DNA of 64,000 nucleotides from Cytobacillus oceanisediminis (lineage in GTDB: Bacteria; Bacillota; Bacilli; Bacillales; Cytobacillaceae), in the NCBI RefSeq assembly GCF_004366035.1, contig NZ_SOEE01000007.1:186001-250000 (forward strand), in the 5' to 3' direction. Of this stretch, positions 1-64,000 are shown piece after piece; position 1 is the stretch's first letter, and each line of letters starts with the position of its first letter. The translations under genes were made by a program, and so were the position numbers. A model generated the notes under the pieces. That model saw nothing but the letters and a program-made list of their open reading frames with translations, was not told where the DNA came from and made no database searches.

Positions 1-1
1 T

Positions 2-553
2 GCTTCACTGCCTATCATGATTGCCTCTATCTTTCCTTTATTTTTAATAGGGGGAGGAGCTGCCAAGCTGAAATGGCTGGAAGAACCGGAAAAAAACAGG
101 GCATTCTTCACGAAAATTATGCTGGTCTCTTTGGCTGCAGGGGTATTGTTCAAATTGCTGCCTTACTTGTTGGAAAGCAATCTGGGACTGGATTACGTGC
201 AGGATATATTTGGAGGTCCGCTGCTTGCTATTGCTTATGGTTTAGGAATAGCAGTAATGATAAAAAATGGCCAGGGACCTGGATTCCTGCTGCCGCTCTC
301 ATATGTTGGGAAACTTTCGCTCTCAAATTATCTTTTCCAGTCCATTATCTCGACTTTTATATTTTATAGTTATGGATTAGGTTTCTATGGAAAGGTATCT
401 GCTTTTTGGGGGACTCTTCTGGTTATTTTCATTTTCGCTTTTCAGGTTATAATCAGCCGCTTCTGGACTGCCCGCTATTATTATGGACCGGTTGAATGGC
501 TCTGGAGGAGCTTCACCTATTTCAAAATCCCTAATTGGAAGAGAAAGGGTTAA
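2..553 (+). CDS. DUF418 family membrane protein, 3' part only
   Basis: The reading frame is open from the window edge, so this is the carboxy-terminal 183 residues of a larger protein whose start lies upstream. Several hydrophobic helices are visible, and the end carries the pattern GPVEWLWRSFTY, which is characteristic of the DUF418 (YeiB-like) domain of polytopic membrane proteins. The function of this family is not established. The stop is followed by an AT-rich gap of about 85 bp before yisK. The family call rests on the C-terminal motif and on membrane topology alone. Confidence 0.75.
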   Translation, partial: ASLPIMIASIFPLFLIGGGAAKLKWLEEPEKNRAFFTKIMLVSLAAGVLFKLLPYLLESNLGLDYVQDIFGGPLLAIAYGLGIAVMIKNGQGPGFLLPLSYVGKLSLSNYLFQSIISTFIFYSYGLGFYGKVSAFWGTLLVIFIFAFQVIISRFWTARYYYGPVEWLWRSFTYFKIPNWKRKG

Positions 554-637
554 TATTTGGATTCATTTATAAATAGTCCAAAAATTTGAAAATTTATATT
601 ATACTAAAAAAGTGAATAATAAAATGAGGTGATGGGA

Positions 638-1546
638 ATGAAGTTTGTTACTTTTAAGGATAGCAGCGGAAGTGTGGCAGGTTTATTGGACGACACCGGC
701 ACAAAGGTTGTTCCGCTAAATGCAGCTTTAGAAAAAATGGAAGGCAAAAGTGATTTGCCAGCGACTTTGAAGGAATGTATTGCCTTAGGAGATAAGTTCA
801 TTGAGAAGGTACATAGTTTAAAAGACTGGCTAAGCAGCAATCCTGGCAGGGAAGAACTCTTTCGGCCGCTCGCTTCTGTCGCATTGGAAGCCCCGATTCC
901 CCGTCCCGATAAGAATATCTTTTGTGTAGGCAAGAATTATGCCGAGCATGCAATTGAGATGGGAAGCAAAGAAGACATTCCTGAGCACATAATGGTCTTT
1001 ACAAAATCTCCAACAACGGTAATTGGCCATAATGAAACGGTATTAAATCATCATAATGTTACAGCAGAGCTGGATTATGAAGGAGAGCTTGCCGTTGTAA
1101 TCGGAAAAAAAGGACGGGCTATCCCAAAAGAAGAAGCATTCGAACACATCTTTGGCTATACGATTATTAATGATGTGACAGCAAGGGATCTGCAGGCACG
1201 CCATAAGCAATTTTTTATCGGTAAAAGCCTGGATGCCACATGCCCGATGGGTCCTTGGATCGTCCATTCAACTGCTGTTGAAAACCCGAATCAGCTTGAT
1301 ATTCAAACAAAGGTAAACGGAGAATTGAGACAAAGTTCAAATACTGAAAACTTTATCTTTCCAATCGAAGAAATCATCTCGGTCCTGTCAAAAGGCATGA
1401 CCCTTGAACCAGGAGATATTATTGCTACTGGAACTCCTGCAGGTGTAGGCAAAGGCTTTAAGCCTCCACGCTTTCTTCACCCGGGAGATAAAGTGGAAAT
1501 TACAATTGAAAAAATAGGAACTCTAACAAATTTTATAGAAAAATAA
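638..1546 (+). CDS. yisK: YisK-type fumarylacetoacetate hydrolase family protein
   Basis: This 302-residue protein belongs to the fumarylacetoacetate hydrolase superfamily. The C-terminal two thirds holds the fold, with the metal-site pattern LDYEGELAVVIGK, the stretch RHKQFFIGKSLD and the usual ending motif GDIIATGTPAGVGKGF. The B. subtilis homologue YisK has oxaloacetate decarboxylase activity and associates with the MreB-like protein Mbl (established for the family). The ATG at 638 is chosen because GAGGTGAT lies 6-12 bases before it; a GTG nine bases earlier would overlap that ribosome site. It is followed by a hairpin and then yisL, the same order as in B. subtilis. Confidence 0.9.
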   Translation: MKFVTFKDSSGSVAGLLDDTGTKVVPLNAALEKMEGKSDLPATLKECIALGDKFIEKVHSLKDWLSSNPGREELFRPLASVALEAPIPRPDKNIFCVGKNYAEHAIEMGSKEDIPEHIMVFTKSPTTVIGHNETVLNHHNVTAELDYEGELAVVIGKKGRAIPKEEAFEHIFGYTIINDVTARDLQARHKQFFIGKSLDATCPMGPWIVHSTAVENPNQLDIQTKVNGELRQSSNTENFIFPIEEIISVLSKGMTLEPGDIIATGTPAGVGKGFKPPRFLHPGDKVEITIEKIGTLTNFIEK

Positions 1547-1551
1547 AAAGG

Positions 1552-1577
1552 TGGCCTGTGTACAAAATCACAGGCCA
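1552..1577 (+). terminator. Hairpin after yisK
   Basis: Perfect 9-bp inverted repeat (TGGCCTGTG and CACAGGCCA) with an 8-base loop, immediately after the yisK stop. There is no clean T run behind it, so it may be a weak terminator or a 3'-end stabiliser. Confidence 0.6.
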
Positions 1578-1741
1578 TTACGTATTAATTTATATCTTAA
1601 GAGTGTCAATGAGAAATATCACATATTGCCTTAAATAGTTCACAAAGTTGTCCTTAAATGATCTTTGCAGCACCATAATTTTAGGTTTTTCTATGCCAAT
1701 ATGGTATGATGGTATCGAATTTTACAATAGGAGGCACTGGA

Positions 1742-2098
1742 ATGATACATGCCCATATAACAACTTGGTTTTTGGCACTAGTTTTATTTATTATTGCGCT
1801 TATGATGCATAAAAGCGGCAAGCAAAAAGGTTTAAAAGTCGTTCACATGATCTTGAGACTGTTCTATTTGCTGATTATTGGAACTGGGGTTTGGATTTTA
1901 AGCAGCCTTAACAGCATCGACCTTCTTTATGTGCTGAAGTCCCTGGTAGGCATTTGGGTAATAGCTATGTTTGAAATGATTATTATCCGCACTGTTAAAG
2001 GGAAAAAGACATCTGTTTTATGGGGACAGTTTGTTGTTGCTTTAATTCTGGTTTTATATTTAGGCTTTGTTAAATTGCCATTAACATTTATGACGTAA
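1742..2098 (+). CDS. yisL: YisL (DUF1516) membrane protein
   Basis: A 118-residue integral membrane protein with four predicted hydrophobic helices and a short basic loop (HKSGKQKGLK) after the first. Length, composition and position directly after yisK match YisL/DUF1516 of Bacillus, a family of unknown function. The start at 1742 (MIHAHITTW) is preceded by AGGAGG seven bases away, whereas a longer open frame from 1706 has no ribosome site. A strong terminator follows. Function cannot be stated. Confidence 0.85.
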   Translation: MIHAHITTWFLALVLFIIALMMHKSGKQKGLKVVHMILRLFYLLIIGTGVWILSSLNSIDLLYVLKSLVGIWVIAMFEMIIIRTVKGKKTSVLWGQFVVALILVLYLGFVKLPLTFMT

Positions 2099-2116
2099 AT
2101 AAGGATATTTTTTGAG

Positions 2117-2140
2117 AAGCTGCCAAAAAGGCAGCTTTTT
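2117..2140 (+). terminator. Terminator after yisL
   Basis: Stem AAGCTGCC / GGCAGCTT with a loop of five bases, followed by a T run: a typical intrinsic terminator 18 bases after the yisL stop. Confidence 0.85.
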
Positions 2141-2299
2141 CTAATTTTGTCATATCATGACTTCATTAAATATGGTAATTTAAAAATATAACTAACTTTA
2201 TAATAAAAATTAGAAATGGGAGTTTCAGCTGTATAAAGGGCGTTCCTTTAGCGGGTAACTGGCATTATTCTAATGATCTTACTGTGATGGTGGGTTTTT

Positions 2300-5215
2300 A
2301 TGGCAAAGACGATTTCATGTTTATATAAGAATACTAGCCAGCTGAATAGATTTATAGACTTAAACGAATTAGATGAATATCCTAATTTACTAGTGCAGGT
2401 TTTTACAGGAAACCCTGAAAGTCTAAATATCGTGAAGCTTCAAAAAGAACTGGCAGACAAGCTTCCATTTGCACAAATAGCAGGCTGTTCGACTTCTGGT
2501 GAAATTTATGAAGGCCGGATTACGGAAAAACAAACAGTGATCTGCTTTACTGTCTTTGAAAAAACAGAATTAAAATCTTTCCTGTTCAATAGGACTGATT
2601 TTAAGAATAGTTATGAAATGGGCAAGACCTTAGCACGGGAACTTGCTATCTTCAATACAGAGGCTGTAATTATTTTCCCTGCTGGATATGATGTAGATTC
2701 CACTGCCTTGCTGGAGGGGATTAATGAAATCCATCCGGATGTAGTAATCTCAGGGGGCCTTGCGGGAGATAATGGTTTATTTCAGGAGGGCTTTGCTTTT
2801 TCTCAGGATGGAATCACCAGCGATGGGCTTGCAGCAGTTGCCCTTCAAAGCGGCCATCTTTCAGTCCGTTCGTTTGCAAATTATCAGTGGCAGGAGATTG
2901 GAAAAAGCTTTACTGTTACAAAGGCCGAAGGATCTATCATCTATTCCTTAGATCATAAGAAGCCCTTAAATATTCTAAAGCATTATTTGGGTGAGGCTTT
3001 TATTAAGGATTTGCCGGAATCAGGTACTGAATTCCCTTTCCTGTTAAAGTACCGCGGGGAAAAAGTTTCTGTTTTTATTATAAAACCACTCGGAAATGGT
3101 GCTATTAAAGTAAACAGGAAGGTTGAAGAAGGAGACACACTCACGTTTGCTTATGCAAATCTGGAAGACATCATTGAACGGTCTTTACAGGAATTAGAAG
3201 AGCTTGACAAGCTAGCTCCTGAAAGCATATTTATATACAATTGTATGGCCCGAAAACAGTTTGCTAGAGATTTTACGGAAAAAGAACTGGAAATGTTCCA
3301 GGGGATTGCCCCGGCGAGCGGGTTCTTTTCTTACGGGGAATTTTCTTTCCGAAAAGGCGGAGTTCCGCAGATGGTCGGACATTCTCTTACATATCTTGCT
3401 CTATCAGAAAATATTGCTGAATCAAAAAAGAATCGGCCAAAATTATATTCTTATGAAAAGACGGCCCAATTTAAAACGATTACTTCATTGACTCATTTAA
3501 TGCATGCTTCTCAGGATGATATTAATGCATTAAACAGCAGTTTGAAAATGTCTGAACAATATTATAAATCACTGTTTGATAATAATGCAGATTTTGTTTA
3601 CTCAACCGATTTGAAGGGGAATTTCACAAGTATTAACCCTGCATTCGAGAAAACTTTTGGGTTCAGACGGGATGAAATAATCGGAAAAACTGCCCTTTCA
3701 TATGTGCGTGATGCGGATGTGCAAAGGGTCAGAATGCATTTTTACCGGGCGTTAAGAGGGAAAGAGCAATATTATAACGTTTATATCAATACAAAATCTG
3801 GCGAAACTAATCTTTTTCAGCTGAAAAATATTCCAATTACTGTTAATGGGGAATGTGTAGGTATTTATGGAATTGGCAGAAATATTACAGAACAGAAAAA
3901 GATTCAAGAGAAGATAACAGAACTGGCTTTTTTTGACCGGGATACCGGGCTGCCAAATAGAATGAAGTTTACAGAACAATTGGAAATGGAATTAAAGAGA
4001 GCCAGAAAAAAACAGAAGAAAATTGCCGTTCTCTCTATTGATATCGACCGCTTTAAAATCATAAATGACAGTCTGGGGCACTTTGCTGGGGATATGGTGT
4101 TAAAGGAAATTTCCGAAAGAATAGAAAGGGTTTTGCCGTCGGGTTCTTATTTGGGAAGATTCAGCGGTGATAAGTTTACTTTGGTATTATCAAGGGAAGC
4201 AACTATCGAGAAGGTAATGAATGTCTCCAAAAAGATATTAGAGGAAATATCCCATCCTATATCTCAGTCGAATCAGGAGTTCATTGTCACTGCCAGCATT
4301 GGTGCGAGCCTGCATCCAGATGATGGGTCCGATGAGCATTTGCTGCTGAAAAATGCGGATATTGCTACGAATCGTTCCAAGCAGCAAGGAGGAAACAGGG
4401 TTACCTTTTTCTCGATGGAAATGAATCAGCAGGCAATGGTCAGACTTGAGCTTGAAAGCTACTTAAGAAAAGCTTTGCAGAAAAATGAATTTTATCTATG
4501 CTATCAGCCATTAATTGATCTCGAAACAGGCAATTTATACGGAAGCGAAGCCCTGATACGCTGGAATCATCCAAAACTTGGCCTTGTTTCACCCGGTGAT
4601 TTTATTCCTCTTGCAGAAGAGACAGGTCTCATTAAGGATATCGGCGGCTGGGTATTGAGGTCGGCTTGTAAGCAGAATAAACGGTGGCAAATGCTTGGCT
4701 ACAAATCACTTTCCATCTCTGTGAATGTATCCGCCTATCAATTCCAGCAGCCAGGATTTCTTAAAGAAGTGAAGATGGCATTGGAACTTTCCGGTATGGA
4801 GCCGAAATATTTAACATTGGAGCTGACGGAGAGCACGATGCTGAGAAATGTTGAGTACAGTATACAAGTCATGCAGTCGCTGCAGGAAATAGGAGTCAAA
4901 GTATCAATTGATGATTTTGGCACAGGTTATTCTTCCCTAAGTTATTTAAAGGACCTTCCAATCAACACATTAAAGATCGATCGGTCGTTTATTAATAATC
5001 TGCGATTAAACACATCCGATGTTGCCATTGTAAAAGCCATCATCACCATGGGACACGGGCTTGCCGTTAAAGTCGTGGCAGAAGGTGTGGAAACAAAGGA
5101 GCAGATTGAGCTGTTAAAGGAATTAAAATGCCATTATGCACAAGGCTTCTATATTCATAAGCCGCTTATGACCAGTGAGTTTGAGGAAGGGTTATCACAG
5201 TTTAACGGGCAGTAA
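2300..5215 (+). CDS. FIST-PAS-GGDEF-EAL cyclic-di-GMP signalling protein
   Basis: This 971-residue soluble protein combines an N-terminal FIST sensor (about residues 1-370, FIST_N then FIST_C), a PAS domain (about 415-535, ending GIYGIGRNITEQKK), a GGDEF domain (about 540-700) and an EAL domain (about 715-960). The GGDEF signature is degenerate (SGDKF near residue 624), so cyclase activity is doubtful. The EAL domain keeps EAL (SEALIRW, near 750), ELTEST and DDFGTGYSSL, the residues used for metal binding and cyclic-di-GMP hydrolysis. The protein therefore probably acts as a phosphodiesterase tuned by a ligand of the FIST or PAS part; that is inference. It has no transmembrane segment and is transcribed alone. 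The ribosome site (GGTGGG) is modest. Confidence 0.9.
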   Translation: MAKTISCLYKNTSQLNRFIDLNELDEYPNLLVQVFTGNPESLNIVKLQKELADKLPFAQIAGCSTSGEIYEGRITEKQTVICFTVFEKTELKSFLFNRTDFKNSYEMGKTLARELAIFNTEAVIIFPAGYDVDSTALLEGINEIHPDVVISGGLAGDNGLFQEGFAFSQDGITSDGLAAVALQSGHLSVRSFANYQWQEIGKSFTVTKAEGSIIYSLDHKKPLNILKHYLGEAFIKDLPESGTEFPFLLKYRGEKVSVFIIKPLGNGAIKVNRKVEEGDTLTFAYANLEDIIERSLQELEELDKLAPESIFIYNCMARKQFARDFTEKELEMFQGIAPASGFFSYGEFSFRKGGVPQMVGHSLTYLALSENIAESKKNRPKLYSYEKTAQFKTITSLTHLMHASQDDINALNSSLKMSEQYYKSLFDNNADFVYSTDLKGNFTSINPAFEKTFGFRRDEIIGKTALSYVRDADVQRVRMHFYRALRGKEQYYNVYINTKSGETNLFQLKNIPITVNGECVGIYGIGRNITEQKKIQEKITELAFFDRDTGLPNRMKFTEQLEMELKRARKKQKKIAVLSIDIDRFKIINDSLGHFAGDMVLKEISERIERVLPSGSYLGRFSGDKFTLVLSREATIEKVMNVSKKILEEISHPISQSNQEFIVTASIGASLHPDDGSDEHLLLKNADIATNRSKQQGGNRVTFFSMEMNQQAMVRLELESYLRKALQKNEFYLCYQPLIDLETGNLYGSEALIRWNHPKLGLVSPGDFIPLAEETGLIKDIGGWVLRSACKQNKRWQMLGYKSLSISVNVSAYQFQQPGFLKEVKMALELSGMEPKYLTLELTESTMLRNVEYSIQVMQSLQEIGVKVSIDDFGTGYSSLSYLKDLPINTLKIDRSFINNLRLNTSDVAIVKAIITMGHGLAVKVVAEGVETKEQIELLKELKCHYAQGFYIHKPLMTSEFEEGLSQFNGQ

Positions 5216-5377
5216 GAGCCTCCACCTTCAGTTCTCGGAGGAATCAAAAAAGGATAAGTGCGTGTCAAACTGGCCGTAAAAGCCCAAAAAAAGAACAAAG
5301 ACTAAGTACGCCACATCCTATGGGCATCAATTAATAATCAATGGGGAAATCGCCCCATTGATTGAAATTTCACTTTA
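5216..5377. repeat. R2 dispersed repeat, copy A (internally shortened)
   Basis: First of three related intergenic repeats in the window (others at 18590-18722 and 23141-23396). Shared landmarks are GAGGAATCA, a GCCGTAAAAGCC-like block, AAGACTAAGTACGCCACATCCT-like sequence (also in copy B), TTAATAATCA, and a terminal hairpin followed by GATTGAAATTTCACTTTA. Here the hairpin is CAATGGGG / CCCCATTG (5339-5346 and 5353-5360). It lies between the stop of the cyclic-di-GMP gene and its terminator, so it is probably transcribed as 3' UTR. Confidence 0.75.
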
Positions 5378-5413
5378 TCTAAATATGCCCAAATGCACAG
5401 TTAGCAAAAAGAA

Positions 5414-5453
5414 ACAGCAGCACTGCCATTAAAGGCAGGCTGCTGTTTTTTTT
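5414..5453 (+). terminator. Terminator for the cyclic-di-GMP gene
   Basis: Long stem ACAGCAGC-A-CTGCC / GGCAGGCTGCTGT with one bulged A, then eight T. It sits 200 bp after the stop at 5215, downstream of repeat R2 copy A. Confidence 0.85.
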
Positions 5454-5480
5454 ACAAAAAAGGATAAGATTTTGAACGTA

Positions 5481-5753
5481 GATAATTGTCTAGCTCCAGC
5501 GCCTATCCCCTCGAGGTCACAAGCCGTTTCCTTTTAGAAGGAAGAACGCCTTCTTACAGGAACCGTCTTATGCCTGTCGTCCCTGGGTAGCCACCTCCAC
5601 ATTTCGGGCAAGCCTCCCAAAAAGTGAAAGAACGCCTTTCTGAGAGGCTCTTCTTGTGCTTGATGCCCCCAGGGTGGGGGTAATGCAGACGTTGCCACAG
5701 GACGTGGCGTTCTTAGTCTGCATTACTTCGTGGTCAAGGAGCTTCCGCTATTT
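5481..5753. repeat. R1 dispersed repeat, long copy
   Basis: A 270-bp non-coding segment filling the gap before yisN. It starts GATAATTGTCTAGCTCCAG and ends CAAGGAGCTTCCGCTATTT. Inside are several short inverted repeats, for example around TTCCTTTTAGAAGGAA and the block TGCCACAGGACGTGGCG. The same ends recur in a minimal form at 13401-13461, and the inner block recurs at 8357-8486. Sequences beginning TGTCTAGCTCCAGCGCCT are, from memory, frequent intergenic repeats in Bacillus-like genomes. No protein is encoded. Confidence 0.7.
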
Positions 5754-6317
5754 TTATGAAGAAATTTTTTCAATAACCATCCTTTTTCCGCTGTTTAAGG
5801 TAAATTCAAACCGGTCACTCATTTTTTCATAATAGCAAAAATGGTGCTGCACATTGCAAATATGATCCTGATTATCAAAAACGATAAAATTCACACCGCT
5901 TTTTCTGTCTTTATCATTGAAAAATGCCAGCTGATTATAGCAATAAATACAGTCATAAACTGAAAATTGCATGGAATTTAAAGTAGCTACGAACTGGTAA
6001 AAGGCATCATCATTCATTTCCTCCAGTAATCTCTCAAGGGAGAAAACCAGATGTTTTCGGATGCGGATCGAGTCCTGATTCTTTAAGTGGAATATTTCAT
6101 CATCAAAGGTCACTTTGCCATCCTCGAATAAAATGCCTTTCTTCCACCGTTTAAAATGAAATACTTCCATTTCCTGATGGAGGAATTCATCCAATAATGA
6201 TGCTTCATCTGTTTCATGGTCGAAAAAAACCCATTGTTCATTAATATACTCTACAGTGCCTTCTGTAAAAGCACGGGATTGATATTCAATAAGCTTTGTT
6301 CGCTGCTGTCTATTCAT
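5754..6317 (-). CDS. yisN: YisN-like protein (DUF2777 type)
   Basis: A 187-residue, acidic, soluble protein with no signal peptide or membrane segment. A pair of cysteines occurs in the pattern YDCIYCYNQLAFF near residue 120. I assign it to the YisN/DUF2777 group mainly from its place and orientation (reverse strand between yisL and asnO, as in B. subtilis), its size and its overall look. The function is unknown. GGAGG lies seven bases before the ATG on the reverse strand. Its promoter region is shared with asnO, which runs the other way. Confidence 0.6.
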   Translation of the reverse strand: MNRQQRTKLIEYQSRAFTEGTVEYINEQWVFFDHETDEASLLDEFLHQEMEVFHFKRWKKGILFEDGKVTFDDEIFHLKNQDSIRIRKHLVFSLERLLEEMNDDAFYQFVATLNSMQFSVYDCIYCYNQLAFFNDKDRKSGVNFIVFDNQDHICNVQHHFCYYEKMSDRFEFTLNSGKRMVIEKISS

Positions 6318-6413
6318 ATAAAACCTCCATTAACTTCCTCAACTTCTTTTTAGACAGTTTTGGCGATTTTTATAACCGCTTGTTGTGGACAATTAACTTT
6401 TTTCTAGGCTGTG

Positions 6414-6421
6414 CATACAAT
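6414..6421 (+). promoter_or_regulatory. Candidate sigma-E -10 element for asnO
   Basis: CATACAAT matches the sigma-E -10 consensus CATACANT, 52 bases before the asnO start. The -35 region (around CAATTAA, about 16 bases upstream) is only a partial match. asnO of B. subtilis is a sporulation gene read by sigma-E, which supports the call. Confidence 0.45.
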
Positions 6422-6473
6422 AGCATCATGAAAAATGTGCCCATGCGATTCCGCTTTGAGAGGATGATGTAAA

Positions 6474-8321
6474 GTGTGTGGAATTACCGGCTGGATTGAT
6501 TTCCAAAAGGATTTGAGAAAAGAAACGGCAGCAATTGGCAAAATGGTGGATACGCTGGCAAAGCGGGGTCCAGATGAAACAAACATATGGACAGATGTGC
6601 ATGCTGGATTCGGCCATAAAAGGTTAATTGTTGTAGACCCAGCAGGCGGAAAACAGCCAATGACTAGGGAAAAACATCAAAACCGCTATACTATTTGCTA
6701 TAATGGAGAGCTTTATAATACGGAGGATCTCCGTAAAGAACTCCTTATAAAAGGATATTCGTTTGATGGCCATTCTGACACTGAGGTTTTGCTGACTTCT
6801 TATATAGAATGGGGAGAAAATTGCCTTCAATTTTTGAATGGCATCTATGCCTTCGCTGTATGGGATGAAAAGAAAGAACAATTATTTATAGGCAGGGACC
6901 GTTTAGGGGTAAAACCTTTATTTTATAGAGAAACGAAGCAGGGCATTATATTCGGATCTGAATTGAAAGCTATTTTGGCCCATCCTGATGTTAAAGCTGA
7001 AATCGGCAGGGAAGGTCTGGCAGAAGTTTTTGGACTGGGGCCATCAAGATCTCCAGGGGCAGGAGTTTTCAGAGGTATTGATGAATTAAGGCCTGCACAT
7101 GCGCTGACCTTTTCGAAAAATGGACTGAAGGTTTGGCGTTATTGGAATGTGAAAAGTGCGCATCATGAGGATAATATAGAGGAAACTGCTGAACGAGTGA
7201 GAGAATTATTTACGGATGCTGTAACAAGGCAGCTGGTCTCGGATGTTCCGTTATGCACGTTTCTTTCCGGCGGTGTGGATTCGAGTGCGATTACAGCTAT
7301 TGCGGCAAAAGCTTACGAAAGAGATGGAAAGGGCCAGTTGAATACTTATTCGATAGATTATGAGGGAAATGAGGAGTTTTTCAAGGCAAATGAGTTTCAG
7401 CCCAATTCGGATGGAGCATTTATCCAAAAGATGTCCCAGTCCTTTAATACGAGACATAACAGCTGTATAATCACTCAGCAGCAGCTGGCAGAGAATTTAA
7501 TCGAATCAGTGCATGTAAGGGATCTTCCGGGCATGGCTGATGTCGATTCCTCCCTGCTATGGTTTTGCAGGGAAATAAAAAAGGATTTTGTTGTAAGCTT
7601 ATCAGGTGAATGCGCGGATGAAATATTTGGCGGCTATCCATGGTTCCACAGAGAGGAAGACTTAAAGCGTAAGGGCTTCCCATGGATGAGGTCGCTCGAA
7701 GCCAGACAGGGGCTATTGAAACAAGATTGGAGGAAGAAATTAAATATCCATGACTATGCCATGGAAAAATACCTTCAGGCAATCTCTGAAACACCTGCCT
7801 TAGATGGGGAGAGCAGGGAAGACGCGAGCAGGAGAGAACTTTTTTATATTAATATGATTTATTTTATGACGACCCTGTTAGACCGTAAAGACAGAATGAG
7901 TATGGGGGCGAGTCTTGAAGTCCGGGTGCCTTTTGCCGATCATCGATTGGTGGAATATGTATGGAATATTCCGTGGGAGATCAAAATGCATGGGAACCGC
8001 GAAAAAGGAATTCTGCGCAAAGCACTCGAAGGCATACTGCCGAAGGAGGTATTATACAGAAAGAAAAGTCCGTACCCCAAAACGCATAATCCGGAATATA
8101 CGGGTGCAGTCCAAAAGATGCTAACTGGATACCTGGAAGACCGGTCATCCGCTCTGTATGAATTCTTTGATTACAGCCAGCTGAAGAATATTATTGAATC
8201 GGGCGGTGACTCTTTCAAGGAACCATGGTTTGGGCAGCTCATGACTGGGCCTCAGCTATTAGCTCACCTTGCACAGATTCATATTTGGTTTAAAGACTAT
8301 AATATAAATATTGCTGAATGA
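6474..8321 (+). CDS. asnO: Asparagine synthase (glutamine-hydrolysing), AsnO type
   Basis: A 615-residue class B asparagine synthetase that converts aspartate, glutamine and ATP to asparagine. The N-terminal glutaminase domain begins MCGITGW, so Cys2 becomes the N-terminal nucleophile once Met is removed; RLGVKPLFY and the substrate pocket follow. The synthetase half holds the pyrophosphate loop SGGVDSS near residue 267 and SGECADEIFGGYPW. Length equals that of B. subtilis AsnO (614), the paralogue needed for sporulation. The start codon is GTG (6474), forced by the need for Cys2, with GAGAGG about ten bases upstream. It has its own promoter and terminator. Confidence 0.93.
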   Translation: MCGITGWIDFQKDLRKETAAIGKMVDTLAKRGPDETNIWTDVHAGFGHKRLIVVDPAGGKQPMTREKHQNRYTICYNGELYNTEDLRKELLIKGYSFDGHSDTEVLLTSYIEWGENCLQFLNGIYAFAVWDEKKEQLFIGRDRLGVKPLFYRETKQGIIFGSELKAILAHPDVKAEIGREGLAEVFGLGPSRSPGAGVFRGIDELRPAHALTFSKNGLKVWRYWNVKSAHHEDNIEETAERVRELFTDAVTRQLVSDVPLCTFLSGGVDSSAITAIAAKAYERDGKGQLNTYSIDYEGNEEFFKANEFQPNSDGAFIQKMSQSFNTRHNSCIITQQQLAENLIESVHVRDLPGMADVDSSLLWFCREIKKDFVVSLSGECADEIFGGYPWFHREEDLKRKGFPWMRSLEARQGLLKQDWRKKLNIHDYAMEKYLQAISETPALDGESREDASRRELFYINMIYFMTTLLDRKDRMSMGASLEVRVPFADHRLVEYVWNIPWEIKMHGNREKGILRKALEGILPKEVLYRKKSPYPKTHNPEYTGAVQKMLTGYLEDRSSALYEFFDYSQLKNIIESGGDSFKEPWFGQLMTGPQLLAHLAQIHIWFKDYNINIAE

Positions 8322-8327
8322 AAAAAC

Positions 8328-8352
8328 AGCGGCAGTCTAACTGCCGCTTTCA
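8328..8352 (+). terminator. Terminator after asnO
   Basis: Perfect stem AGCGGCAG / CTGCCGCT with a five-base loop, preceded by an A run and followed by a short T-rich stretch; it lies six bases after the stop. Confidence 0.75.
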
Positions 8353-8356
8353 TTAT

Positions 8357-8486
8357 GGGAGCCATGCAGACTCTGCGACAAGGAAAGCTGCGGCAGCGAT
8401 ACATCGCACGACCGAAAGCTTGTAGCTTTTGGGAGGACGCGGCGTTCTGCATTCCTCAGCGAGGGAGGAGCTTCTGCTTTTCTTAT
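8357..8486. repeat. R1 dispersed repeat, partial copy
   Basis: Shares with the long copy (5481-5753) the inner block of the type TGCAGACNNTGCNACAGG ... GGACGCGGCGTTCTGCATT and the right end GAGGAGCTTCTGCTTTT. The left end (CTAGCTCCAG...) is missing, so this is a truncated derivative. It fills the space between asnO and the convergent MATE gene. Confidence 0.6.
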
Positions 8487-9836
8487 TTAGACTGCTTTTG
8501 AAGACACAAACGACTTGTTAACCCAGACTCTGGATCTCCAGCGCCATAACATGAGCAATCCTCTAAGCCATTCATCGGCTATAAAAGCGATCCAAATGCC
8601 GGCAAGTCCCAGTCCAAAATGAATTCCAAGGACATAGGAAAGGGTGACGCTTACGCCCCACATGGACAGGATCCCCATATAAACGGGGAATTTTACATCT
8701 CCGGCTGCACGGAGGGAGTTAATGACGACCAAATTAAACGACCTGCCGGGCTCCAGAAGTATAGTCAGAAGAATGAGAATACTGCCAACCTTTATGATGT
8801 CTGGATTAGAAGTGAATATGCCCATCAATTCTTCTGAGAACAAGGAGAAAATAACGGCTGTTCCGAACGAAATCATGATGGCAAGGCGCAGACTTTTCAT
8901 GCACCTTTTATAGGCTGCCTCGTAATCCTTTCCACCTACCATATGGCCTATCAAGATTTGAGTGCCCTGGCTGATGGCGACACTGAAAAGGAAAATGAAC
9001 ATCATAATATTCTGTGCATAAACTTTTGCAGTCAGAGCCTCCGTACCCAGAGCAGCGATGAAAATGGTAATGACCATCTGTGACCCATTATAGGATAAAT
9101 GTTCACCTGCTGAAGGGATACCGATTCTTAAAAGATTTTTGATATGTTTCTTTGGAAAGCGGAAAAGTAAGCGGAACGGAAGCGCTTTTTCTGTTCTTCT
9201 AAGCAGGACAGCGACTGCAGCAGCAAATCCGATCAATCTGCTGATGACAGTGGATATCGCCACTCCTTCTACACCCAGTACAGGGAAACCGAATGGGCCA
9301 AAAATGAATAAGTAATTGCCTATAACATTTAAGATGTTCATCCCGATGGTAATGTACATAACATCTCTGGTAAACCCATAACTTCTGATGATGGCTCCAA
9401 TTGTCATAATTAATGCCTGGACAAAAGAAAAGCCGCCAACGATGACCAAGTAGGCGTTTGCCTGGCTTAAAAGTTCCTCCGGCAAATCCATCGTCCGGAG
9501 CAGCGGTTTGCCTGATACGAATAGAAGGATGCTTAAGATGATCCCAAATACAAGGTTTGCCCCTAAGGAGACAATTGAAATTTCAGAAGCTGTCTTCTTA
9601 TTTTTTGCGCCTAAATTTTGAGCAATAAGGATGGACGTCCCAGTTGCAACAAATCCAAACATGACGATCACGAGCGAAAGGATCTGATTTGACACACCAA
9701 CTGCAGCCACGGATTCATCCGAATATTGCGAGAGCATAAGCGTGTCAGCATTCCCCATAAGCATGTGAAGCAATATTTCTATAAAGATCGGCCAGGTTAA
9801 TGCAAATAATGTTAAGTTTTTCTGGTTCTTAGTCAT
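8487..9836 (-). CDS. yisQ: MATE family efflux transporter (YisQ-like)
   Basis: A 449-residue membrane protein with about twelve hydrophobic helices in two homologous halves, the architecture of MATE cation-coupled drug and toxin exporters. Typical features are an N-terminal helix with WPIFIEILLHMLMGNADT, the half-repeat start LLRIGIPSAGEHLSYNGSQ and GTQILIGHMVGGKDYEAAY in the second half. Position after asnO and on the reverse strand fits B. subtilis yisQ. Substrates cannot be told from sequence. AGGGAG precedes the ATG by seven bases. Confidence 0.88.
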   Translation of the reverse strand: MTKNQKNLTLFALTWPIFIEILLHMLMGNADTLMLSQYSDESVAAVGVSNQILSLVIVMFGFVATGTSILIAQNLGAKNKKTASEISIVSLGANLVFGIILSILLFVSGKPLLRTMDLPEELLSQANAYLVIVGGFSFVQALIMTIGAIIRSYGFTRDVMYITIGMNILNVIGNYLFIFGPFGFPVLGVEGVAISTVISRLIGFAAAVAVLLRRTEKALPFRLLFRFPKKHIKNLLRIGIPSAGEHLSYNGSQMVITIFIAALGTEALTAKVYAQNIMMFIFLFSVAISQGTQILIGHMVGGKDYEAAYKRCMKSLRLAIMISFGTAVIFSLFSEELMGIFTSNPDIIKVGSILILLTILLEPGRSFNLVVINSLRAAGDVKFPVYMGILSMWGVSVTLSYVLGIHFGLGLAGIWIAFIADEWLRGLLMLWRWRSRVWVNKSFVSSKAV

Positions 9837-9900
9837 GGTTAATCTCCCTGTTTGTAATAAGATTCATGTAAATAGGAGGGGCCGGTGACAATTAAAAACG

Positions 9901-9933
9901 AAAAAAGAAAAGCCTTAAGGTATTGCCCTTAAG
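9901..9933 (-). terminator. Terminator for the neopullulanase gene
   Basis: Read on the reverse strand: stem CTTAAGG / CCTTAAG with a six-base loop followed by GCTTTTCTTTTTT, 27 bases beyond the stop at 9960. Confidence 0.8.
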
Positions 9934-9959
9934 AACTTTCCTTATTTCAATCAGGTTTC

Positions 9960-11768
<1,809 letters not shown>

Positions 11769-11856
11769 TCATATAAAAGAAATGAAAATATAGAAGAGAA
11801 ATGAGCATCAATCTTTTAAAATTAATTTTCGCTTAAAAATATTTAGAAAAAAGTAG

Positions 11857-11884
11857 TTGTAAAAGCCCAAAAACCTTGTATAAT
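11857..11884 (+). promoter_or_regulatory. Sigma-A promoter of mdxE
   Basis: TTGTAA and TATAAT separated by 16 bases. Predicted start of transcription is near 11891, giving a leader of about 150 bases with two operator-like sites downstream of the start. Confidence 0.65.
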
Positions 11885-11899
11885 AAAAATTAGAAATTG

Positions 11900-11913
11900 T
11901 GCAATCGTTTTCA
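11900..11913. promoter_or_regulatory. cre-like site downstream of the mdxE promoter
   Basis: TGCAATCGTTTTCA differs by one base from the CcpA cre consensus TGWAANCGNTNWCA. It lies about 10-23 bases after the predicted transcription start, a position where bound CcpA blocks elongation. It could also bind the local LacI protein. Confidence 0.55.
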
Positions 11914-11989
11914 TTAAGCGGTTTCATTGGTTAATAGTTTAAGTGAACGCTCAATTTTTTAGAAATAGAATAAGGCGTTTACACTTTTG

Positions 11990-12003
11990 TGCAAACGGTT
12001 GTA
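11990..12003. promoter_or_regulatory. LacI-family operator in the mdxE leader
   Basis: TGCAAACGGTTGTA, palindromic around CG. Twelve consecutive bases are the exact reverse complement of the operator at 13532-13545. It sits 40 bases before the mdxE start. Confidence 0.65.
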
Positions 12004-12043
12004 CTTTTTGTATTTCTCAACAGATATTAAAGGGGGCAATATC

Positions 12044-13336
12044 ATGAAAAAGTCACTATCTTTCTTTATGATGCTGGTATTAGTGATCGGAATGCTGGCA
12101 GCTTGCGGTCCTCAGCGTGAGGCACAGCCGGAAAAAACAGATAAAGATAACGGCACAGGCGAAAACCAGGCTGAAGAGCCAAAACCGGAAAAATTAGTAG
12201 TTTGGGAAGACACAGATAAAGGCATTGCTTTAAAGCCTGCCATTGAGTCTTTTGAAAAAGAGTATGGAATTAAAGTTGAGTTTAAAGAGTTGGGCATGGC
12301 AGATAAGATCCGTGATCAATTAAGGCTTGATGGACCTGCAGGTAATGCACCTGACGTTGTTACACTTCCTCATGACCAAATTGGCCAGGTTGTAACTGAA
12401 GGTCTTCTTCAGGAAATCCAGGTAGAAGACAGCGTTCTTGATACTTTCACAGAATCATCCATCACTGCTCAGATGTTTGATGGAAAGCTATATGGTCTTC
12501 CTAAAGCAACTGAAACACCAGTTTTCATCTATAATAAAGCATTAATGGAAAAAGCTCCTGAAACAATGGATGAGCTTTATACTCAAGCTAAAGAATTGAC
12601 GACTGGCGGACAGTACGGATTCCTGGCTCTATTCGATAACTTCTATTTCGCGCACGGACCTATTGCTGGCATGGGCGGATATGTTTTCAAGGAAAATGAC
12701 GGTGCATTAGACCGTGAAGATGTAGGTTTAAACAACGAAGGCGCTATTGAAGGTGCTGAGTTCATTCAAAAGTGGTACAGTGAAGGCTTATTCCCTAAAG
12801 GAATCATCGGGGAAAGCGGCGGAGCAGCAATGGATGGCCTATTCAATGAAGGAAAAGCTGCTTCTGTTATGAATGGTCCATGGGCACTTCAAGGCATGAA
12901 GGATGCAGGAATTGATGTTGGAGTTTCTGTTATGCCAAAGCTTCCTAACGGAGAGCCTGTTAAAACATTCATGGGTGTTAAAGGCTGGCATGTAACGGCA
13001 TTCACTAAAAATCCTTATTGGGCAACAAAATTCGTTGAGCATATTACAAATGAAGAAAACTCAAAAATCCGTTTCGAAGCAACTCAGGAAATCCCTCCTG
13101 TAAAATCTCTTATTGAAGATCCTGTAATTGCAGACAATGAAGCTGCAAAAGCAGTTGCAGAGCAATCTCAATATGCTGTTCCAATGCCAAACATTCCTGA
13201 AATGGCTGAAGTTTGGGGACCAATGGCCTCTGCACTTCAAACAATTGCAACAGGAAAAGCGGAGCCAAAGGCAGCACTTGACGATGCAGTAAAAACGATT
13301 AAGACAAATATCGAAACAAATCACCCTGCCAAGTAA
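12044..13336 (+). CDS. mdxE: Maltodextrin-binding lipoprotein of an ABC importer
   Basis: A 430-residue extracellular solute-binding protein, family 1. The N-terminus MKKSLSFFMMLVL ends in the lipobox LAAC with Cys21 as the lipid-modified residue, so it is anchored to the outer face of the membrane. Features of maltose-binding proteins include VVWEDTDKG, the clamp near GGYVFKEN and FMGVKGWHVTAFTKNP. The start at 12044 follows AAAGGGGG; a longer frame from 11987 would hide the lipobox and run through an operator. It is the first gene of mdxE-mdxF-mdxG. The symbol comes from the B. subtilis maltodextrin system. Confidence 0.88.
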   Translation: MKKSLSFFMMLVLVIGMLAACGPQREAQPEKTDKDNGTGENQAEEPKPEKLVVWEDTDKGIALKPAIESFEKEYGIKVEFKELGMADKIRDQLRLDGPAGNAPDVVTLPHDQIGQVVTEGLLQEIQVEDSVLDTFTESSITAQMFDGKLYGLPKATETPVFIYNKALMEKAPETMDELYTQAKELTTGGQYGFLALFDNFYFAHGPIAGMGGYVFKENDGALDREDVGLNNEGAIEGAEFIQKWYSEGLFPKGIIGESGGAAMDGLFNEGKAASVMNGPWALQGMKDAGIDVGVSVMPKLPNGEPVKTFMGVKGWHVTAFTKNPYWATKFVEHITNEENSKIRFEATQEIPPVKSLIEDPVIADNEAAKAVAEQSQYAVPMPNIPEMAEVWGPMASALQTIATGKAEPKAALDDAVKTIKTNIETNHPAK

Positions 13337-13351
13337 ATCTTGACAGACAAA

Positions 13352-13385
13352 GGGCGGTACCTCCCAGGAGGTATTGCCCCTCATT
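13352..13385 (+). terminator. Hairpin terminator between mdxE and mdxF
   Basis: A 13-bp stem (GGGCGGTACCTCC / GGAGGTATTGCCC, two G-U pairs) is followed by TCATTTTTAT. It probably stops part of the transcription so that binding protein is made in excess over the permease. Confidence 0.65.
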
Positions 13386-13400
13386 TTTATATAATGACAA

Positions 13401-13461
13401 AAAAAGCGGAAGGCGCCCGCTTCGGCTTAGACCCCATGGCGCCAGGAGCTAGGAAGTTATC
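13401..13461. repeat. R1 dispersed repeat, minimal inverted copy
   Basis: Read on the reverse strand this 61-bp element begins GATAACTTCCTAGCTCC and ends GCGCCTTCCGCTTTT, the same two ends as the R1 family, with almost nothing between. It lies inside the mdx operon. A small separate hairpin (AGCGGC/GCCGCT, 13499-13514) follows. Confidence 0.55.
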
Positions 13462-13531
13462 TAACTTCATATTTAATACATTCGTATCTTTAAATAGAAG
13501 CGGCAGAAGCCGCTTTCCTGTTCCTCTTTAA

Positions 13532-13545
13532 AGCAACCGTTTGCA
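13532..13545. promoter_or_regulatory. LacI-family operator before mdxF
   Basis: AGCAACCGTTTGCA, nearly the reverse complement of the operator at 11990. Its place 85 bases before mdxF suggests a second regulated start within the operon. Confidence 0.6.
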
Positions 13546-13630
13546 CAAAAAACAGCCGCTATTATTTTGGAAATGAATTATAATGATAGAAAATACTTTC
13601 TCCTATAAAGAAAGGGGAGGCCACAGCCAT

Positions 13631-14914
13631 ATGGACACAAAAAAAATGACATCCAATCATGGAAGAAATGCTGCTCTATTATCCATCCTGCCTGGATTTG
13701 GACAGTTTTATAATAAACAGTTCGTAAAAGGTGCCATATTCTTAATTCTTACGGTTTCGTTCTTTGCAGCATTCTATGACACACTAAATTGGGGATTCTG
13801 GGGACTTATTACACTGGGGGAAATTCCAGTTCTGGATCACTCGATTTTTCTCCTGATCGATGGAATTATCGCACTGATTGTAACAGCATTGGGACTTATC
13901 ATATATGCTTTCAATATTTATGACGCATATAATAATGGAAAAAAGCGTGACTTGGGGCTGAAATTAAACAGTGTCAGAGAACAGTACCACAATCTCCTTG
14001 ATAATGGTTTCCCTTATTTAATGATATCTCCGGGATTTTTTCTCTTAGTTTTCGTAGTTATTTTTCCAATCTTATTCGTAGTTCTTCTTGCATTTACAAA
14101 TTATGATCTATATCATTCTCCGCCTGCCAAACTGGTAGATTGGGTTGGCATCCAGAATTTTATCGATATCTTCAAGCTGGATTTATGGAGAAAAACCTTC
14201 TTTGGCGTAATGGGCTGGACAATAGTCTGGACTTTTGTAGCTACCACTTTGCAGGTAGCTCTGGGTATTTTCCTCGCAATTCTCGTTAACCAGAAGGATC
14301 TTAAGGGGAAAGCGATTATTCGAACAATCCTCATTCTCCCTTGGGCAGTTCCTGCCTTTATATCAATCCTGATTTTCTCAGGGATGTTCAATGAGACATT
14401 TGGTGTGATTAATAAAACGATTCTAGATGCAATAGGCATCGGTCCCGTTCCATGGATGACAGAGGAAAACTGGACACGTTTAGCATTAATTTTCATTCAG
14501 TCATGGCTTGGATTCCCGTTCATTTTTGCCATGACAACAGGTGTTCTGCAGTCCATTCCGGATGAGCTTTATGAAGCTGCAACAGTGGATGGTGCAACGA
14601 TCCTGCAGAAATTCACAAAAATCACCCTGCCGCTGGTTCTTTTTGCAACGGCACCCATTATCATTACTCAGTATACATTCAACTTCAACAACTTTAATGT
14701 TATCTTCTTGTTCAATGGCGGGGGACCGGCCATTCCGGGCCAAAATGCCGGCGGTTCGGATATTCTTATATCCTGGATTTATAAACTGACAATGACTTCT
14801 GCCCAATATGGCAAAGCAGCAGCGGTAACCATGATTCTGTCATTAATCGTCATCACGGTAGCCCTATGGCAGTTTAGAAGAACAAAATCATTCCAAGAAG
14901 AGGATTTGATGTAG
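13631..14914 (+). CDS. mdxF: Maltodextrin ABC transporter permease
   Basis: A 427-residue inner-membrane permease of the MalF type. The N-terminal part has a hydrophobic pair with the pattern LSILPGFGQFYNKQFVKG, seen in Gram-positive MdxF proteins, and the C-terminal transport domain carries the EAA loop (YEAATVDGATILQKFTKIT) that docks on the ATPase. The ATG at 13631 is preceded by AAAGGGGAGG; an open frame from 13583 lacks a ribosome site. It pairs with mdxG two bases downstream. No ATPase gene is in the island, so a shared MsmX-like ATPase encoded elsewhere is expected. Confidence 0.88.
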   Translation: MDTKKMTSNHGRNAALLSILPGFGQFYNKQFVKGAIFLILTVSFFAAFYDTLNWGFWGLITLGEIPVLDHSIFLLIDGIIALIVTALGLIIYAFNIYDAYNNGKKRDLGLKLNSVREQYHNLLDNGFPYLMISPGFFLLVFVVIFPILFVVLLAFTNYDLYHSPPAKLVDWVGIQNFIDIFKLDLWRKTFFGVMGWTIVWTFVATTLQVALGIFLAILVNQKDLKGKAIIRTILILPWAVPAFISILIFSGMFNETFGVINKTILDAIGIGPVPWMTEENWTRLALIFIQSWLGFPFIFAMTTGVLQSIPDELYEAATVDGATILQKFTKITLPLVLFATAPIIITQYTFNFNNFNVIFLFNGGGPAIPGQNAGGSDILISWIYKLTMTSAQYGKAAAVTMILSLIVITVALWQFRRTKSFQEEDLM

Positions 14915-14916
14915 TT

Positions 14917-15759
14917 ATGAGCATGAAGAAAAATAAAATAATCCGGCTGACTTTTTCATATGTAATTATTGCCTTTATGAGCTTTATTGTGATTTATCCG
15001 CTTTTGTGGGTAGTGGGTTCTTCCTTAAATCCAGGCCAAAGTTTGTCGGGATCCACAATGTTTCCTGAAAACCCCACATTAGATCATTACAAATATCTTT
15101 TTGATTCAGATAAGTCCAATTATGTTAAATGGTACTGGAATTCTTTGAAAATAAGTACATTGACAATGATTTTAACGGTTATAACAGTATCCTTCACTGC
15201 GTACTCATTTTCCCGTTACCGCTTTATCGGAAGAAAAAATGGGTTATTAACTTTCCTGATACTGCAAATGATACCCAACTTTGCAGCACTGATTGCCATA
15301 TTTGTATTAGCGACAAGAACAGGTTTAATTGATACACATCTTGGATTGATCCTTGTGTATGTCGGCGGGCAGATTCCAATGAATACTTGGCTGATGAAGG
15401 GCTATCTCGATACGATTCCAAAAGAACTTGATGAATCTGCGAAAATGGATGGTGCGAGCCATCTGCGTGTCTTCTGGCAAATTGTTATGCCGCTCGCAAA
15501 GCCAATTGTTGCGGTAGTTGCGTTATTTTCATTCATTGCTCCTTTTGGAGATTTTATCCTTGCCAGAATTTTATTAAGAACAGATGAAAAGTTCACAATG
15601 GCTGTAGGATTGTATGAAATGGTTGCAAAGCAATTTGGAAATGAATTTACAAAGTTTGCTGCTGGCTCTGTGTTAATTGCCATTCCGATTGCTGCACTGT
15701 TCCTTATGTTCCAAAAATACTTTGTATCTGGTTTGACGGCAGGGGGAACAAAAGGCTAA
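14917..15759 (+). CDS. mdxG: Maltodextrin ABC transporter permease
   Basis: A 280-residue permease of the MalG type with six hydrophobic helices and the EAA-like loop LDESAKMDGASHLRVFWQIVM. It forms the membrane channel with MdxF. The start codon at 14917 lies two bases after the mdxF stop, so translation is probably coupled; an ATG six bases later is an equally good candidate because the ribosome site (AAGAGGA) is weak and distant. It is followed by a hairpin and the alpha-amylase gene. Confidence 0.88.
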   Translation: MSMKKNKIIRLTFSYVIIAFMSFIVIYPLLWVVGSSLNPGQSLSGSTMFPENPTLDHYKYLFDSDKSNYVKWYWNSLKISTLTMILTVITVSFTAYSFSRYRFIGRKNGLLTFLILQMIPNFAALIAIFVLATRTGLIDTHLGLILVYVGGQIPMNTWLMKGYLDTIPKELDESAKMDGASHLRVFWQIVMPLAKPIVAVVALFSFIAPFGDFILARILLRTDEKFTMAVGLYEMVAKQFGNEFTKFAAGSVLIAIPIAALFLMFQKYFVSGLTAGGTKG

Positions 15760-15783
15760 TCTTAAAGGGCTGAAACTTTACTG

Positions 15784-15824
15784 GCCGCTGCAGCCTGCGA
15801 TCTGGATTGCAGTCTCTCAGCGGC
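15784..15824 (+). other. Inverted repeat between mdxG and the amylase gene
   Basis: GCCGCTG and CAGCGGC enclose a 27-base region that itself can pair (CTGC...GCAG). No T run follows, so it looks like an mRNA processing or stability element rather than a terminator. Confidence 0.45.
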
Positions 15825-15848
15825 TTGAAAAATGAAGGAGGAGCGGCG

Positions 15849-17387
15849 ATGAAAAAAGGAATCATAACCTTCATCTTAATCCCGTTTCTTCTTTTTTATG
15901 CCCTGCCGGCAGGAGCAGCTGAAAAAGAAGAGCGTAAATGGCAAGATGAAACTTTTTATTTCTTAATGGTTGACCGATTTAGCAATGGAGATCTAAATAA
16001 TGACTTTAAGGTCGATGTTCAGGACTCAAAAGCATATCATGGCGGAGATTTTAAGGGGATTACAGAACGCCTGGATTATATTAAAGATATGGGTTTTACA
16101 GCAATTTGGCTGACTCCCGTTTTCGATAATGAAGAGAAGGGCTATCACGGTTACTGGATTAAAGATTTTTATAACACGGAAGAGCACTTTGGCACAATGG
16201 ATGAATTCAAGAAGTTAGTCCAGGAAGCCCACAAAAGAGATATGAAAGTGATTTTGGACTTCGTAGTAAACCATGTGGGCTCCAATCACGAATGGGTTAA
16301 TGACCCCGGGAAAAAGGATTGGTTCCATGAAAAACAAGATGTCATGAACTGGACCAATCAAGCGGAGATTGAAAATGGCTGGATTTATGGTCTCCCTGAT
16401 TTAAAGCAGGAAAACCCTGAGGTACAAAACTATTTAATTGATGCAGCAAAGTGGTGGATCGAAGAAACGGATATTGATGGATATCGTCTTGATACTGTAA
16501 AGCATGTTCCAAAATCATTCTGGACCGAATTCACCAAAAATGTAAAGTCAGTCAAAGAAGACTTTTATTTGCTGGGGGAAGTTTGGTCGGATGACCCAAA
16601 ATATATTGCTGAATATGAAAAAACAGGGATAGACGGCTTTGTTGATTATCCTTTAAATGATCATTTAAGAACTGCCTTTGCAGAGCCTGACAAGTCGTTA
16701 AGCTGGCTTTTTACAAACTGGGACCGAAATAAGGCATTTTATGAAAATCCCTATCTAATGGGAAGCTTCATGGATAATCATGATACTGTCAGGTTCACCC
16801 GTGATGCTATCACAAAAAATCATCATCCGGGACCAAGGTGGAAACTAGCCTTAACATACATGTATACCACACCTGGGATTCCGATTGTCTATTATGGAAG
16901 CGAAATAGCTATGGATGGCGGAGAGGACCCTGACAACCGCAGACAAATGGATTTCCGAACAGATAAAGAACTGATTGATTATATCTCAAAACTTGGGGAA
17001 GTGAGGCAATCGCTGCCATCTTTAACAAGGGGAGACATGGAACTGCTGGAGGAAAGGGACGGTTTTGCCGTTTATAAACGGACTTACGAAGATGAAACAA
17101 CGGTTATTGCGATCAATAATTCAACAAAGTCACAGAAAGCTGTGCTGGATTCCTCACAATTAGAAGAAGGAAAAGAGCTTCGCGGCATGATTGCTGATGA
17201 TCTCATCCGAGGTAAAGACGGAAAATATGAGATGATCATTGACCGTGAAGAGGCTGAAGTATATGTTCTGGCAGAAAAATCGGGATTGAATATTCCGCTG
17301 ATTGCAGCTCTCGCAGCAGTTTATTCAGCCTTTATGATTTTTATCTATCTTTTATGGAAGCGGTCAAAAAAGAAGAAATCCGAGTAA
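15849..17387 (+). CDS. Secreted, membrane-anchored alpha-amylase (GH13_45-like)
   Basis: A 512-residue extracellular amylase. The start has a Sec signal peptide (MKKGIITFILIPFLLFYALP then AGAA), the catalytic barrel holds Asp215 (GYRLDTVKH), Glu244 (LLGEVW) and Asp312 (DNHDTVRF), and the end (about 485-512) is a hydrophobic helix followed by KRSKKKKSE, a stop-transfer anchor. Adjacent Trp202-Trp203 before the nucleophile strand and LPDL in region V are features described for the GH13_45 group of Bacillus amylases. AAGGAGGAG precedes the ATG. Held on the cell surface, it would release maltodextrins directly to MdxE. Confidence 0.87.
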   Translation: MKKGIITFILIPFLLFYALPAGAAEKEERKWQDETFYFLMVDRFSNGDLNNDFKVDVQDSKAYHGGDFKGITERLDYIKDMGFTAIWLTPVFDNEEKGYHGYWIKDFYNTEEHFGTMDEFKKLVQEAHKRDMKVILDFVVNHVGSNHEWVNDPGKKDWFHEKQDVMNWTNQAEIENGWIYGLPDLKQENPEVQNYLIDAAKWWIEETDIDGYRLDTVKHVPKSFWTEFTKNVKSVKEDFYLLGEVWSDDPKYIAEYEKTGIDGFVDYPLNDHLRTAFAEPDKSLSWLFTNWDRNKAFYENPYLMGSFMDNHDTVRFTRDAITKNHHPGPRWKLALTYMYTTPGIPIVYYGSEIAMDGGEDPDNRRQMDFRTDKELIDYISKLGEVRQSLPSLTRGDMELLEERDGFAVYKRTYEDETTVIAINNSTKSQKAVLDSSQLEEGKELRGMIADDLIRGKDGKYEMIIDREEAEVYVLAEKSGLNIPLIAALAAVYSAFMIFIYLLWKRSKKKKSE

Positions 17388-17507
17388 TTTTGGCATTAGA
17401 GCCGCCCCTTCTTCCTATTCCTGTTAACTGTTTAAAAAAGGAAAGAAAATCAAACCTGTTTTGATTATAATATTAATAACAGAGACCTCACGGAGAGGGT
17501 GATTCTA

Positions 17508-18554
17508 TTGGCAGTCACAATTAAAGATGTAGCAAAGATGGCAAAAGTTGCGCCATCTACTGTTTCAAGGGTAATTGCCAACAATCCTCGCATCAGCGAG
17601 AAAACCAAGCAAAAAGTCAGGGAGGCAATGGAACAATTAGGATACCATCCGAATTTTATTGCGCGAAGCCTTGCTAGCCAATCAACACGCGCAATTGGGC
17701 TGATAATGCCCAGTTCTACGGATGTAGTATTTCAGAACCCCTTCTTTCCAACTGTCCTTAGGGGCTTGAGCGAGGGAGCGCATGAAAGGCATTATGCCCT
17801 CCATATGACAACCGGGAAAACAGATGATGAGATCTATGAAGGTGTTGTCCAGATGGTACAGGGCGGCCGGGTAGATGGAGTGATATTGCTGTATTCAAAA
17901 GTGGAGGATAAAGTTCTGGCCTTCCTAAAGGATAGGGATTTCCCATTTGTTGTTATAGGCAAGCCTTTTTCAGACGAAGAAGAAATCACTTACGTGGATA
18001 ATAATAATTTCCGTGCAGCCAAAGAAGTAACGGAATACTTGATTAAGCTAGGCCACGAGCAAATTGCGTTTGTCGGCGGAAACTTGAATCTAACCGTTAC
18101 TGTTGAACGGCTTCTAGGCTATGAAAAAGCATTAAGGGATTCTGGCATTCAGCTGGTAAATGAATATATTGTTCATGAAGAATTCTTAAAAGAAGGAGGC
18201 CAGGAAGCTGTCAGAGGACTCATTTCCTTGAAAAAACCTCCAACCGCCCTTGTGGTTGCTGACGACTTAATGGCATTGGGTGTCCTGAATACGCTGGATG
18301 AAATGGGTATAAGAGTTCCTGAAGATATATCTATCATCAGCTTTAATAATGTGCTTCTGGCTGAAATGTCCAGGCCTCCTCTAACTTCTGTTGATATCAA
18401 TATATTCGATCTGGGATTTGAATCTGCCCGAAGCCTTATATACAGAATTGAAAACCCGCGGGAGCCTGTAAAACGAATTATTATTCCCCATAAAATTGTA
18501 AAACGCTGCTCATGCAGCAGCCCGAAAACTGAAGAACCACAGATTCTATCATAA
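17508..18554 (+). CDS. LacI-family transcription regulator of the maltodextrin island
   Basis: A 348-residue repressor with an N-terminal helix-turn-helix (VTIKDVAKMAKVAPSTVSRV), hinge helix (NFIARSLASQ) and a periplasmic-binding-protein-like sensor domain that should bind maltose or maltodextrin. The TTG at 17508 is chosen because GGAGAGG lies nine bases upstream; a GTG at 17499 would touch that site. Three palindromes of the type TGCAANCGNTTGCA in the island are its likely operators (inference). Best compared with MalR/YvdE. A strong terminator ends the unit. Confidence 0.87.
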   Translation: MAVTIKDVAKMAKVAPSTVSRVIANNPRISEKTKQKVREAMEQLGYHPNFIARSLASQSTRAIGLIMPSSTDVVFQNPFFPTVLRGLSEGAHERHYALHMTTGKTDDEIYEGVVQMVQGGRVDGVILLYSKVEDKVLAFLKDRDFPFVVIGKPFSDEEEITYVDNNNFRAAKEVTEYLIKLGHEQIAFVGGNLNLTVTVERLLGYEKALRDSGIQLVNEYIVHEEFLKEGGQEAVRGLISLKKPPTALVVADDLMALGVLNTLDEMGIRVPEDISIISFNNVLLAEMSRPPLTSVDINIFDLGFESARSLIYRIENPREPVKRIIIPHKIVKRCSCSSPKTEEPQILS

Positions 18555-18584
18555 AAAGGGAAGCCTGGTGCAGGCTTCCCTTTT
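18554..18584 (+). terminator. Terminator after the LacI-type gene
   Basis: A perfect 14-bp stem (AAAAGGGAAGCCTG / CAGGCTTCCCTTTT) with a three-base loop, overlapping the stop codon. Confidence 0.92.
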
Positions 18585-18589
18585 GTTTA

Positions 18590-18722
18590 TCCCAGTCTAA
18601 CGTGAGTAAGACCCCCATTGCAAGACGCAGAGGAATCATTGGGAATTAACTGCCTGTATAGGCCCGATTGGTTCAATTAACAATCAGAGGGGGTTAATTT
18701 GACCCCCTCTGATTAAAGTTCC
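18590..18722. repeat. R2 dispersed repeat, copy C
   Basis: Contains AGTAAGACCCCCATT, GAGGAATCATTGGGAAT, TGCCTGTATAGGCCCGATTG and TTAACAATCAG, ending in a perfect 12-bp hairpin AATCAGAGGGGG / CCCCCTCTGATT (18682-18693 and 18703-18714) and then AAAGTT. It fills the gap between two convergent genes and could terminate transcription from either side. Confidence 0.75.
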
Positions 18723-18725
18723 GCT

Positions 18726-19595
18726 CTACCCGTTTACAATAGTGCCTCCATTGACATGGATCATCTGGCCGCTTACATAAGATGAATCATCACTGGCAAG
18801 ATAGACATAGGCCGGAGCTAATTCATAAGGCTGTCCTGCTCTGCCTATTGGGGTATTTGATCCAAATTTCGATACCTTATCCGCGGTGAATGTAGATGGA
18901 ATAAGAGGTGTCCAAATAGGTCCAGGAGCAACTCCATTTACACGGATTCCCTGTCCAGCCAGTGATTTGGCCAATGAGCGTGTAAAGGAGACAATCGCTC
19001 CTTTTGTTGAAGAATAATCGATTAACTGCTCGTTGCCTTCATATGCAGTTATGGATGCAGTATTGATAATTGAGCTCCCTTTTTTAAGATGAGGAAGTAC
19101 TGCTTTTGTTAGATAGAAGAAGGAAAAGATGTTTGTTCGGAATGTTTTTTCAAGCTGTTCAGCAGTGATATCAAGCAGGCTTTTTTGAGGATGCTGCTCG
19201 GCTGCATTATTAACCAGTACATCGATTTGTCCAAATTGATCAAGTGTTTTCCTGACTGCATCCTTACAGAATGTTTCGCTTCCGAGATCACCGGACATCA
19301 GCAGACAGTCCTGTCCCTCCGCCTGAATAGCTTCTTTAGTTTTTTCTGCGTCTTCATGTTCTTCCAGATAGACAATCGCCACGCTGGCTCCTTCCTTGGC
19401 AAAATAAATGGCGGCTGATTTTCCGATGCCGCTGTCACCGCCTGTTATTAAAACAACTTTTCCTTTTAATTTATCGGACCCTTTATAATTTGGATCAACA
19501 GTTTGGGGCTCAGGCTGCATTGGCGCCTCTGTGCCGGGCTGATGATCCTGATGCTGAGGCGGAAATTCCTTTGGATTGCTTTGAGTATTAGACAT
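18726..19595 (-). CDS. Short-chain dehydrogenase/reductase, YhdF/YdaD type
   Basis: A 289-residue NAD(P)-dependent oxidoreductase. After a Pro- and Gln-rich leader (about 1-38) the Rossmann fold shows the cofactor motif TGGDSGIGKS, NNAAEQ, and the catalytic Ser-Tyr-Lys set (TASITAYEG, then DYSSTKGAI). Long-leader SDRs of this kind (YhdF, YdaD, YhxC in B. subtilis) are general-stress proteins of unclear substrate. The start at 19595 is preceded on the reverse strand by GGAGGG; the longer frame to 19616 is not needed. It is a single-gene unit. Confidence 0.88.
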   Translation of the reverse strand: MSNTQSNPKEFPPQHQDHQPGTEAPMQPEPQTVDPNYKGSDKLKGKVVLITGGDSGIGKSAAIYFAKEGASVAIVYLEEHEDAEKTKEAIQAEGQDCLLMSGDLGSETFCKDAVRKTLDQFGQIDVLVNNAAEQHPQKSLLDITAEQLEKTFRTNIFSFFYLTKAVLPHLKKGSSIINTASITAYEGNEQLIDYSSTKGAIVSFTRSLAKSLAGQGIRVNGVAPGPIWTPLIPSTFTADKVSKFGSNTPIGRAGQPYELAPAYVYLASDDSSYVSGQMIHVNGGTIVNG

Positions 19596-19714
19596 TACGA
19601 AATCCCTCCAAATCATTAATACTCTTTTAATTCCATTTTATTATGTTAAAAAAACATGGAAATTATTTGCATTGCTCTTATATAATGTACTTAAAAAGAG
19701 TGGGGGAACAGGAA

Positions 19715-20218
19715 TTGCAGATTCGATCAGCTGACAAAAGTGATGCAGAAGCCATTTTGGCGCATTGCCGGAAGGCTTTTGGAGAAAGTGATTTTTTAAT
19801 GACCGGGGCGGATGAATTTAATTTAACAATTGAAGAAGAAGAAGCGTGGATTGAGCAGAGCATTAGAACTGGGGATCTGATTTTATTAGCGGAAGTTGAC
19901 AATGAAGTGATTGGAATGCTGACCTTTCGGCGTTCAAAAAGCAAAAAGGTAAACCATCTGGGTTATTTCGGGATCACAATACAGGAGAAGCATTGTAACC
20001 AGGGATTGGGAAGCAAAATGATGGAGCAATTTCTGAAGTGGGCGCAAGACGAGCCAGGTCTGGAAAAAGTATGCCTGGAAGTCTTTGCGTATAACCAAAG
20101 AGCGATCCATCTGTACAAGCGATTTGGATTTCAGGAGGAAGGACGCAAAATTAAACATATTAAAAGAAGCAATGGGTCTTATGCAGATGAATTAATAATG
20201 TATAAATTTGTAAAATAA
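19715..20218 (+). CDS. GNAT family N-acetyltransferase
   Basis: A 167-residue acetyltransferase with the GNAT core: the acetyl-CoA pyrophosphate loop is QEKHCNQGLGSKMM, and the end has VFAYNQRAIHLYKRFGFQEEG, close to RimI/ribosomal-protein-type enzymes of Bacillus. Substrate unknown. A TTG at 19715 with GGGGGAA seven bases upstream is preferred. An in-frame ATG at 19685 overlaps a TATAAT that looks like the promoter -10, so it would lie at or before the transcript start. Confidence 0.75.
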   Translation: MQIRSADKSDAEAILAHCRKAFGESDFLMTGADEFNLTIEEEEAWIEQSIRTGDLILLAEVDNEVIGMLTFRRSKSKKVNHLGYFGITIQEKHCNQGLGSKMMEQFLKWAQDEPGLEKVCLEVFAYNQRAIHLYKRFGFQEEGRKIKHIKRSNGSYADELIMYKFVK

Positions 20219-20353
20219 ATTTGGTTCTTTAATTTGTGAACTTATCAAATAAATGCTCCAAGCCAGCAAAGAACCTGAATAATTAACTAATATTAGGAAA
20301 AGATCAGCAAATTAAATTCATTTAATGCAAGCTGGTTTTCCTGAAAACTAAAA

Positions 20354-20380
20354 AAGCAAACGGATTATCTCCGTTTGCTT
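20354..20380. terminator. Bidirectional terminator between GNAT gene and yitK
   Basis: Perfect 11-bp stem AAGCAAACGGA / TCCGTTTGCTT with a five-base loop. It directly follows the yitK stop on the reverse strand and can also stop read-through from the GNAT gene. Confidence 0.8.
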
Positions 20381-20383
20381 AAA

Positions 20384-20875
20384 TTACCGATAATTTACGA
20401 ATTGAACATCAACAGTCAAATCTGCCTCTTTTACAGCAGCAATAATCTTCTGCAGGTCATCGCGGTTTTTGCCGGTTACACGGACCTGATCATCCTGAAC
20501 TTGGCTCTTCACCTTTAAACCGCTGTTTTTAATAAGGGTATTAATCTTCTTGGCATTTTCTTTATCAATTCCCTGAACAAGCTTTGCCCTTTGGCGTACT
20601 GTTCCGCCTGATGCCCCCTCTAACTTGCTGTAATCAAGATTTTTTACAGGTATGCCCCTTTTTATCAATTTACTCAATAAAACATCTTTGAGCTGTTCCA
20701 TTTTAAATTCATCATCAGATAAAAGCACGAGCTCTTCCTTATCCAGCTTTATATCACTTTTGCTGCCTTTAAAGTCATAACGGGTGGAGATTTCCTTCAT
20801 GGCAATATTAATGGCATTGGTTACTTCAGAAAAGTCAACTTTGGATACAATATCAAATGAGCTTTCTTTAGACAT
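20384..20875 (-). CDS. yitK: YajQ family nucleotide-binding protein (YitK)
   Basis: A 163-residue soluble protein of the YajQ/DUF520 family with two ferredoxin-like halves. Diagnostic stretches are [17 protein letters not shown] at the start, [11 protein letters not shown], and [13 protein letters not shown]. Family members bind nucleotides; some in Gram-negative bacteria bind cyclic-di-GMP and act as effectors, but that role is not shown in Bacillus. AAGGAGG precedes the ATG. It is divergent from yitL, as in B. subtilis. Confidence 0.93.
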
Positions 20876-21033
20876 GACAGCCTCCTTGGAGATAACATTT
20901 TAAGTTTCACTTCTTGTCCTTATTATAGTAAAATATAGCAGTTCAAACAACTTTAGGAGTTATGTGATCTTAATTGGGAAAGATTTAATATAATGAATAT
21001 TTGTTTACTGGAAACTAAGAAGGAGGAAAAGGG

Positions 21034-21897
21034 ATGGCTTTAGAAGAGAATTTAGGCCGTGCTGCTAAACTGATTGTTTCAAGGGAAGCGGCATTTGGCT
21101 ATTTTTTGACGGATGGAGAGGAAGATGTTCTTCTTCATCAGAACGAGACGGATGAAAAACTGGAAGAAGGACAGGAAGTCGAGGCTTTTCTTTATATGGA
21201 CTCGCAGGGAAGAATTGCAGCAACAACTGTGATTCCGGAGGTTCAGGTGGGTACATATGGATGGGCGCATGTAAGTGATGTAAAGCCCGGCATCGGTGTA
21301 TTTATCAACATCGGCATTCAGAAGGACATGCTCCTCGGGGAGGAAGATTTGCCTGTACATGAAGCCGTCTGGCCGATTGAAGGGGATAGGTTATACATTA
21401 CACTTCGGGTGAATAAGAATAACAGGATTTATGTGAAAATGGCTACTGATCCTGTCATTACAGATATTTCAATAAAGGCAGCCAAAAGTGATTTTAATAA
21501 GAATATTCACGGACATATATATAGGACTGCAAAGGTCGGGAGCTGGATTTATACAGCTGAGGGCTTTAAAGGCTTTATCCATGAATCCCAGCGCAAAAGA
21601 GAGCCCCGTCTTGGCGAAAAAGTTGAGGGGCGAATTGTTGATGTGAAAGAGGACGGTACAGTGAATGTTTCTCTTGCTCCCAGAAAACATGAGGCACTGG
21701 ATGATGATTCCGAAAAAATCCTATCTTATCTTGAAAGCCGCAATGGTGCGATGCCATTTGGCGATAAAAGCGCGCCAGAAGATATACAGGAGCGTTTTCA
21801 GCTAAGCAAAGCTTCATTTAAAAGGGCTTTGGGAAGGCTTATGAAGGAAGGCAAGATTTATCAGGAAGAAGGATGGACATATATAAAAAAAGACTAA
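21034..21897 (+). CDS. yitL: CvfB/YitL S1-domain RNA-binding protein
   Basis: A 287-residue protein with repeated S1-like OB folds and a C-terminal winged-helix domain (ERFQLSKASFKRALGRLMK). One S1 motif is seen in GWAHVSDVKPGIGVFINIG and another in GEKVEGRIVDVKEDGTVNVS. It matches CvfB of Staphylococcus, an RNA-binding regulator of virulence and expression, and YitL of B. subtilis. The ATG at 21034 follows AAGGAGG. Divergent from yitK. Confidence 0.9.
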   Translation: MALEENLGRAAKLIVSREAAFGYFLTDGEEDVLLHQNETDEKLEEGQEVEAFLYMDSQGRIAATTVIPEVQVGTYGWAHVSDVKPGIGVFINIGIQKDMLLGEEDLPVHEAVWPIEGDRLYITLRVNKNNRIYVKMATDPVITDISIKAAKSDFNKNIHGHIYRTAKVGSWIYTAEGFKGFIHESQRKREPRLGEKVEGRIVDVKEDGTVNVSLAPRKHEALDDDSEKILSYLESRNGAMPFGDKSAPEDIQERFQLSKASFKRALGRLMKEGKIYQEEGWTYIKKD

Positions 21898-21909
21898 TTC
21901 ACAATCTAA

Positions 21910-21936
21910 AAACGGACAAGCCAATGCTTGCCCGTT
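21910..21936. terminator. Hairpin between yitL and a convergent small gene
   Basis: AACGGACAAGC / GCTTGCCCGTT pair with one mismatch and a four-base loop, followed by TTATTATTAT on the + strand. It serves the ends of yitL and of the small reverse-strand gene at 21943. Confidence 0.6.
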
Positions 21937-21942
21937 TTATTA

Positions 21943-22074
21943 TTATAGATGGTCTGTCTTTTTGGAATATTGGTTTTTCCCGGCTTTGCGGTTTTTTTCG
22001 CGCATCATATTTTTTTCGTGAAGAAGCGCATTATTGTCTTTCGCTTTTTTATCATTATCGGAAGTATGCGGCAT
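21943..22074 (-). CDS. Small basic protein, 43 residues (DUF3941-like)
   Basis: A reverse-strand gene of 43 codons too short for ordinary ORF calling. AAAGGAG (22085-22091) lies ten bases before the ATG. The product starts MPHTSDNDKKAKDNN and ends QYSKKTDHL; it is strongly charged, with many Lys, Asn and Asp and no hydrophobic segment. From memory this resembles the DUF3941 family of small Bacillaceae proteins of unknown role. It lies 109 bases behind yitS on the same strand and may be co-transcribed. Confidence 0.7.
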   Translation of the reverse strand: MPHTSDNDKKAKDNNALLHEKNMMREKNRKAGKNQYSKKTDHL

Positions 22075-22183
22075 AATAATAATACTCCTTTCATACTGAG
22101 AGGTTTATCCTTCAGAAATATAACTGAAGTACAATCATATTGTCTGTCAGAATGAAATGGAGTATGTATTCTTCACTTAAGGT

Positions 22184-23038
22184 TTATATTTGCTTTTGGT
22201 AGAAAATTGCAATTGTTCCTGGACCCGTATGGGACCCTATTGCAGAGCCTATGGATGTAATATAGACTTCTTTGGGTTTAAACTCTTCCAGGATTAATTT
22301 TTGCATTTCAAAAGCTGTGTCTTCATCATCAGCATGGCTGATGCCGACCGTCTGATTCTCAAACGAAGTCCCATTTTCTTTCATTAGCTCAATAATGCGG
22401 CGAAGAAGCTTTTTCTTGCCGCGCAGTTTCTCAATCGGTACAAGTTTGCCATCTTCTACAGTTAGGAGAGGTTTAATATTCAAAAGTCCGCCTAAAAATG
22501 CGGAAGCTTTAGAAACACGTCCGCCTTTTGCCAGGTATTCGAGATCATTTACAGTAAATAAACTCTCGAGTTGCCGGCAGCGAAGATCGATATCTTTCTG
22601 TATGTCTTCTTTGGATGCGCCTGATTGTGCTTTAGCAGCAGCTGACTTCACGATTAATCCATATCCCAATGAAGCCGCCTTGGAATCGATAATGGATAAT
22701 TTAAAGTCCGGGTATTTCTCTTTTACTTGCTCCAAAATCATTACAGCGGTCTGGTATGTACCTGAAAGTCCGGAGGAAAAAGAAACATAAATGCCATCTT
22801 CATTTCTTTCTGCCATTTTCATGAACGTTTTCTCAAAATGGAGAGGGGATACCTGAGATGTTTTAGGCACCTGGCCTTCACGGATAGCATCATAAACACT
22901 CTTAGGTTCTATGGTGACTAAATCTTCATATTCTGTATCATTCAGTTGAACCTTTAATGGGAAAAGTGTGACGCTATTTTCTTCATAGAAGCTTAGCGGC
23001 AGATCACACGCACTGTCAGCTAAAATTTTTACTGACAT
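22184..23038 (-). CDS. yitS: DegV family fatty-acid-binding protein (YitS)
   Basis: A 284-residue DegV-fold protein. It begins with the typical strand and loop VKILADSACDLP and has the ligand-site patterns TSQVSPLHFEKTF and FSSGLSGTYQTA, then GRVSKASAFLGGLLNIKPLL. DegV/FakB proteins bind a fatty acid and present it to the kinase FakA for phosphorylation. Order next to yitT fits B. subtilis yitS. AGGTGA precedes the ATG on the reverse strand. Confidence 0.9.
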   Translation of the reverse strand: MSVKILADSACDLPLSFYEENSVTLFPLKVQLNDTEYEDLVTIEPKSVYDAIREGQVPKTSQVSPLHFEKTFMKMAERNEDGIYVSFSSGLSGTYQTAVMILEQVKEKYPDFKLSIIDSKAASLGYGLIVKSAAAKAQSGASKEDIQKDIDLRCRQLESLFTVNDLEYLAKGGRVSKASAFLGGLLNIKPLLTVEDGKLVPIEKLRGKKKLLRRIIELMKENGTSFENQTVGISHADDEDTAFEMQKLILEEFKPKEVYITSIGSAIGSHTGPGTIAIFYQKQI

Positions 23039-23140
23039 TTTCTTTCACCTGCTTTCAAACTATATGAATTAAGTTTATAGAAATCAAGGAGAAAAAACAA
23101 TGAATTGTGTTGAATATGACACACATTTCGCAGTCTTAAG

Positions 23141-23396
23141 GGCAGTAAGACTCTCACTTTTAGAACTAGAGGAATCAAAGGGAAATAAGCGGGAGGCAAA
23201 CAGCCCGTAAAGGCCAGTAAGAAAAACATTGACTAAGAACGCCACATCCTGCGTCAATGTCTATGTGACCTGCTTCCTCAAAGCTGTCGCTTTTGGTCGT
23301 GCGGTGATTATGCTGACTAAGCCTTACTTGTCCTGTGGGCCTCATCTAACAATCAGCGGGGAAAAATACATCACTGATTGAAGTTTCATTTTACTG
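23141..23396. repeat. R2 dispersed repeat, copy B (longest)
   Basis: Begins AGTAAGACTCTCACTTT, GAGGAATCAAAGGG, GCCCGTAAAGGCC, then GACTAAGAACGCCACATCC, a middle of about 110 bp missing from copies A and C, TCTAACAATCAG and GATTGAAGTTTCATTTTAC. The terminal hairpin is CAATCAG / CTGATTG (23351-23357, 23375-23381). The middle resembles R1 internal sequence in the opposite sense. The remaining bases from 23039 to 23433 show only the yitT leader. Confidence 0.75.
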
Positions 23397-23433
23397 GGTA
23401 AAGAAAATAATAAGAAAATTCAGGGGGTAAAAA

Positions 23434-24264
23434 ATGGTTTGGTTAGAAACTAAGAAAGTATTTATTGTTTTGATTGGCGCGATATTGAACGCGATTGCGA
23501 TGAATTTTTTTCTGATACCTGCGAATGTATATGCGAGCGGTTTTACAGGTGTGGCACAGCTCTTATCAAGCATACTGGGGGATTTTGGATCAACAGGGAT
23601 CCTGCTGTTTATTCTAAATATTCCTGTCACCATTTTAGCCTGGAAGAAGGTTGGAAGGTCCTTTACCATTTATAGTTTTCTAAGCGTATTCTTAATGTCT
23701 TTTTTCTTGGAAATCATACCGGTAATTCATGTATCAAAAGATATTTTGCTTAATGCAGTTTTTGGAGGTGTCATTGCGGCTGTTGGCGTAGGGATAACAC
23801 TTAAATGGGGGGCTTCCACAGGAGGAATGGATATCATCGCGATGGTATTATCCCGAATGAAAGACAAGCCTGTCGGTACATATTTTTTCACTCTTAACGC
23901 CATTATTATAATAACAGCAGGCTTTTTGTATGGCTGGGAAAAAGCTTTATACACTCTTGTTACCCTTTATGCCTCAACCAGGGTCATTGATGCCATTCAT
24001 ACAAGACATGAGAAACTGACAGCATTGATTATAACGAAAAAATCGGAAGAAATGAAAAAAGCCATCCATGACCATCTTGTCAGGGGAATTACAACCTTTC
24101 CTGCAAAGGGGGCTTTTACAAATGAAAACAAGGAAATGATGATGATTGTCATCACCCGTTATGAGTTATTCGACCTTGAAAGAATTATTAAAGAAGTAGA
24201 TCCGAGTGCCTTTACAAATATTGTCCAAACCGCTGGTGTTTATGGTTTCTTCCGCAGGGATTAA
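23434..24264 (+). CDS. yitT: YitT family membrane protein (DUF161/DUF2179)
   Basis: A 276-residue membrane protein: five hydrophobic helices (about 10-190) form the YitT/DUF161 part, with the conserved patterns NFFLIPANVYASGFTGVAQL and GASTGGMDIIAMVLSR, and a soluble C-terminal DUF2179 domain contains GITTFPAKGAFTNENKEMM. Paralogues are common in Bacillus and their transport or sensing role is not established. The ATG at 23434 is preceded by AGGGGG. The BsuPI-domain gene follows 19 bases later, probably in one operon. Confidence 0.9.
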   Translation: MVWLETKKVFIVLIGAILNAIAMNFFLIPANVYASGFTGVAQLLSSILGDFGSTGILLFILNIPVTILAWKKVGRSFTIYSFLSVFLMSFFLEIIPVIHVSKDILLNAVFGGVIAAVGVGITLKWGASTGGMDIIAMVLSRMKDKPVGTYFFTLNAIIIITAGFLYGWEKALYTLVTLYASTRVIDAIHTRHEKLTALIITKKSEEMKKAIHDHLVRGITTFPAKGAFTNENKEMMMIVITRYELFDLERIIKEVDPSAFTNIVQTAGVYGFFRRD

Positions 24265-24283
24265 ATGAATGGAGGGATGAAGG

Positions 24284-25039
24284 ATGCTTCGGCTATTGGC
24301 TGCTGCTGCTCTGATTATCTTCACTATGCCTTTGCAAAGTTTTGAAGCTTCTAAAAAGGAAATGCCATTTGATTTTAAAGTAATGCCTCAAGCAGGAACG
24401 GAAACAATGGAGATAGAATTGCTTCTGAGGAATACTGCCAATTACCCGCTAAGCTTTGAGTTTAGGACTTCCCAATTTTACGAGGTAAAAATATTAAATC
24501 AAAAAGGCGAAATGGTATATTCCTCTTCAGAAGGTAAAGCGTTTTTACAAGCTATACAGTCTATTGGCGTCAAACCGGATGAAATCAAGGTGTGGAAAGA
24601 GCAGTGGGATTATCGGCACAATGGCAAAAGAGTAAAGGAAGGGGAGTACATTGTAAAAGCCAGGCTTTTGGCATCAAACTTAAATGGTAAAGAACTGGAG
24701 ACCAAAGCGGAATCAGAAGCCACTGTCTATATCCCAGGACAAAATCCTGCCTTTCGCAATGTTAAGGTTACTGGAGAGAATGGCTTATATTCAATATCAT
24801 TTGATGGGCGGTCAAAAAGCGGAAAGCTATGGTATACAGTTGAAGATGGCCATAATGAACTGCTGCCTGAAAAGGGAGTTTCAGCACTTTCAAATGACTG
24901 GGAGAACCTTAATATAAAAGTAAGCATTCCTGCTGATAAACTGCCTGAAAACGGATCAGTGATTTTGCATTTATATGAAAAAAGCCTTGAAGACGGACAT
25001 ATTATTAATTCCTTTCCTGTTATCCTGGAAAGGAGGTAA
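24284..25039 (+). CDS. Secreted BsuPI-domain (proteinase inhibitor-like) protein
   Basis: A 251-residue protein with a hydrophobic N-terminal signal (MLRLLAAAALIIFTMP). About 25-140 is a BsuPI domain (intracellular proteinase inhibitor fold; LLLRNTANYPLSFEFRTSQFYEV, VWKEQWDY). About 150-251 looks like an Ig-like Gmad2-type domain (ILHLYEKSLEDGHIINSFPV). In B. subtilis the ipi gene at this position codes only for a short intracellular inhibitor of about 119 residues, so the signal and second domain are additions. Role in controlling an extracellular protease or in the spore is speculation. Confidence 0.75.
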   Translation: MLRLLAAAALIIFTMPLQSFEASKKEMPFDFKVMPQAGTETMEIELLLRNTANYPLSFEFRTSQFYEVKILNQKGEMVYSSSEGKAFLQAIQSIGVKPDEIKVWKEQWDYRHNGKRVKEGEYIVKARLLASNLNGKELETKAESEATVYIPGQNPAFRNVKVTGENGLYSISFDGRSKSGKLWYTVEDGHNELLPEKGVSALSNDWENLNIKVSIPADKLPENGSVILHLYEKSLEDGHIINSFPVILERR

Positions 25040-25044
25040 AAAAG

Positions 25045-25079
25045 AAGCTGGCAGCCATCGAGGCTGCCAGCTTTTTTTT
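25045..25079. terminator. Strong bidirectional terminator
   Basis: Perfect 12-bp stem AAGCTGGCAGCC / GGCTGCCAGCTT with a five-base loop and an eight-T run. It ends the yitT unit and overlaps the end of the convergent small gene at 25078. Confidence 0.9.
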
Positions 25080-25263
25080 AGCGATTCTGCGAATATTGTT
25101 CAAGCTCCTGCTGCATCTCCCGCAGCTGTGCCTGTTCAGCCACCGTGGAATTGGCAAACGCGGAACTTAAAGCATTTTTCGCGCGGAAAACAGTTTCTTC
25201 GCCTGCAGAATTTTTAGCTATTTCCACATATTTTCTGGCTTCCTGAAATAATCTGTTTCCCAT
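25078..25263 (-). CDS. Small DUF3813-like protein
   Basis: A 61-residue, helical, soluble protein starting MGNRLFQEARKYVEIAKNS and ending in a Gln/Glu-rich helix. The composition and the pattern ARKYVEIAKNS fit DUF3813, a family of small Bacillaceae proteins of unknown role. GGAGG precedes the ATG by nine bases. It begins two bases after the stop of the gene at 25266-25418, so the two are one transcription and translation unit. Confidence 0.75.
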   Translation of the reverse strand: MGNRLFQEARKYVEIAKNSAGEETVFRAKNALSSAFANSTVAEQAQLREMQQELEQYSQNR

Positions 25264-25265
25264 CG

Positions 25266-25418
25266 TTATATTCCTCCGAGGGATGATTCTTTCACATTAG
25301 CTAATTTTTGGGCTTCCGCCTCTGCATAGGTCATGTGGTACGGGATACGCTCATCATGCTTACTAACAGTATCAACACCCTGTTGTACGAAGCGTTTTGA
25401 TTTATTACGTTTACCCAT
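25266..25418 (-). CDS. Small basic hypothetical protein, 50 residues
   Basis: I do not recognise a named family. The 50-residue product begins MGKRNKSKRFVQQGVDTV and contains YAEAEAQKLANVKESS; the N-terminal third is very basic. The ATG at 25418 follows GGAGGGG by seven bases; the open frame extends to 25466 but lacks a ribosome site there. It is the first gene of a two-gene small-protein unit with the DUF3813-like gene, just downstream of yitU on the same strand. Confidence 0.65.
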   Translation of the reverse strand: MGKRNKSKRFVQQGVDTVSKHDERIPYHMTYAEAEAQKLANVKESSLGGI

Positions 25419-25547
25419 TCGAATCCCCTCCATGAAAGAGTTTAAAGCAGCATCGTGCTGCTCCATCCTTTAGTATGCTCTATAGGAATGATTTAAAAAG
25501 GGAATTTAATGGACTGGCTACTATTTAATTCTTTTTGTTTCATTTGC

Positions 25548-26366
25548 TTACAGTGCTTTAAGGTTTAATAATTCATTTAAATAGATTCCGATTCCATCTT
25601 CCTCGTTGGTTAAAGTGACTTCATTGGCAATATTTTTCACCTGGTCGATAGCATTGCCCATGGCAATCCCGTAGCCTGCAAATTCAAGCATTTCAAGATC
25701 ATTGTCTTCATCACCGAAAGCTATGATCCGCTCAGGCGGTATTTGGAAGTAATTAGCTGCTTTTTGAAGGCCAACGGCTTTATTCAGCCCTGTTTTTACG
25801 ATTTCAATGACATGCCATGGAGCCGCCCAGCGACGGTGGTCAATCACTTCGGCATGGACTTCAGAAAGGTGGGCTCTAATTGTTTTTACATGTTCTTCAT
25901 CTGTATGGATCAGCATGCTTGTCGGATTATCATTGAGAAAATTGCGCAAATCTCCAGTAGTAATTTTGGGGTCGCCAAAACTGAAGATATCCAGAAGCTT
26001 TTCATCATGGTAATGAAGGTAAACATCATCTATAACTTCTGCTACAATATTATGAACTGTATAGCTATTAACGGCTTCGACAATTTCTTTTGCAACGTTC
26101 ATTTGCAGAGGTGTGTGATAAACTCCCCAATTATGATCTTTAGGATGATGTATGTAAGCACCATTGAAATTGACAATTGGCGTAGTCAATCCCATTTCAC
26201 GATAGTAAATTTCGCTGGAGCGAAATGGCCTTCCAGTGGCAATCATTACTTCATGTCCTTGTTCACGTGCCTTTTGAATAATCATTTTAGTTTTAGCTGA
26301 GATGGTTTTGTCATCTTTTAATAATGTTCCATCAAGGTCCAGTGCGATTAAATGTTTTTCTGCCAT
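25548..26366 (-). CDS. yitU: Cof-type HAD phosphatase (YitU)
   Basis: A 272-residue HAD-superfamily hydrolase of the Cof/IIB class. Motif I is LDLDGTLL with the nucleophile Asp10 region, motif II is IATGRP, the cap domain spans about 85-190, and motif IV is AFGDEDNDLEML. Relatives dephosphorylate small phosphates such as flavin precursors and sugar phosphates; the substrate here cannot be told. AAGGAG precedes the ATG. The place before yitV fits B. subtilis yitU. Confidence 0.9.
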   Translation of the reverse strand: MAEKHLIALDLDGTLLKDDKTISAKTKMIIQKAREQGHEVMIATGRPFRSSEIYYREMGLTTPIVNFNGAYIHHPKDHNWGVYHTPLQMNVAKEIVEAVNSYTVHNIVAEVIDDVYLHYHDEKLLDIFSFGDPKITTGDLRNFLNDNPTSMLIHTDEEHVKTIRAHLSEVHAEVIDHRRWAAPWHVIEIVKTGLNKAVGLQKAANYFQIPPERIIAFGDEDNDLEMLEFAGYGIAMGNAIDQVKNIANEVTLTNEEDGIGIYLNELLNLKAL

Positions 26367-26646
26367 AAGATCTCCTTCTAAGCGCTCGGCACTTTTTTAT
26401 AAGAATATAACTGCAGTTAGGGGACTGCAGCCAAATGCTTACCTTGAAGTATGCCCCGCTTTTCTTTTAAGTGTAAAGGTTTTGGAAAAAAAAAGTCTAC
26501 ATGTTAAACTGAAAATATAGAAAGAATTTACATCAAGACAAGAGCGTGCGTTTTTTACAAAATCATTCTATACATATATGTTATCAATATTATTATAATT
26601 TTGTAAAAAAATTCACTTTTGCCCAACAGGTTTAGGAGGAAGAACT

Positions 26647-27414
26647 GTGGTTGTTATTGAACATAAGCATATCAAAGAAATTCCTGTTCTTGAACTCGCC
26701 AGACAGGAAGTAAAAGGGGAACGCTTGCCTTTTATTATTTTCGTTCATGGCTTTACGAGTGCCAAAGAACATAATCTGCATTATGCCTATCTGCTTGCTG
26801 AAAAAGGGTTCAGGGTGGTGCTTCCGGACACCTTACTGCATGGGGAAAGATCTGAAGGTTTATCAGGAAGCGAATTAAATTTCAAGCTATGGGATATTGT
26901 TCTGAATACCATTGCTGAATTGAACATAATCAGGGAAGTCTATGAGGATGCAGATCTGATCGACCAGGGAAGAATAGGAATTGTAGGCACCTCCATGGGG
27001 GGAATAGTCACTTTAGGCGCCTTGACCCAGTATGAGTGGATCAAGGCTGCAGTAAGTCTTATGGGTATGCCGTATTATGAAAAATTTGCTCAGCTTCAGC
27101 TGGATGAATTGAAAAAGAATAATATTAAAATGCCGCTTTCCAGTGAAGAACTAGCAGATCTGCTGGGGACTTTAAGGGAGCGGGATCTAAGCCTTCAGCC
27201 TGAAAAGCTTGGAGGAAGGCCGCTTATGTTCTGGCATGGCAAAAAAGACCCGGTTGTGCCTTATTCCTATACATACCAATTTTATGAGACCATCCAGCCC
27301 TTATATAGAGACTCACCTGAAAACCTAATGTTTATATCAGATGAACAGGCAGGGCATAAAGTAAGCAGGGAAGGGCTGCTTGAAACGGTTAAATGGTTCG
27401 AGGAACATCTATAA
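26647..27414 (+). CDS. yitV: Alpha/beta-hydrolase esterase (YitV)
   Basis: A 255-residue serine hydrolase. The oxyanion region is FVHGFTSAKEH, the nucleophile elbow is GTSMGG, the acid is the Asp in HGKKDPVVP and the histidine lies in EQAGHKVS, so the triad is complete. It has no signal peptide. The start codon is GTG at 26647 after TAGGAGGAA. The 280-bp region before it, up to yitU, shows an AT-rich promoter-like stretch and a small CTGCAGT/ACTGCAG inverted repeat near 26411-26430 and nothing else I can name. yitW follows. Confidence 0.88.
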   Translation: MVVIEHKHIKEIPVLELARQEVKGERLPFIIFVHGFTSAKEHNLHYAYLLAEKGFRVVLPDTLLHGERSEGLSGSELNFKLWDIVLNTIAELNIIREVYEDADLIDQGRIGIVGTSMGGIVTLGALTQYEWIKAAVSLMGMPYYEKFAQLQLDELKKNNIKMPLSSEELADLLGTLRERDLSLQPEKLGGRPLMFWHGKKDPVVPYSYTYQFYETIQPLYRDSPENLMFISDEQAGHKVSREGLLETVKWFEEHL

Positions 27415-27491
27415 CCAACATTTTTTCAATTCATTTAAATATTTGTTAAGATAGAGAAAGAGATAAAGTAAATAATGAAGGAGTGCTAAGT

Positions 27492-27800
27492 ATGGACCAG
27501 GATTTAAAAGACAGCATCATGGGTGCACTTGAACTAGTTGTTGACCCGGAGCTGGGGATAGATATTGTTAACTTAGGCTTAGTATATGATGTGAAAATGG
27601 AAGAAGAAGGTAAAGCTGTAGTAGATATGACTCTTACTTCCATGGGGTGCCCTTTGGCAGGAACAATTGTTGATCAAGTAAAGTCAGCATTGGCAGATAT
27701 TCCGGAAGTAAAGGATACTGAAGTGAACATTGTCTGGAACCCGCCTTGGTCTAAAGATAGAATGTCCCGCTATGCAAAAATCGCACTTGGTGTACAATAA
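27492..27800 (+). CDS. yitW: MIP18/DUF59 FeS-assembly protein (YitW)
   Basis: A 102-residue protein of the MIP18/SufT-like DUF59 family, linked to iron-sulfur cluster assembly. Conserved features are VVDPELGIDIVNLGLVY, the reactive-cysteine motif TSMGCPLA and WNPPWSKDRMS. The ATG at 27492 follows GAAGGAGTG; the length equals that of B. subtilis YitW. A terminator follows. An FeS-assembly helper next to the FeS-rich anaerobic island may be coincidence, since yitW is here in B. subtilis too. Confidence 0.93.
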   Translation: MDQDLKDSIMGALELVVDPELGIDIVNLGLVYDVKMEEEGKAVVDMTLTSMGCPLAGTIVDQVKSALADIPEVKDTEVNIVWNPPWSKDRMSRYAKIALGVQ

Positions 27801-27812
27801 GATTTAATCTTA

Positions 27813-27846
27813 AAACAGCAGGAGTATTTTCCTGCTGTTTTTTTTT
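27813..27846 (+). terminator. Terminator after yitW
   Basis: Perfect 11-bp stem AAACAGCAGGA / TCCTGCTGTTT with a six-base loop and nine T. Confidence 0.92.
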
Positions 27847-27908
27847 GTGCCCTTGCCTTGATTTCGTTGGTCACAACTCTGTAAACTCTTTGAAAATGAG
27901 CATTTGTA

Positions 27909-27924
27909 TGTGAGATAGTTCACT
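27909..27924. promoter_or_regulatory. Fnr box of the radical SAM promoter
   Basis: TGTGAGATAGTTCACT is a perfect match to the Bacillus Fnr box TGTGA-N6-TCACT. The centre (27916.5) is 41.5 bp before the start predicted from the -10 element at 27946-27951, the class II activator position. Confidence 0.85.
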
Positions 27925-27945
27925 TATTTAACATGCCGATTATCC

Positions 27946-27951
27946 TATAAT
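27946..27951 (+). promoter_or_regulatory. -10 element of the radical SAM promoter
   Basis: TATAAT; predicted transcription start 27958, giving a 74-base leader. No -35 hexamer is evident, as expected for an Fnr-activated promoter. Confidence 0.7.
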
Positions 27952-28031
27952 AACGATGGAAAGACAAAATATAGGTTTGCATTGTGTTGATAAAACATCC
28001 AGGATTGAGGCTGTTTAAGGAGGCATCTCAA

Positions 28032-29156
28032 ATGGGATTTGATAGAGATTTTAATAAAGACCCTTTTATTGTGATTTGGGAATTAACAAGGGCATGCCAG
28101 CTCAAATGTCTGCATTGCCGTGCGGAAGCGCAATACAGGAGAGATCCGCGAGAGCTTTCTTTTGATGAAGGAAAGTATTTGATTGACCAAATTAAGGAAA
28201 TGAACAACCCTATGCTTGTTTTTACTGGTGGAGATCCATTAATGAGGCAGGATGTATTCGAAATTGCCGAATATGCTGTAAAAAAGGGCTTGCGTGTTTC
28301 AATGACGCCCAGTGCGACACCCAATGTAACGAAAGAAGCTATTGAAAAAGCCAAAGAGGTCGGCTTAGCTCGATGGGCTTTCAGCCTTGATGGGCCAAAT
28401 GCGGAAATCCATGATCATTTTAGAGGTACTGCCGGTTCCTTTGATTTAACGATCGAAAGGATTAAATATTTGCACGAGCTTGAAATTCCAGTCCAGATTA
28501 ATACAGTTATTTCGCGTTATAATATCGATTATCTTGAGGAAATGGCTATGGTTGCAGAAGAACTCAAATGTGTTCTTTGGAGTGTGTTCTTCCTTGTCCC
28601 AACAGGGAGAGGGCAGGAAACAGATATGATTTCTCCGGTTGAACATGAGAGGGTATTTACTTGGCTGTATAACTTAAGCAAAAAAGTTACTTTCGATATC
28701 AAGACAACAGCTGCACAGCATTACCGCCGAGTGGTCATTCAGCAAAAAATGAGGGAAGCGAAGGCTCAGAATGAGGACATCCAATATCTCGATGCACTCA
28801 CACAGCAAGGGCTAACGGGTTCTATAGATGGTTTAGGCAGGGCTCCTAAAGGAGTGAATGACGGAAATGGATTTGTTTTCATTTCACATATTGGGGATGT
28901 TTATCCCAGCGGGCTGCTTCCTGTAAAAGCAGGGAATGTAAGGGAACAGCCACTTGCTGAAATATACAGGGAATCGCCAATTTTTAAAGACCTAAGAAAT
29001 CCTGATAAATATAAAGGGAAATGCGGACTATGCGAGTTCCGTTATGTATGCGGGGGATCCAGGTCACGGGCATTTGCCATGACAGGGGATTATATGGAAA
29101 GCGAGCCGTTTTGTGTTTATATTCCAAAGGCACTTAGAAAGAAAGCGCCAAAGTAA
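28032..29156 (+). CDS. Radical SAM/SPASM protein, AhbD/NirJ-like (TIGR04053 type)
   Basis: A 374-residue radical SAM enzyme. Cys22, Cys26 and Cys29 (ACQLKCLHC) bind the SAM [4Fe-4S] cluster, and the opening FIVIWELTRAC is typical of the NirJ/AhbC/AhbD branch of haem-modifying enzymes. The C-terminal SPASM region (CGLCEFRYVCGG ... PFC) supplies ligands for extra clusters. From memory it fits TIGR04053, whose reaction is unknown. ATG at 28032 is chosen for AAGGAGG eight bases upstream; the frame is open from 27984. Its Fnr-box promoter and convergence with fnr point to expression without oxygen. Confidence 0.82.
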   Translation: MGFDRDFNKDPFIVIWELTRACQLKCLHCRAEAQYRRDPRELSFDEGKYLIDQIKEMNNPMLVFTGGDPLMRQDVFEIAEYAVKKGLRVSMTPSATPNVTKEAIEKAKEVGLARWAFSLDGPNAEIHDHFRGTAGSFDLTIERIKYLHELEIPVQINTVISRYNIDYLEEMAMVAEELKCVLWSVFFLVPTGRGQETDMISPVEHERVFTWLYNLSKKVTFDIKTTAAQHYRRVVIQQKMREAKAQNEDIQYLDALTQQGLTGSIDGLGRAPKGVNDGNGFVFISHIGDVYPSGLLPVKAGNVREQPLAEIYRESPIFKDLRNPDKYKGKCGLCEFRYVCGGSRSRAFAMTGDYMESEPFCVYIPKALRKKAPK

Positions 29157-29163
29157 AAGAAAG

Positions 29164-29188
29164 AGGAGTGCAGTTCAGCTGCACTCCT
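29164..29188. terminator. Hairpin between the radical SAM gene and fnr
   Basis: Perfect 10-bp stem AGGAGTGCAG / CTGCACTCCT with a five-base loop, reaching the fnr stop codon. The T-rich side lies on the reverse strand (CTTTCTTTTACTTT), so it mainly serves fnr. Confidence 0.65.
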
Positions 29189-29888
29189 ACTCGATGCTGC
29201 AATATACAGCAGGGCAGTTTTCACAGCCTATTTCATTTTTTAAATATTGAAGGTTTTTGACTGTGATTTTTCCATTTAGAATGGTAATGATGCCGTCTTT
29301 CTTCAGTTCACCCAGTATCCGGTTGGTGCTTTCCCTGGAGGTTCCGCAGAAATTCCCAAGCTCTTGATTCGTAAGGGGCTGATCAATGAGTATGCCCTCC
29401 TTAACCTTTATTCCATAGCTGTTAGTCATTCTGATAAGGGTTGAATACAGGGCACCTTTTTTTCCATTTAGGACGAGATCTCTAAATTTGGTCTGTGTAT
29501 TACGGAAGTGGTCGCTCATCCATTTCATAAATTCATAAGCCAATGTGCTATTTTTAAATATCTCCTTTTCCAGGACATCTTTTTTTATCACAGCCACTTC
29601 ACCAGTTTCAAGAACTAAAGCATTCAATAAATATTTAGGGTCACTGGTAAATAGGGTCAGCTCGCCAATAATTTCATTTTCTCCGCATAACCTGAAGGTG
29701 AGTTCTCTGCCATCTGCTGTTATCTTGCTGATTTGTATCTTGCCTGAAAGTATAATATAAAGCTCATCAGCATCCATGCCTTCTTGAAAAATGAAAGCCC
29801 CTTTAGGGGTTTTCATACGCCGGTCTGCGAAATGAAGAAGCTCTTTAATCTCTATGGAATGTGTCGGTTTAATGGCTGTACGAGCCAT
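29187..29888 (-). CDS. fnr: Oxygen-sensing regulator Fnr (Crp/Fnr family)
   Basis: A 233-residue regulator with an N-terminal cyclic-nucleotide-binding-like beta roll (GAFIFQEGMDADELYIILSG), a dimerisation helix and a C-terminal helix-turn-helix (LTNQELGNFCGTSRESTNRIL). The end carries Cys222, Cys225 and Cys230 (CENCPAVYC), the CX2CX4C arrangement by which Bacillus Fnr, unlike the E. coli protein, binds its oxygen-labile [4Fe-4S] cluster. It activates anaerobic respiration genes through TGTGA-N6-TCACT. Four such boxes lie in the neighbouring genes. AGGAGG precedes the ATG. No good Fnr box was found in its own upstream region. Confidence 0.92.
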   Translation of the reverse strand: MARTAIKPTHSIEIKELLHFADRRMKTPKGAFIFQEGMDADELYIILSGKIQISKITADGRELTFRLCGENEIIGELTLFTSDPKYLLNALVLETGEVAVIKKDVLEKEIFKNSTLAYEFMKWMSDHFRNTQTKFRDLVLNGKKGALYSTLIRMTNSYGIKVKEGILIDQPLTNQELGNFCGTSRESTNRILGELKKDGIITILNGKITVKNLQYLKNEIGCENCPAVYCSIE

Positions 29889-29988
29889 GTTAATCCTCCT
29901 TCATAAAACAACTGTCTTTTTTCACAATAATATCATTTGTATGGTGAAAACATTGCCGGCTTTTGTGTCTTTATTGTGGCATTTTCTA

Positions 29989-30017
29989 TTGAAATGGCGT
30001 GTCTTTGCTATTATACA
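29989..30017 (+). promoter_or_regulatory. Possible sigma-A promoter of moaA
   Basis: TTGAAA and TATACA separated by 17 bases, about 150 bases before moaA. No Fnr box is visible at the class II position. Confidence 0.35.
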
Positions 30018-30174
30018 AACAATTCCCTATTAACATTGAAACGATTGTATGTTCTAATAGTAGAAGCCCTTAATTTGAGATACTGGGTTATTTCTGTTAT
30101 TTTAAGGGAAAGGCTAAAATATACATCTGTATAGAAAGCTTATTTAAGTCACTCTTTATATGGAGTTGAACAAA

Positions 30175-31191
30175 ATGGCTAAAACAATCGTTAAAGATAA
30201 ATTGGATAGACCTTTAAGAGATCTTCGCATTTCTGTCATTGACCGCTGTAATTTCCGCTGTCAATATTGCATGCCGGCAGAAATTTTCGGGCCGGATTTT
30301 GCTTTCCTTCCAAAAAATGAACTTCTGAGCTATGAAGAAATCGAACGGCTGGCTAAAATCTTTGTAAGTCTTGGAGTGGAAAAGATCAGGTTAACAGGCG
30401 GGGAACCCCTTATGAGAAAGGACATGCCTAAACTTGTAAAAATGCTTTCAGACATTGAGGGCTTAAAAGATATAGGGCTTACCACAAATGGTGTATTGCT
30501 GCCCAAACATGCGAAAGATTTAAAGGAAGCAGGACTGGTGAGGGTTAACATCAGTCTTGACAGTCTGGATGATGAGCTGTTTGGAAAAATAAACGGACGC
30601 AATGTAGGTGTAAAACCAGTTCTTAAAGGGATCGAGGCAGCAAAAGAAGCAGGGCTGGGCGTCAAGCTTAATATGGTCGTTAAAAAAGGCCTGAATGATT
30701 CTGAAATTGTCCCGATGGCTAAGTTCTGTAAAGATAACGGCTTACAGCTCCGCTTTATTGAATACATGGATGTCGGCAGTACAAACGGCTGGAAGATGGA
30801 CGAGGTTGTTACCAAAAAAGAAATTTATAGCATTTTAAAGGAACACTATTTATTGGAACCGGTAGATCCGGATTATTTCGGAGAGGTTGCCAAGCGATAC
30901 CGTTATAAGGGCACGGATGTGGATGTTGGGTTTATTACATCTGTTTCTGAATCTTTCTGTTCAAGCTGCACACGTTCAAGATTGTCGGCAAACGGCCAAA
31001 TTTTCACATGCCTATTTAATGGAGAAGGGCATGATCTGAAGGGATTTATGAGAAAAGGCGCCACGGATGAAGAAATTACCGATCGAATTGTTAATATTTG
31101 GAAAGGTAGAAAAGACAGATATTCAGACGAACGGACTGAAGAAACCATTGCCAGCAGGAAAAAAATTGAAATGTCCTATATAGGTGGATAA
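30175..31191 (+). CDS. moaA: GTP 3',8-cyclase MoaA (molybdenum cofactor)
   Basis: A 338-residue radical SAM enzyme that begins molybdopterin synthesis by rearranging GTP with MoaC. Cys25, Cys29 and Cys32 (CNFRCQYC) hold the N-terminal cluster; the C-terminal substrate-binding cluster uses CSSCTRSRL and a third Cys in IFTCLFN. The last two residues are the essential Gly-Gly. ATG at 30175 is preferred because GGAG lies about nine bases upstream; an in-frame ATG at 30160 overlaps that site. It stands alone, separated from moeA-mobB by the RIC gene. Confidence 0.93.
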
Positions 31192-31194
31192 AGA

Positions 31195-31246
31195 AAGCAT
31201 GCCTTGCTATGTCATGAGAAATGGACATAGCGGGGCAGGCTTTTTA
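31195..31246 (+). terminator. Terminator after moaA
   Basis: A long stem (31195-31213 with 31224-31242, 18 of 19 positions pairing, two as G-T) around GCTATGTC / GACATAGC, followed by a run of five T. Confidence 0.85.
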
Positions 31247-31302
31247 TTTTGTCGTTTAACTGCAAAAAAACTGCAGCCGTTATTGGCTGCAGATCGTAAT
31301 GT

Positions 31303-31995
31303 TTATATATATCGTGGAAATAGAATGTTATTCTCAAGGTGAACATGCATAAAGGTTTGGCTTTCCAGATCTTCCAGCCGCTTATACACGAGACGGTAAG
31401 ATCCGCATGCATCTGAAGGTGGAGCATAATCTGATGTAATTTCCCTTAATTCCTTTAAAATTGAACCAGCATGATCATGCTCTTTCTCAAGCTCCCGGAT
31501 ATAGCTGATGATTTCTTGGCGATTTTCAACCTGAGGGTCCTCGAGCTTCAGGAGCATTGGAAAAACTGACTCTTCCTCTTTAGAAGTATGTTCAAGAAGC
31601 TCGTGCTTCAGCTCAAAGAATAATTGATGGACTTTTAATAGCTCCTTATGGCTTTCTCCATGTACTCTTGAAACCTTTGTTACATATGGGCTTAATAGTG
31701 ACAGTTCCTCCTCAAGAGGACGATGATATCGATTGATGACATGTTCAATAATGTCTTCTGAAGAACTGTCTGTCCAAACCTCTAAATCATCGGTTTGGTT
31801 TTCCTTCTGAATAACCTCGTTCAATTCTTTAATCAGAATTTCCATATCTGCAGACTGCTCTGAAACTGCACGCACCAGCGGAATATTTCCACCGCAGCAA
31901 AAATCGATGCGATGCCGTTTAAAAACATCACTTGTTTTTGGAAATTCGTTTACAATATCTTTTACCAGACGGTCTTCTGTAAGATGTATAGTCAT
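31303..31995 (-). CDS. RIC/ScdA/YtfE di-iron FeS-repair protein
   Basis: A 230-residue protein of the repair-of-iron-centres family. An N-terminal DUF542 domain has the hallmark DFCCGG (Cys33-Cys34). The C-terminal hemerythrin-like four-helix bundle supplies His and Glu ligands of the di-iron site, seen in INRYHRPLEEE, HGESHKELL, HELLEHTSKEEE, EKEHDHAG and HVHLENNILFPR. Homologues (ScdA, YtfE) repair iron-sulfur clusters after nitric oxide or oxidative damage. AAGGAGG precedes the ATG. A promoter with an Fnr box (32058-32073) gives it a 29-base leader, fitting a role under nitrate respiration. Confidence 0.9.
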   Translation of the reverse strand: MTIHLTEDRLVKDIVNEFPKTSDVFKRHRIDFCCGGNIPLVRAVSEQSADMEILIKELNEVIQKENQTDDLEVWTDSSSEDIIEHVINRYHRPLEEELSLLSPYVTKVSRVHGESHKELLKVHQLFFELKHELLEHTSKEEESVFPMLLKLEDPQVENRQEIISYIRELEKEHDHAGSILKELREITSDYAPPSDACGSYRLVYKRLEDLESQTFMHVHLENNILFPRYI

Positions 31996-32057
31996 TGAAT
32001 TTTCCTCCTTCTATCTTGTGAACTATCTTTAGAATAAATGAATATCCTTTTTAATTT

Positions 32058-32073
32058 GGTGACGGGCATCACA
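32058..32073 (-). promoter_or_regulatory. Fnr box of the RIC promoter
   Basis: Read on the reverse strand: TGTGATGCCCGTCACC, 9 of 10 to the Fnr consensus. The centre (32065.5) is 41.5 bp from the start (32024) predicted from a TATTCT -10 at 32036-32031. Confidence 0.75.
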
Positions 32074-32129
32074 CTTCAAGCCTTTATTTAATTTTTTTAT
32101 GAAAATCATGCACATGCAAAAAAGGAATG

Positions 32130-32145
32130 TGTGATGATTGTCATG
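32130..32145 (+). promoter_or_regulatory. Fnr box of the moeA promoter
   Basis: TGTGATGATTGTCATG, 8 of 10 to consensus. A perfect TATAAT at 32167-32172 predicts a start at 32179, placing the box centre at -41.5. Confidence 0.7.
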
Positions 32146-32219
32146 TTATAAGTTTTCATGTACGTTTATAATAATTGAAATAGAAAAGGCATTAAGAAAA
32201 GTACATAGGAGCTGATATA

Positions 32220-33485
32220 GTGCTGGAAAAAAGAACTCCCATTCCTGTTGGGGAAGCAGTAAAAAAAATCATGGCCTATCAATTAAAAGGAAGTGCAGAA
32301 TACATATCCATTAATGAAAGCAACGGCCGTTTTCTGGCAGAAGACTTAAAGGCGACCCATGATGTACCTCATTTTGATCGCTCACCATATGATGGATTTG
32401 CAGTACGTTCAGCAGATACAATGGAAGCTTCAATGGAAAATCCCGCAGTATTTGAGGTAATAGATCACATTGGCGCGGGGCATGTGACTTCCAAAAACAT
32501 TGGTCCATTCCAGGCCGTGAGAATTATGACGGGTGCGCAAATGCCTGAGGAATGTGATGCCGTGGTAATGCTTGAACTGGCAAAAGCATATGAAGAAGAC
32601 GGTAAGAATTTTATGTCCATTAAACGCTCCTATAATCCTGGAGACAATGTTTCCTTCAAGGGCGAAGATGCGAAAAAAGGAGATTCACTGGTCAAGAAGG
32701 GGACAAAAATCAACCCGGGAATTCAGGCTATTCTTGCTACCTTTGGCTATGCCGAAGTACCGGTTGCAAAGAAGCCTGTTTTCGGATTATTTGCAACCGG
32801 TACAGAGCTATTGGAAGTACACGAACCGCTGCAGCCGGGGAAAATCAGAAACAGCAATGCCCATATGATTACAGCCCAAATTGAACGGGCCGGGGCGGAA
32901 GTTATTTATTATGGAAAGCTCCCTGATGAATTTAATACATGTTTCAATGCTGTGAAAGAAGCATTGAACAGCGTGGATATGCTGATTACTACGGGCGGTG
33001 TATCTGTTGGCGATTTTGATTATCTGCCGGGCATTTATGAAAAGCTTGGTGCAGAGATCCTTTTCAATAAAGTTGCGATGCGGCCCGGCAGTGTGACTAC
33101 AGTTGCCCAGCATGAAGGGAAGCTGCTGTTTGGACTATCCGGAAATCCTTCTGCCTGCTATGTCGGGTTTGAGCTTTTTGCAAGACCGATCATCCGGAAA
33201 ATGCTGTTCTCTGAGAAACCGCATTTAAGAAAAGAAACAGCAGAACTCGTGGCAGAGTTTCCAAAAGCAAACCCATTTACACGATTTGTCCGGACAGCTG
33301 TGAATTATTCAGGAGGCAGACTTGTTGCGGCGCCAAGCGGAGTGGATAAATCAAACATTGTAATGAGTCTCGCTGGCGCGAATTCACTAATGATTCTGCC
33401 TGGCGGAACCAGAGGCTATGGCAAGGGCGACATTGTTGAGGTGCTTTTGCTTGAGGACCATGAAGGAAGCGAATGGCCATGGTAA
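32220..33485 (+). CDS. moeA: Molybdopterin molybdenumtransferase MoeA
   Basis: A 421-residue enzyme that inserts molybdate into adenylated molybdopterin. Diagnostic stretches are HFDRSPYDGFAVRS, RIMTGAQMPE, TTGGVSVGDFDYLP, VAMRPGSVTT and LSGNPSACYVGF, in the usual order of MoeA domains. The start codon is GTG with AGGAG eight bases upstream. Its 3' end overlaps mobB by 7 bases. It is read from an Fnr-box promoter divergent from the RIC gene. Confidence 0.93.
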   Translation: MLEKRTPIPVGEAVKKIMAYQLKGSAEYISINESNGRFLAEDLKATHDVPHFDRSPYDGFAVRSADTMEASMENPAVFEVIDHIGAGHVTSKNIGPFQAVRIMTGAQMPEECDAVVMLELAKAYEEDGKNFMSIKRSYNPGDNVSFKGEDAKKGDSLVKKGTKINPGIQAILATFGYAEVPVAKKPVFGLFATGTELLEVHEPLQPGKIRNSNAHMITAQIERAGAEVIYYGKLPDEFNTCFNAVKEALNSVDMLITTGGVSVGDFDYLPGIYEKLGAEILFNKVAMRPGSVTTVAQHEGKLLFGLSGNPSACYVGFELFARPIIRKMLFSEKPHLRKETAELVAEFPKANPFTRFVRTAVNYSGGRLVAAPSGVDKSNIVMSLAGANSLMILPGGTRGYGKGDIVEVLLLEDHEGSEWPW

Positions 33486-34015
33486 GTAAAGCTGTTATTT
33501 TTCAGGTATCCGGCTATCAAAACAGCGGAAAAACAACATTGGTAAGCAAAATAATTTCCGGATTAAAAAGAAATGGCCTTTCTGCCGTTACCATTAAGCA
33601 TCATGGTCATGGCGGCAAACCCGAAACCCCAGAAGGAAAGGATTCCAGCAATCATATTGAATCAGGAGCAGCTGCTTCAATTGTTGAAGGTGGAGGCAGA
33701 CTGCTTTTACAAGCTGAGAAGAAAAGCTGGAGCCTGGACGAGCAAATTAAGATTGCCATGCAGCTGCATCCTGACGTTGTGCTTATAGAAGGTCATAAAA
33801 AGGCTTCATATCCAAAAGCACTCCTGCTCAGAAGTGATGAAGATATGTACCTTATGGAGGAACTGACAAATATCTGTGCACTCTTCTCCTGGGAAGATAA
33901 ATTGATTAAGCACAAGGCTGCAGATTTGGACACTCCGTTTTTCAGCATCCATGATCCAATAGGTACTGATTGGATTATTGAGTATTTAGTGAGCGAAAGT
34001 AAGAAAAGGAAATAA
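33479..34015 (+). CDS. mobB: Molybdopterin-guanine dinucleotide biosynthesis adapter MobB
   Basis: A 178-residue P-loop GTPase with Walker A GYQNSGKTTL and the family patterns TIKHHGHGG and VVLIEGHKKASYPK. It assists MobA in attaching GMP to molybdopterin, the form used by nitrate reductases. The ATG at 33479 overlaps the moeA stop; another ATG at 33473 is equally in frame, with AAGGA 5 or 11 bases upstream respectively. mobA itself is not in the window. A terminator follows. Confidence 0.9.
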   Translation: MVSKAVIFQVSGYQNSGKTTLVSKIISGLKRNGLSAVTIKHHGHGGKPETPEGKDSSNHIESGAAASIVEGGGRLLLQAEKKSWSLDEQIKIAMQLHPDVVLIEGHKKASYPKALLLRSDEDMYLMEELTNICALFSWEDKLIKHKAADLDTPFFSIHDPIGTDWIIEYLVSESKKRK

Positions 34016-34023
34016 GATTATGC

Positions 34024-34055
34024 AAAACAGCCCATTCTATTTTAGGCTGTTTTTA
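34024..34055 (+). terminator. Terminator after mobB
   Basis: Perfect 9-bp stem AAAACAGCC / GGCTGTTTT with a 12-base loop and a T run, nine bases after the stop. Confidence 0.8.
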
Positions 34056-34100
34056 ATAATTCTCAAAAAAGTTGAACGTTTTGTGGCGATATTGTTTACC

Positions 34101-34116
34101 AGTGATAATCTTCACT
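34101..34116. promoter_or_regulatory. Fnr box of the ywiC promoter
   Basis: AGTGATAATCTTCACT, 9 of 10 to consensus. TATATT at 34138-34143 predicts a start at 34150, again putting the box centre at -41.5 with a 27-base leader. Confidence 0.8.
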
Positions 34117-34176
34117 TATTATTTACCGCGAAAATTATATATTATTGGCAGAAAGCAGCGGGGAGGTATTATATAG

Positions 34177-34896
34177 GTGAAGTTATTTATGCCAAAACAG
34201 CATGGAGCCTGGGCGATGCTGATCCTGCCATTTTGGCTCGGAGCGGCTGCATCTGATATTATTTGGTCTCATATCCCATTTTTTTTAGGATGGATTTTAT
34301 TATATCTGGCTACTTATCCGGGCCTTCTTCTATTTAAAAGAAAAAAGATAGCTTTTTATGAAAAGTGGGTTATTATTTATCTGGTTCCGGCTATTTTACT
34401 GCTATTATTTCCTATAATGGCAAGGCCTTCGATTATCATATTTGGACTTCTTATGATTCCTTTTTTTATCATTAATGCGCGCTATTCGTCCAATAACAGA
34501 GATAGGGCATTGGGTAACGATTTTAGTGCCATTTGTGCCTTTTCAACAGCAGGCCTTGCGAGCAGCTACTTGCCGTATGGGGAAATTACACCGCTGGCCT
34601 GGACAGTATTTGTAGCTTCCATTTTATTTTTTGCCGGAAGCACCTTCTATGTAAAATCAATGATCAGGGAAAAGAAAAACATTTCCTACAAATGGATTTC
34701 GTGGATCTTTCATGCTGCGGTACCGATTCTCTGGCTGCCCGCAGGTGGTTGGATTGTATCTGCAGCGTTTCTTCCCAGCCTTTTTCGGTCCATTGCATTT
34801 TATGGGAAATCATTTACACCTAAAAAAATTGGGATATATGAAATTGCGAATGCAGCCATATTCTTTTTCATGTTATTACTTGCCATTTATAATTAA
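34177..34896 (+). CDS. ywiC: YwiC-like membrane protein
   Basis: A 239-residue membrane protein with about seven hydrophobic helices. It opens with MPKQHGAWAMLILPFW, the hallmark of the YwiC family, and has ARYSSNNRDRALGNDF in a loop that recalls the substrate loops of UbiA-like enzymes. In B. subtilis ywiC lies near narK-fnr and is Fnr-dependent; its biochemical role is unknown. The start is GTG (34177) with GGAGG ten bases upstream. A perfect terminator follows. Confidence 0.87.
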   Translation: MKLFMPKQHGAWAMLILPFWLGAAASDIIWSHIPFFLGWILLYLATYPGLLLFKRKKIAFYEKWVIIYLVPAILLLLFPIMARPSIIIFGLLMIPFFIINARYSSNNRDRALGNDFSAICAFSTAGLASSYLPYGEITPLAWTVFVASILFFAGSTFYVKSMIREKKNISYKWISWIFHAAVPILWLPAGGWIVSAAFLPSLFRSIAFYGKSFTPKKIGIYEIANAAIFFFMLLLAIYN

Positions 34897-34898
34897 AG

Positions 34899-34922
34899 AC
34901 CGGCCTGACAAGGCCGGTTTTT
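34899..34922 (+). terminator. Terminator after ywiC
   Basis: Perfect 8-bp stem ACCGGCCT / AGGCCGGT with a four-base loop followed by five T. Confidence 0.9.
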
Positions 34923-35000
34923 CAATTTGTTCAGAAATGTTATTTAGCTGTGCCGAGTAAAAATAAATATTAGAAATCTTTAAAACTTCAGTAAAATAGG

Positions 35001-35029
35001 TTGCATTTTTTTCTTTCAGTTTCTATAAT
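35001..35029 (+). promoter_or_regulatory. Sigma-A promoter of the arginine operon
   Basis: TTGCAT and TATAAT with the optimal 17-base spacing, predicting a start near 35036 and a leader of about 64 bases. Confidence 0.7.
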
Positions 35030-35040
35030 AAGAGAAACAC

Positions 35041-35076
35041 AAATTCATAAATATGTATATAAATGATTAAATATAC
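35041..35076. promoter_or_regulatory. ARG-box-like region before argC
   Basis: AT-rich segment just after the predicted start holding ATTCATAAATATG and AAATGATTAAATATACA, which resemble half-sites of the AhrC/ArgR box (CATGAATAAAAATTCAAG and its complement). Confidence 0.45.
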
Positions 35077-35099
35077 AATAGAGTGTGGAAGGAGCAATT

Positions 35100-36131
35100 A
35101 TGAACGTTTCAATTATCGGAACAACCGGATATGGGGGTGCGGAATTGCTCCGTATCCTTAAACAGCATCCGGAATTTAAAATTAAATCGATTCATTCAAC
35201 GAAAGAAGATCTCCCCATTTGGAATGAATATCCCCATCTATATGAAATCATTGACAAGAACTTACAGGGGATTGATTCAGTTCAAATAGCAGATCAGTCT
35301 GATATTGTTTTTCTGGCTACACCATCTGGAGTATCAGGGAAACTTGCTGAAAATTTTTCAGGCAAGAATATAAAGGTAATTGACCTTTCCGGTGATCTTC
35401 GAATCCCAGCTCAAGCCTATCTGGAGTGGTATAAACACGCTCCTGCAAACGAATCTCTCGTAGAAAAAGCAGTATATGGGCTTCCTGAGTGGCATCATGA
35501 CGAAATAGCTTCTGCAGAAATCATATCTAATCCTGGATGCTATCCAACAGCTGCTCTGCTAAGCCTTGCACCAGTTGTAAAAGAAAATTTAATAAAACCC
35601 GATAGCATTGTTGTCGATGCAAAATCCGGCGTGTCAGGGGCAGGAAGGGCGCTTTCGAGATCAACTAGCTATGCAGAAGCTAATGAAAACCTGCGTGTTT
35701 ATAAGGTAAACCAGCATCAGCATACACCTGAGATCGAGCAGCAGCTGATGAAATGGAATTCCGCTCTAAAGCCGATCACATTTACGACCCATCTTCTTCC
35801 TATTACAAGAGGCATTATGACAACCAGCTATGTTCAGCTGACAAAAGATTACACATCTTCTCAAATTCTTGAACTTTATCAATCAGTCTATGAAAAACAG
35901 CCATTTATTCGAATTCGTCCTGAAAATTCATTCCCTTCCGTTAAAGAGGTGGCAGGCTCTAATTTTTGCGATATAGGTGTCCATGTGGATTCCAGAACGG
36001 GCAGACTGACAATAGTTTCAGTGATTGATAATTTAATGAAGGGTGCTGCCGGGCAGGCTGTACAAAATGCCAATATTATGAGCGGATTGGATGAATCAGC
36101 GGGTCTCGGATTTGTTCCGCTCTATCCATAA
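35100..36131 (+). CDS. argC: N-acetyl-gamma-glutamyl-phosphate reductase
   Basis: A 343-residue NADPH-dependent reductase, third step of arginine synthesis. The Rossmann start is IIGTTGYGGAELLRIL, and the catalytic Cys147 lies in SNPGCYPTA; KSGVSGAGR and VNQHQHTPEIEQ are further signatures. The ATG at 35100 is preceded by GGAAGGAG. First gene of argC-J-B-D-carA-B-argF, whose order is identical to that in B. subtilis. Likely repressed by AhrC through the upstream sites. Confidence 0.95.
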   Translation: MNVSIIGTTGYGGAELLRILKQHPEFKIKSIHSTKEDLPIWNEYPHLYEIIDKNLQGIDSVQIADQSDIVFLATPSGVSGKLAENFSGKNIKVIDLSGDLRIPAQAYLEWYKHAPANESLVEKAVYGLPEWHHDEIASAEIISNPGCYPTAALLSLAPVVKENLIKPDSIVVDAKSGVSGAGRALSRSTSYAEANENLRVYKVNQHQHTPEIEQQLMKWNSALKPITFTTHLLPITRGIMTTSYVQLTKDYTSSQILELYQSVYEKQPFIRIRPENSFPSVKEVAGSNFCDIGVHVDSRTGRLTIVSVIDNLMKGAAGQAVQNANIMSGLDESAGLGFVPLYP

Positions 36132-36144
36132 GGAGGAAAGATAA

Positions 36145-37374
36145 ATGCAATTAGTATCTCAAACTGAAGTAACCGAACTGCCGACAGGAAGCATCATAAC
36201 ACCGAAAGGATTTACAGCAGCTGGCGTACATGCAGGGCTGCGCTATTCAAAAAAGGACCTGGGAATTATATTGAGCGATACTCCTGCACAATGTGCAGCT
36301 GTCTATACAACAAGCCATTTTCAGGCTGCCCCTCTAAAAGTTACACAGGAAAGCATTGCAGCGGAAGGCATCATTCAGGCTGTCATTGTAAATAGTGCAT
36401 GTGCCAATGCCTGTACAGGGGACCAGGGGCTAAAGGACGCCTATCAAATGAGAAAATCAGCTGCAGATAAATTCAATTTAAAGGAACAGCATGTGGCGGT
36501 TGCCTCCACTGGTGTCATTGGGGAGTATATGCAGATGGATAAGATAGAAGAGGGCATTAAGATGCTGAATCCCGGCAATGAGGCATTACACTCAGAGGAT
36601 TTTCAAACAGCCATATTAACAACGGATTTAGTGATGAAGAAATGCTGCTATTCGGCAGTAATCGATGGGAAAACCGTTACTATGGGCGGATCGGCAAAGG
36701 GGTCTGGAATGATTCATCCCAATATGGCAACCATGCTTGCGTTTATCACTACAGATGCAAATATAGACTGCAGCGATTTGCAATCTACCTTAAAACAGGT
36801 TACCGATCGAACGTTCAATCAGATAACCGTTGATGGAGATACCTCAACTAATGATATGGTAATGGTCATGGCTAATGGAACAAGCGGTATAAATAAACTT
36901 TCGCCGGATCATCCAGATTGGGATGTTTTTATACAGATGCTTTCTCAAACAAGTGAAAGTCTTGCTAAACAGATTGCAAAAGATGGTGAGGGAGCAACAA
37001 AGCTGATAGAAGTGGAGGTATCGGGGACAAAAACGGATGACGATGCAAGAATGATTGCTAAACAGATTGTCGGATCGAATCTTGTTAAAACTGCTATATA
37101 TGGAGCGGATGCCAATTGGGGCAGGATTATCGGGGCTATCGGACAAAGCCAGCCAGCTCTTAATCCTTCTTCGGTAGATATCGCAATTGGACCTATAGTC
37201 ATGCTGAAAAATAGTGTTCCACTGGCATTTTCTGAAAAAGATGCAAAAGAGTACTTATCCAATGCCGCCATTCAGATTACTGTGGATCTTCATCAGGGAG
37301 CAGGCAAAGGGAAAGCCTGGGGATGTGACTTATCCTATGATTATGTCAAAATCAATGCAAGTTATCGTACCTGA
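36145..37374 (+). CDS. argJ: Bifunctional ornithine acetyltransferase / N-acetylglutamate synthase
   Basis: A 409-residue enzyme of the DmpA/ArgJ fold that moves the acetyl group from N-acetylornithine to glutamate, making the pathway cyclic. The proprotein cleaves itself before Thr196 (HPNMATMLAF), which then acts as nucleophile. SACANACTG and the ending WGCDLSYDYVKINASYRT are typical. AGGAGGA lies seven bases before the ATG, 13 bases after argC. Whether it also makes N-acetylglutamate from acetyl-CoA cannot be told for certain; no argA is nearby. Confidence 0.95.
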   Translation: MQLVSQTEVTELPTGSIITPKGFTAAGVHAGLRYSKKDLGIILSDTPAQCAAVYTTSHFQAAPLKVTQESIAAEGIIQAVIVNSACANACTGDQGLKDAYQMRKSAADKFNLKEQHVAVASTGVIGEYMQMDKIEEGIKMLNPGNEALHSEDFQTAILTTDLVMKKCCYSAVIDGKTVTMGGSAKGSGMIHPNMATMLAFITTDANIDCSDLQSTLKQVTDRTFNQITVDGDTSTNDMVMVMANGTSGINKLSPDHPDWDVFIQMLSQTSESLAKQIAKDGEGATKLIEVEVSGTKTDDDARMIAKQIVGSNLVKTAIYGADANWGRIIGAIGQSQPALNPSSVDIAIGPIVMLKNSVPLAFSEKDAKEYLSNAAIQITVDLHQGAGKGKAWGCDLSYDYVKINASYRT

Positions 37375-37386
37375 GGGGGATGCCAA

Positions 37387-38160
37387 TTGAAAAGTATAGT
37401 CATTAAGTGCGGGGGCAGTGTAATGGAAGAGCTGGGTGAAGCTTTCTTTGATAGTCTTTTAGAGTTGAAGAAGGAAGAATACCAGATTGTTTTCGTTCAT
37501 GGAGGAGGCCCGGCAATTAACAGCATGCTTGAACTTTATAATATCCCTCATGAATTTGTTAATGGGCTAAGAAAAACGACTCCGGAAGTCTTGGAGGTAG
37601 CAGAGATGGTTTTGTCAGGACAATCCAACCGCAAACTTACCTCAATGATCGAACTGCATGGTTTGAGAGGGTTTGGCGTAAATGGCAGTGATGCGGGATT
37701 ACTAAAGGCAGAATTTATCAATCAGGATGAGCTTGGACTGGTTGGCGAAATAACGGCAGTTAATCAGTCGGTACTGGAAATGTTATTTAACGAAGACCTG
37801 ATCCCTGTCATTACTCCAATTGGGGCTGCAGAAGGCGGCACGAAATTGAATATTAATGCCGACTATGCGGCGGCGGCCGTTGCCAATGCCATTAAAGCTG
37901 AACATTGTATCTTTGTAACGGATGTAAAAGGAATTTTCATTGACGGTAACCTCTCTCCTCAGCTTGACGCGGATGAAATTGAACAGCATATTAACGATAA
38001 AAAAATTACAGGCGGAATGATTCCAAAGGTTACCTCTGCCTTGAACCTAATCAGCAAAGGGTTAAATAGCGTAATGATTGTATCAGGAAAAGAAAAGTTT
38101 TATGAGGAAGGGATTTGGTTCGGTACGAATGTATCTGCCAAGAAGGAGGTCTTAACTTGA
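37387..38160 (+). CDS. argB: Acetylglutamate kinase
   Basis: A 257-residue amino-acid kinase that phosphorylates N-acetylglutamate. The phosphate loop is IKCGGSVM, the substrate region FVHGGGPAINSML, and NINADYAAAAVANA with TGGMIPKV completes the active site. The start codon is TTG with GAGGGGGAT upstream; no ATG fits. The stop overlaps the TTG start of argD (TTGA), so the two are translationally coupled. Confidence 0.95.
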   Translation: MKSIVIKCGGSVMEELGEAFFDSLLELKKEEYQIVFVHGGGPAINSMLELYNIPHEFVNGLRKTTPEVLEVAEMVLSGQSNRKLTSMIELHGLRGFGVNGSDAGLLKAEFINQDELGLVGEITAVNQSVLEMLFNEDLIPVITPIGAAEGGTKLNINADYAAAAVANAIKAEHCIFVTDVKGIFIDGNLSPQLDADEIEQHINDKKITGGMIPKVTSALNLISKGLNSVMIVSGKEKFYEEGIWFGTNVSAKKEVLT

Positions 38161-39314
38161 GTAATCTATTTCCAACGTATGCCCGGTGGGACGTAGAGCC
38201 GGAAAAAGCAGAAGGAAGCTATCTTTTTGATAAAAATGGGAAGCGTTATTTGGACTTCACCTCAGGAATAGGGGTATGCAATCTTGGCCACCGTCCGGCA
38301 GCTGTACAAAAATCAATCAATGAACAGCTGGATAAATTCTGGCACGTTTCAAATTTATTCGAACAGAATCAGCAGGAGGATGCTGCAAAGACTCTCTCTG
38401 AAGCTGCGGGCATGGACCTTGTATTCTTTGCCAACAGCGGAGCGGAAGCAAATGAAGCAGCGATTAAGCTTGCAAGAAAAGCTTCGAAACGGAAAAAAAT
38501 CATTACCTTTCAGCAATCATTCCACGGGAGAACCTTTGCCACTATGGCTGCAACGGGCCAGGAAAAAATTAAAAAAGGCTATGGTTCCATGCTTGAGACT
38601 TTTAAGTATGTTCCTTTTAACGATATTAATGCGTTGAAGGAAGAGATTGACGAGGAAACAGCGGCCGTAATGCTGGAAATTGTACAGGGTGAAGGCGGGA
38701 TTCACATTGGGAATCAGGAGTTTCTTACAAAAACTGAGGAACTTTGCAAAGAATATGGAGCGCTGCTGATTGTAGATGAAATTCAGACCGGCATAGGCAG
38801 AACGGGCAAAGCCTTTGGATTTCAGCATTTTGACCTTAATCCCGATATCGTAACCGCTGCTAAAGGCCTGGGAAGCGGATTGCCAATAGGCGCTGTGATT
38901 GGAAAAAGAGCATTAGAAGAAGTATTTGGGCCAGGAAGCCATGGATCAACATTCGGCGGGAACCCGATCAGCATTGCAGCAGCTATTGCTACAATGAAGA
39001 CAGTATTTGATGATGATTTTTTACAGGAAGTTCAGGAAAAGAGTGTATATCTTGCTGACAAATTGGCAGGATCGCTTGAACAGATTGCAGCTGTTAAGGA
39101 GCTTCGCTATCTTGGTTTGATGGTCGGTATTGAATCAGATATCCCCCTTCCATCTTTGTTAAAGGAATTAAGAGCCAATTGCTTGCTGGCTTTGCCTGCA
39201 GGGGAAAATGTATTGCGGCTGCTGCCTCCGCTGACAGCATCAAAATCTGAAATAGATGAAGCGGTTCAAATTCTGCAATCCACACTAAAGGAATTTTCAA
39301 AATCAGCTGTTTAA
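38157..39314 (+). CDS. argD: Acetylornithine aminotransferase
   Basis: A 385-residue class III PLP aminotransferase. The cofactor region shows ANSGAEANEAAIKLAR, LLIVDEIQTGIGRTG and the lysine in TAAKGLGSGLPIGA. Length equals that of B. subtilis ArgD. The start codon is TTG (38157), overlapping the argB stop, with AAGGAGG upstream; the frame open from 38115 lies inside argB and has no ribosome site. Confidence 0.94.
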   Translation: MSNLFPTYARWDVEPEKAEGSYLFDKNGKRYLDFTSGIGVCNLGHRPAAVQKSINEQLDKFWHVSNLFEQNQQEDAAKTLSEAAGMDLVFFANSGAEANEAAIKLARKASKRKKIITFQQSFHGRTFATMAATGQEKIKKGYGSMLETFKYVPFNDINALKEEIDEETAAVMLEIVQGEGGIHIGNQEFLTKTEELCKEYGALLIVDEIQTGIGRTGKAFGFQHFDLNPDIVTAAKGLGSGLPIGAVIGKRALEEVFGPGSHGSTFGGNPISIAAAIATMKTVFDDDFLQEVQEKSVYLADKLAGSLEQIAAVKELRYLGLMVGIESDIPLPSLLKELRANCLLALPAGENVLRLLPPLTASKSEIDEAVQILQSTLKEFSKSAV

Positions 39315-39334
39315 GCTGTATTATTTTTCAAGTG

Positions 39335-39352
39335 TATGAATAAAAATTAAAA
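39335..39352. promoter_or_regulatory. ARG box before carA
   Basis: TATGAATAAAAATTAAAA closely matches the AhrC box CATGAATAAAAATTCAAG. It sits in the 77-bp argD-carA gap, so carAB-argF may have separate arginine control. Confidence 0.6.
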
Positions 39353-39391
39353 CAGTTATATAAATATACAGATAGCTTCGAGGTGTTGATA

Positions 39392-40471
39392 ATGGAAGGA
39401 TACCTTCATTTAAATAGCGGCCATTCCTATAAGGGCCAATGGCTGACGGATAAGCCTGAAAAGGATATAGAAGGGGAAATCGTTTTTTTTACAGGAATGA
39501 CAGGCTACCAGGAAGTATTGACAGATCCTTCTTATAAGGACCAAATTATTGTGTTTACGTATCCTTTAATTGGAAACTACGGAATAAATGAGTCTGATTT
39601 TGAGAGCAAGAAACCTCATGTGGCAGGGGTTATTGTTTATGAAGGAAGCAGAAATCCTTCGCATTACAAATCGGCTTATTCGCTTCAGGAATACCTTCAT
39701 AAATGGAATATTCCATTATTAGGGCATATGGATACCCGATCAATTGTAAAGAAAATACGTTCAGAAGGCAGCATGCCGGCAAAAATATCTTCTTCGGAAA
39801 CGGCACCCGCCGGATTGCTGCTTCCAAAGGATGAAAAAGTTTGTAAAGTATCTTCGCAAACTATGGAGTGTTTTGGAGAGGGAAGCATTCATATAGTTGT
39901 CATCGATTTTGGCGCTAAAAAGTCAATTGTGGATTCCTTGCTGAAAAGAGCGTGCAGGGTTACATCTGTTCCTTACAACACAAGTTTTGAACAGATAAAA
40001 AAACTAAATCCAGACGGTGTAGTGCTTTCAAACGGGCCTGGAGATCCTAAAGAATTAAAAAGCATCCTCCCGGAATTAAAAAGGGTGCTGGAGCAGTACC
40101 CGGCATTGGGAATTTGTCTTGGACACCAGCTGGCTGCTTTAGCATTTGGAGGCAACACAAAAAAACTGTCCTTTGGCCATAGGGGTGCCAACCACCCGAT
40201 TGCGGACATGAAGAAGGGTACAGTCTATATGTCATCACAAAATCATAGCTATGTGGTTGATGAAGAAAGCATAAAAGATACAGGGTTTAAAACCCGCTAT
40301 GTAAACCTTCATGACCAGTCAATTGAGGGACTAATGCATAAGGTCCTGCCAATCCATACGGTGCAATTCCACCCGGAAGCCCATCCGGGACCTGCAGATG
40401 GTGATTATATTTTTGATGAGTTTAAGAACATGATTCAAGAGGAGAATAGGAGAGTTTTCGCTTATGCCTAA
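39392..40471 (+). CDS. carA: Carbamoyl-phosphate synthase small subunit, arginine-specific
   Basis: A 359-residue glutamine amidotransferase subunit that passes ammonia to CarB. The class I triad is visible: Cys242 in GICLGHQ, His327 and Glu329 in QFHPEAHPGP. Its place in the arginine operon shows it is the arginine-specific copy rather than the pyrimidine copy. The ATG at 39392 follows GAGGTG. Its end overlaps carB by 8 bases. Confidence 0.94.
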   Translation: MEGYLHLNSGHSYKGQWLTDKPEKDIEGEIVFFTGMTGYQEVLTDPSYKDQIIVFTYPLIGNYGINESDFESKKPHVAGVIVYEGSRNPSHYKSAYSLQEYLHKWNIPLLGHMDTRSIVKKIRSEGSMPAKISSSETAPAGLLLPKDEKVCKVSSQTMECFGEGSIHIVVIDFGAKKSIVDSLLKRACRVTSVPYNTSFEQIKKLNPDGVVLSNGPGDPKELKSILPELKRVLEQYPALGICLGHQLAALAFGGNTKKLSFGHRGANHPIADMKKGTVYMSSQNHSYVVDEESIKDTGFKTRYVNLHDQSIEGLMHKVLPIHTVQFHPEAHPGPADGDYIFDEFKNMIQEENRRVFAYA

Positions 40472-43400
40472 AGACACCAGCATCCAATCCATATTAGTAA
40501 TCGGCTCCGGCCCGATTGTCATCGGGCAGGCGGCAGAATTTGATTACGCAGGAACACAGGCCTGCGCAGCATTAAAGGAAGAAGGCTATAAGGTTATCCT
40601 TGTTAATAACAATCCGGCTACCATTATGTCTGACAAAGCTTTTGCAGACAAAGTCTACTTTGAACCGATGACAGCTGACAGCCTTGAGAAGATTATAAAG
40701 AAAGAACGTCCCGATGGCCTGCTTGCCACCCTGGGAGGCCAGACAGGCTTGAATCTTGCTTTTAAACTGAGTGAATCAGGTGTGCTCGAACATTATGGAG
40801 TGAAGCTTTTGGGCAGCAGCATTGAATCCATTAAGAAAGGTGAAGACCGGGAAGCTTTTCGTAAGCTGATGAACGAGCTTAACGAACCTGTTCCCGAAAG
40901 CATCATTGTCCATGAAGTAAATGAAGCCATCCAATTTGCCCGCGAAATTGGATTTCCTATTATCGTCCGTCCAGCTTATACTCTTGGCGGAACAGGCGGA
41001 GGCATAGCAGGAGATTTTGATGAACTGACCTCTCTGGTCCAGGGCGGCTTAAAAGAGAGTGCGATCAGCCAATGCCTTGTTGAAAAAAGCATAGCAGGAT
41101 TTAAGGAAATAGAATACGAGGTCATGCGGGATTCACAGAATACGTGCATCACTATTTGCAATATGGAAAATATTGATCCCGTTGGGGTTCATACCGGTGA
41201 TTCAATTGTTGTGGCACCTTCACAAACCTTAACAGATGATGAGTATCAGATGCTGAGATCAGCATCAATTAAGATCATTTCAGAGCTTGGCATTATTGGA
41301 GGGTGCAACATTCAGTTTGCCCTTGATCCGCATAGCAAGAATTATTACTTGATTGAAGTAAATCCCAGAGTCAGCAGGTCATCTGCCCTTGCTTCCAAAG
41401 CAACAGGCTATCCAATTGCCAGAATGGCTGCAAAGCTTGCCGTCGGGTATACCTTATCGGAAATTATCAACCCTGTAACAGGAGATACTTTCGCAAGCTT
41501 TGAACCAGCTCTGGATTATGTCATCGTTAAGTTTCCAAAATGGCCTTTTGATAAATTTCCTTCAGCAGACCGCAAACTAGGAACGCAGATGAAAGCAACC
41601 GGAGAAGTAATGGGCATTGACCGGAATCTGGAACGGGCTCTCTTAAAGGCAATCCATTCACTTGAAGTGAAGGGAAATGATTTGAAATCACCTGGCTTAT
41701 CAGCTAAATCGATTTCCTCACTTGAGGAACTGCTGTTAAAGCAGACTGATGAAAGATTTTTTACCGTGATTGAATTAATCCGTAGAAATTACTCATTGGA
41801 AGCTTTACACTATATCACAAAAATTGATTATTTCTATCTCAATATACTCAATGAAATGGTAGAGCTGGAAAGACAAATTTCTGCTTTAACACTTGATGAA
41901 GCAACAAATGAAGAGCTGCAGCTATTTAAGGAAAAGGGTTTCAGTGATAAGTTTCTTGCATTGGAATGGAAAGTTGCGGAGAAAGCAGTCAGGGACAAAC
42001 GCAAAAAGGCTGGCATTCTTCCTGCCTATAAAATGGTTGACACATGTGCAGCTGAATTCGAAGCACAATCAAATTATTATTACTCCAGTTATTTTGGCGA
42101 AAATGAACAAGTAAAGAGTGATAAGAGGAAAGTCCTGATTATCGGAAGCGGCCCCATCAGAATTGGCCAGGGCATTGAATTTGATTATTGCTCCGTCCAG
42201 GGAGTATTTGCTCTGAGGGATGAAGGCGTCGAGACAATCATGATCAATAATAACCCTGAAACTGTAAGCACGGATTTTACAACCGCTGACAGGCTTTATT
42301 TTGAACCGCTAATTCTTGAGGATATCTTAAATGTGATTGAAGCAGAAGGGATTTCAGAAGCCATTGTGCAGCTTGGCGGGCAGACAGCTCTGAATCTGGC
42401 ATCCGAACTTGAAAGTTATGGTGTTACCCTGCTCGGAACTGACTCAAATACCATTGATGCATTAGAGGATCGGAAGCTTTTTTATCAGCTATTGGATGAT
42501 TTGAATATCCCGAGGATAAAGGGAGATGTTGTCCACTCAGAAGCAGAGCTAAAAGAAGCAGCTGAAAACATTGGATTCCCGATTCTTGTCCGCCCATCCT
42601 ATGTTATTGGAGGCAGAGGAATGGAACGTATTTCTTCACCAGTTGAGCTGGAGGGTTATTTGGAGAAAAGTGATGTCCCTTATCCGATTTTAATTGATCA
42701 ATTCGTGCATGCTTCAGAAGCTGAGCTTGATCTGGCAGCAGACGGAAATCATATCTGTGCACCTGCAATTATGGAGCATATTGAAAAAACGGGTGTTCAC
42801 TCTGGCGACAGCATGTCCGTTCTCCCCCCGCAAAATCTTTCAGAAACTGTGCAGAAGAAAATGCTAGCCTATGCAAAAGCCATTGTGCAAAAGCTCCGGT
42901 ATAAAGGACTCATGAATATTCAGTATATCGTTAATGGCGAAGAGGTATTTATTCTTGAAATAAACCCTCGTGCAAGCAGAACTGTACCAATTATCAGCAA
43001 GGTCACAGGCGTACAGCTGGTGGAGATTGCGACAAAAATATTGCTTGGGAAATATAGTTTGTCGAAAGATGAAATTCCGGCTGCTGCAAAACTCCCATTT
43101 GTATGTGTGAAATTCCCGGTTTTCTCTAATTATGCCTTAAAGGGATTGGACAGCAAAGTGGGTCCTGAAATGAAATCAACTGGAGAGGCCATTTCACTTG
43201 CACCAAATTTTGAGGCAGCAATCAGAAAGTCTTTCCATGCTGGTTTAAATGGTGCTAAAGGCAAATGTGTCGTAATTGCAAACTCTCCAGAAACAGAAGA
43301 ATTAACTCATTATATTAATAAGGCTAAAGTAGTGCCTGTTTTTCTGACTCAAGACAATATGGATTGGAGTGCCCAGGAAACCTTCGCCTTATATAATCCT

Positions 43401-43589
43401 GGCATAAGTGAAGAAGATAAAAGAATGAGAGAAATGGGAACCAAAAACAGAATTTTGACTTTCAGCGAAAAAGAAACGCTTATTGCATTATTAAAATCAA
43501 TGTCTGCTGGCGAGTGGGATGTTAAATCCATTGAAGATTGGCAGGGCATTAAAAATAATACTGGAGAAAAGGAAGTGGGCGTCCTATGA
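40464..43589 (+). CDS. carB: Carbamoyl-phosphate synthase large subunit, arginine-specific
   Basis: A 1041-residue synthase with two homologous ATP-grasp halves, marked by the paired openings IGSGPIVIGQAAEFDYAG and IGSGPIRIGQGIEFDYCS, each followed by NNNPATIMS or NNNPETVST. It makes carbamoyl phosphate from bicarbonate, ammonia and two ATP. The C-terminal MGS-like allosteric domain is short, as in arginine-specific enzymes that are not regulated by nucleotides. Overlaps carA by 8 and argF by 4 bases. Confidence 0.95.
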   Translation: MPKDTSIQSILVIGSGPIVIGQAAEFDYAGTQACAALKEEGYKVILVNNNPATIMSDKAFADKVYFEPMTADSLEKIIKKERPDGLLATLGGQTGLNLAFKLSESGVLEHYGVKLLGSSIESIKKGEDREAFRKLMNELNEPVPESIIVHEVNEAIQFAREIGFPIIVRPAYTLGGTGGGIAGDFDELTSLVQGGLKESAISQCLVEKSIAGFKEIEYEVMRDSQNTCITICNMENIDPVGVHTGDSIVVAPSQTLTDDEYQMLRSASIKIISELGIIGGCNIQFALDPHSKNYYLIEVNPRVSRSSALASKATGYPIARMAAKLAVGYTLSEIINPVTGDTFASFEPALDYVIVKFPKWPFDKFPSADRKLGTQMKATGEVMGIDRNLERALLKAIHSLEVKGNDLKSPGLSAKSISSLEELLLKQTDERFFTVIELIRRNYSLEALHYITKIDYFYLNILNEMVELERQISALTLDEATNEELQLFKEKGFSDKFLALEWKVAEKAVRDKRKKAGILPAYKMVDTCAAEFEAQSNYYYSSYFGENEQVKSDKRKVLIIGSGPIRIGQGIEFDYCSVQGVFALRDEGVETIMINNNPETVSTDFTTADRLYFEPLILEDILNVIEAEGISEAIVQLGGQTALNLASELESYGVTLLGTDSNTIDALEDRKLFYQLLDDLNIPRIKGDVVHSEAELKEAAENIGFPILVRPSYVIGGRGMERISSPVELEGYLEKSDVPYPILIDQFVHASEAELDLAADGNHICAPAIMEHIEKTGVHSGDSMSVLPPQNLSETVQKKMLAYAKAIVQKLRYKGLMNIQYIVNGEEVFILEINPRASRTVPIISKVTGVQLVEIATKILLGKYSLSKDEIPAAAKLPFVCVKFPVFSNYALKGLDSKVGPEMKSTGEAISLAPNFEAAIRKSFHAGLNGAKGKCVVIANSPETEELTHYINKAKVVPVFLTQDNMDWSAQETFALYNPGISEEDKRMREMGTKNRILTFSEKETLIALLKSMSAGEWDVKSIEDWQGIKNNTGEKEVGVL

Positions 43590-44542
43590 TTTCAATTCAG
43601 GCTGCTGATAACAGTATAAATATAAAAGGAAAAGACTTTCTAACACTTGCAGACTTTTCATCAGAGGAGATTAAGAGTCTGCTGGAAAAAGCAAAGCAAT
43701 TAAAAGAAGCCCATCTGCAGGGTGCAGAAACATCCATCCTAAAAGGCAAAATTCTTGGGATGATTTTTGAAAAGTCATCAACACGTACAAGAATTTCCTT
43801 TGAGGCAGGTATGCTGCAGCTTGGGGGCCATGCCTTATATTTAAACAGCCAGGACCTGCAGCTTGGAAGAGGTGAAAGCATTGCGGATACAGCTAAAGTG
43901 CTTTCACAGTATGTTGATGCGATTATGATCCGCACTTTCTCCCATACGAAGATCCAGGAACTGGCTCATCATGCGGACATACCGGTCATTAACGGCTTGA
44001 CCGATCTTTATCATCCGTGCCAGGCTCTTGCCGATCTGCTTACAATCGAAGAGAAAAATGGGGAGTTAAAAGGGCAAAACCTGGTATATGTAGGCGATGG
44101 CAATAATGTGGCCCATTCTTTAATGATTGCTTCTGCCAAGATGGGGGTAAATATCACGATTGCCTGTCCTGCAGGGTATGAGCCAGATAAATCTGTTCTC
44201 CAGCAATCACAAGAGTTTGCCGGACAAAGCGGTTCAAAGGTAGTGATAACGTCTAAACCTGAAGAAGCGGTTGCTAATGCCGATGCCATCTATACAGATG
44301 TCTGGACGAGCATGGGTCAGGAAGCAGAGAATGAACAGAGGCTGAAAGACTTTGCTGATTATCAGGTTAATGAATATCTTGTCCAAAAAGCCAAAAAAGA
44401 TTATGTCTTTTTGCATTGCCTGCCTGCCCATCGGGGTGAGGAAGTTACAGCGGGGGTCATTGATGGAAACAATTCTGCTGTCTTTCAGCAGGCTGGAAAC
44501 AGACTTCATGTTCAAAAAGCCATTCTTTCAGAGATACTATAA
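43586..44542 (+). CDS. argF: Ornithine carbamoyltransferase
   Basis: A 318-residue enzyme joining ornithine and carbamoyl phosphate to citrulline. Carbamoyl-phosphate site Ser65-Thr66-Arg67-Thr68-Arg69 (EKSSTRTRISFE), HPCQALADLLT, and the ornithine-site motif HCLPAHRGEEV are all intact. The start overlaps the carB stop as ATGA. Last gene of the operon, followed by a perfect terminator. Confidence 0.95.
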   Translation: MISIQAADNSINIKGKDFLTLADFSSEEIKSLLEKAKQLKEAHLQGAETSILKGKILGMIFEKSSTRTRISFEAGMLQLGGHALYLNSQDLQLGRGESIADTAKVLSQYVDAIMIRTFSHTKIQELAHHADIPVINGLTDLYHPCQALADLLTIEEKNGELKGQNLVYVGDGNNVAHSLMIASAKMGVNITIACPAGYEPDKSVLQQSQEFAGQSGSKVVITSKPEEAVANADAIYTDVWTSMGQEAENEQRLKDFADYQVNEYLVQKAKKDYVFLHCLPAHRGEEVTAGVIDGNNSAVFQQAGNRLHVQKAILSEIL

Positions 44543-44545
44543 TGG

Positions 44546-44578
44546 AAAAGCCTTCTCAGCGCAGAGAAGGCTTTTTTA
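44546..44578. terminator. Terminator shared by argF and uppP
   Basis: Perfect 12-bp stem AAAAGCCTTCTC / GAGAAGGCTTTT with a six-base loop; A and T runs on both sides make it work in both directions. Confidence 0.92.
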
Positions 44579-45391
44579 TTAAGATAGGAAATAAACCAGC
44601 GGTCCAACAATAAAACAGTAAATTGCAAAATACTTCAGGTTCCCTTTAGCCATAATATTCATAAACCATTTTAAAGAGAAGTAAGATGCAGCCAGTGAGG
44701 CAACAAAGGCAACTGTATAGGGCAAAGCATATTCAGATAAATTGGGATCCGTTAATATGTCATTAAAACCAAGAATCATTCCGCCTGCGCTTACCGGGAT
44801 ATATAAAAGGAAAGAAAACCTTAGAGCGGTTTCCTGTTTCATCCCGAGCCCCATTGCGGCTACAATAGTGGCACCGGAACGGCTGATTCCCGGTATCAGG
44901 GCAACTGCCTGTGCAAGTCCTACTATGATTGCATCCTTATAAGATAATTCAGCATCATTTTTCCGTCCGCGTAAATTACGGATCAGCCACAGTGCAAGTC
45001 CTGTGACGATAAGAGTAATCCCAACTGTTTTTATATTGGCAAGGTGCATATCGATAAAATCCTCGAACAAAATCCCGATGACACCTGCGGGAATGGTCCC
45101 AATAATCAAGTAAATGATAAACCGAAAGTCTGATTCGGCCTGTTTATCTTTGGTTGTAATGTAGGCAAGGCCATTTCGGATGAGTCTCATAATATCTTCC
45201 TTGTATATAAGCAGCACAGCTAATAATGAGGCTGTATTTACAAGGAGGGCAAAGCTAAGGCCTTTAATGTCAAGCCCGAAAAAGTGCTGGGCAATCTCCA
45301 GATGCCCGCTCGATGAAATGGGAATAGGCTCTGTAAATCCCTGAAATAATCCCAAAAAGAAGTATTTAAGCAATGTCAGAAAATCAGTCAC
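44579..45391 (-). CDS. uppP: Undecaprenyl-diphosphatase UppP (BacA family)
   Basis: A 270-residue membrane phosphatase that recycles undecaprenyl diphosphate, the wall-precursor carrier; such enzymes confer bacitracin tolerance. Active-site signatures are [14 protein letters not shown] and PGISRSGAT, with about eight hydrophobic helices. The start is GTG with GGAGG on the reverse strand. It is not part of the arginine operon and is not, as far as I recall, at this place in B. subtilis. Confidence 0.92.
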
Positions 45392-45563
45392 AAGTAAAAT
45401 CCTCCATAATGAAATCTAATACCCCCCCATTTAACTATAAAAAGGACAGCAGAGTAAAGTGATATCCCCTTCTTGCTTTTGTGCGATGCCAATAGTTTCC
45501 CTCATGAGAGATGCAAGAGTGGAAATAATAATAAGTGATTTACGATTAAAGGAGGTATTCAGC

Positions 45564-45743
45564 ATGGGGCAAAACAGACAATTTAAGCCTGGCCAGAAAG
45601 CGCCTAATAATGGAATTTATATAGAAATTGGCGAAACGGGAAGTAATGTCAATAATCCTCAAATGCTTAAAATGAGAGCTGGGGACCAATTTCCGGAAAC
45701 ATCCAATCATAACCGGCTATGGACGTATAAAAGAAAGCCTTGA
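45564..45743 (+). CDS. yjzC: YjzC family small protein
   Basis: A 59-residue protein that starts MGQNRQFKPGQKAPNNG and ends PETSNHNRLWTYKRKP, the typical YjzC pattern. Function is unknown. The ATG at 45564 follows AAAGGAGG; the open frame starting at 45459 is an upstream extension without a ribosome site. Same position as in B. subtilis, downstream of argF. It has its own terminator. Confidence 0.9.
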   Translation: MGQNRQFKPGQKAPNNGIYIEIGETGSNVNNPQMLKMRAGDQFPETSNHNRLWTYKRKP

Positions 45744-45788
45744 TTTTGATTATTGATAAAGAAGATAGGGAATTAGTATAAAAAATAG

Positions 45789-45815
45789 AGCCATCCCAAT
45801 TGCGGATGGCTTTTT
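45789..45815 (+). terminator. Terminator after yjzC
   Basis: Perfect 8-bp stem AGCCATCC / GGATGGCT with a seven-base loop and five T. Confidence 0.85.
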
Positions 45816-45840
45816 AGACTTAGAATAAAATGCTGGAAAC

Positions 45841-45868
45841 TTTACATATGAAAAGATTGGCTTATAAT
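45841..45868 (+). promoter_or_regulatory. Sigma-A promoter of clpB
   Basis: TTTACA and TATAAT with 16-base spacing; predicted start near 45875, four bases before the CtsR box. Confidence 0.65.
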
Positions 45869-45878
45869 AAAATCAAAA

Positions 45879-45895
45879 GGTCAAATAAGGTCAAA
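45879..45895. promoter_or_regulatory. CtsR operator of clpB
   Basis: GGTCAAATAAGGTCAAA is an exact match to the CtsR heptad direct repeat (A/G)GTCAAA-NAN-(A/G)GTCAAA. It covers the start of the transcript and touches the ribosome-binding site. Confidence 0.92.
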
Positions 45896-45909
45896 AAGGA
45901 GGTTGCACA

Positions 45910-48504
45910 GTGGATTTAAATCGAATGACAGAGCGGCTTCAGGAAGGGTTATTAAATGCACAGTCCATAGCCATACGCGAGCAGCATCAGGAGGTGGATG
46001 AAGCACATTTGTTCCTGGCTTTAATGGGGCAGGAAAACAGCCTGATATCATTAATACTGTCAAAAATGCAGATACCGGCTGATTCTTTTAATAATAAAAT
46101 GCATGAAGCATTGAGGAAAAAACCGCAAGTGTCTGGTTCAGGAACGGAACAAGGAAAATTGTATATAACCGGTAAACTGCAGCGGCTGCTGGCGGAAGCA
46201 GAAAAATATATGAAGATCTATCAGGATGATTTCATGTCAGTTGAGCATGTTTTCATGGCTGCTGCAGCAGCGGAAACCGAAACGGCAGCAGTTTTAAAGT
46301 CATATGGAATCAATAAAGAAATAGTGGAGCAGTCGATTAAGGAGATTAGGGGGAATCAGAGGGTGACATCGCAAAATCCGGAATCAACATATGAGGCTTT
46401 AAAAAAATATGGACGAGATCTTGTTGCAGAGGTGAAACAGGGGAAAGTTGATCCTGTAATTGGCCGTGATAGTGAAATCAGGCATGTCATTCGCATCCTT
46501 TCAAGGAAAACCAAAAATAATCCAGTTTTAATAGGCGAACCTGGGGTAGGAAAGACAGCTATTGTCGAAGGATTGGCACAAAGAATTGTACGTAAAGACG
46601 TGCCTGAGGGCCTCAAGGATAAAACCATTTTTGCCCTTGATATGAGCGCTTTAATTGCCGGGGCCAAATTCCGGGGTGAATTCGAGGAAAGATTGAAAGC
46701 TGTATTAAATGAGGTTAAGAAAAGCGAAGGCAGAGTTCTTCTTTTTATAGACGAACTTCATACCATTGTTGGAGCGGGCAAGACAGAAGGCGCAATGGAT
46801 GCAGGGAATATGCTGAAGCCTATGCTTGCAAGAGGGGAACTGCACTGTATAGGAGCTACCACACTTGAGGAACACCGCAAGTATATCGAAAAAGATCCAG
46901 CCCTGGAACGGCGTTTTCAGCAGGTATTGGTACAGGAGCCGGATGTAGAGGATACAATCTCAATTCTCAGAGGGCTGAAGGAGCGCTTTGAAATCCATCA
47001 TGGAGTCAATATCCACGATCGGGCTATAGTGGCTGCCGCAACCTTGTCAGACAGGTATATTACAGACCGGTACCTTCCTGATAAAGCAATTGACTTGGTT
47101 GACGAAGCTTGTGCCATGATCAGGACTGAAATCGATTCAATGCCATCAGAGTTGGATGAAGTTACAAGAAGAGTCATGCAGCTTGAGATAGAAGAAGCAG
47201 CATTACGAAAAGAGAGTGATGAAGGAAGCAAGCAGAGACTTGCAGACCTGCAAAAAGAACTGGCTGAATTAAAAGACCAGGCTAACAGCATGAAAGCAAA
47301 ATGGCAGCTTGAAAAAGAAGGAATCCAGAAAGTTCAGGAAAAACGGGAGCAGCTTGAGAAAATGCGCCGTGAGCTGGAAGAAGCGGAAAATAATTATGAC
47401 TTGAATAAAGCTGCAGAACTGCGTCATGGAAGAATCCCTTCTTTGGAAAAGGAATTGAAAAATCTTGAAAGTGCTGTTAACGAGAATCAAGGGGACCGGC
47501 TGCTGAGAGAAGAAGTCACAGAAGAAGAAATTGCCGGCATTGTGGCAAGGTGGACAGGTATTCCAGTAGTTAAACTTGTTGAAGGTGAACGTGAAAAGCT
47601 GCTTCGCCTTGAAAGCATTCTTCACGAAAGAGTGATTGGCCAGGATGAAGCTGTGCAGTTTGTGTCAGATGCTGTCCTTAGGGCAAGGGCAGGAATTAAA
47701 GATCCGAACCGCCCTATTGGCTCTTTCATCTTTCTGGGCCCAACTGGGGTAGGCAAAACAGAATTAGCTAAGGCACTTGCACAGTCACTATTCGATAGTG
47801 AAGAACAAATAATCAGAATTGATATGTCCGAATATATGGAAAAACATGCTGTATCAAGATTGATTGGTGCTCCTCCGGGGTATGTAGGGTATGAGGAAGG
47901 CGGTCAGCTGACAGAAGCTGTAAGAAGGAAGCCATACTCAGTAATCCTGCTTGATGAAATTGAAAAAGCCCATCCTGAAGTATTCAATATCCTCCTGCAG
48001 ATGCTTGATGATGGAAGAATCACTGACTCAAAGGGCCGCACGGTTGATTTTAAAAATACGGTTATCATTATGACTTCCAATATTGGCTCCCATTTTCTTC
48101 TGGAACGTTCTCCTGGTGAAGATATATCCGAAGAAACAAGAGACAATGTACTTGGACAGCTGCGGAGCCATTTCCGTCCAGAATTTCTGAACAGAGTGGA
48201 CGAAATTATTCTGTTTAAGCCTTTAGCTCTTAATGAGATAAAGAGTATTGTTTTAAAATTAATTACTCAGCTTCAAGCAAGATTATCCGATCAGCATATT
48301 AAGTTGAGTATAAATGATAATGCCAAAGAATATATTGCAGAAAACGGATTTGATCCCGTCTATGGAGCAAGGCCGCTCAAGCGCTTTATCCAAAGGAACG
48401 TTGAAACAGCACTAGCCCGCAAAATAATCGCAGGTGAAATTAAGGATTACAGTGAAGTTGTCATATCCGCAGATAACGGCAAAATGGAACTGCTGATAAA
48501 ATAG
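45910..48504 (+). CDS. clpB: ATP-dependent disaggregase ClpB
   Basis: An 864-residue AAA+ chaperone that pulls apart protein aggregates with DnaK. Domains in order: Clp N domain (about 1-145), AAA1 with Walker A GEPGVGKT and [12 protein letters not shown], a coiled-coil middle domain (about 410-525, rich in Lys, Glu and Leu) which separates ClpB from ClpC, AAA2 with GPTGVGKT and [10 protein letters not shown], and a C-terminal D2-small domain. The start is GTG after AAAAAGGAGG. B. subtilis lacks clpB, so this gene is an addition to the shared gene order. CtsR control fits heat-shock induction. Confidence 0.95.
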
Positions 48505-48511
48505 GGAACAA

Positions 48512-48554
48512 ATGAAAAGAATCATCCTGAATCAATCAGGATGACTCTTTTCAT
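48512..48554 (+). terminator. Terminator after clpB
   Basis: A 19-bp stem with one mismatch (48512-48530 with 48536-48554), core ATCATCCTGA / TCAGGATGACT, loop five bases. Confidence 0.8.
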
Positions 48555-48573
48555 TTCCTGCATAAGCAGCAGA

Positions 48574-48765
48574 TTAATGAAGTCCTTCTTTCTCAACAGG
48601 ACCTTCAGGAATGATGGAAGCGACAACAAAAATTAAAACACTTGTCCCAACCGCCAGAATGGAGCCGGTTACAAAATCGTATGGCGCTCCAAGCATTGAA
48701 GAAACTACGTACGTTAACATTTGAACAAGAAGGAAAGTCCAGAAGAATGTCCAAAAGAATCTCAT
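48574..48765 (-). CDS. yjzD: YjzD (DUF2929) small membrane protein
   Basis: A 63-residue protein with two hydrophobic helices (about 3-22 and 33-52) and the ending EGPVEKEGLH. It matches YjzD/DUF2929 by size, topology and position. Function unknown. A ribosome site (GAGGTG) precedes the ATG on the reverse strand. Confidence 0.87.
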   Translation of the reverse strand: MRFFWTFFWTFLLVQMLTYVVSSMLGAPYDFVTGSILAVGTSVLIFVVASIIPEGPVEKEGLH

Positions 48766-48979
48766 CTATTTCACCTCTAACATAATTAATCCCTTTTCAT
48801 ATTAGCATAAGCTATTAAAGAAATAAATTTATTTTTACATCCTATACATGTACTTTTCAGCTCTCTGATTGGATACATCCTGCTTCATAATGAACTTGTC
48901 TAGAACTAGGCAAATCCCCCATTCATTTTAATTTTACTCACATACATTATTATGAACAAACTTGCAAAGGAGTTTTACT

Positions 48980-49717
48980 ATGGAAAGCCGGAACTTCCAG
49001 CTGGATACAGAATGGTGCATGATTCATTACCCAGATAAACCTAGTGGTTTCGGTATCCTGATTATTGGGGATGATCGGCACTTTGTTGACAGAAACTGCA
49101 GTTTTTGGACTCAAAATGAAGGGAAATATTCATTAATTAAGAAGCTCAGGGAAGATGGCTATACGATTTTTTATTCAAATCTTTATGGGAGGAACTGGGG
49201 GAACGATCAAGCTGTCGATAAGGCTAAATGCTTGTATGAACATATTCTGCGAACGGAAATTATTAACGAAAAGATCCATATTATTGCTGAGGGCATGGGA
49301 GCATTGGTAGCCCTTAGATTATTGCATGAAATGAGCGATTTAATCCGTTCAGCCGTATTAATCAATCCTATCCTTTCACTAAAGCACCATCTTGAACAGG
49401 AAAAAGAGCATAAATTTTTTTACAAGAAACTATTAAAAGAACTGGCAGTTTCATATGAAATAGAAACGGATAAAATAGCGGATCTGCTCAGCAGGCATGA
49501 AAAAAACCTAACAACGGGCCTTAAAGTGCCAGTCAGAATCATTCAGGTACTGGCGGGCGGAAGAGCTTACAAGCAATCAGATTATTTAAAGAAACGATCG
49601 ATACAATGGGAAAATGAAAATAGCCCTATCTCTGTGTTTTATATCCTTCCAGATAAAAAACAGCGAATGTCTTCTCAAATGACAAACTTCTTTAGAAAAT
49701 ATGAAAAAGTTCTATAA
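48980..49717 (+). CDS. yjaU: YjaU-like alpha/beta-hydrolase fold protein
   Basis: A 245-residue protein with the look of an alpha/beta-hydrolase: a strand-rich start (SGFGILIIGDDRHFVDR) and an elbow-like sequence IIAEGMGALVALRLL in which the usual nucleophile Ser is replaced by Glu (AEGMG). It may therefore be catalytically inactive or use other residues. Place and size match B. subtilis yjaU. The ATG at 48980 follows AAAGGAG. Confidence 0.7.
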   Translation: MESRNFQLDTEWCMIHYPDKPSGFGILIIGDDRHFVDRNCSFWTQNEGKYSLIKKLREDGYTIFYSNLYGRNWGNDQAVDKAKCLYEHILRTEIINEKIHIIAEGMGALVALRLLHEMSDLIRSAVLINPILSLKHHLEQEKEHKFFYKKLLKELAVSYEIETDKIADLLSRHEKNLTTGLKVPVRIIQVLAGGRAYKQSDYLKKRSIQWENENSPISVFYILPDKKQRMSSQMTNFFRKYEKVL

Positions 49718-49799
49718 AAATCTGCTGCCATTCCGTAAAGAAATAAAGACAATCCCTGAAGCATAGTATACATTAATATGCTTCTAAGGAGGAGTGAAA

Positions 49800-50633
49800 A
49801 TGGACAGGGCGGTAATAGTAGGGACGTTTGAATTTATAGGATTCAGCCTGTGCAAGCATCTGCTTGAACAGGGCTGTGAGATAGATGGAATTCATTTCAA
49901 TAAGGATAAAGAAGATGCTTTAATCAACGAAAAACGCCTGGCAATCGGACGGAATGCCAACTTCTATGAAAAAAACTATTCATCATGGATTAATTCTAAA
50001 AGAGAAATAATAAAAAATGATGCAATTTTTATAGATATATACGATTTATATATAAAGAATGAGCTCGCCTCTTTAAGGGAGAAGGAGCTTATTGAGGAAT
50101 TTCTTTTAAAAAACTTGTCCGAATTCAAGGACCAGCAAGTGAAAATTGCATTCCTTCTCCCTATTCAGTGGCTTAAAGACATCAGCAGAACACACAGCCG
50201 CTTGGAAGATGTTATTGAAATCCTTAGAGAAAACAATATTTCAGTTTCATGCTTTTACATGCCTGTCATATACGGTCCTTGGCAGCCAAAGGAATTTAGC
50301 TTTCACCAGGCTCTTGCCAATGGAAAAAGAGTAAGGATAAATGAAAGGGAATGGATACATGACGCTATTTTCATTGAGGATCTTATTTGTTTCTTATCGG
50401 ATTGTGCAGATAAGCCTTTAGGAGAATCCTGCCTTTTAATGAGCAGCGTCACTGGGCATTGGCAAAAATGTGCAGAATACCTTTCACTTGCCTATAATGA
50501 AAATTGGCACACTCCCGATCTGGCAAAAGGAAAAGTAATTGAAAAAGCGATTGTGTGTTCTGTGAAATTCTCCGAAGGTCTTGAGAAACAAAGAAGCCAT
50601 ATTCTTTCTATAGAGAGCCCGGATGGTTTGTAA
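49800..50633 (+). CDS. yjaV: YjaV-like NAD(P)-binding protein
   Basis: A 277-residue protein with an N-terminal Rossmann-like start (RAVIVGTFEFIGFSLCKHLLEQG) and an epimerase-like second half (FYMPVIYGPWQPKEFS, WIHDAIFIEDLICFL). It resembles extended SDR sugar epimerases, but the glycine motif is altered (GTFEFIG) and no clear YxxxK is seen. The role is unknown. ATG at 49800 follows AGGAGGAG. Same place as yjaV in B. subtilis, before med. Confidence 0.7.
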   Translation: MDRAVIVGTFEFIGFSLCKHLLEQGCEIDGIHFNKDKEDALINEKRLAIGRNANFYEKNYSSWINSKREIIKNDAIFIDIYDLYIKNELASLREKELIEEFLLKNLSEFKDQQVKIAFLLPIQWLKDISRTHSRLEDVIEILRENNISVSCFYMPVIYGPWQPKEFSFHQALANGKRVRINEREWIHDAIFIEDLICFLSDCADKPLGESCLLMSSVTGHWQKCAEYLSLAYNENWHTPDLAKGKVIEKAIVCSVKFSEGLEKQRSHILSIESPDGL

Positions 50634-50751
50634 AGTAGAAAAAAAACTTTTCAATTAACATATAGACAAGGTAGAATTGAATTAGTCTGGTAAAATAAAC
50701 CGGTCATACCATTAGTATGAAGTGAAAGACAGAGAGGCGGAGAAAAAGGAG

Positions 50752-51711
50752 ATGCATAAGACATTAGTGAAATTCGGGATCCTTCTTTTGTGCCTTCTTT
50801 TATTGGCCTCCTGCAGACAAGCTATGTCTACAGGAAAACTTGAAAAAGCTGGATTATTAGTGCCCGATACCGTCAATGATCAGGTATGGGGGACCAAAGG
50901 CTATAAAGGCATGTTAAAGATTCAATCCCATTATAATGTGGAGGTTTATTATAAAGAGGGCATGAATTCTGAGATGGTTGTTGAAAGAGCTGTTAAAGAG
51001 TTTGATCAAAAAGGTGTAAACCTTATTTTTGGACATGGCAATGAATATGCGGCATACTTTAATAACATTTCTAAAAAATACCCAGACATTCATTTTGTCA
51101 GTTTTAATGGTGATGCCAAAAATGACAACACCACCAGCTTGAATTTTGAAGCCTATGCAATGGGATTCTTTGGGGGCATGGTTGCAGGCCATATGACGAA
51201 AACCAATAATATAGGAATACTCGCAGCTTTTGAATGGCAGCCGGAGGTAGAAGGTTTTTATCAAGGTGTAAGCGAAATTGATGAAGATATAAACGTGCAA
51301 ATCCAATATGTCGGCAACTGGGACAATGATAATAAAGCCATAGCTCTTTTGGACAAAATGATTGCCAATAAGACAGATGTTGTCTATCCAGCTGGAGATG
51401 GGTATAATGTTCCTGTCATCGAGAAACTAAAAGAGGAAGGGCTCTACGCCATCGGCTATATTTCCGACCAGTCTGATCTGGGTGAATCAGTCGTCCTGAC
51501 CAGTACGGTTCAGCATGTCGATGTTTTGTATGAACTAGTGGCAGAAAAATTCAACGAAGGCGAACTGGAATCTGGAAATTTAACTTTCGATTTTCAGGAT
51601 GAGGTTATTTCACTCGGGAAATTCAGCCCTGACGTCGACGAAGAATTCAAAAAAGAACTAAACGCCGCCATAGAGAAATACAAAAAAACAGGCAAACTGC
51701 CCAACGAGTAA
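50752..51711 (+). CDS. med: Med, BMP-family lipoprotein and positive regulator of comK
   Basis: A 319-residue surface lipoprotein of the BMP/PnrA family. The signal ends in the lipobox LLASC. The stretches LVPDTVNDQVWGTKGYKG, VNLIFGHGNEYA, TSLNFEAYAMGFFGGM and SDQSDLGESVVLTSTVQHVD match B. subtilis Med, which raises comK expression and thus competence. ATG at 50752 is chosen to start at the signal peptide, with GGCGGAG upstream; a GTG at 50722 is possible. comZ follows 26 bases later. Confidence 0.92.
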   Translation: MHKTLVKFGILLLCLLLLASCRQAMSTGKLEKAGLLVPDTVNDQVWGTKGYKGMLKIQSHYNVEVYYKEGMNSEMVVERAVKEFDQKGVNLIFGHGNEYAAYFNNISKKYPDIHFVSFNGDAKNDNTTSLNFEAYAMGFFGGMVAGHMTKTNNIGILAAFEWQPEVEGFYQGVSEIDEDINVQIQYVGNWDNDNKAIALLDKMIANKTDVVYPAGDGYNVPVIEKLKEEGLYAIGYISDQSDLGESVVLTSTVQHVDVLYELVAEKFNEGELESGNLTFDFQDEVISLGKFSPDVDEEFKKELNAAIEKYKKTGKLPNE

Positions 51712-51737
51712 TTGCTATACATAGGAGGTACTACAGG

Positions 51738-51932
51738 ATGCAGCTAAACGAAAAAAATATGGAATTCATGCAAATCGCCATGAAATACCTGCCAGAAGCC
51801 AAACAGCAGCTCGACGAAGCAGGTATTGAACTATCCATGGAAATGATCCAGCCATTCATGAACCTATTCACTAAAGTCATGAACGAAGCCTACGAAATGG
51901 GCAAAGCGGATGCTTTGAAAGAGAGTGAGTAA
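51738..51932 (+). CDS. comZ: ComZ, competence regulator
   Basis: A 64-residue helical protein containing IAMKYLPEAKQQLDEAGIEL and a C-terminal leucine-zipper-like helix, matching ComZ, which restrains the comG operon in B. subtilis. AGGAGG precedes the ATG, and med-comZ form one operon as in B. subtilis. A terminator follows at once. Confidence 0.93.
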   Translation: MQLNEKNMEFMQIAMKYLPEAKQQLDEAGIELSMEMIQPFMNLFTKVMNEAYEMGKADALKESE

Positions 51933-51937
51933 TAGGG

Positions 51938-51962
51938 AACCAGCCTTTGGGCTGGTTTTTTG
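51938..51962 (+). terminator. Terminator after med-comZ
   Basis: Perfect 8-bp stem AACCAGCC / GGCTGGTT, four-base loop, six T. Confidence 0.9.
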
Positions 51963-51974
51963 TTTGGACTCGTG

Positions 51975-52770
51975 CGATAGGACAGCGTGAAAAATAAAGT
52001 CAGCGCGTCAGTCAAAAAAGTCCACGCCGAAATAGGAAGAAGAAACCGTGCGGAAATCAAAAGAGCACGCGCATAAAGAAGGAGTGTGTCTCTTATGGTA
52101 AGAAGATTCTCGTGCAAAAGGAAGGATTTCGCGATGAAATAGGAGGAGTCCGAGAGAAACCAAAGAATCCCACGCAAAAGAGAAGTGCGCGCGTAAACCA
52201 ATGATATCCGCGCACAAATGAAAAGGGTCCGCGCCGAAACAGGAAGAATCCGCGCGTAAACCGAAGGGCCCGCGCGTAAAGAAGGAGAGTGCGTGTAAAC
52301 CAATAAGATCCGTGCACAAATGAAAAGGGCCCGCGCCGAAACAGGAAGAATCCGCGCGTAAACCGAAGGGCCCGCGCGCAAAGAAGGAGAGTGCGCGTAA
52401 ACCAATGAGATCCGCGCATAAATGAAAAGGGTCCGCGCCGAAACAGGAAGAATCCGCGCGCAACCCAAAGGGCCCGCGCGTAAAGAAGGAGAGTGCGCGT
52501 AAACCAATGAGATCCGCGCACAAATGAAAAGGGTCCGCGCCGAAACAGGAAGAAACCGCGCGTAAACCAAAGAGTCCGCGCGTAAAGAAGGAGAGTGCGT
52601 GTAAACCAATGAGATCTGCGCACAAATGAAAAGGGTCCGCGCCGAAACAGAATCCGCGCGCAAACCAATGAGATCCGCGCATAAATGTAAGGATTTCAGC
52701 CCGAACCGGGAAGAATCCCTGCAAATAATATAAAAAATCCGTATTGATAATGGAAGAATCCGCGTACAGA
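51975..52770. repeat. Satellite-like array of about 20-bp GC-rich units
   Basis: About 800 bp between comZ and the NERD gene is made of degenerate units of 19-21 bases of the type GCGCGTAAACCNATGAGATCC. CCGCGC or GCGCG blocks recur every 20 bases or so, which is GC-rich against the AT-rich surroundings. Units are diverged at both edges (51975-52200 and 52690-52770) and orderly in the middle. All three reverse-strand frames are open through much of it because the unit lacks reverse stop codons. I see no gene in it. Confidence 0.85.
52219..52690. repeat. 102-bp higher-order tandem repeat, four full units and a truncated fifth
   Basis: Units begin at 52219, 52321, 52423, 52525 and 52627, each with TGAAAAGGG(T/C)CCGCGCCGAA; spacing is exactly 102 bases. 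Each unit holds five sub-units of 21, 20, 19, 21 and 21 bases. Copies differ at only a few positions. The fifth unit breaks off after about 25 bases and jumps to a later sub-unit. Confidence 0.93.
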
Positions 52771-52887
52771 CAAGAAATTCATGAAAAAAGAAAATAGGCA
52801 CCTTAAATTTACATATTAAATAAAGGATTATTCATCATCCATATCGAATTTATAACTTTGGCGATAATGTTCCAAAGGAGGTTTGCT

Positions 52888-53850
52888 ATGATAATGAAGT
52901 CTAGATCCAAGCCGATAAGAATATTACAGATTGAAGCGCTGCTGCGCAGATTGCCTGATTACCACCGGAAAAGAGCAGAAATTGAAGTTGATTATAGGAA
53001 CGGGCTATCAGGTTTTAATGGAGAGAAGCAATTGGATTATTATTTAAGTTTTCTCCCAGGTAAAGATTTTAGAATTTATAATGATCTTCGTTTTATCCTT
53101 CATACTCCATTTCAAATTGATTCCCTGCTTATTACCCCATTCTTCGCTGGAATAATTGAAGTCAAAAATTATTCTGGAACCCTATCTTTTGAACCAATAT
53201 CTGATCAATTAATTCAAAAACACGGACAGAAGGAAAAAGTGATTCCTAATCCAGTTTCACAGGTATTGCGTCAAGTGTCCCAATTTAAAGAATGGCTGTT
53301 AAAAGAGAAGTTTCCAGAATTGCCAATAGAGTATTTTGTCGCTATTACTAACCCTGCTACCTATATAAAAACAGAGAAAGAAAATAGCTTTATTTTGAAA
53401 AGAGTTGTTCATACCGAAAAAATAATTGATAGACTTATGGATGCCAAATCAAAATATAACAAACAGATATTATGGCCCACCGACATTAATAGACTGAATG
53501 AAAAGATTATGTGCAAAAATAGTCCTCTGGATAATAATATTCTAAATACTTATGGAATTAATCGAAAAGATTTACTAAGAGGTGTTCAATGTCATTCCTG
53601 CAAATCTTTTGCTGTTGTGAGGAAAGACGGAAAATGGTGTTGTCTTAAATGTAAAATGATTTCAAGAACGAGTCATATGGAAGCAATAACAGATTACCTT
53701 TTGCTTTTTAATTCAAAGATAACAAATAAAGAATGCCGGGATTATTTAAATCTCGAATCCAGGCATACAGCATATAGGATATTAAAATCTTTGAATCTAT
53801 CCGGTGATGGACCAGCTAAAAAAAGGATATATTCTAAAGTAAACGTATAA
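52888..53850 (+). CDS. NERD-domain protein with zinc-ribbon and winged-helix-like end
   Basis: A 320-residue protein. The NERD (nuclease-related) domain spans about 25-190 with the family residues in FNGEKQLDYYLSFL, FQIDSLLIT and IIEVKNYSG, the D...ExK arrangement of a restriction-like nuclease core. A zinc-ribbon of two cysteine pairs follows (CHSCK ... CCLKC, near 240-260), and the last 50 residues look like a small helix-turn-helix (NKECRDYLNLESRHTAYRILKS). Function unproven. ATG at 52888 follows AAAGGAGG. It begins about 115 bp after the satellite array. Confidence 0.85.
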   Translation: MIMKSRSKPIRILQIEALLRRLPDYHRKRAEIEVDYRNGLSGFNGEKQLDYYLSFLPGKDFRIYNDLRFILHTPFQIDSLLITPFFAGIIEVKNYSGTLSFEPISDQLIQKHGQKEKVIPNPVSQVLRQVSQFKEWLLKEKFPELPIEYFVAITNPATYIKTEKENSFILKRVVHTEKIIDRLMDAKSKYNKQILWPTDINRLNEKIMCKNSPLDNNILNTYGINRKDLLRGVQCHSCKSFAVVRKDGKWCCLKCKMISRTSHMEAITDYLLLFNSKITNKECRDYLNLESRHTAYRILKSLNLSGDGPAKKRIYSKVNV

Positions 53851-53864
53851 GGTTTGCCCAGCCA

Positions 53865-54251
53865 CTACTTCTTCAAAAACATCTCCAGCAAAGGCCCTGC
53901 TTTTTTCAGCAATGGTTTTAACTGATGAGCTGAAGTCATAAGAGTGTCAATGCTGCCCATTAATTCCTCCAAGTTGATGTTGTTCAGGATATTGTTTCCA
54001 TTTTCTTTAGGGGGACTTTCCCTTTCATCGGTTTTTCTGTCTTTCCCGCCAAGCAGCCACTCGTCAGCTTCATGTGCATTTCTGCTCCTACCCCCGAAAA
54101 GCCAGTCACCATTCCCCTGAACTTCTTCAGCTCTTCTATCGGATTCTTTTTCATCTTGTGCTGATTCATGTCTTCTTACTCTTTCACCAAACAGAAAATG
54201 GCTTAAAGGGTCTTCTGTATTTTCTTTAACTTTATCATCCTTATCAAACAT
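53865..54251 (-). CDS. Hypothetical protein with a triplicated FLFGERVRR-like motif
   Basis: I do not recognise the family with certainty. The 128-residue protein has a charged first half with three copies of a motif: FLFGERVRR (19-27), WLFGGRSRN (50-58) and WLLGGKDRK (65-73), separated by acidic linkers, then an amphipathic C-terminal helix region (NLEELMGSIDTLMTSAHQLK, ending LEMFLKK). The end resembles that of several small Bacillus spore-associated proteins, which is only an impression. AAAGGAGG precedes the ATG by nine bases. Confidence 0.65.
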   Translation of the reverse strand: MFDKDDKVKENTEDPLSHFLFGERVRRHESAQDEKESDRRAEEVQGNGDWLFGGRSRNAHEADEWLLGGKDRKTDERESPPKENGNNILNNINLEELMGSIDTLMTSAHQLKPLLKKAGPLLEMFLKK

Positions 54252-54353
54252 ATGTCATTTTCCTCCTTTCAGATGCCTATATAACAGCATATGAAGAAAA
54301 GTTAACTGGGTATAGACATTTGTGCAGTAATAAGTAAGGGACGGTAAAAAGTG

Positions 54354-54383
54354 TTGCGTTATTATATATACTTTTGATAAAAT
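54354..54383 (+). promoter_or_regulatory. Sigma-A promoter of fabHA-fabF
   Basis: TTGCGT and TAAAAT with 18-base spacing, predicted start near 54390, inside the FapR site. Confidence 0.55.
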
Positions 54384-54399
54384 TAGTACCAAGTCATAA
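54383..54399. promoter_or_regulatory. FapR operator
   Basis: TTAGTACCAAGTCATAA carries a perfect first half (TTAGTACC) and an imperfect second half of the FapR palindrome. It covers the predicted transcription start, as expected for malonyl-CoA-responsive repression of fabHA-fabF. Confidence 0.75.
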
Positions 54400-54466
54400 T
54401 AATTGATAATAATATTTAAATAGAGAATGCTTATGGGTTTGTAAATATGAAAGGGAGTGGGACTCC

Positions 54467-55399
54467 ATGAATGCTGGAATTATAGGAATAGGAAGATATC
54501 TTCCTGAAAAAGTTGTAACAAATGCAGATTTGGAGAAAATAGTTGATACTTCTGATGAATGGATTCGGACCAGGACTGGAATTGAGGAAAGAAGAATAGC
54601 AGACGACAGCATAGACACATCTGATATGGCCTATGAGTCAGCACTAAAAGCCTTGGAAAATGCAGGAATTGAAGCAGAGGATTTAGATCTTATTTTAGTT
54701 GCAACGGTTACACCGGATCATCCATTTCCATCTGTTGCCTGCATGCTTCAGGAACGATTAAAAGCAAGCAAGGCGGCGGCGATGGATATTAGCGCTGCAT
54801 GTGCAGGTTTTATGTATGGTATCATAACGGGAAAACAGTTTATTGAAACAGGGACATACAAACATGTATTAGTAGTGGGTGTTGAAAAGCTTTCAAAAGT
54901 TACAGACTGGAATGACCGTAATACAGCCGTTTTATTTGGAGACGGAGCGGGTGCAGCTGTAATCGGGCCAGTCTCAGATGGCAGGGGAATATTATCCTTT
55001 GAATTAGGTGCAGATGGCACAGGCGCAAAACATCTATATCAGGATGAATATATCATTATGAATGGACGCGAAGTGTTCAAATTTGCGGTTCGCCAAATGG
55101 GTGAAAGCTGCATCAACGTACTTGATAAAGCTGGATTATCCAAGGAAGATGTAGATTTCCTGATTCCTCATCAGGCGAATATCCGCATTATGGAAGCTTC
55201 CCGCCAAAGATTGGAACTCCCGGTTGAGAAGATGTCGAAAACAGTGGATAAATACGGAAATACTTCTGCTTCATCTATTCCAATTGCATTGGTGGAAGAA
55301 CTGGAAGCGGGTAAAATTAAAGATGATGATTTGCTCGTGATGGTCGGCTTCGGCGGAGGGCTAACTTGGGGAGCCATTGCGATGAGATGGGGAAGATAA
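54467..55399 (+). CDS. fabHA: 3-oxoacyl-ACP synthase III
   Basis: A 310-residue condensing enzyme that starts fatty-acid synthesis from acyl-CoA (in Bacillus mostly branched primers) and malonyl-ACP. The triad is Cys112 ([10 protein letters not shown]), His in [11 protein letters not shown] and Asn in [10 protein letters not shown]. The ATG at 54467 follows GGGAGTGG. It forms an operon with fabF 48 bases downstream, controlled by FapR. Corresponds to B. subtilis fabHA (yjaX). Confidence 0.95.
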
Positions 55400-55447
55400 G
55401 ATACCTCATTTTAAATATGATGATAATTTAAAAGGAGCTGCATCAAA

Positions 55448-56686
55448 ATGAATAAAAGAAGAGTTGTCGTTACAGGCATCGGAGCTGTAACACCGCTTGG
55501 AAATAATACAGAGACGACATGGAACAATATTAAATCAGGGGTTTCAGGTGTTGGCCCTCTGACGAGATTAAATGCAGATGAATATCCGGCTAAGGTGGCT
55601 GCTGAGGTAAAGGATTTTAATCCAGAGGAATATATTGACAAAAAAGATGCCAGAAAAATGGACCGCTTCACACACTATGCTGTTGCTTCGTCCTTTATGG
55701 CTGTAAAGGATGCGAACCTTCAGATCACAGATGAAAATGCGCATCGCATCGGTGTTTGGATTGGATCAGGCATTGGTGGTATGGAAACTTTTGAAAATCA
55801 ATATGAGATATTTATGAAACGCGGGTATAGAAGGGTGAGCCCCTTCTTCGTTCCGATGATGATTCCGGATATGGCAACGGGTCAAGTCTCCATTTACTTA
55901 GGGGCAAAAGGGTTTAACTCTTGTACTGTAACTGCTTGTGCCACTGGTACAAACTCAATTGGTGATGCCTTTAAGGTTATTCAGCGCGGCGATGCCGATG
56001 CGATGATCTCCGGGGGAGCAGAAGCGCCAATCACAAAAATGTCTGTGGCTGGATTTTGTGCCAACACTGCGCTTTCAACCAATCCAGATCCAAAAACAGC
56101 AAGCCGTCCATTTGATCAGAATCGTAATGGGTTTGTTATTGGAGAAGGTGCGGGGATTGTCGTACTTGAAGAATTGGAGCATGCACTTGCCCGCGGCGCA
56201 AAAATTTATGCTGAAATCGTCGGCTATGGCGCTACCGGGGATGCTTATCATATCACTGCACCAGCTCCAGGCGGAGAGGGCGGAGCAAGAGCCATGAAAA
56301 TGGCGATTGAGGACGGCGGATTAAAGCCGGAGGATATCGATTATATAAATGCGCATGGTACAAGTACCGATTATAATGATAAATTTGAAACATTGGCAAT
56401 AAAAGAGGTGTTCGGAGAGCATGCCTATAAATTGGCAGTAAGCTCGACTAAATCCATGACGGGACATCTTCTGGGAGCTGCAGGCGGAATTGAAGCCATT
56501 TTCACAGTTCTTGCTATGAAGGAAGGGATCCTGCCTCCGACCATTAATCTAGAAAACCCGGATCCTGAATGTGATCTGGATTATGTTCCAAATAAGGCAA
56601 GGGAAAAAGAAATAACAGCTGCAATGAGCAATTCCCTAGGCTTTGGCGGCCACAATGCAACCATCGTCTTTAAAAGATATGAATAA
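55448..56686 (+). CDS. fabF: 3-oxoacyl-ACP synthase II
   Basis: A 412-residue elongation condensing enzyme. Cys164 ([11 protein letters not shown]) and the two histidines in [11 protein letters not shown] and [12 protein letters not shown] form the active site, all intact. AAAGGAG precedes the ATG. Second gene of the fabHA-fabF operon; cerulenin target in other bacteria. A terminator follows. Confidence 0.96.
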
Positions 56687-56696
56687 TAACTAAACC

Positions 56697-56743
56697 AAAG
56701 CCGATTCAATGGATGATGAACCTCCTTTGAATCGGCTTTTTAT
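56697..56743 (+). terminator. Terminator after fabF
   Basis: Perfect 13-bp stem AAAGCCGATTCAA / TTGAATCGGCTTT with a 17-base loop and a T run. Confidence 0.9.
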
Positions 56744-56787
56744 TTTGAAGAACAAAATGCTGCCGCATACATAAAATTTATTAAATA

Positions 56788-57597
56788 TTGAATAAATCGA
56801 GGTGGGGAAATGGGATAGTCAAAACAGATTTATGGCTCGAAGAAAGTTTTAATGAACCGCTTAAAATATGTGAAAAACTTACAGGACCCTTTAATGATCA
56901 TAATCCCCGAAAAATATACGAATACTTAATGGGTTTCGGCATGTATAAACCTGACCGGTTCAGCAGGAATGATTTTAAGGAATTAAAAGAAAAGCAAACA
57001 TGGAATATAGCAGAAAAAATATACTTAAAATATAGGAAGAAGTGGGGCGGCCCTAATATTGATGTTTATATCTTCCCGTCGGCAGGAGGAGGCCCATTTT
57101 CGCGGCATTCTGGAAAATCGGGAGTATCATTTGCAAATATGCTCTTTCTGTTTCTTCCTTCTCATATAGAAGAAGACGAAGTAGAGGCATTATTTGTGCA
57201 TGAATATCACCATGCCTGCAGGATTAACTCACAGAAAAAAACGCTTGAAGAATTTACGCTGCTAGATTCCATCATATTGGAAGGGCTTGCCGAACATGCG
57301 GTAGAAATTCACTGTGGTAAGAAATTCAGAGGTTCCTGGTGCAGCAGATACTCAAAGGAAGAGATCAGGAATTTCTGGGATAAAATGATTAAAACTCATT
57401 TGAAATTAAAAAAGAATGAGAGGCTTCATCAAAAGGTACTTTATGGCGAAAGACCCTACCCTCCATTACTTGGTTATGCTGCTGGCTACGAAATTGTAAG
57501 GGAATATAGAGAGAAAAAAAGTTTTTCTACAAAACTATCTTTTATTGCGCCATCCGAATATTTTGTGGACCAAACTTTATATAAACTGGAGTCGTAA
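56788..57597 (+). CDS. yjaZ: YjaZ (DUF2268) Zn-protease-like protein, start region disturbed
   Basis: The frame codes for up to 269 residues of the DUF2268/YjaZ family. HEYHH (FVHEYHHACR) is the HExxH zinc motif and ILEGLAEHAV supplies the downstream Glu, so this is a probable metallopeptidase, soluble and without signal. The start is uncertain: the good ribosome site GAGGTGGGG (56799-56807) leads to ATG at 56810, which is one frame off and stops after two codons (ATG GGA TAG). The only in-frame start before it is TTG 56788, without a ribosome site. A one-base deletion at the start codon or a sequencing error would explain this. Confidence 0.75.
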   Translation: MNKSRWGNGIVKTDLWLEESFNEPLKICEKLTGPFNDHNPRKIYEYLMGFGMYKPDRFSRNDFKELKEKQTWNIAEKIYLKYRKKWGGPNIDVYIFPSAGGGPFSRHSGKSGVSFANMLFLFLPSHIEEDEVEALFVHEYHHACRINSQKKTLEEFTLLDSIILEGLAEHAVEIHCGKKFRGSWCSRYSKEEIRNFWDKMIKTHLKLKKNERLHQKVLYGERPYPPLLGYAAGYEIVREYREKKSFSTKLSFIAPSEYFVDQTLYKLES

Positions 57598-57604
57598 TCG
57601 CTTT

Positions 57605-57632
57605 AAAGCCCTAAAATGTAGGCTTTTTTTTT
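57605..57632 (+). terminator. Weak terminator after yjaZ
   Basis: Short stem AAAGCC / GGCTTT with a ten-base loop, then nine T. Confidence 0.65.
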
Positions 57633-57754
57633 AGTGAAGAAAAATGAATCTTAACAAATTTTAAAAAAATCTTGCAATTGTAATAAGTTTGTAATAATAT
57701 TTTAGACAAATAGAATGAATTAACAGAATAATTCGAAAAGGTAAGAGGTGTCCT

Positions 57755-58780
57755 ATGAGCGCAAATTCCCGTCAACATAAAGACGCACCATTACTAGAGG
57801 TGAAGAATTTAGAAACGGCATTTTCCATAGATGGTACATACTATAACGCAGTTGATAATGTTTCTTTTAGAGTTAAGCCTAGACAAATAGTTGGAATCGT
57901 AGGAGAGTCGGGCTGCGGTAAATCTGTAATGAGCCTCTCTGTCATGAAGCTCCTGCCAAAAGGAATCGGCCAAATCCGAAATGGAGAAATTATCTTTGAC
58001 GGTATTCATTTGGAGAAGATGACAGATTCAGAGATTAATAATATCAGGGGAAAAGATATCGCAATGATATTCCAGGAACCAATGACTTCTTTAAATCCTG
58101 TTTTCTCTATCGGGTTCCAGCTGCAGGAAGTATTATTCAATCATATGAAAATCTCCAAAAAAGAAGCGCGGCTTAAAAGTATCGCACTTCTAAAAAGTGT
58201 GGGAATTTCAAGGCCTGAAAAAATTGTAGATGAATACCCGCATCAGCTTTCAGGAGGTATGAGGCAAAGGGTTATGATCGCCATCGCCATTGCCTGCCAG
58301 CCGAAGCTGCTGATCGCCGATGAGCCGACAACTGCCCTGGATGTTACTGTACAAGCCCAAATTCTTGAGCTTCTAAAAGAAATCCAGGAAGTCAATGATA
58401 TGTCCGTCATTCTGATTACTCATGACTTGGGCGTTGTGGCCGAGATGTGTGATGAGGTAATTGTTATGTATGCAGGAAAGATAGCAGAACGGACAGATGT
58501 AGATTCCTTATTTCACAATCCAAAACATCCTTATACTCAGCTCCTGATGGGAGCAATTCCGAAAATGGATGAAGAAGTGGAAAAGCTAAGCACAATAAAA
58601 GGAATTGTGCCTTCATTAAAAAACATGCCTAAAACAGGGTGCAAATTTGCGGCGCGCTGCCCTAAGGCAATGCCTGATTGCCTGACAGTTACACCTCAAT
58701 TGGCAGAAAATGAAGCAGGACATGAGGTTGCCTGTCTGCTTTACGAGACAAGCCATCCGAAACAAGAGGTGAACGCATGA
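57755..58780 (+). CDS. appD: Oligopeptide ABC transporter ATPase AppD
   Basis: A 341-residue ABC ATPase. Walker A is GESGCGKS, the signature LSGGMRQR, Walker [13 protein letters not shown]. The C-terminal oligopeptide-transporter extension ([12 protein letters not shown], then [14 protein letters not shown]) has cysteines as in OppD/DppD. Powers peptide uptake with AppF. ATG at 57755 follows GAGGTG. First gene of appD-F-A-B-C in the same order as B. subtilis. Confidence 0.93.
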
Positions 58781-59796
58781 TGAGTACAGAGCATAATAAT
58801 ACAGCTGTTTTAAAAAAGGATAAAAGCAGCAATGAAGTGCTTTTAGAGGTTAAGAACCTAAAGACTTACTATCCAATAAAAGGCGGAATCCTTAGAAAGA
58901 CTGTGGCAGTCGTTAAGGCTGTCGACGATATTTCCTTTGAAATTAAGAAAGGGGAGACGCTGGGGCTGGTGGGAGAATCAGGCTGCGGAAAATCAACCGC
59001 AGGCAGAACGATCCTCAGACTTCTAGAACCAACAGACGGACAAATCATATTTGACGGACAGGATATCACAAATGTAAGAGGAACCAGCCTGAGGAAAATC
59101 CGCCAGGACTTCCAGATGGTTTTCCAGGATCCTTATGCATCATTAAATCCCACGATGATGGTTGGGCATCTTGTGTCAGAGCCCATCAGGAACTATAACA
59201 GCAAATCCGAAAAGGAACTGAAGCCGGAAGTAATGGATCTTCTTGCGAAAGTTGGGCTGCCTGAAGATGCTTACTATAAATACCCGCATGAGTTTTCCGG
59301 CGGGCAAAGACAGCGTATCGGTATCGCAAGGGCACTGGCTTTAAGACCAAAGCTCATTATTGCGGATGAGCCTGTTTCCGCCCTGGATGTATCGGTCCAA
59401 TCTCAGGTATTGAATCTGCTGAAAGAGCTTCAGGATGAATTTGATCTTACTTTCTTATTCATTGCCCACGATTTGAGTGTAGTTAAACATATGAGTGACC
59501 GGATAGGGGTTATGTATCTGGGAGGCCTTGTAGAAGTCGCTGAAAAGGACAGCCTCTATGCAGAGCCTTTACATCCTTATACTCAAGCTCTAATCTCTGC
59601 GATCCCTGAACCGGATCCGCGCAAGAAAAAAGAAAGAATTATTTTAGAGGGCGATGTGCCAAGCCCGATTGATCCTCCAAAAGGATGTACGTTTCATCCG
59701 CGCTGCGCGCATGCAATGCCGGAGTGCCAGAGTGTAAAACCGCACTTAAAGGAGGTGAAGCCTGGGCATAGAGTCGCTTGTCACTTATATAAATAA
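58777..59796 (+). CDS. appF: Oligopeptide ABC transporter ATPase AppF
   Basis: A 339-residue ABC ATPase, partner of AppD. Walker [10 protein letters not shown], signature FSGGQRQR, Walker B LIIADEPVSALD; the extension includes HPYTQALISAIPEPDP and CTFHPRCAHAMPEC. The start overlaps the appD stop (ATGATGA) with GAGGTGAA upstream, so the two subunits are translationally coupled; a second ATG three bases later is an alternative start. Confidence 0.93.
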   Translation: MMSTEHNNTAVLKKDKSSNEVLLEVKNLKTYYPIKGGILRKTVAVVKAVDDISFEIKKGETLGLVGESGCGKSTAGRTILRLLEPTDGQIIFDGQDITNVRGTSLRKIRQDFQMVFQDPYASLNPTMMVGHLVSEPIRNYNSKSEKELKPEVMDLLAKVGLPEDAYYKYPHEFSGGQRQRIGIARALALRPKLIIADEPVSALDVSVQSQVLNLLKELQDEFDLTFLFIAHDLSVVKHMSDRIGVMYLGGLVEVAEKDSLYAEPLHPYTQALISAIPEPDPRKKKERIILEGDVPSPIDPPKGCTFHPRCAHAMPECQSVKPHLKEVKPGHRVACHLYK

Positions 59797-59831
59797 GGCT
59801 TTGTCAAAAAATATTTTTCGGGGGGAAACTA

Positions 59832-61562
59832 ATGAAGAAATCAGCATTTTGGCTGCTATCACTTCTGCTGGTCATGTCTGTATTCCTGGCAGCATGTTCT
59901 GGCGGCGGAGAGAAAGCCAGCACTGAAAAGGAACCAAAGGATGATGGGAAAGCATCAGGAGAAGCTCAAGAGGGTGGAACAGTAACATTCGGTTATACTC
60001 AGCCATTTAAAGGTGTTTTATCTTATGCTTATTACGAGGGTGAAGATGATGCTAATGCCCTTCAGTTTATGCATGAAGGTTTGCTCAAAGTAAATGATGA
60101 GCTTATATCTGAACCGAATCTGGCAGATTATGAGTTATCTGAAGACAAGACGAAATTAACTTTCAAGCTTAAGCAAGGAGTTAAATGGCATGATGGTGAA
60201 GAATTAACTGCAGAAGATATGGAATTTGCATGGTATTTAATTGCTGATCCAACTTATGAAGGTGCACGTTTTGCTAACGTAGCAATGATCAAAGGTGCTC
60301 AAGAATATAAAGACGGAAAAGCTGAGACAATTGAAGGTATCAAGGTAATTGACGATTATACAATTGAAGTGACAGTAACTGAGCCTTCTGTTAACTTATT
60401 GGAGAATATTTGGGTTTATCCTGAGCCAAAGCACCATTATGGGGATATTTCTTCTAAAGAGCTTCCGGACTCCGATCAAATCCGTAAAACACCAATCGGT
60501 GTAGGTCCTTTTAAAGTGAAAAACATCGTACCTGGTGAAATGATTGAATTTGAGCGTTTTGATGATTACTGGCAAGGACCAGCTAAATTGGATGGTGTAG
60601 TTTACAAAATTATTGATGGTTCTCTTGCGCAAGGTTTAGTGCAAAACGGAGAAATCGATGTTATTGAAGCTCCAAAGGATCAGTGGGAAGCTATTAAAGC
60701 TCTTGACAATGTAAATCCAGTAGAAGCAGATGCCATGTCTTACAGCTATATCGCTTTTGACTGGGGTCATTATGACACTAAAAAAGGTGTAGTAGTTTCT
60801 GATAACAAGAAGTTCCAGAACAAATCCCTTCGCCATGCAATGGCACATGCAATTGACCGTCAGGCATTTATCGATGGCTTTGCAAACGGATTAGGAAAAC
60901 CATTAAACACTCCTTTCCCATCAGTATCTTGGGCAAAAATTGATGATTCAGAAATCAATCAATATGAGTATGATCCAGAGAAAGCAAAAAAATTACTTGA
61001 CGAAGCAGGCTATGTAGATAAAGACGGCGACGGCTTCCGTGAAGATCCAGAAGGCAAGCCATTTACAATTAATTTTGATGCAATGGCAGGCGCTGAAACT
61101 TCAGAAGCACGTGCTCAATTCATCCTTCAATCCTGGCAGGAAGTTGGCTTAAATGCTAAGCTAAACGGCGGTTCATTAAAAGATTTCAACTTATTCTATG
61201 ACACTATTGAAGCAGATGACCCATCTGTTGAAACATTCATGGGTGCTTGGGGACTTGCTAATGATCCAGATCCAGCTGGAATCTGGTTATCTACTGACAA
61301 GTGGAACATGTGGAGATGGTACAGTGAAAAGTCTGATGAGCTAATCAAGAAAGGGATAACTTTCCCTGAAGATGCTAGTAAAGATGTAACTGAACACCGT
61401 CAGGAAGTCTACAACGAATGGCAGAAGCTTGTTAACGAAGAATTGCCGATCATTTTCTTCGAACAGCGTGTAGATCCATGGGCGATCAACAAGCGTGTTG
61501 GCGGAGTGAAAGTAACTCCATTCGGAACTGATGAGTTCCACAAGTGGCACATTGTAGAGTAA
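59832..61562 (+). CDS. appA: Oligopeptide-binding lipoprotein AppA
   Basis: A 576-residue family 5 solute-binding protein. The signal ends in LAAC with Cys22 lipidated; a Gly/Ser/Lys/Glu-rich linker follows. Typical family features are LKQGVKWHDGEELTAEDMEFAW and HAIDRQAFI. The reading frame is intact, unlike appA of B. subtilis 168, which is known to be frameshifted. GGGGG lies upstream of the ATG. A hairpin separates it from appB. Confidence 0.92.
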   Translation: MKKSAFWLLSLLLVMSVFLAACSGGGEKASTEKEPKDDGKASGEAQEGGTVTFGYTQPFKGVLSYAYYEGEDDANALQFMHEGLLKVNDELISEPNLADYELSEDKTKLTFKLKQGVKWHDGEELTAEDMEFAWYLIADPTYEGARFANVAMIKGAQEYKDGKAETIEGIKVIDDYTIEVTVTEPSVNLLENIWVYPEPKHHYGDISSKELPDSDQIRKTPIGVGPFKVKNIVPGEMIEFERFDDYWQGPAKLDGVVYKIIDGSLAQGLVQNGEIDVIEAPKDQWEAIKALDNVNPVEADAMSYSYIAFDWGHYDTKKGVVVSDNKKFQNKSLRHAMAHAIDRQAFIDGFANGLGKPLNTPFPSVSWAKIDDSEINQYEYDPEKAKKLLDEAGYVDKDGDGFREDPEGKPFTINFDAMAGAETSEARAQFILQSWQEVGLNAKLNGGSLKDFNLFYDTIEADDPSVETFMGAWGLANDPDPAGIWLSTDKWNMWRWYSEKSDELIKKGITFPEDASKDVTEHRQEVYNEWQKLVNEELPIIFFEQRVDPWAINKRVGGVKVTPFGTDEFHKWHIVE

Positions 61563-61578
61563 TAGGATAAAAGGAACC

Positions 61579-61614
61579 TGTATTCCTTGGGGGATTTGTT
61601 CTCCAAGGAATACA
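61579..61614 (+). other. Intercistronic hairpin between appA and appB
   Basis: Perfect 12-bp inverted repeat TGTATTCCTTGG / CCAAGGAATACA with a 12-base loop and no strong T run. Such hairpins protect the 3' end of binding-protein messages or lessen read-through into the permease genes. Confidence 0.7.
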
Positions 61615-61658
61615 AGTTTAACCAGCGAATAAATTTTTGTTTGGTAAGGGGAATGGAA

Positions 61659-62624
61659 ATGCTACAGTACACAATTCGACGACTCATAGGTATGATTCCA
61701 ATAATTTTCCTTATCTCAGTAGTGGTTTTCACCCTCGCAAAGCTTATGCCTGGTGATGCGCTATCTGGAAAAATTGACCCATTAAACTCAGATCCGGAGT
61801 ATATTGAAGAAATGCGTGAGCAGATGGGATTGAATGATCCTATTCCTGTGCAGTATGTCCGCTGGATGAGTGGTGTGGTCCAAGGAGATTTTGGAGATTC
61901 ATTTGTTCATAAGCGCCCGGTTATGGAATTAATTGGTGACCGTTTGCCGAACACGATCATTTTAGGAATATCAGCTCTTTTAATCACTTATTTATTAGCT
62001 TTTTTAATGGGAAGATACTCTGGGCGATTTGCCTATAGCATGGGAGATTATTTAATATCAGCATTTAACTATCTAGCACTTGCAATTCCCAGCTTTGTTG
62101 CAGCTTTGGTTGCCATTTATGTTTTTGCCATCAATCTTGGATGGGTTCCAGCCAGTGGAAGTATCGGCAGCGGGGTAGAAGCGGGCACACTGGAATATTA
62201 CTTAAGTAAAGCAAAACATACAGTATTGCCGGCTATTGTCCTGGGAGCCATGGCTACAGCCGCTTACACACAGTTCTTGAGAAATGATATGATCGAAAGC
62301 TCTCGCAAGGATTATGTTCGTACAGCAAGAGCTAAAGGTACGAAAGAATCTGCGATTTATAATAAGCACATTCTAAGAAACTCAATCATACCTATTGTTA
62401 CATTACTTGGATTCGATATTGCCAATCTTTTTGGAGGGGCAATTATCACAGAAACCATTTTCACATACCCTGGCATCGGTTATTTATTCGTAGAATCAGT
62501 TAATGCACGTGATTATTCTGTCATGATGGCTATTGCCATGATGTTGACTATCTTGACCCTGATTGGAAATTTAGTTGCAGATTTACTATATGGTCTAGTA
62601 GATCCGCGTATTCGTTTAAGTTAG
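61659..62624 (+). CDS. appB: Oligopeptide ABC transporter permease AppB
   Basis: A 321-residue permease with six hydrophobic helices and the start LQYTIRRLIGMIPIIFLIS typical of DppB/OppB proteins; the loop ARAKGTKESAIYNKHILRN contacts the ATPases. ATG at 61659 follows AAGGGG by nine bases and is preferred over ATG 61653. The frame open from 61587 includes the intercistronic hairpin and is not coding there. Confidence 0.92.
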   Translation: MLQYTIRRLIGMIPIIFLISVVVFTLAKLMPGDALSGKIDPLNSDPEYIEEMREQMGLNDPIPVQYVRWMSGVVQGDFGDSFVHKRPVMELIGDRLPNTIILGISALLITYLLAFLMGRYSGRFAYSMGDYLISAFNYLALAIPSFVAALVAIYVFAINLGWVPASGSIGSGVEAGTLEYYLSKAKHTVLPAIVLGAMATAAYTQFLRNDMIESSRKDYVRTARAKGTKESAIYNKHILRNSIIPIVTLLGFDIANLFGGAIITETIFTYPGIGYLFVESVNARDYSVMMAIAMMLTILTLIGNLVADLLYGLVDPRIRLS

Positions 62625-62636
62625 GTAGGTGGGAGT

Positions 62637-63557
62637 ATGGAACCATCAATATCACAGCAAACTTCGCCTGGTTTAACAGAACCTGTTAAACCTCCGAAGA
62701 GTCAATCACCATGGGCTCTCGCCCGCCGCAAGTTTTTGCGCAACAAAGCAGCAATGATCAGTCTGGTATTCCTGCTGCTGGTCTGTGCAATGTCCATATT
62801 GGCTGAGCCGCTGACTATGCCGGTTGAGGAGACAGCTAAGATCAATTTAACACAAATGAGCAAAGAACCATCTGCTGATCACTACTTTGGCACTGACAAG
62901 TCAGGCAGAGACGTTTTTGCCAGAACTCTGCACGGCGGCAAGACTTCACTCTTGCTTGCATTCTCTATCACGCTAGCTGTTATTACTATTGGTACTCTTG
63001 TTGGTGCTACTGCGGGGTATTTTGGCGGCTGGGTCGACAATGCCCTAATGAGATTCACAGACTTTATGATGAACTTCCCATTCCTGCTATTTGTTATCGT
63101 ATTAAAATCAATTTTTATCGAATCAAGTACAGGAACTCTAATATTCGTAATAAGTGTACTCAGCTGGACAGGAACTGCCCGTCTTGTGCGAAGCAAGGTC
63201 ATGGCTGAGAAGGAAAATGAATATATTATGAGTGCAGTTTCTATCGGATGCTCTGCACCAAAGACCATTTTTAAACATTTGCTGCCGAACGTAATGTCAA
63301 CCATTATTGTTCAGGCGACCATTACACTGGCAGCGATGATTGTAGCTGAGACGGGCCTAAGCTTCCTGGGATTCGGTGTTCCGATCAACATCCCTACTTG
63401 GGGGAATATGCTTCAGGAAGCAAGAAGTCCGGATGTTTTAACCAGTAAGTGGTGGATATGGATTCCGCCAGCTGCGGTTTTAACATTTACAATCCTATCA
63501 ATTAACTTCATTGGAGAAGGCTTAAAAGATGCCTTCAATCCTAAATCTAACAGATAG
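62637..63557 (+). CDS. appC: Oligopeptide ABC transporter permease AppC
   Basis: A 306-residue permease of the DppC/OppC type. An N-terminal cytoplasmic part (about 1-33) leads to the first helix; FGTDKSGRDVFARTLHG and the loop MSAVSIGCSAPKTIFKHLLPN are family signatures. Starts 12 bases after appB with GGTGGGA upstream. Last gene of the operon. Confidence 0.93.
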   Translation: MEPSISQQTSPGLTEPVKPPKSQSPWALARRKFLRNKAAMISLVFLLLVCAMSILAEPLTMPVEETAKINLTQMSKEPSADHYFGTDKSGRDVFARTLHGGKTSLLLAFSITLAVITIGTLVGATAGYFGGWVDNALMRFTDFMMNFPFLLFVIVLKSIFIESSTGTLIFVISVLSWTGTARLVRSKVMAEKENEYIMSAVSIGCSAPKTIFKHLLPNVMSTIIVQATITLAAMIVAETGLSFLGFGVPINIPTWGNMLQEARSPDVLTSKWWIWIPPAAVLTFTILSINFIGEGLKDAFNPKSNR

Positions 63558-63562
63558 TTAAG

Positions 63563-63587
63563 AAACGCCTATATCAGGCGTTTTTTT
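63563..63587 (+). terminator. Terminator after appC
   Basis: Perfect 8-bp stem AAACGCCT / AGGCGTTT with a five-base loop and seven T. Confidence 0.9.
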
Positions 63588-63666
63588 GTTGTTTTCAGGC
63601 CAATAGCTTGTACATATCCGAACAGATTCCTTCATATACATGTAAAAAAAGACTGGGAGTGAGTTT

Positions 63667-63723
63667 ATGGCAGCATTAAGACCTTTTGGGACTCACGCAT
63701 ATAGGAAAGAAAATGTTATTTAG
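63667..63723 (+). CDS. Possible 18-residue leader peptide
   Basis: ATG with GGGAGTGAG upstream opens an 18-codon frame (MAALRPFGTHAYRKENVI) that overlaps the first codons of the next gene by 11 bases. It may be a real leader with coupled translation, the remnant of a frameshifted start, or chance. Confidence 0.3.
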   Translation: MAALRPFGTHAYRKENVI

Positions 63724-63928
63724 GGCATTTTGGCTTTTAACCGGATTTGGGATTTCTGTTTCAGGAGGAGTCAGTGTAATAGGGTATTTAAATTTGCTTA
63801 CAACTGGGCATACCTTCAAAGAATATCTCAATTTTATTATCTCACGTCCAGAATGTTATTTGCTTCCGATCGGAATCGTTATTATAACTGTTAGCATATA
63901 TTTTCCTTATTCAAATTTGAATGAATAA
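63713..63928 (+). CDS. Small two-helix membrane protein
   Basis: A 71-residue hypothetical protein starting MLFRAFWLLTGFGISVSG. Hydrophobic segments at about 3-27 and 48-65 flank a short loop with HTFKEYLNF; the tail SNLNE is polar. AGGAAAG lies six to seven bases before the ATG. I recognise no family. It follows the app operon behind a terminator. Nothing can be said about the 72 bases after it. Confidence 0.6.
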   Translation: MLFRAFWLLTGFGISVSGGVSVIGYLNLLTTGHTFKEYLNFIISRPECYLLPIGIVIITVSIYFPYSNLNE

Positions 63929-64000
63929 AGAGAAGGTATTTATTCAGCAATGTCATTTTGAAATTTATTACAAAAAATGGATTACGAGAGCAATATAGGA

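Follow-up and report, generated by a model that had tools for sequence, protein, structure and literature searches.

A cluster of predicted class II Fnr promoters in Cytobacillus oceanisediminis includes a widely conserved radical-SAM target gene

In Bacillus subtilis, Fnr acts from a box at the class II position, has Asp141 as its fourth cluster ligand and counts ywiC among its targets, and the genes ric, hmp and nirK are related to nitric oxide (NO). The B. subtilis Fnr regulon was reportedly the subject of work by Reents et al. in 2006, to which both PMC8151001 and PMC8139620 refer. Table 1 of PMC8151001 gives the B. subtilis Fnr box as TGTGA-N6-TCACA, whilst PMC8139620 places the cluster at the C-terminus of Fnr, describes fnr as co-transcribed with narK and lists narGHJI under Fnr control. 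PMC3520743 reports the C-x2-C-x4-C ligand spacing of B. cereus Fnr and, together with PMC8151001, describes a B. cereus ric-nir region in which a putative Fnr site precedes the nitrite reductase gene, not ric, and a putative Fur box precedes ric. A related palindrome is used by Rex, which PMC2883068 describes as a repressor with the site TTGTGAA-W4-TTCACAA.

We analysed a stretch of 64,000 nucleotides from C. oceanisediminis (the window) against this background. Box type (PMC8151001) and C-terminal cluster ligands (PMC8139620) are shared with B. subtilis Fnr, the C-x2-C-x4-C spacing is common to B. cereus Fnr (PMC3520743), and ric has an NO- or nitrite-linked setting both here and in B. cereus (PMC3520743, PMC8151001). 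Relative to B. subtilis (PMC8139620), the setting of fnr differs: it lies among Moco, ric and radical-SAM genes rather than with narK, and a search of this genome turned up no narG, in contrast to narGHJI under Fnr in B. subtilis.

Four sites in the window resemble TGTGA-N6-TCAC[A/T], and the scores claimed for them in a first-pass annotation were exact by mismatch count against TGTGA-N6-TCACT. These predicted boxes precede the radical-SAM gene (TGTGAGATAGTTCACT, 27909..27924, + strand, 10/10), ric (TGTGATGCCCGTCACC, 32058..32073, − strand, 9/10, one mismatch), moeA (TGTGATGATTGTCATG, 32130..32145, + strand, 8/10, two mismatches) and ywiC (AGTGATAATCTTCACT, 34101..34116, + strand, 9/10, one mismatch), the moeA box being the weakest, with a weak right half-site. 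The corresponding −10 hexamers are TATAAT (27946..27951, +; predicted +1 at 27958), TATTCT (32031..32036, −), TATAAT (32167..32172, +) and TATATT (34138..34143, +), each starting 22 nt past the last box base, so that the identical geometry described earlier, a 21-nt spacer, is present in 4/4 promoters. With the hexamer taken as −12 to −7, the predicted box centre falls at −41.5 in all four, a placement that depends on the predicted hexamers and would put the transcription starts at about 27958, 32024 (−), 32179 and 34150.

The genes downstream encode a radical SAM/SPASM protein of family TIGR04053 (28032..29156, +, 374 aa; NCBIfam 530 bits, cut-off 395), for which the next best families are AhbD and NirJ-type; the iron-sulfur cluster repair di-iron protein Ric/ScdA (31303..31995, −; TIGR03652 252 bits, cut-off 204.7); a moeA-like molybdopterin molybdotransferase with a GTG start (32220..33485, +; domains MoeA_N, MoCF_biosynth and MoeA_C); MobB (33473..34015, +; TIGR00176 95.5 bits, cut-off 76.2), whose gene probably shares the moeA transcript because it overlaps the moeA end; and a YwiC-like membrane protein (34177..34896, +; PF14256 131.5 bits). 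The gene for the Bacillus-type Crp/Fnr regulator does lie amid the four promoters, at 29187..29888 (−), between the radical-SAM and ric boxes. Its C-terminal Cys222, Cys225 and Cys230 (C-x2-C-x4-C) are invariant in 38/38 sequences (37 relatives and the window), as is Asp137, which stands roughly at the place of B. subtilis Asp141, a position assigned without alignment to the B. subtilis protein itself. The window search also bore out the claim that neither fnr nor moaA has a comparable box: the best site upstream of fnr scores 8/10 and its −10 would land on the start codon, and the best upstream of moaA scores 7/10. An Fnr box serving either gene was thus rejected for this genome for want of a usable site.

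From these features we infer, with considerable confidence, the transcription starts, Fnr binding, cluster chemistry and oxygen dependence that together would constitute class II activation by Fnr at the four promoters when oxygen is absent. Fnr from the central gene would then carry a [4Fe-4S] cluster, held by the three C-terminal cysteines and the aspartate, bind its box (TGTGA-N6-TCAC[T/A], centre at −41.5), overlapping the −35 region, and recruit RNA polymerase in the class II manner. Expression of ric, ywiC and the radical-SAM gene would be switched on, along with moeA-mobB in this clade. With oxygen present, the cluster would be lost and the promoters would be silent. An anaerobic switch of this kind is already known.

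Conservation was scored in relatives fetched via their fnr, so linkage in this set is by construction. The radical-SAM box and −10 are kept in 24/24 scored loci and the ric and ywiC boxes in 20/20 each (window included in all three counts), and the moeA box is kept at spacer 21 in 12/23, another tally of 14 having included two loci passing through the ric palindrome. The four sites are therefore unequal, moeA having both the weakest box and the 21-nt spacer in only about half of its loci. At the radical-SAM, ric and ywiC promoters, mean consensus frequencies are 0.94-0.99 in the half-sites, 0.91-0.94 in the −10 and 0.58-0.64 in the spacer, values anchored on the best box and −10, which favours those positions. 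Other spacers were often matched too (radical-SAM up to 16/24 at 24 nt; ywiC 16/20 at 23 nt), with 21 nt the sole spacer matched by every locus in these two comparisons. An Fnr-type class II reading is supported on three counts: at these three promoters the spacer varies more than the half-sites and the −10, the radical-SAM spacing is fixed across the order, and the Fnr protein carries the ligand residues used in oxygen sensing.

The order-wide evidence comes from a sample not picked by fnr, comprising 113 TIGR04053 copies drawn from 116 listed (excluded were the window's copy as well as G191:C23 and G042:C15, which lie at the edges of contigs), with no TIGR04053 match in 207 of 299 genomes; at least five of its genomes overlap the fnr-fetched relatives (L069, L070, L071, L072, L074). 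A box promoter at spacer 21 is carried by 73/113 copies, representing 72/90 genomes and 35/48 genera, whilst the second-best spacer accounts for 26 copies. Any box of at least 9/10 was found at 91/113 copies, against 2.9% in shuffles preserving base content, not dinucleotide content. Fnr homologues were detected in 77/80 genomes at E 1e-30 or better, a threshold that lets in distant family members down to ~32% identity, and in 57/80 at 1e-60 or better, the search having covered 80 of the 92 TIGR04053-bearing genomes. The gene for this uncharacterised radical-SAM enzyme is the most widely conserved predicted target of the switch, and the tie between an unstudied family and predicted anaerobic control in 35 of the sampled genera suggests where to look for its function. 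TIGR04053 may have been overlooked as an Fnr target because the B. subtilis model, one of 14 control genomes, has no match to the family at E 1e-120. We lean slightly towards a joint proposal in which TIGR04053 is a core Fnr-regulon member across the order, probably performs an oxygen-sensitive cofactor or tetrapyrrole step required for anaerobic nitrogen-oxide respiration, and moeA-mobB is kept under Fnr in the firmus/oceanisediminis clade although narG was not found.

The regulon had been described as local, a view that did not survive the genome-wide search, as the same box and −10 architecture precedes operons on other contigs. Upstream of two COX-like operons, and of hmp, pflB, a globin gene, a nirK-like gene and another gene of Crp/Fnr type, this geometry recurs. 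The four promoters would accordingly form one cluster in a predicted genome-wide regulon that includes NO detoxification and denitrification-type genes, which gives a concrete list of predicted Fnr targets in Cytobacillus.

The strongest rival is that one of two Crp/Fnr paralogues, C1:182468 (a COX-like operon lies ~20 kb away) or C5:325406, acts at these boxes, either as the main regulator or in addition to Fnr, with NO possibly the signal instead of oxygen, as the NO-related ric, hmp and nirK would suit. Fnr's R-E-R recognition residues occur in both paralogues, leaving assignment to Fnr alone unproven, and the C5 gene itself has a class II box of the same promoter type. Furthermore, two of the three genomes lacking an Fnr homologue at E 1e-30 (G082 and G218) retain a 9/10 box followed, at spacer 21, by a 4/6 hexamer, and therefore another regulator can use such sites. 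Against this, G016 has no close relative of either paralogue (best E 5.8e-22 for C1 and 1.7e-20 for C5) yet keeps its ric and ywiC boxes, and the full R-E-R set occurs only in Fnr among the two Crp/Fnr proteins found there. Likewise, 6/24 genomes (G011, G014, G016, G017, G022, G023) lack a close C5 relative (E 1e-60 or better) yet keep sites at the linked genes; close C1 relatives occur in 22/24, so C1 is tested by G016 and G023 only. We regard the paralogue explanation as unlikely overall. Of the earlier assignment to class II Fnr promoters, the promoter type stands, given the conserved half-sites and −10, fixed spacing and ligand set, but Fnr as the only regulator is unproven, since the two paralogues share its recognition residues.

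Chance matches in AT-rich intergenic DNA are a far less probable source of the boxes. Boxes with at most two mismatches are indeed about as common in shuffles as in the window (48.9 expected, 55 observed), and the spacer taken alone is unremarkable: among 92 window boxes of at least 8/10, a −10 scoring 4/6 or more follows at 21 nt in 10 cases (other spacers: 1 to 13) and one scoring 5/6 or more in four (other spacers: 0 to 4). When a strong box, a good −10 and the exact spacing are all required, however, four distinct boxes (five strand hits) remain in 6.4 kb, whereas 200 shuffles gave 0.05 on average and never more than 1, under thresholds chosen after the sites were seen. The earlier statement that the geometry is unlikely by chance therefore holds for the combination and fails for box counts or spacer alone. 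Genome-wide, sites with at most one mismatch give seven hits at spacer 21 against 1, 0, 0 and 0 at spacers 20, 22, 16 and 26; there is no excess at exactly two mismatches (8 against 10, 4, 8 and 6 at control spacers) and hardly any at up to three (100 hits, the reversed pattern giving 88). Conservation in relatives, across the order for the radical-SAM gene, also speaks against chance, which is contradicted for radical-SAM, ric and ywiC and still thinkable for moeA alone. Rex operators containing TGTGAA-N4-TTCACA are the least credible source and were rejected: PMC2883068 does describe a related palindrome and redox genes as here, and an ldh site picked up with this pattern fits the Rex core at 12/12, but the four window sites match only 8 to 10 of 12, none with A at position 6, and a repressor needs no fixed distance to the −10.

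Returning to the Fnr-type reading, the moeA promoter stands apart in that its spacer is unusually conserved (0.76, above the other three promoters), a figure based on 15 rows of which three (L056, L057, L079) represent a non-orthologous site; the ric-moeA alignment covered 16/18 linked regions, two slightly above 500 bp being dropped. Because the site is weak and its spacer so conserved, another factor may act there; a second regulator was nevertheless rejected as a candidate, since inspection by eye revealed no known operator. Nitrate reductase NarG was rejected as the reason for the moeA box, as no narG was detected in the nine genomes tested among those whose moeA box has the 21-nt spacer (this genome included; L045, L047 and L066 of the 12 box-bearing genomes were left out). 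It is present in 5/6 tested relatives with moeA-ric linkage but no 21-nt arrangement, the sixth, L051, lacking narG and having its moeA box at a spacer of 20 nt; this is a single clade contrast and hence not independent evidence. An Fnr box before other molybdoenzyme genes was also rejected at the loci examined (L080-L083): no box with −10 was found at three of five such genes, and L083 has one 9/10 box without a −10, before an ORF closest to NasC yet below cut-off.

Genomes in which no narG was detected still retain the predicted regulon. Four loci were inspected in which fnr adjoins a narK-like transporter gene, named by eye; L060 was unreadable in the stretch taken, the box at L064 fits at 22 nt, and L055 and L059 each have a perfect box with a 21-nt spacer and a 4/6 hexamer.

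Within the 5.84-Mb genome that contains the window, the genes of interest run in the order SufT-like, radical SAM (family TIGR04053), fnr (minus strand), moaA, ric (minus strand), moeA, mobB, ywiC and argC, where argC and the wider ywiC naming were assigned by eye or from Pfam. Proteins that the fnr region has in common with a record titled Cytobacillus oceanisediminis 2691 (L044) are 88-99% identical to their counterparts there; for C. firmus NBRC 15306 (L046) the range is 75-95%. On re-reading the sequence, we found the four boxes (TGTGA-N6-TCACT, scored in 10 positions) and -10 hexamers exactly as the first-pass annotation described them, preceding the radical-SAM gene (27909, plus strand), ric (32058, minus strand), moeA-mobB (32130, plus strand) and ywiC (34101, plus strand). 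The centres of the divergent ric and moeA boxes (window 32058-32145) are separated by 72 bp, so that each promoter might affect the other.

The first-pass view that this repetition is unlikely by chance held for the joint arrangement, but not for its parts. Boxes with at most two mismatches were not enriched in the window (55 versus 48.9 expected), and a 21-nt spacer to a -10 hexamer (≥4/6), found at 10 of 92 boxes where other spacers gave 1 to 13, is not unusual alone. With thresholds set after the fact, box, -10 and spacing jointly gave five strand hits (four boxes) in 6.4 kb, whereas 200 shuffles averaged 0.05 and never exceeded one. Genome-wide, sites with at most one mismatch numbered seven at the 21-nt spacer versus 1, 0, 0 and 0 at four control spacers, whilst exactly two mismatches gave no excess (8 versus 10, 4, 8 and 6) and up to three gave 100 hits for the true pattern versus 88 for the reversed one. 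Four spacer-20 hits (C33:12754, C4:17502, C9:13641 and C32:11719) share a repeated TTAAACTAAAGGGTGCTT-like tail, probably the end of a repeat or mobile element that mimics an Fnr box.

Among 37 fnr loci, counting scorable loci with the window included, the promoter was retained at the radical-SAM gene in 24/24, ric in 20/20 and ywiC in 20/20. The 21-nt arrangement at moeA was found in 12/23; in L051 a deletion shortens the spacer by one base, L062 has 22 nt between a 9/10 box and its -10, and the right half-site is gone from the Neobacillus loci. The same scoring rule gave hits upstream of fnr in 1/38, moaA in 3/24, SufT in 3/27, mobB in 0/23 and argC in 0/19. Other spacers also scored in up to 16/24 and 16/20 loci of the same genes, but only 21 nt was matched in every locus. 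In the radical-SAM, ric and ywiC promoters the spacer drifts while half-sites and -10 are nearly fixed (figures flattered by an alignment anchored on those very positions), as expected if a protein touches the two half-sites while keeping a fixed spacing to polymerase. The fnr genes of L045, L049 and L050, titled Paenibacillus, Sporosarcina globispora and Pseudomonas, are 88-94% identical to the present Cytobacillus-like fnr, and these record titles seem mistaken or out of date.

A sample drawn without reference to fnr, although at least five of its genomes were also among the relatives fetched by fnr, came from TIGR04053, found in 92 of the 299 genomes examined from the order. Promoters were scored for 113 of 116 gene copies: 91 had a box of ≥9/10 within 400 bp (2.9% in shuffles), and 73 combined the 21-nt spacer with a -10 of ≥4/6, the next best spacer reaching 26 copies. 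The full arrangement spanned 72/90 genomes, 35/48 genera and 25/31 families, and 21 of the 40 copies lacking it were second copies, the genome having the arrangement at its other copy. Seven second copies come from one genus (L154, L159, L160, L165, L166, L167 and L169); in six the best site, TGTAACATTC[A/C]TTACA followed 21 nt later by TATAAT, may be another kind of Crp-family operator, and L154 has a weak related site only.

The TGTGA motif is read by the R-E-R of CRP, and in the recognition helix of the fnr product R-E is invariant (38/38) and the next R present in 37/38. The protein combines a cyclic-nucleotide fold with a Crp-type DNA-binding domain, and its C-x2-C-x4-C tail and Asp at 137 are invariant in 38/38 sequences; B. 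subtilis Fnr uses Cys227, 230 and 235 with Asp141, according to PMC3520743. Another Crp-family protein as reader of the boxes is the main, though much less likely, rival. The genome gives ten Crp-type DNA-binding domain matches above the family cut-off and, among six such proteins read, R-E-R occurs in Fnr and the paralogues at C1:182468 and C5:325406. Fnr homologues were found in 77/80 TIGR04053 genomes at E 1e-30 and 57/80 at 1e-60, and, against Fnr exclusivity, a 9/10 box was retained in two of the three genomes lacking one. One relative (G016) has two family members found, Fnr and one without the last Arg, and retains the ric and ywiC boxes; boxes alongside only Fnr with the full recognition set favour Fnr as the regulator, without proof.

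The regulon had been called local, a description too narrow for what the genome contains. At one mismatch, the same class II architecture stands upstream of two COX2/COX1-like operons, a bacterial globin, hmp, a second Crp/Fnr gene and ldh, and at two mismatches upstream of a copper nitrite reductase-like gene, which scores under its family cut-off, and of pflB, which the locus edge truncates, so the predicted Fnr-type regulon is genome-wide. The ldh site is a perfect core for Rex, a regulator with a related palindrome, to which it may belong. The other two-mismatch hits include L010, L011, L012 and L013, of which L011 and L012 lie within genes and look like chance. The second Crp/Fnr-type gene (L005, L032; C5:325406-326202) itself carries a class II box, TGTGAGTTAAGTCACT, 21 nt from TAAAAT, a possible sign of a regulatory cascade.

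A literature search judged by titles, with most of the subscription literature, the B. subtilis regulon paper among it, outside its scope, found no title on these promoters. With NarG not found in this genome or in any of 10 genomes (G000-G008, G010), and a NirK-like gene present, Fnr would ready the cell for nitrite/NO chemistry, for cluster repair and for Moco enzymes. The next families to the TIGR04053 protein are of AhbD and NirJ types, from which we would guess at a tetrapyrrole or other cofactor step.
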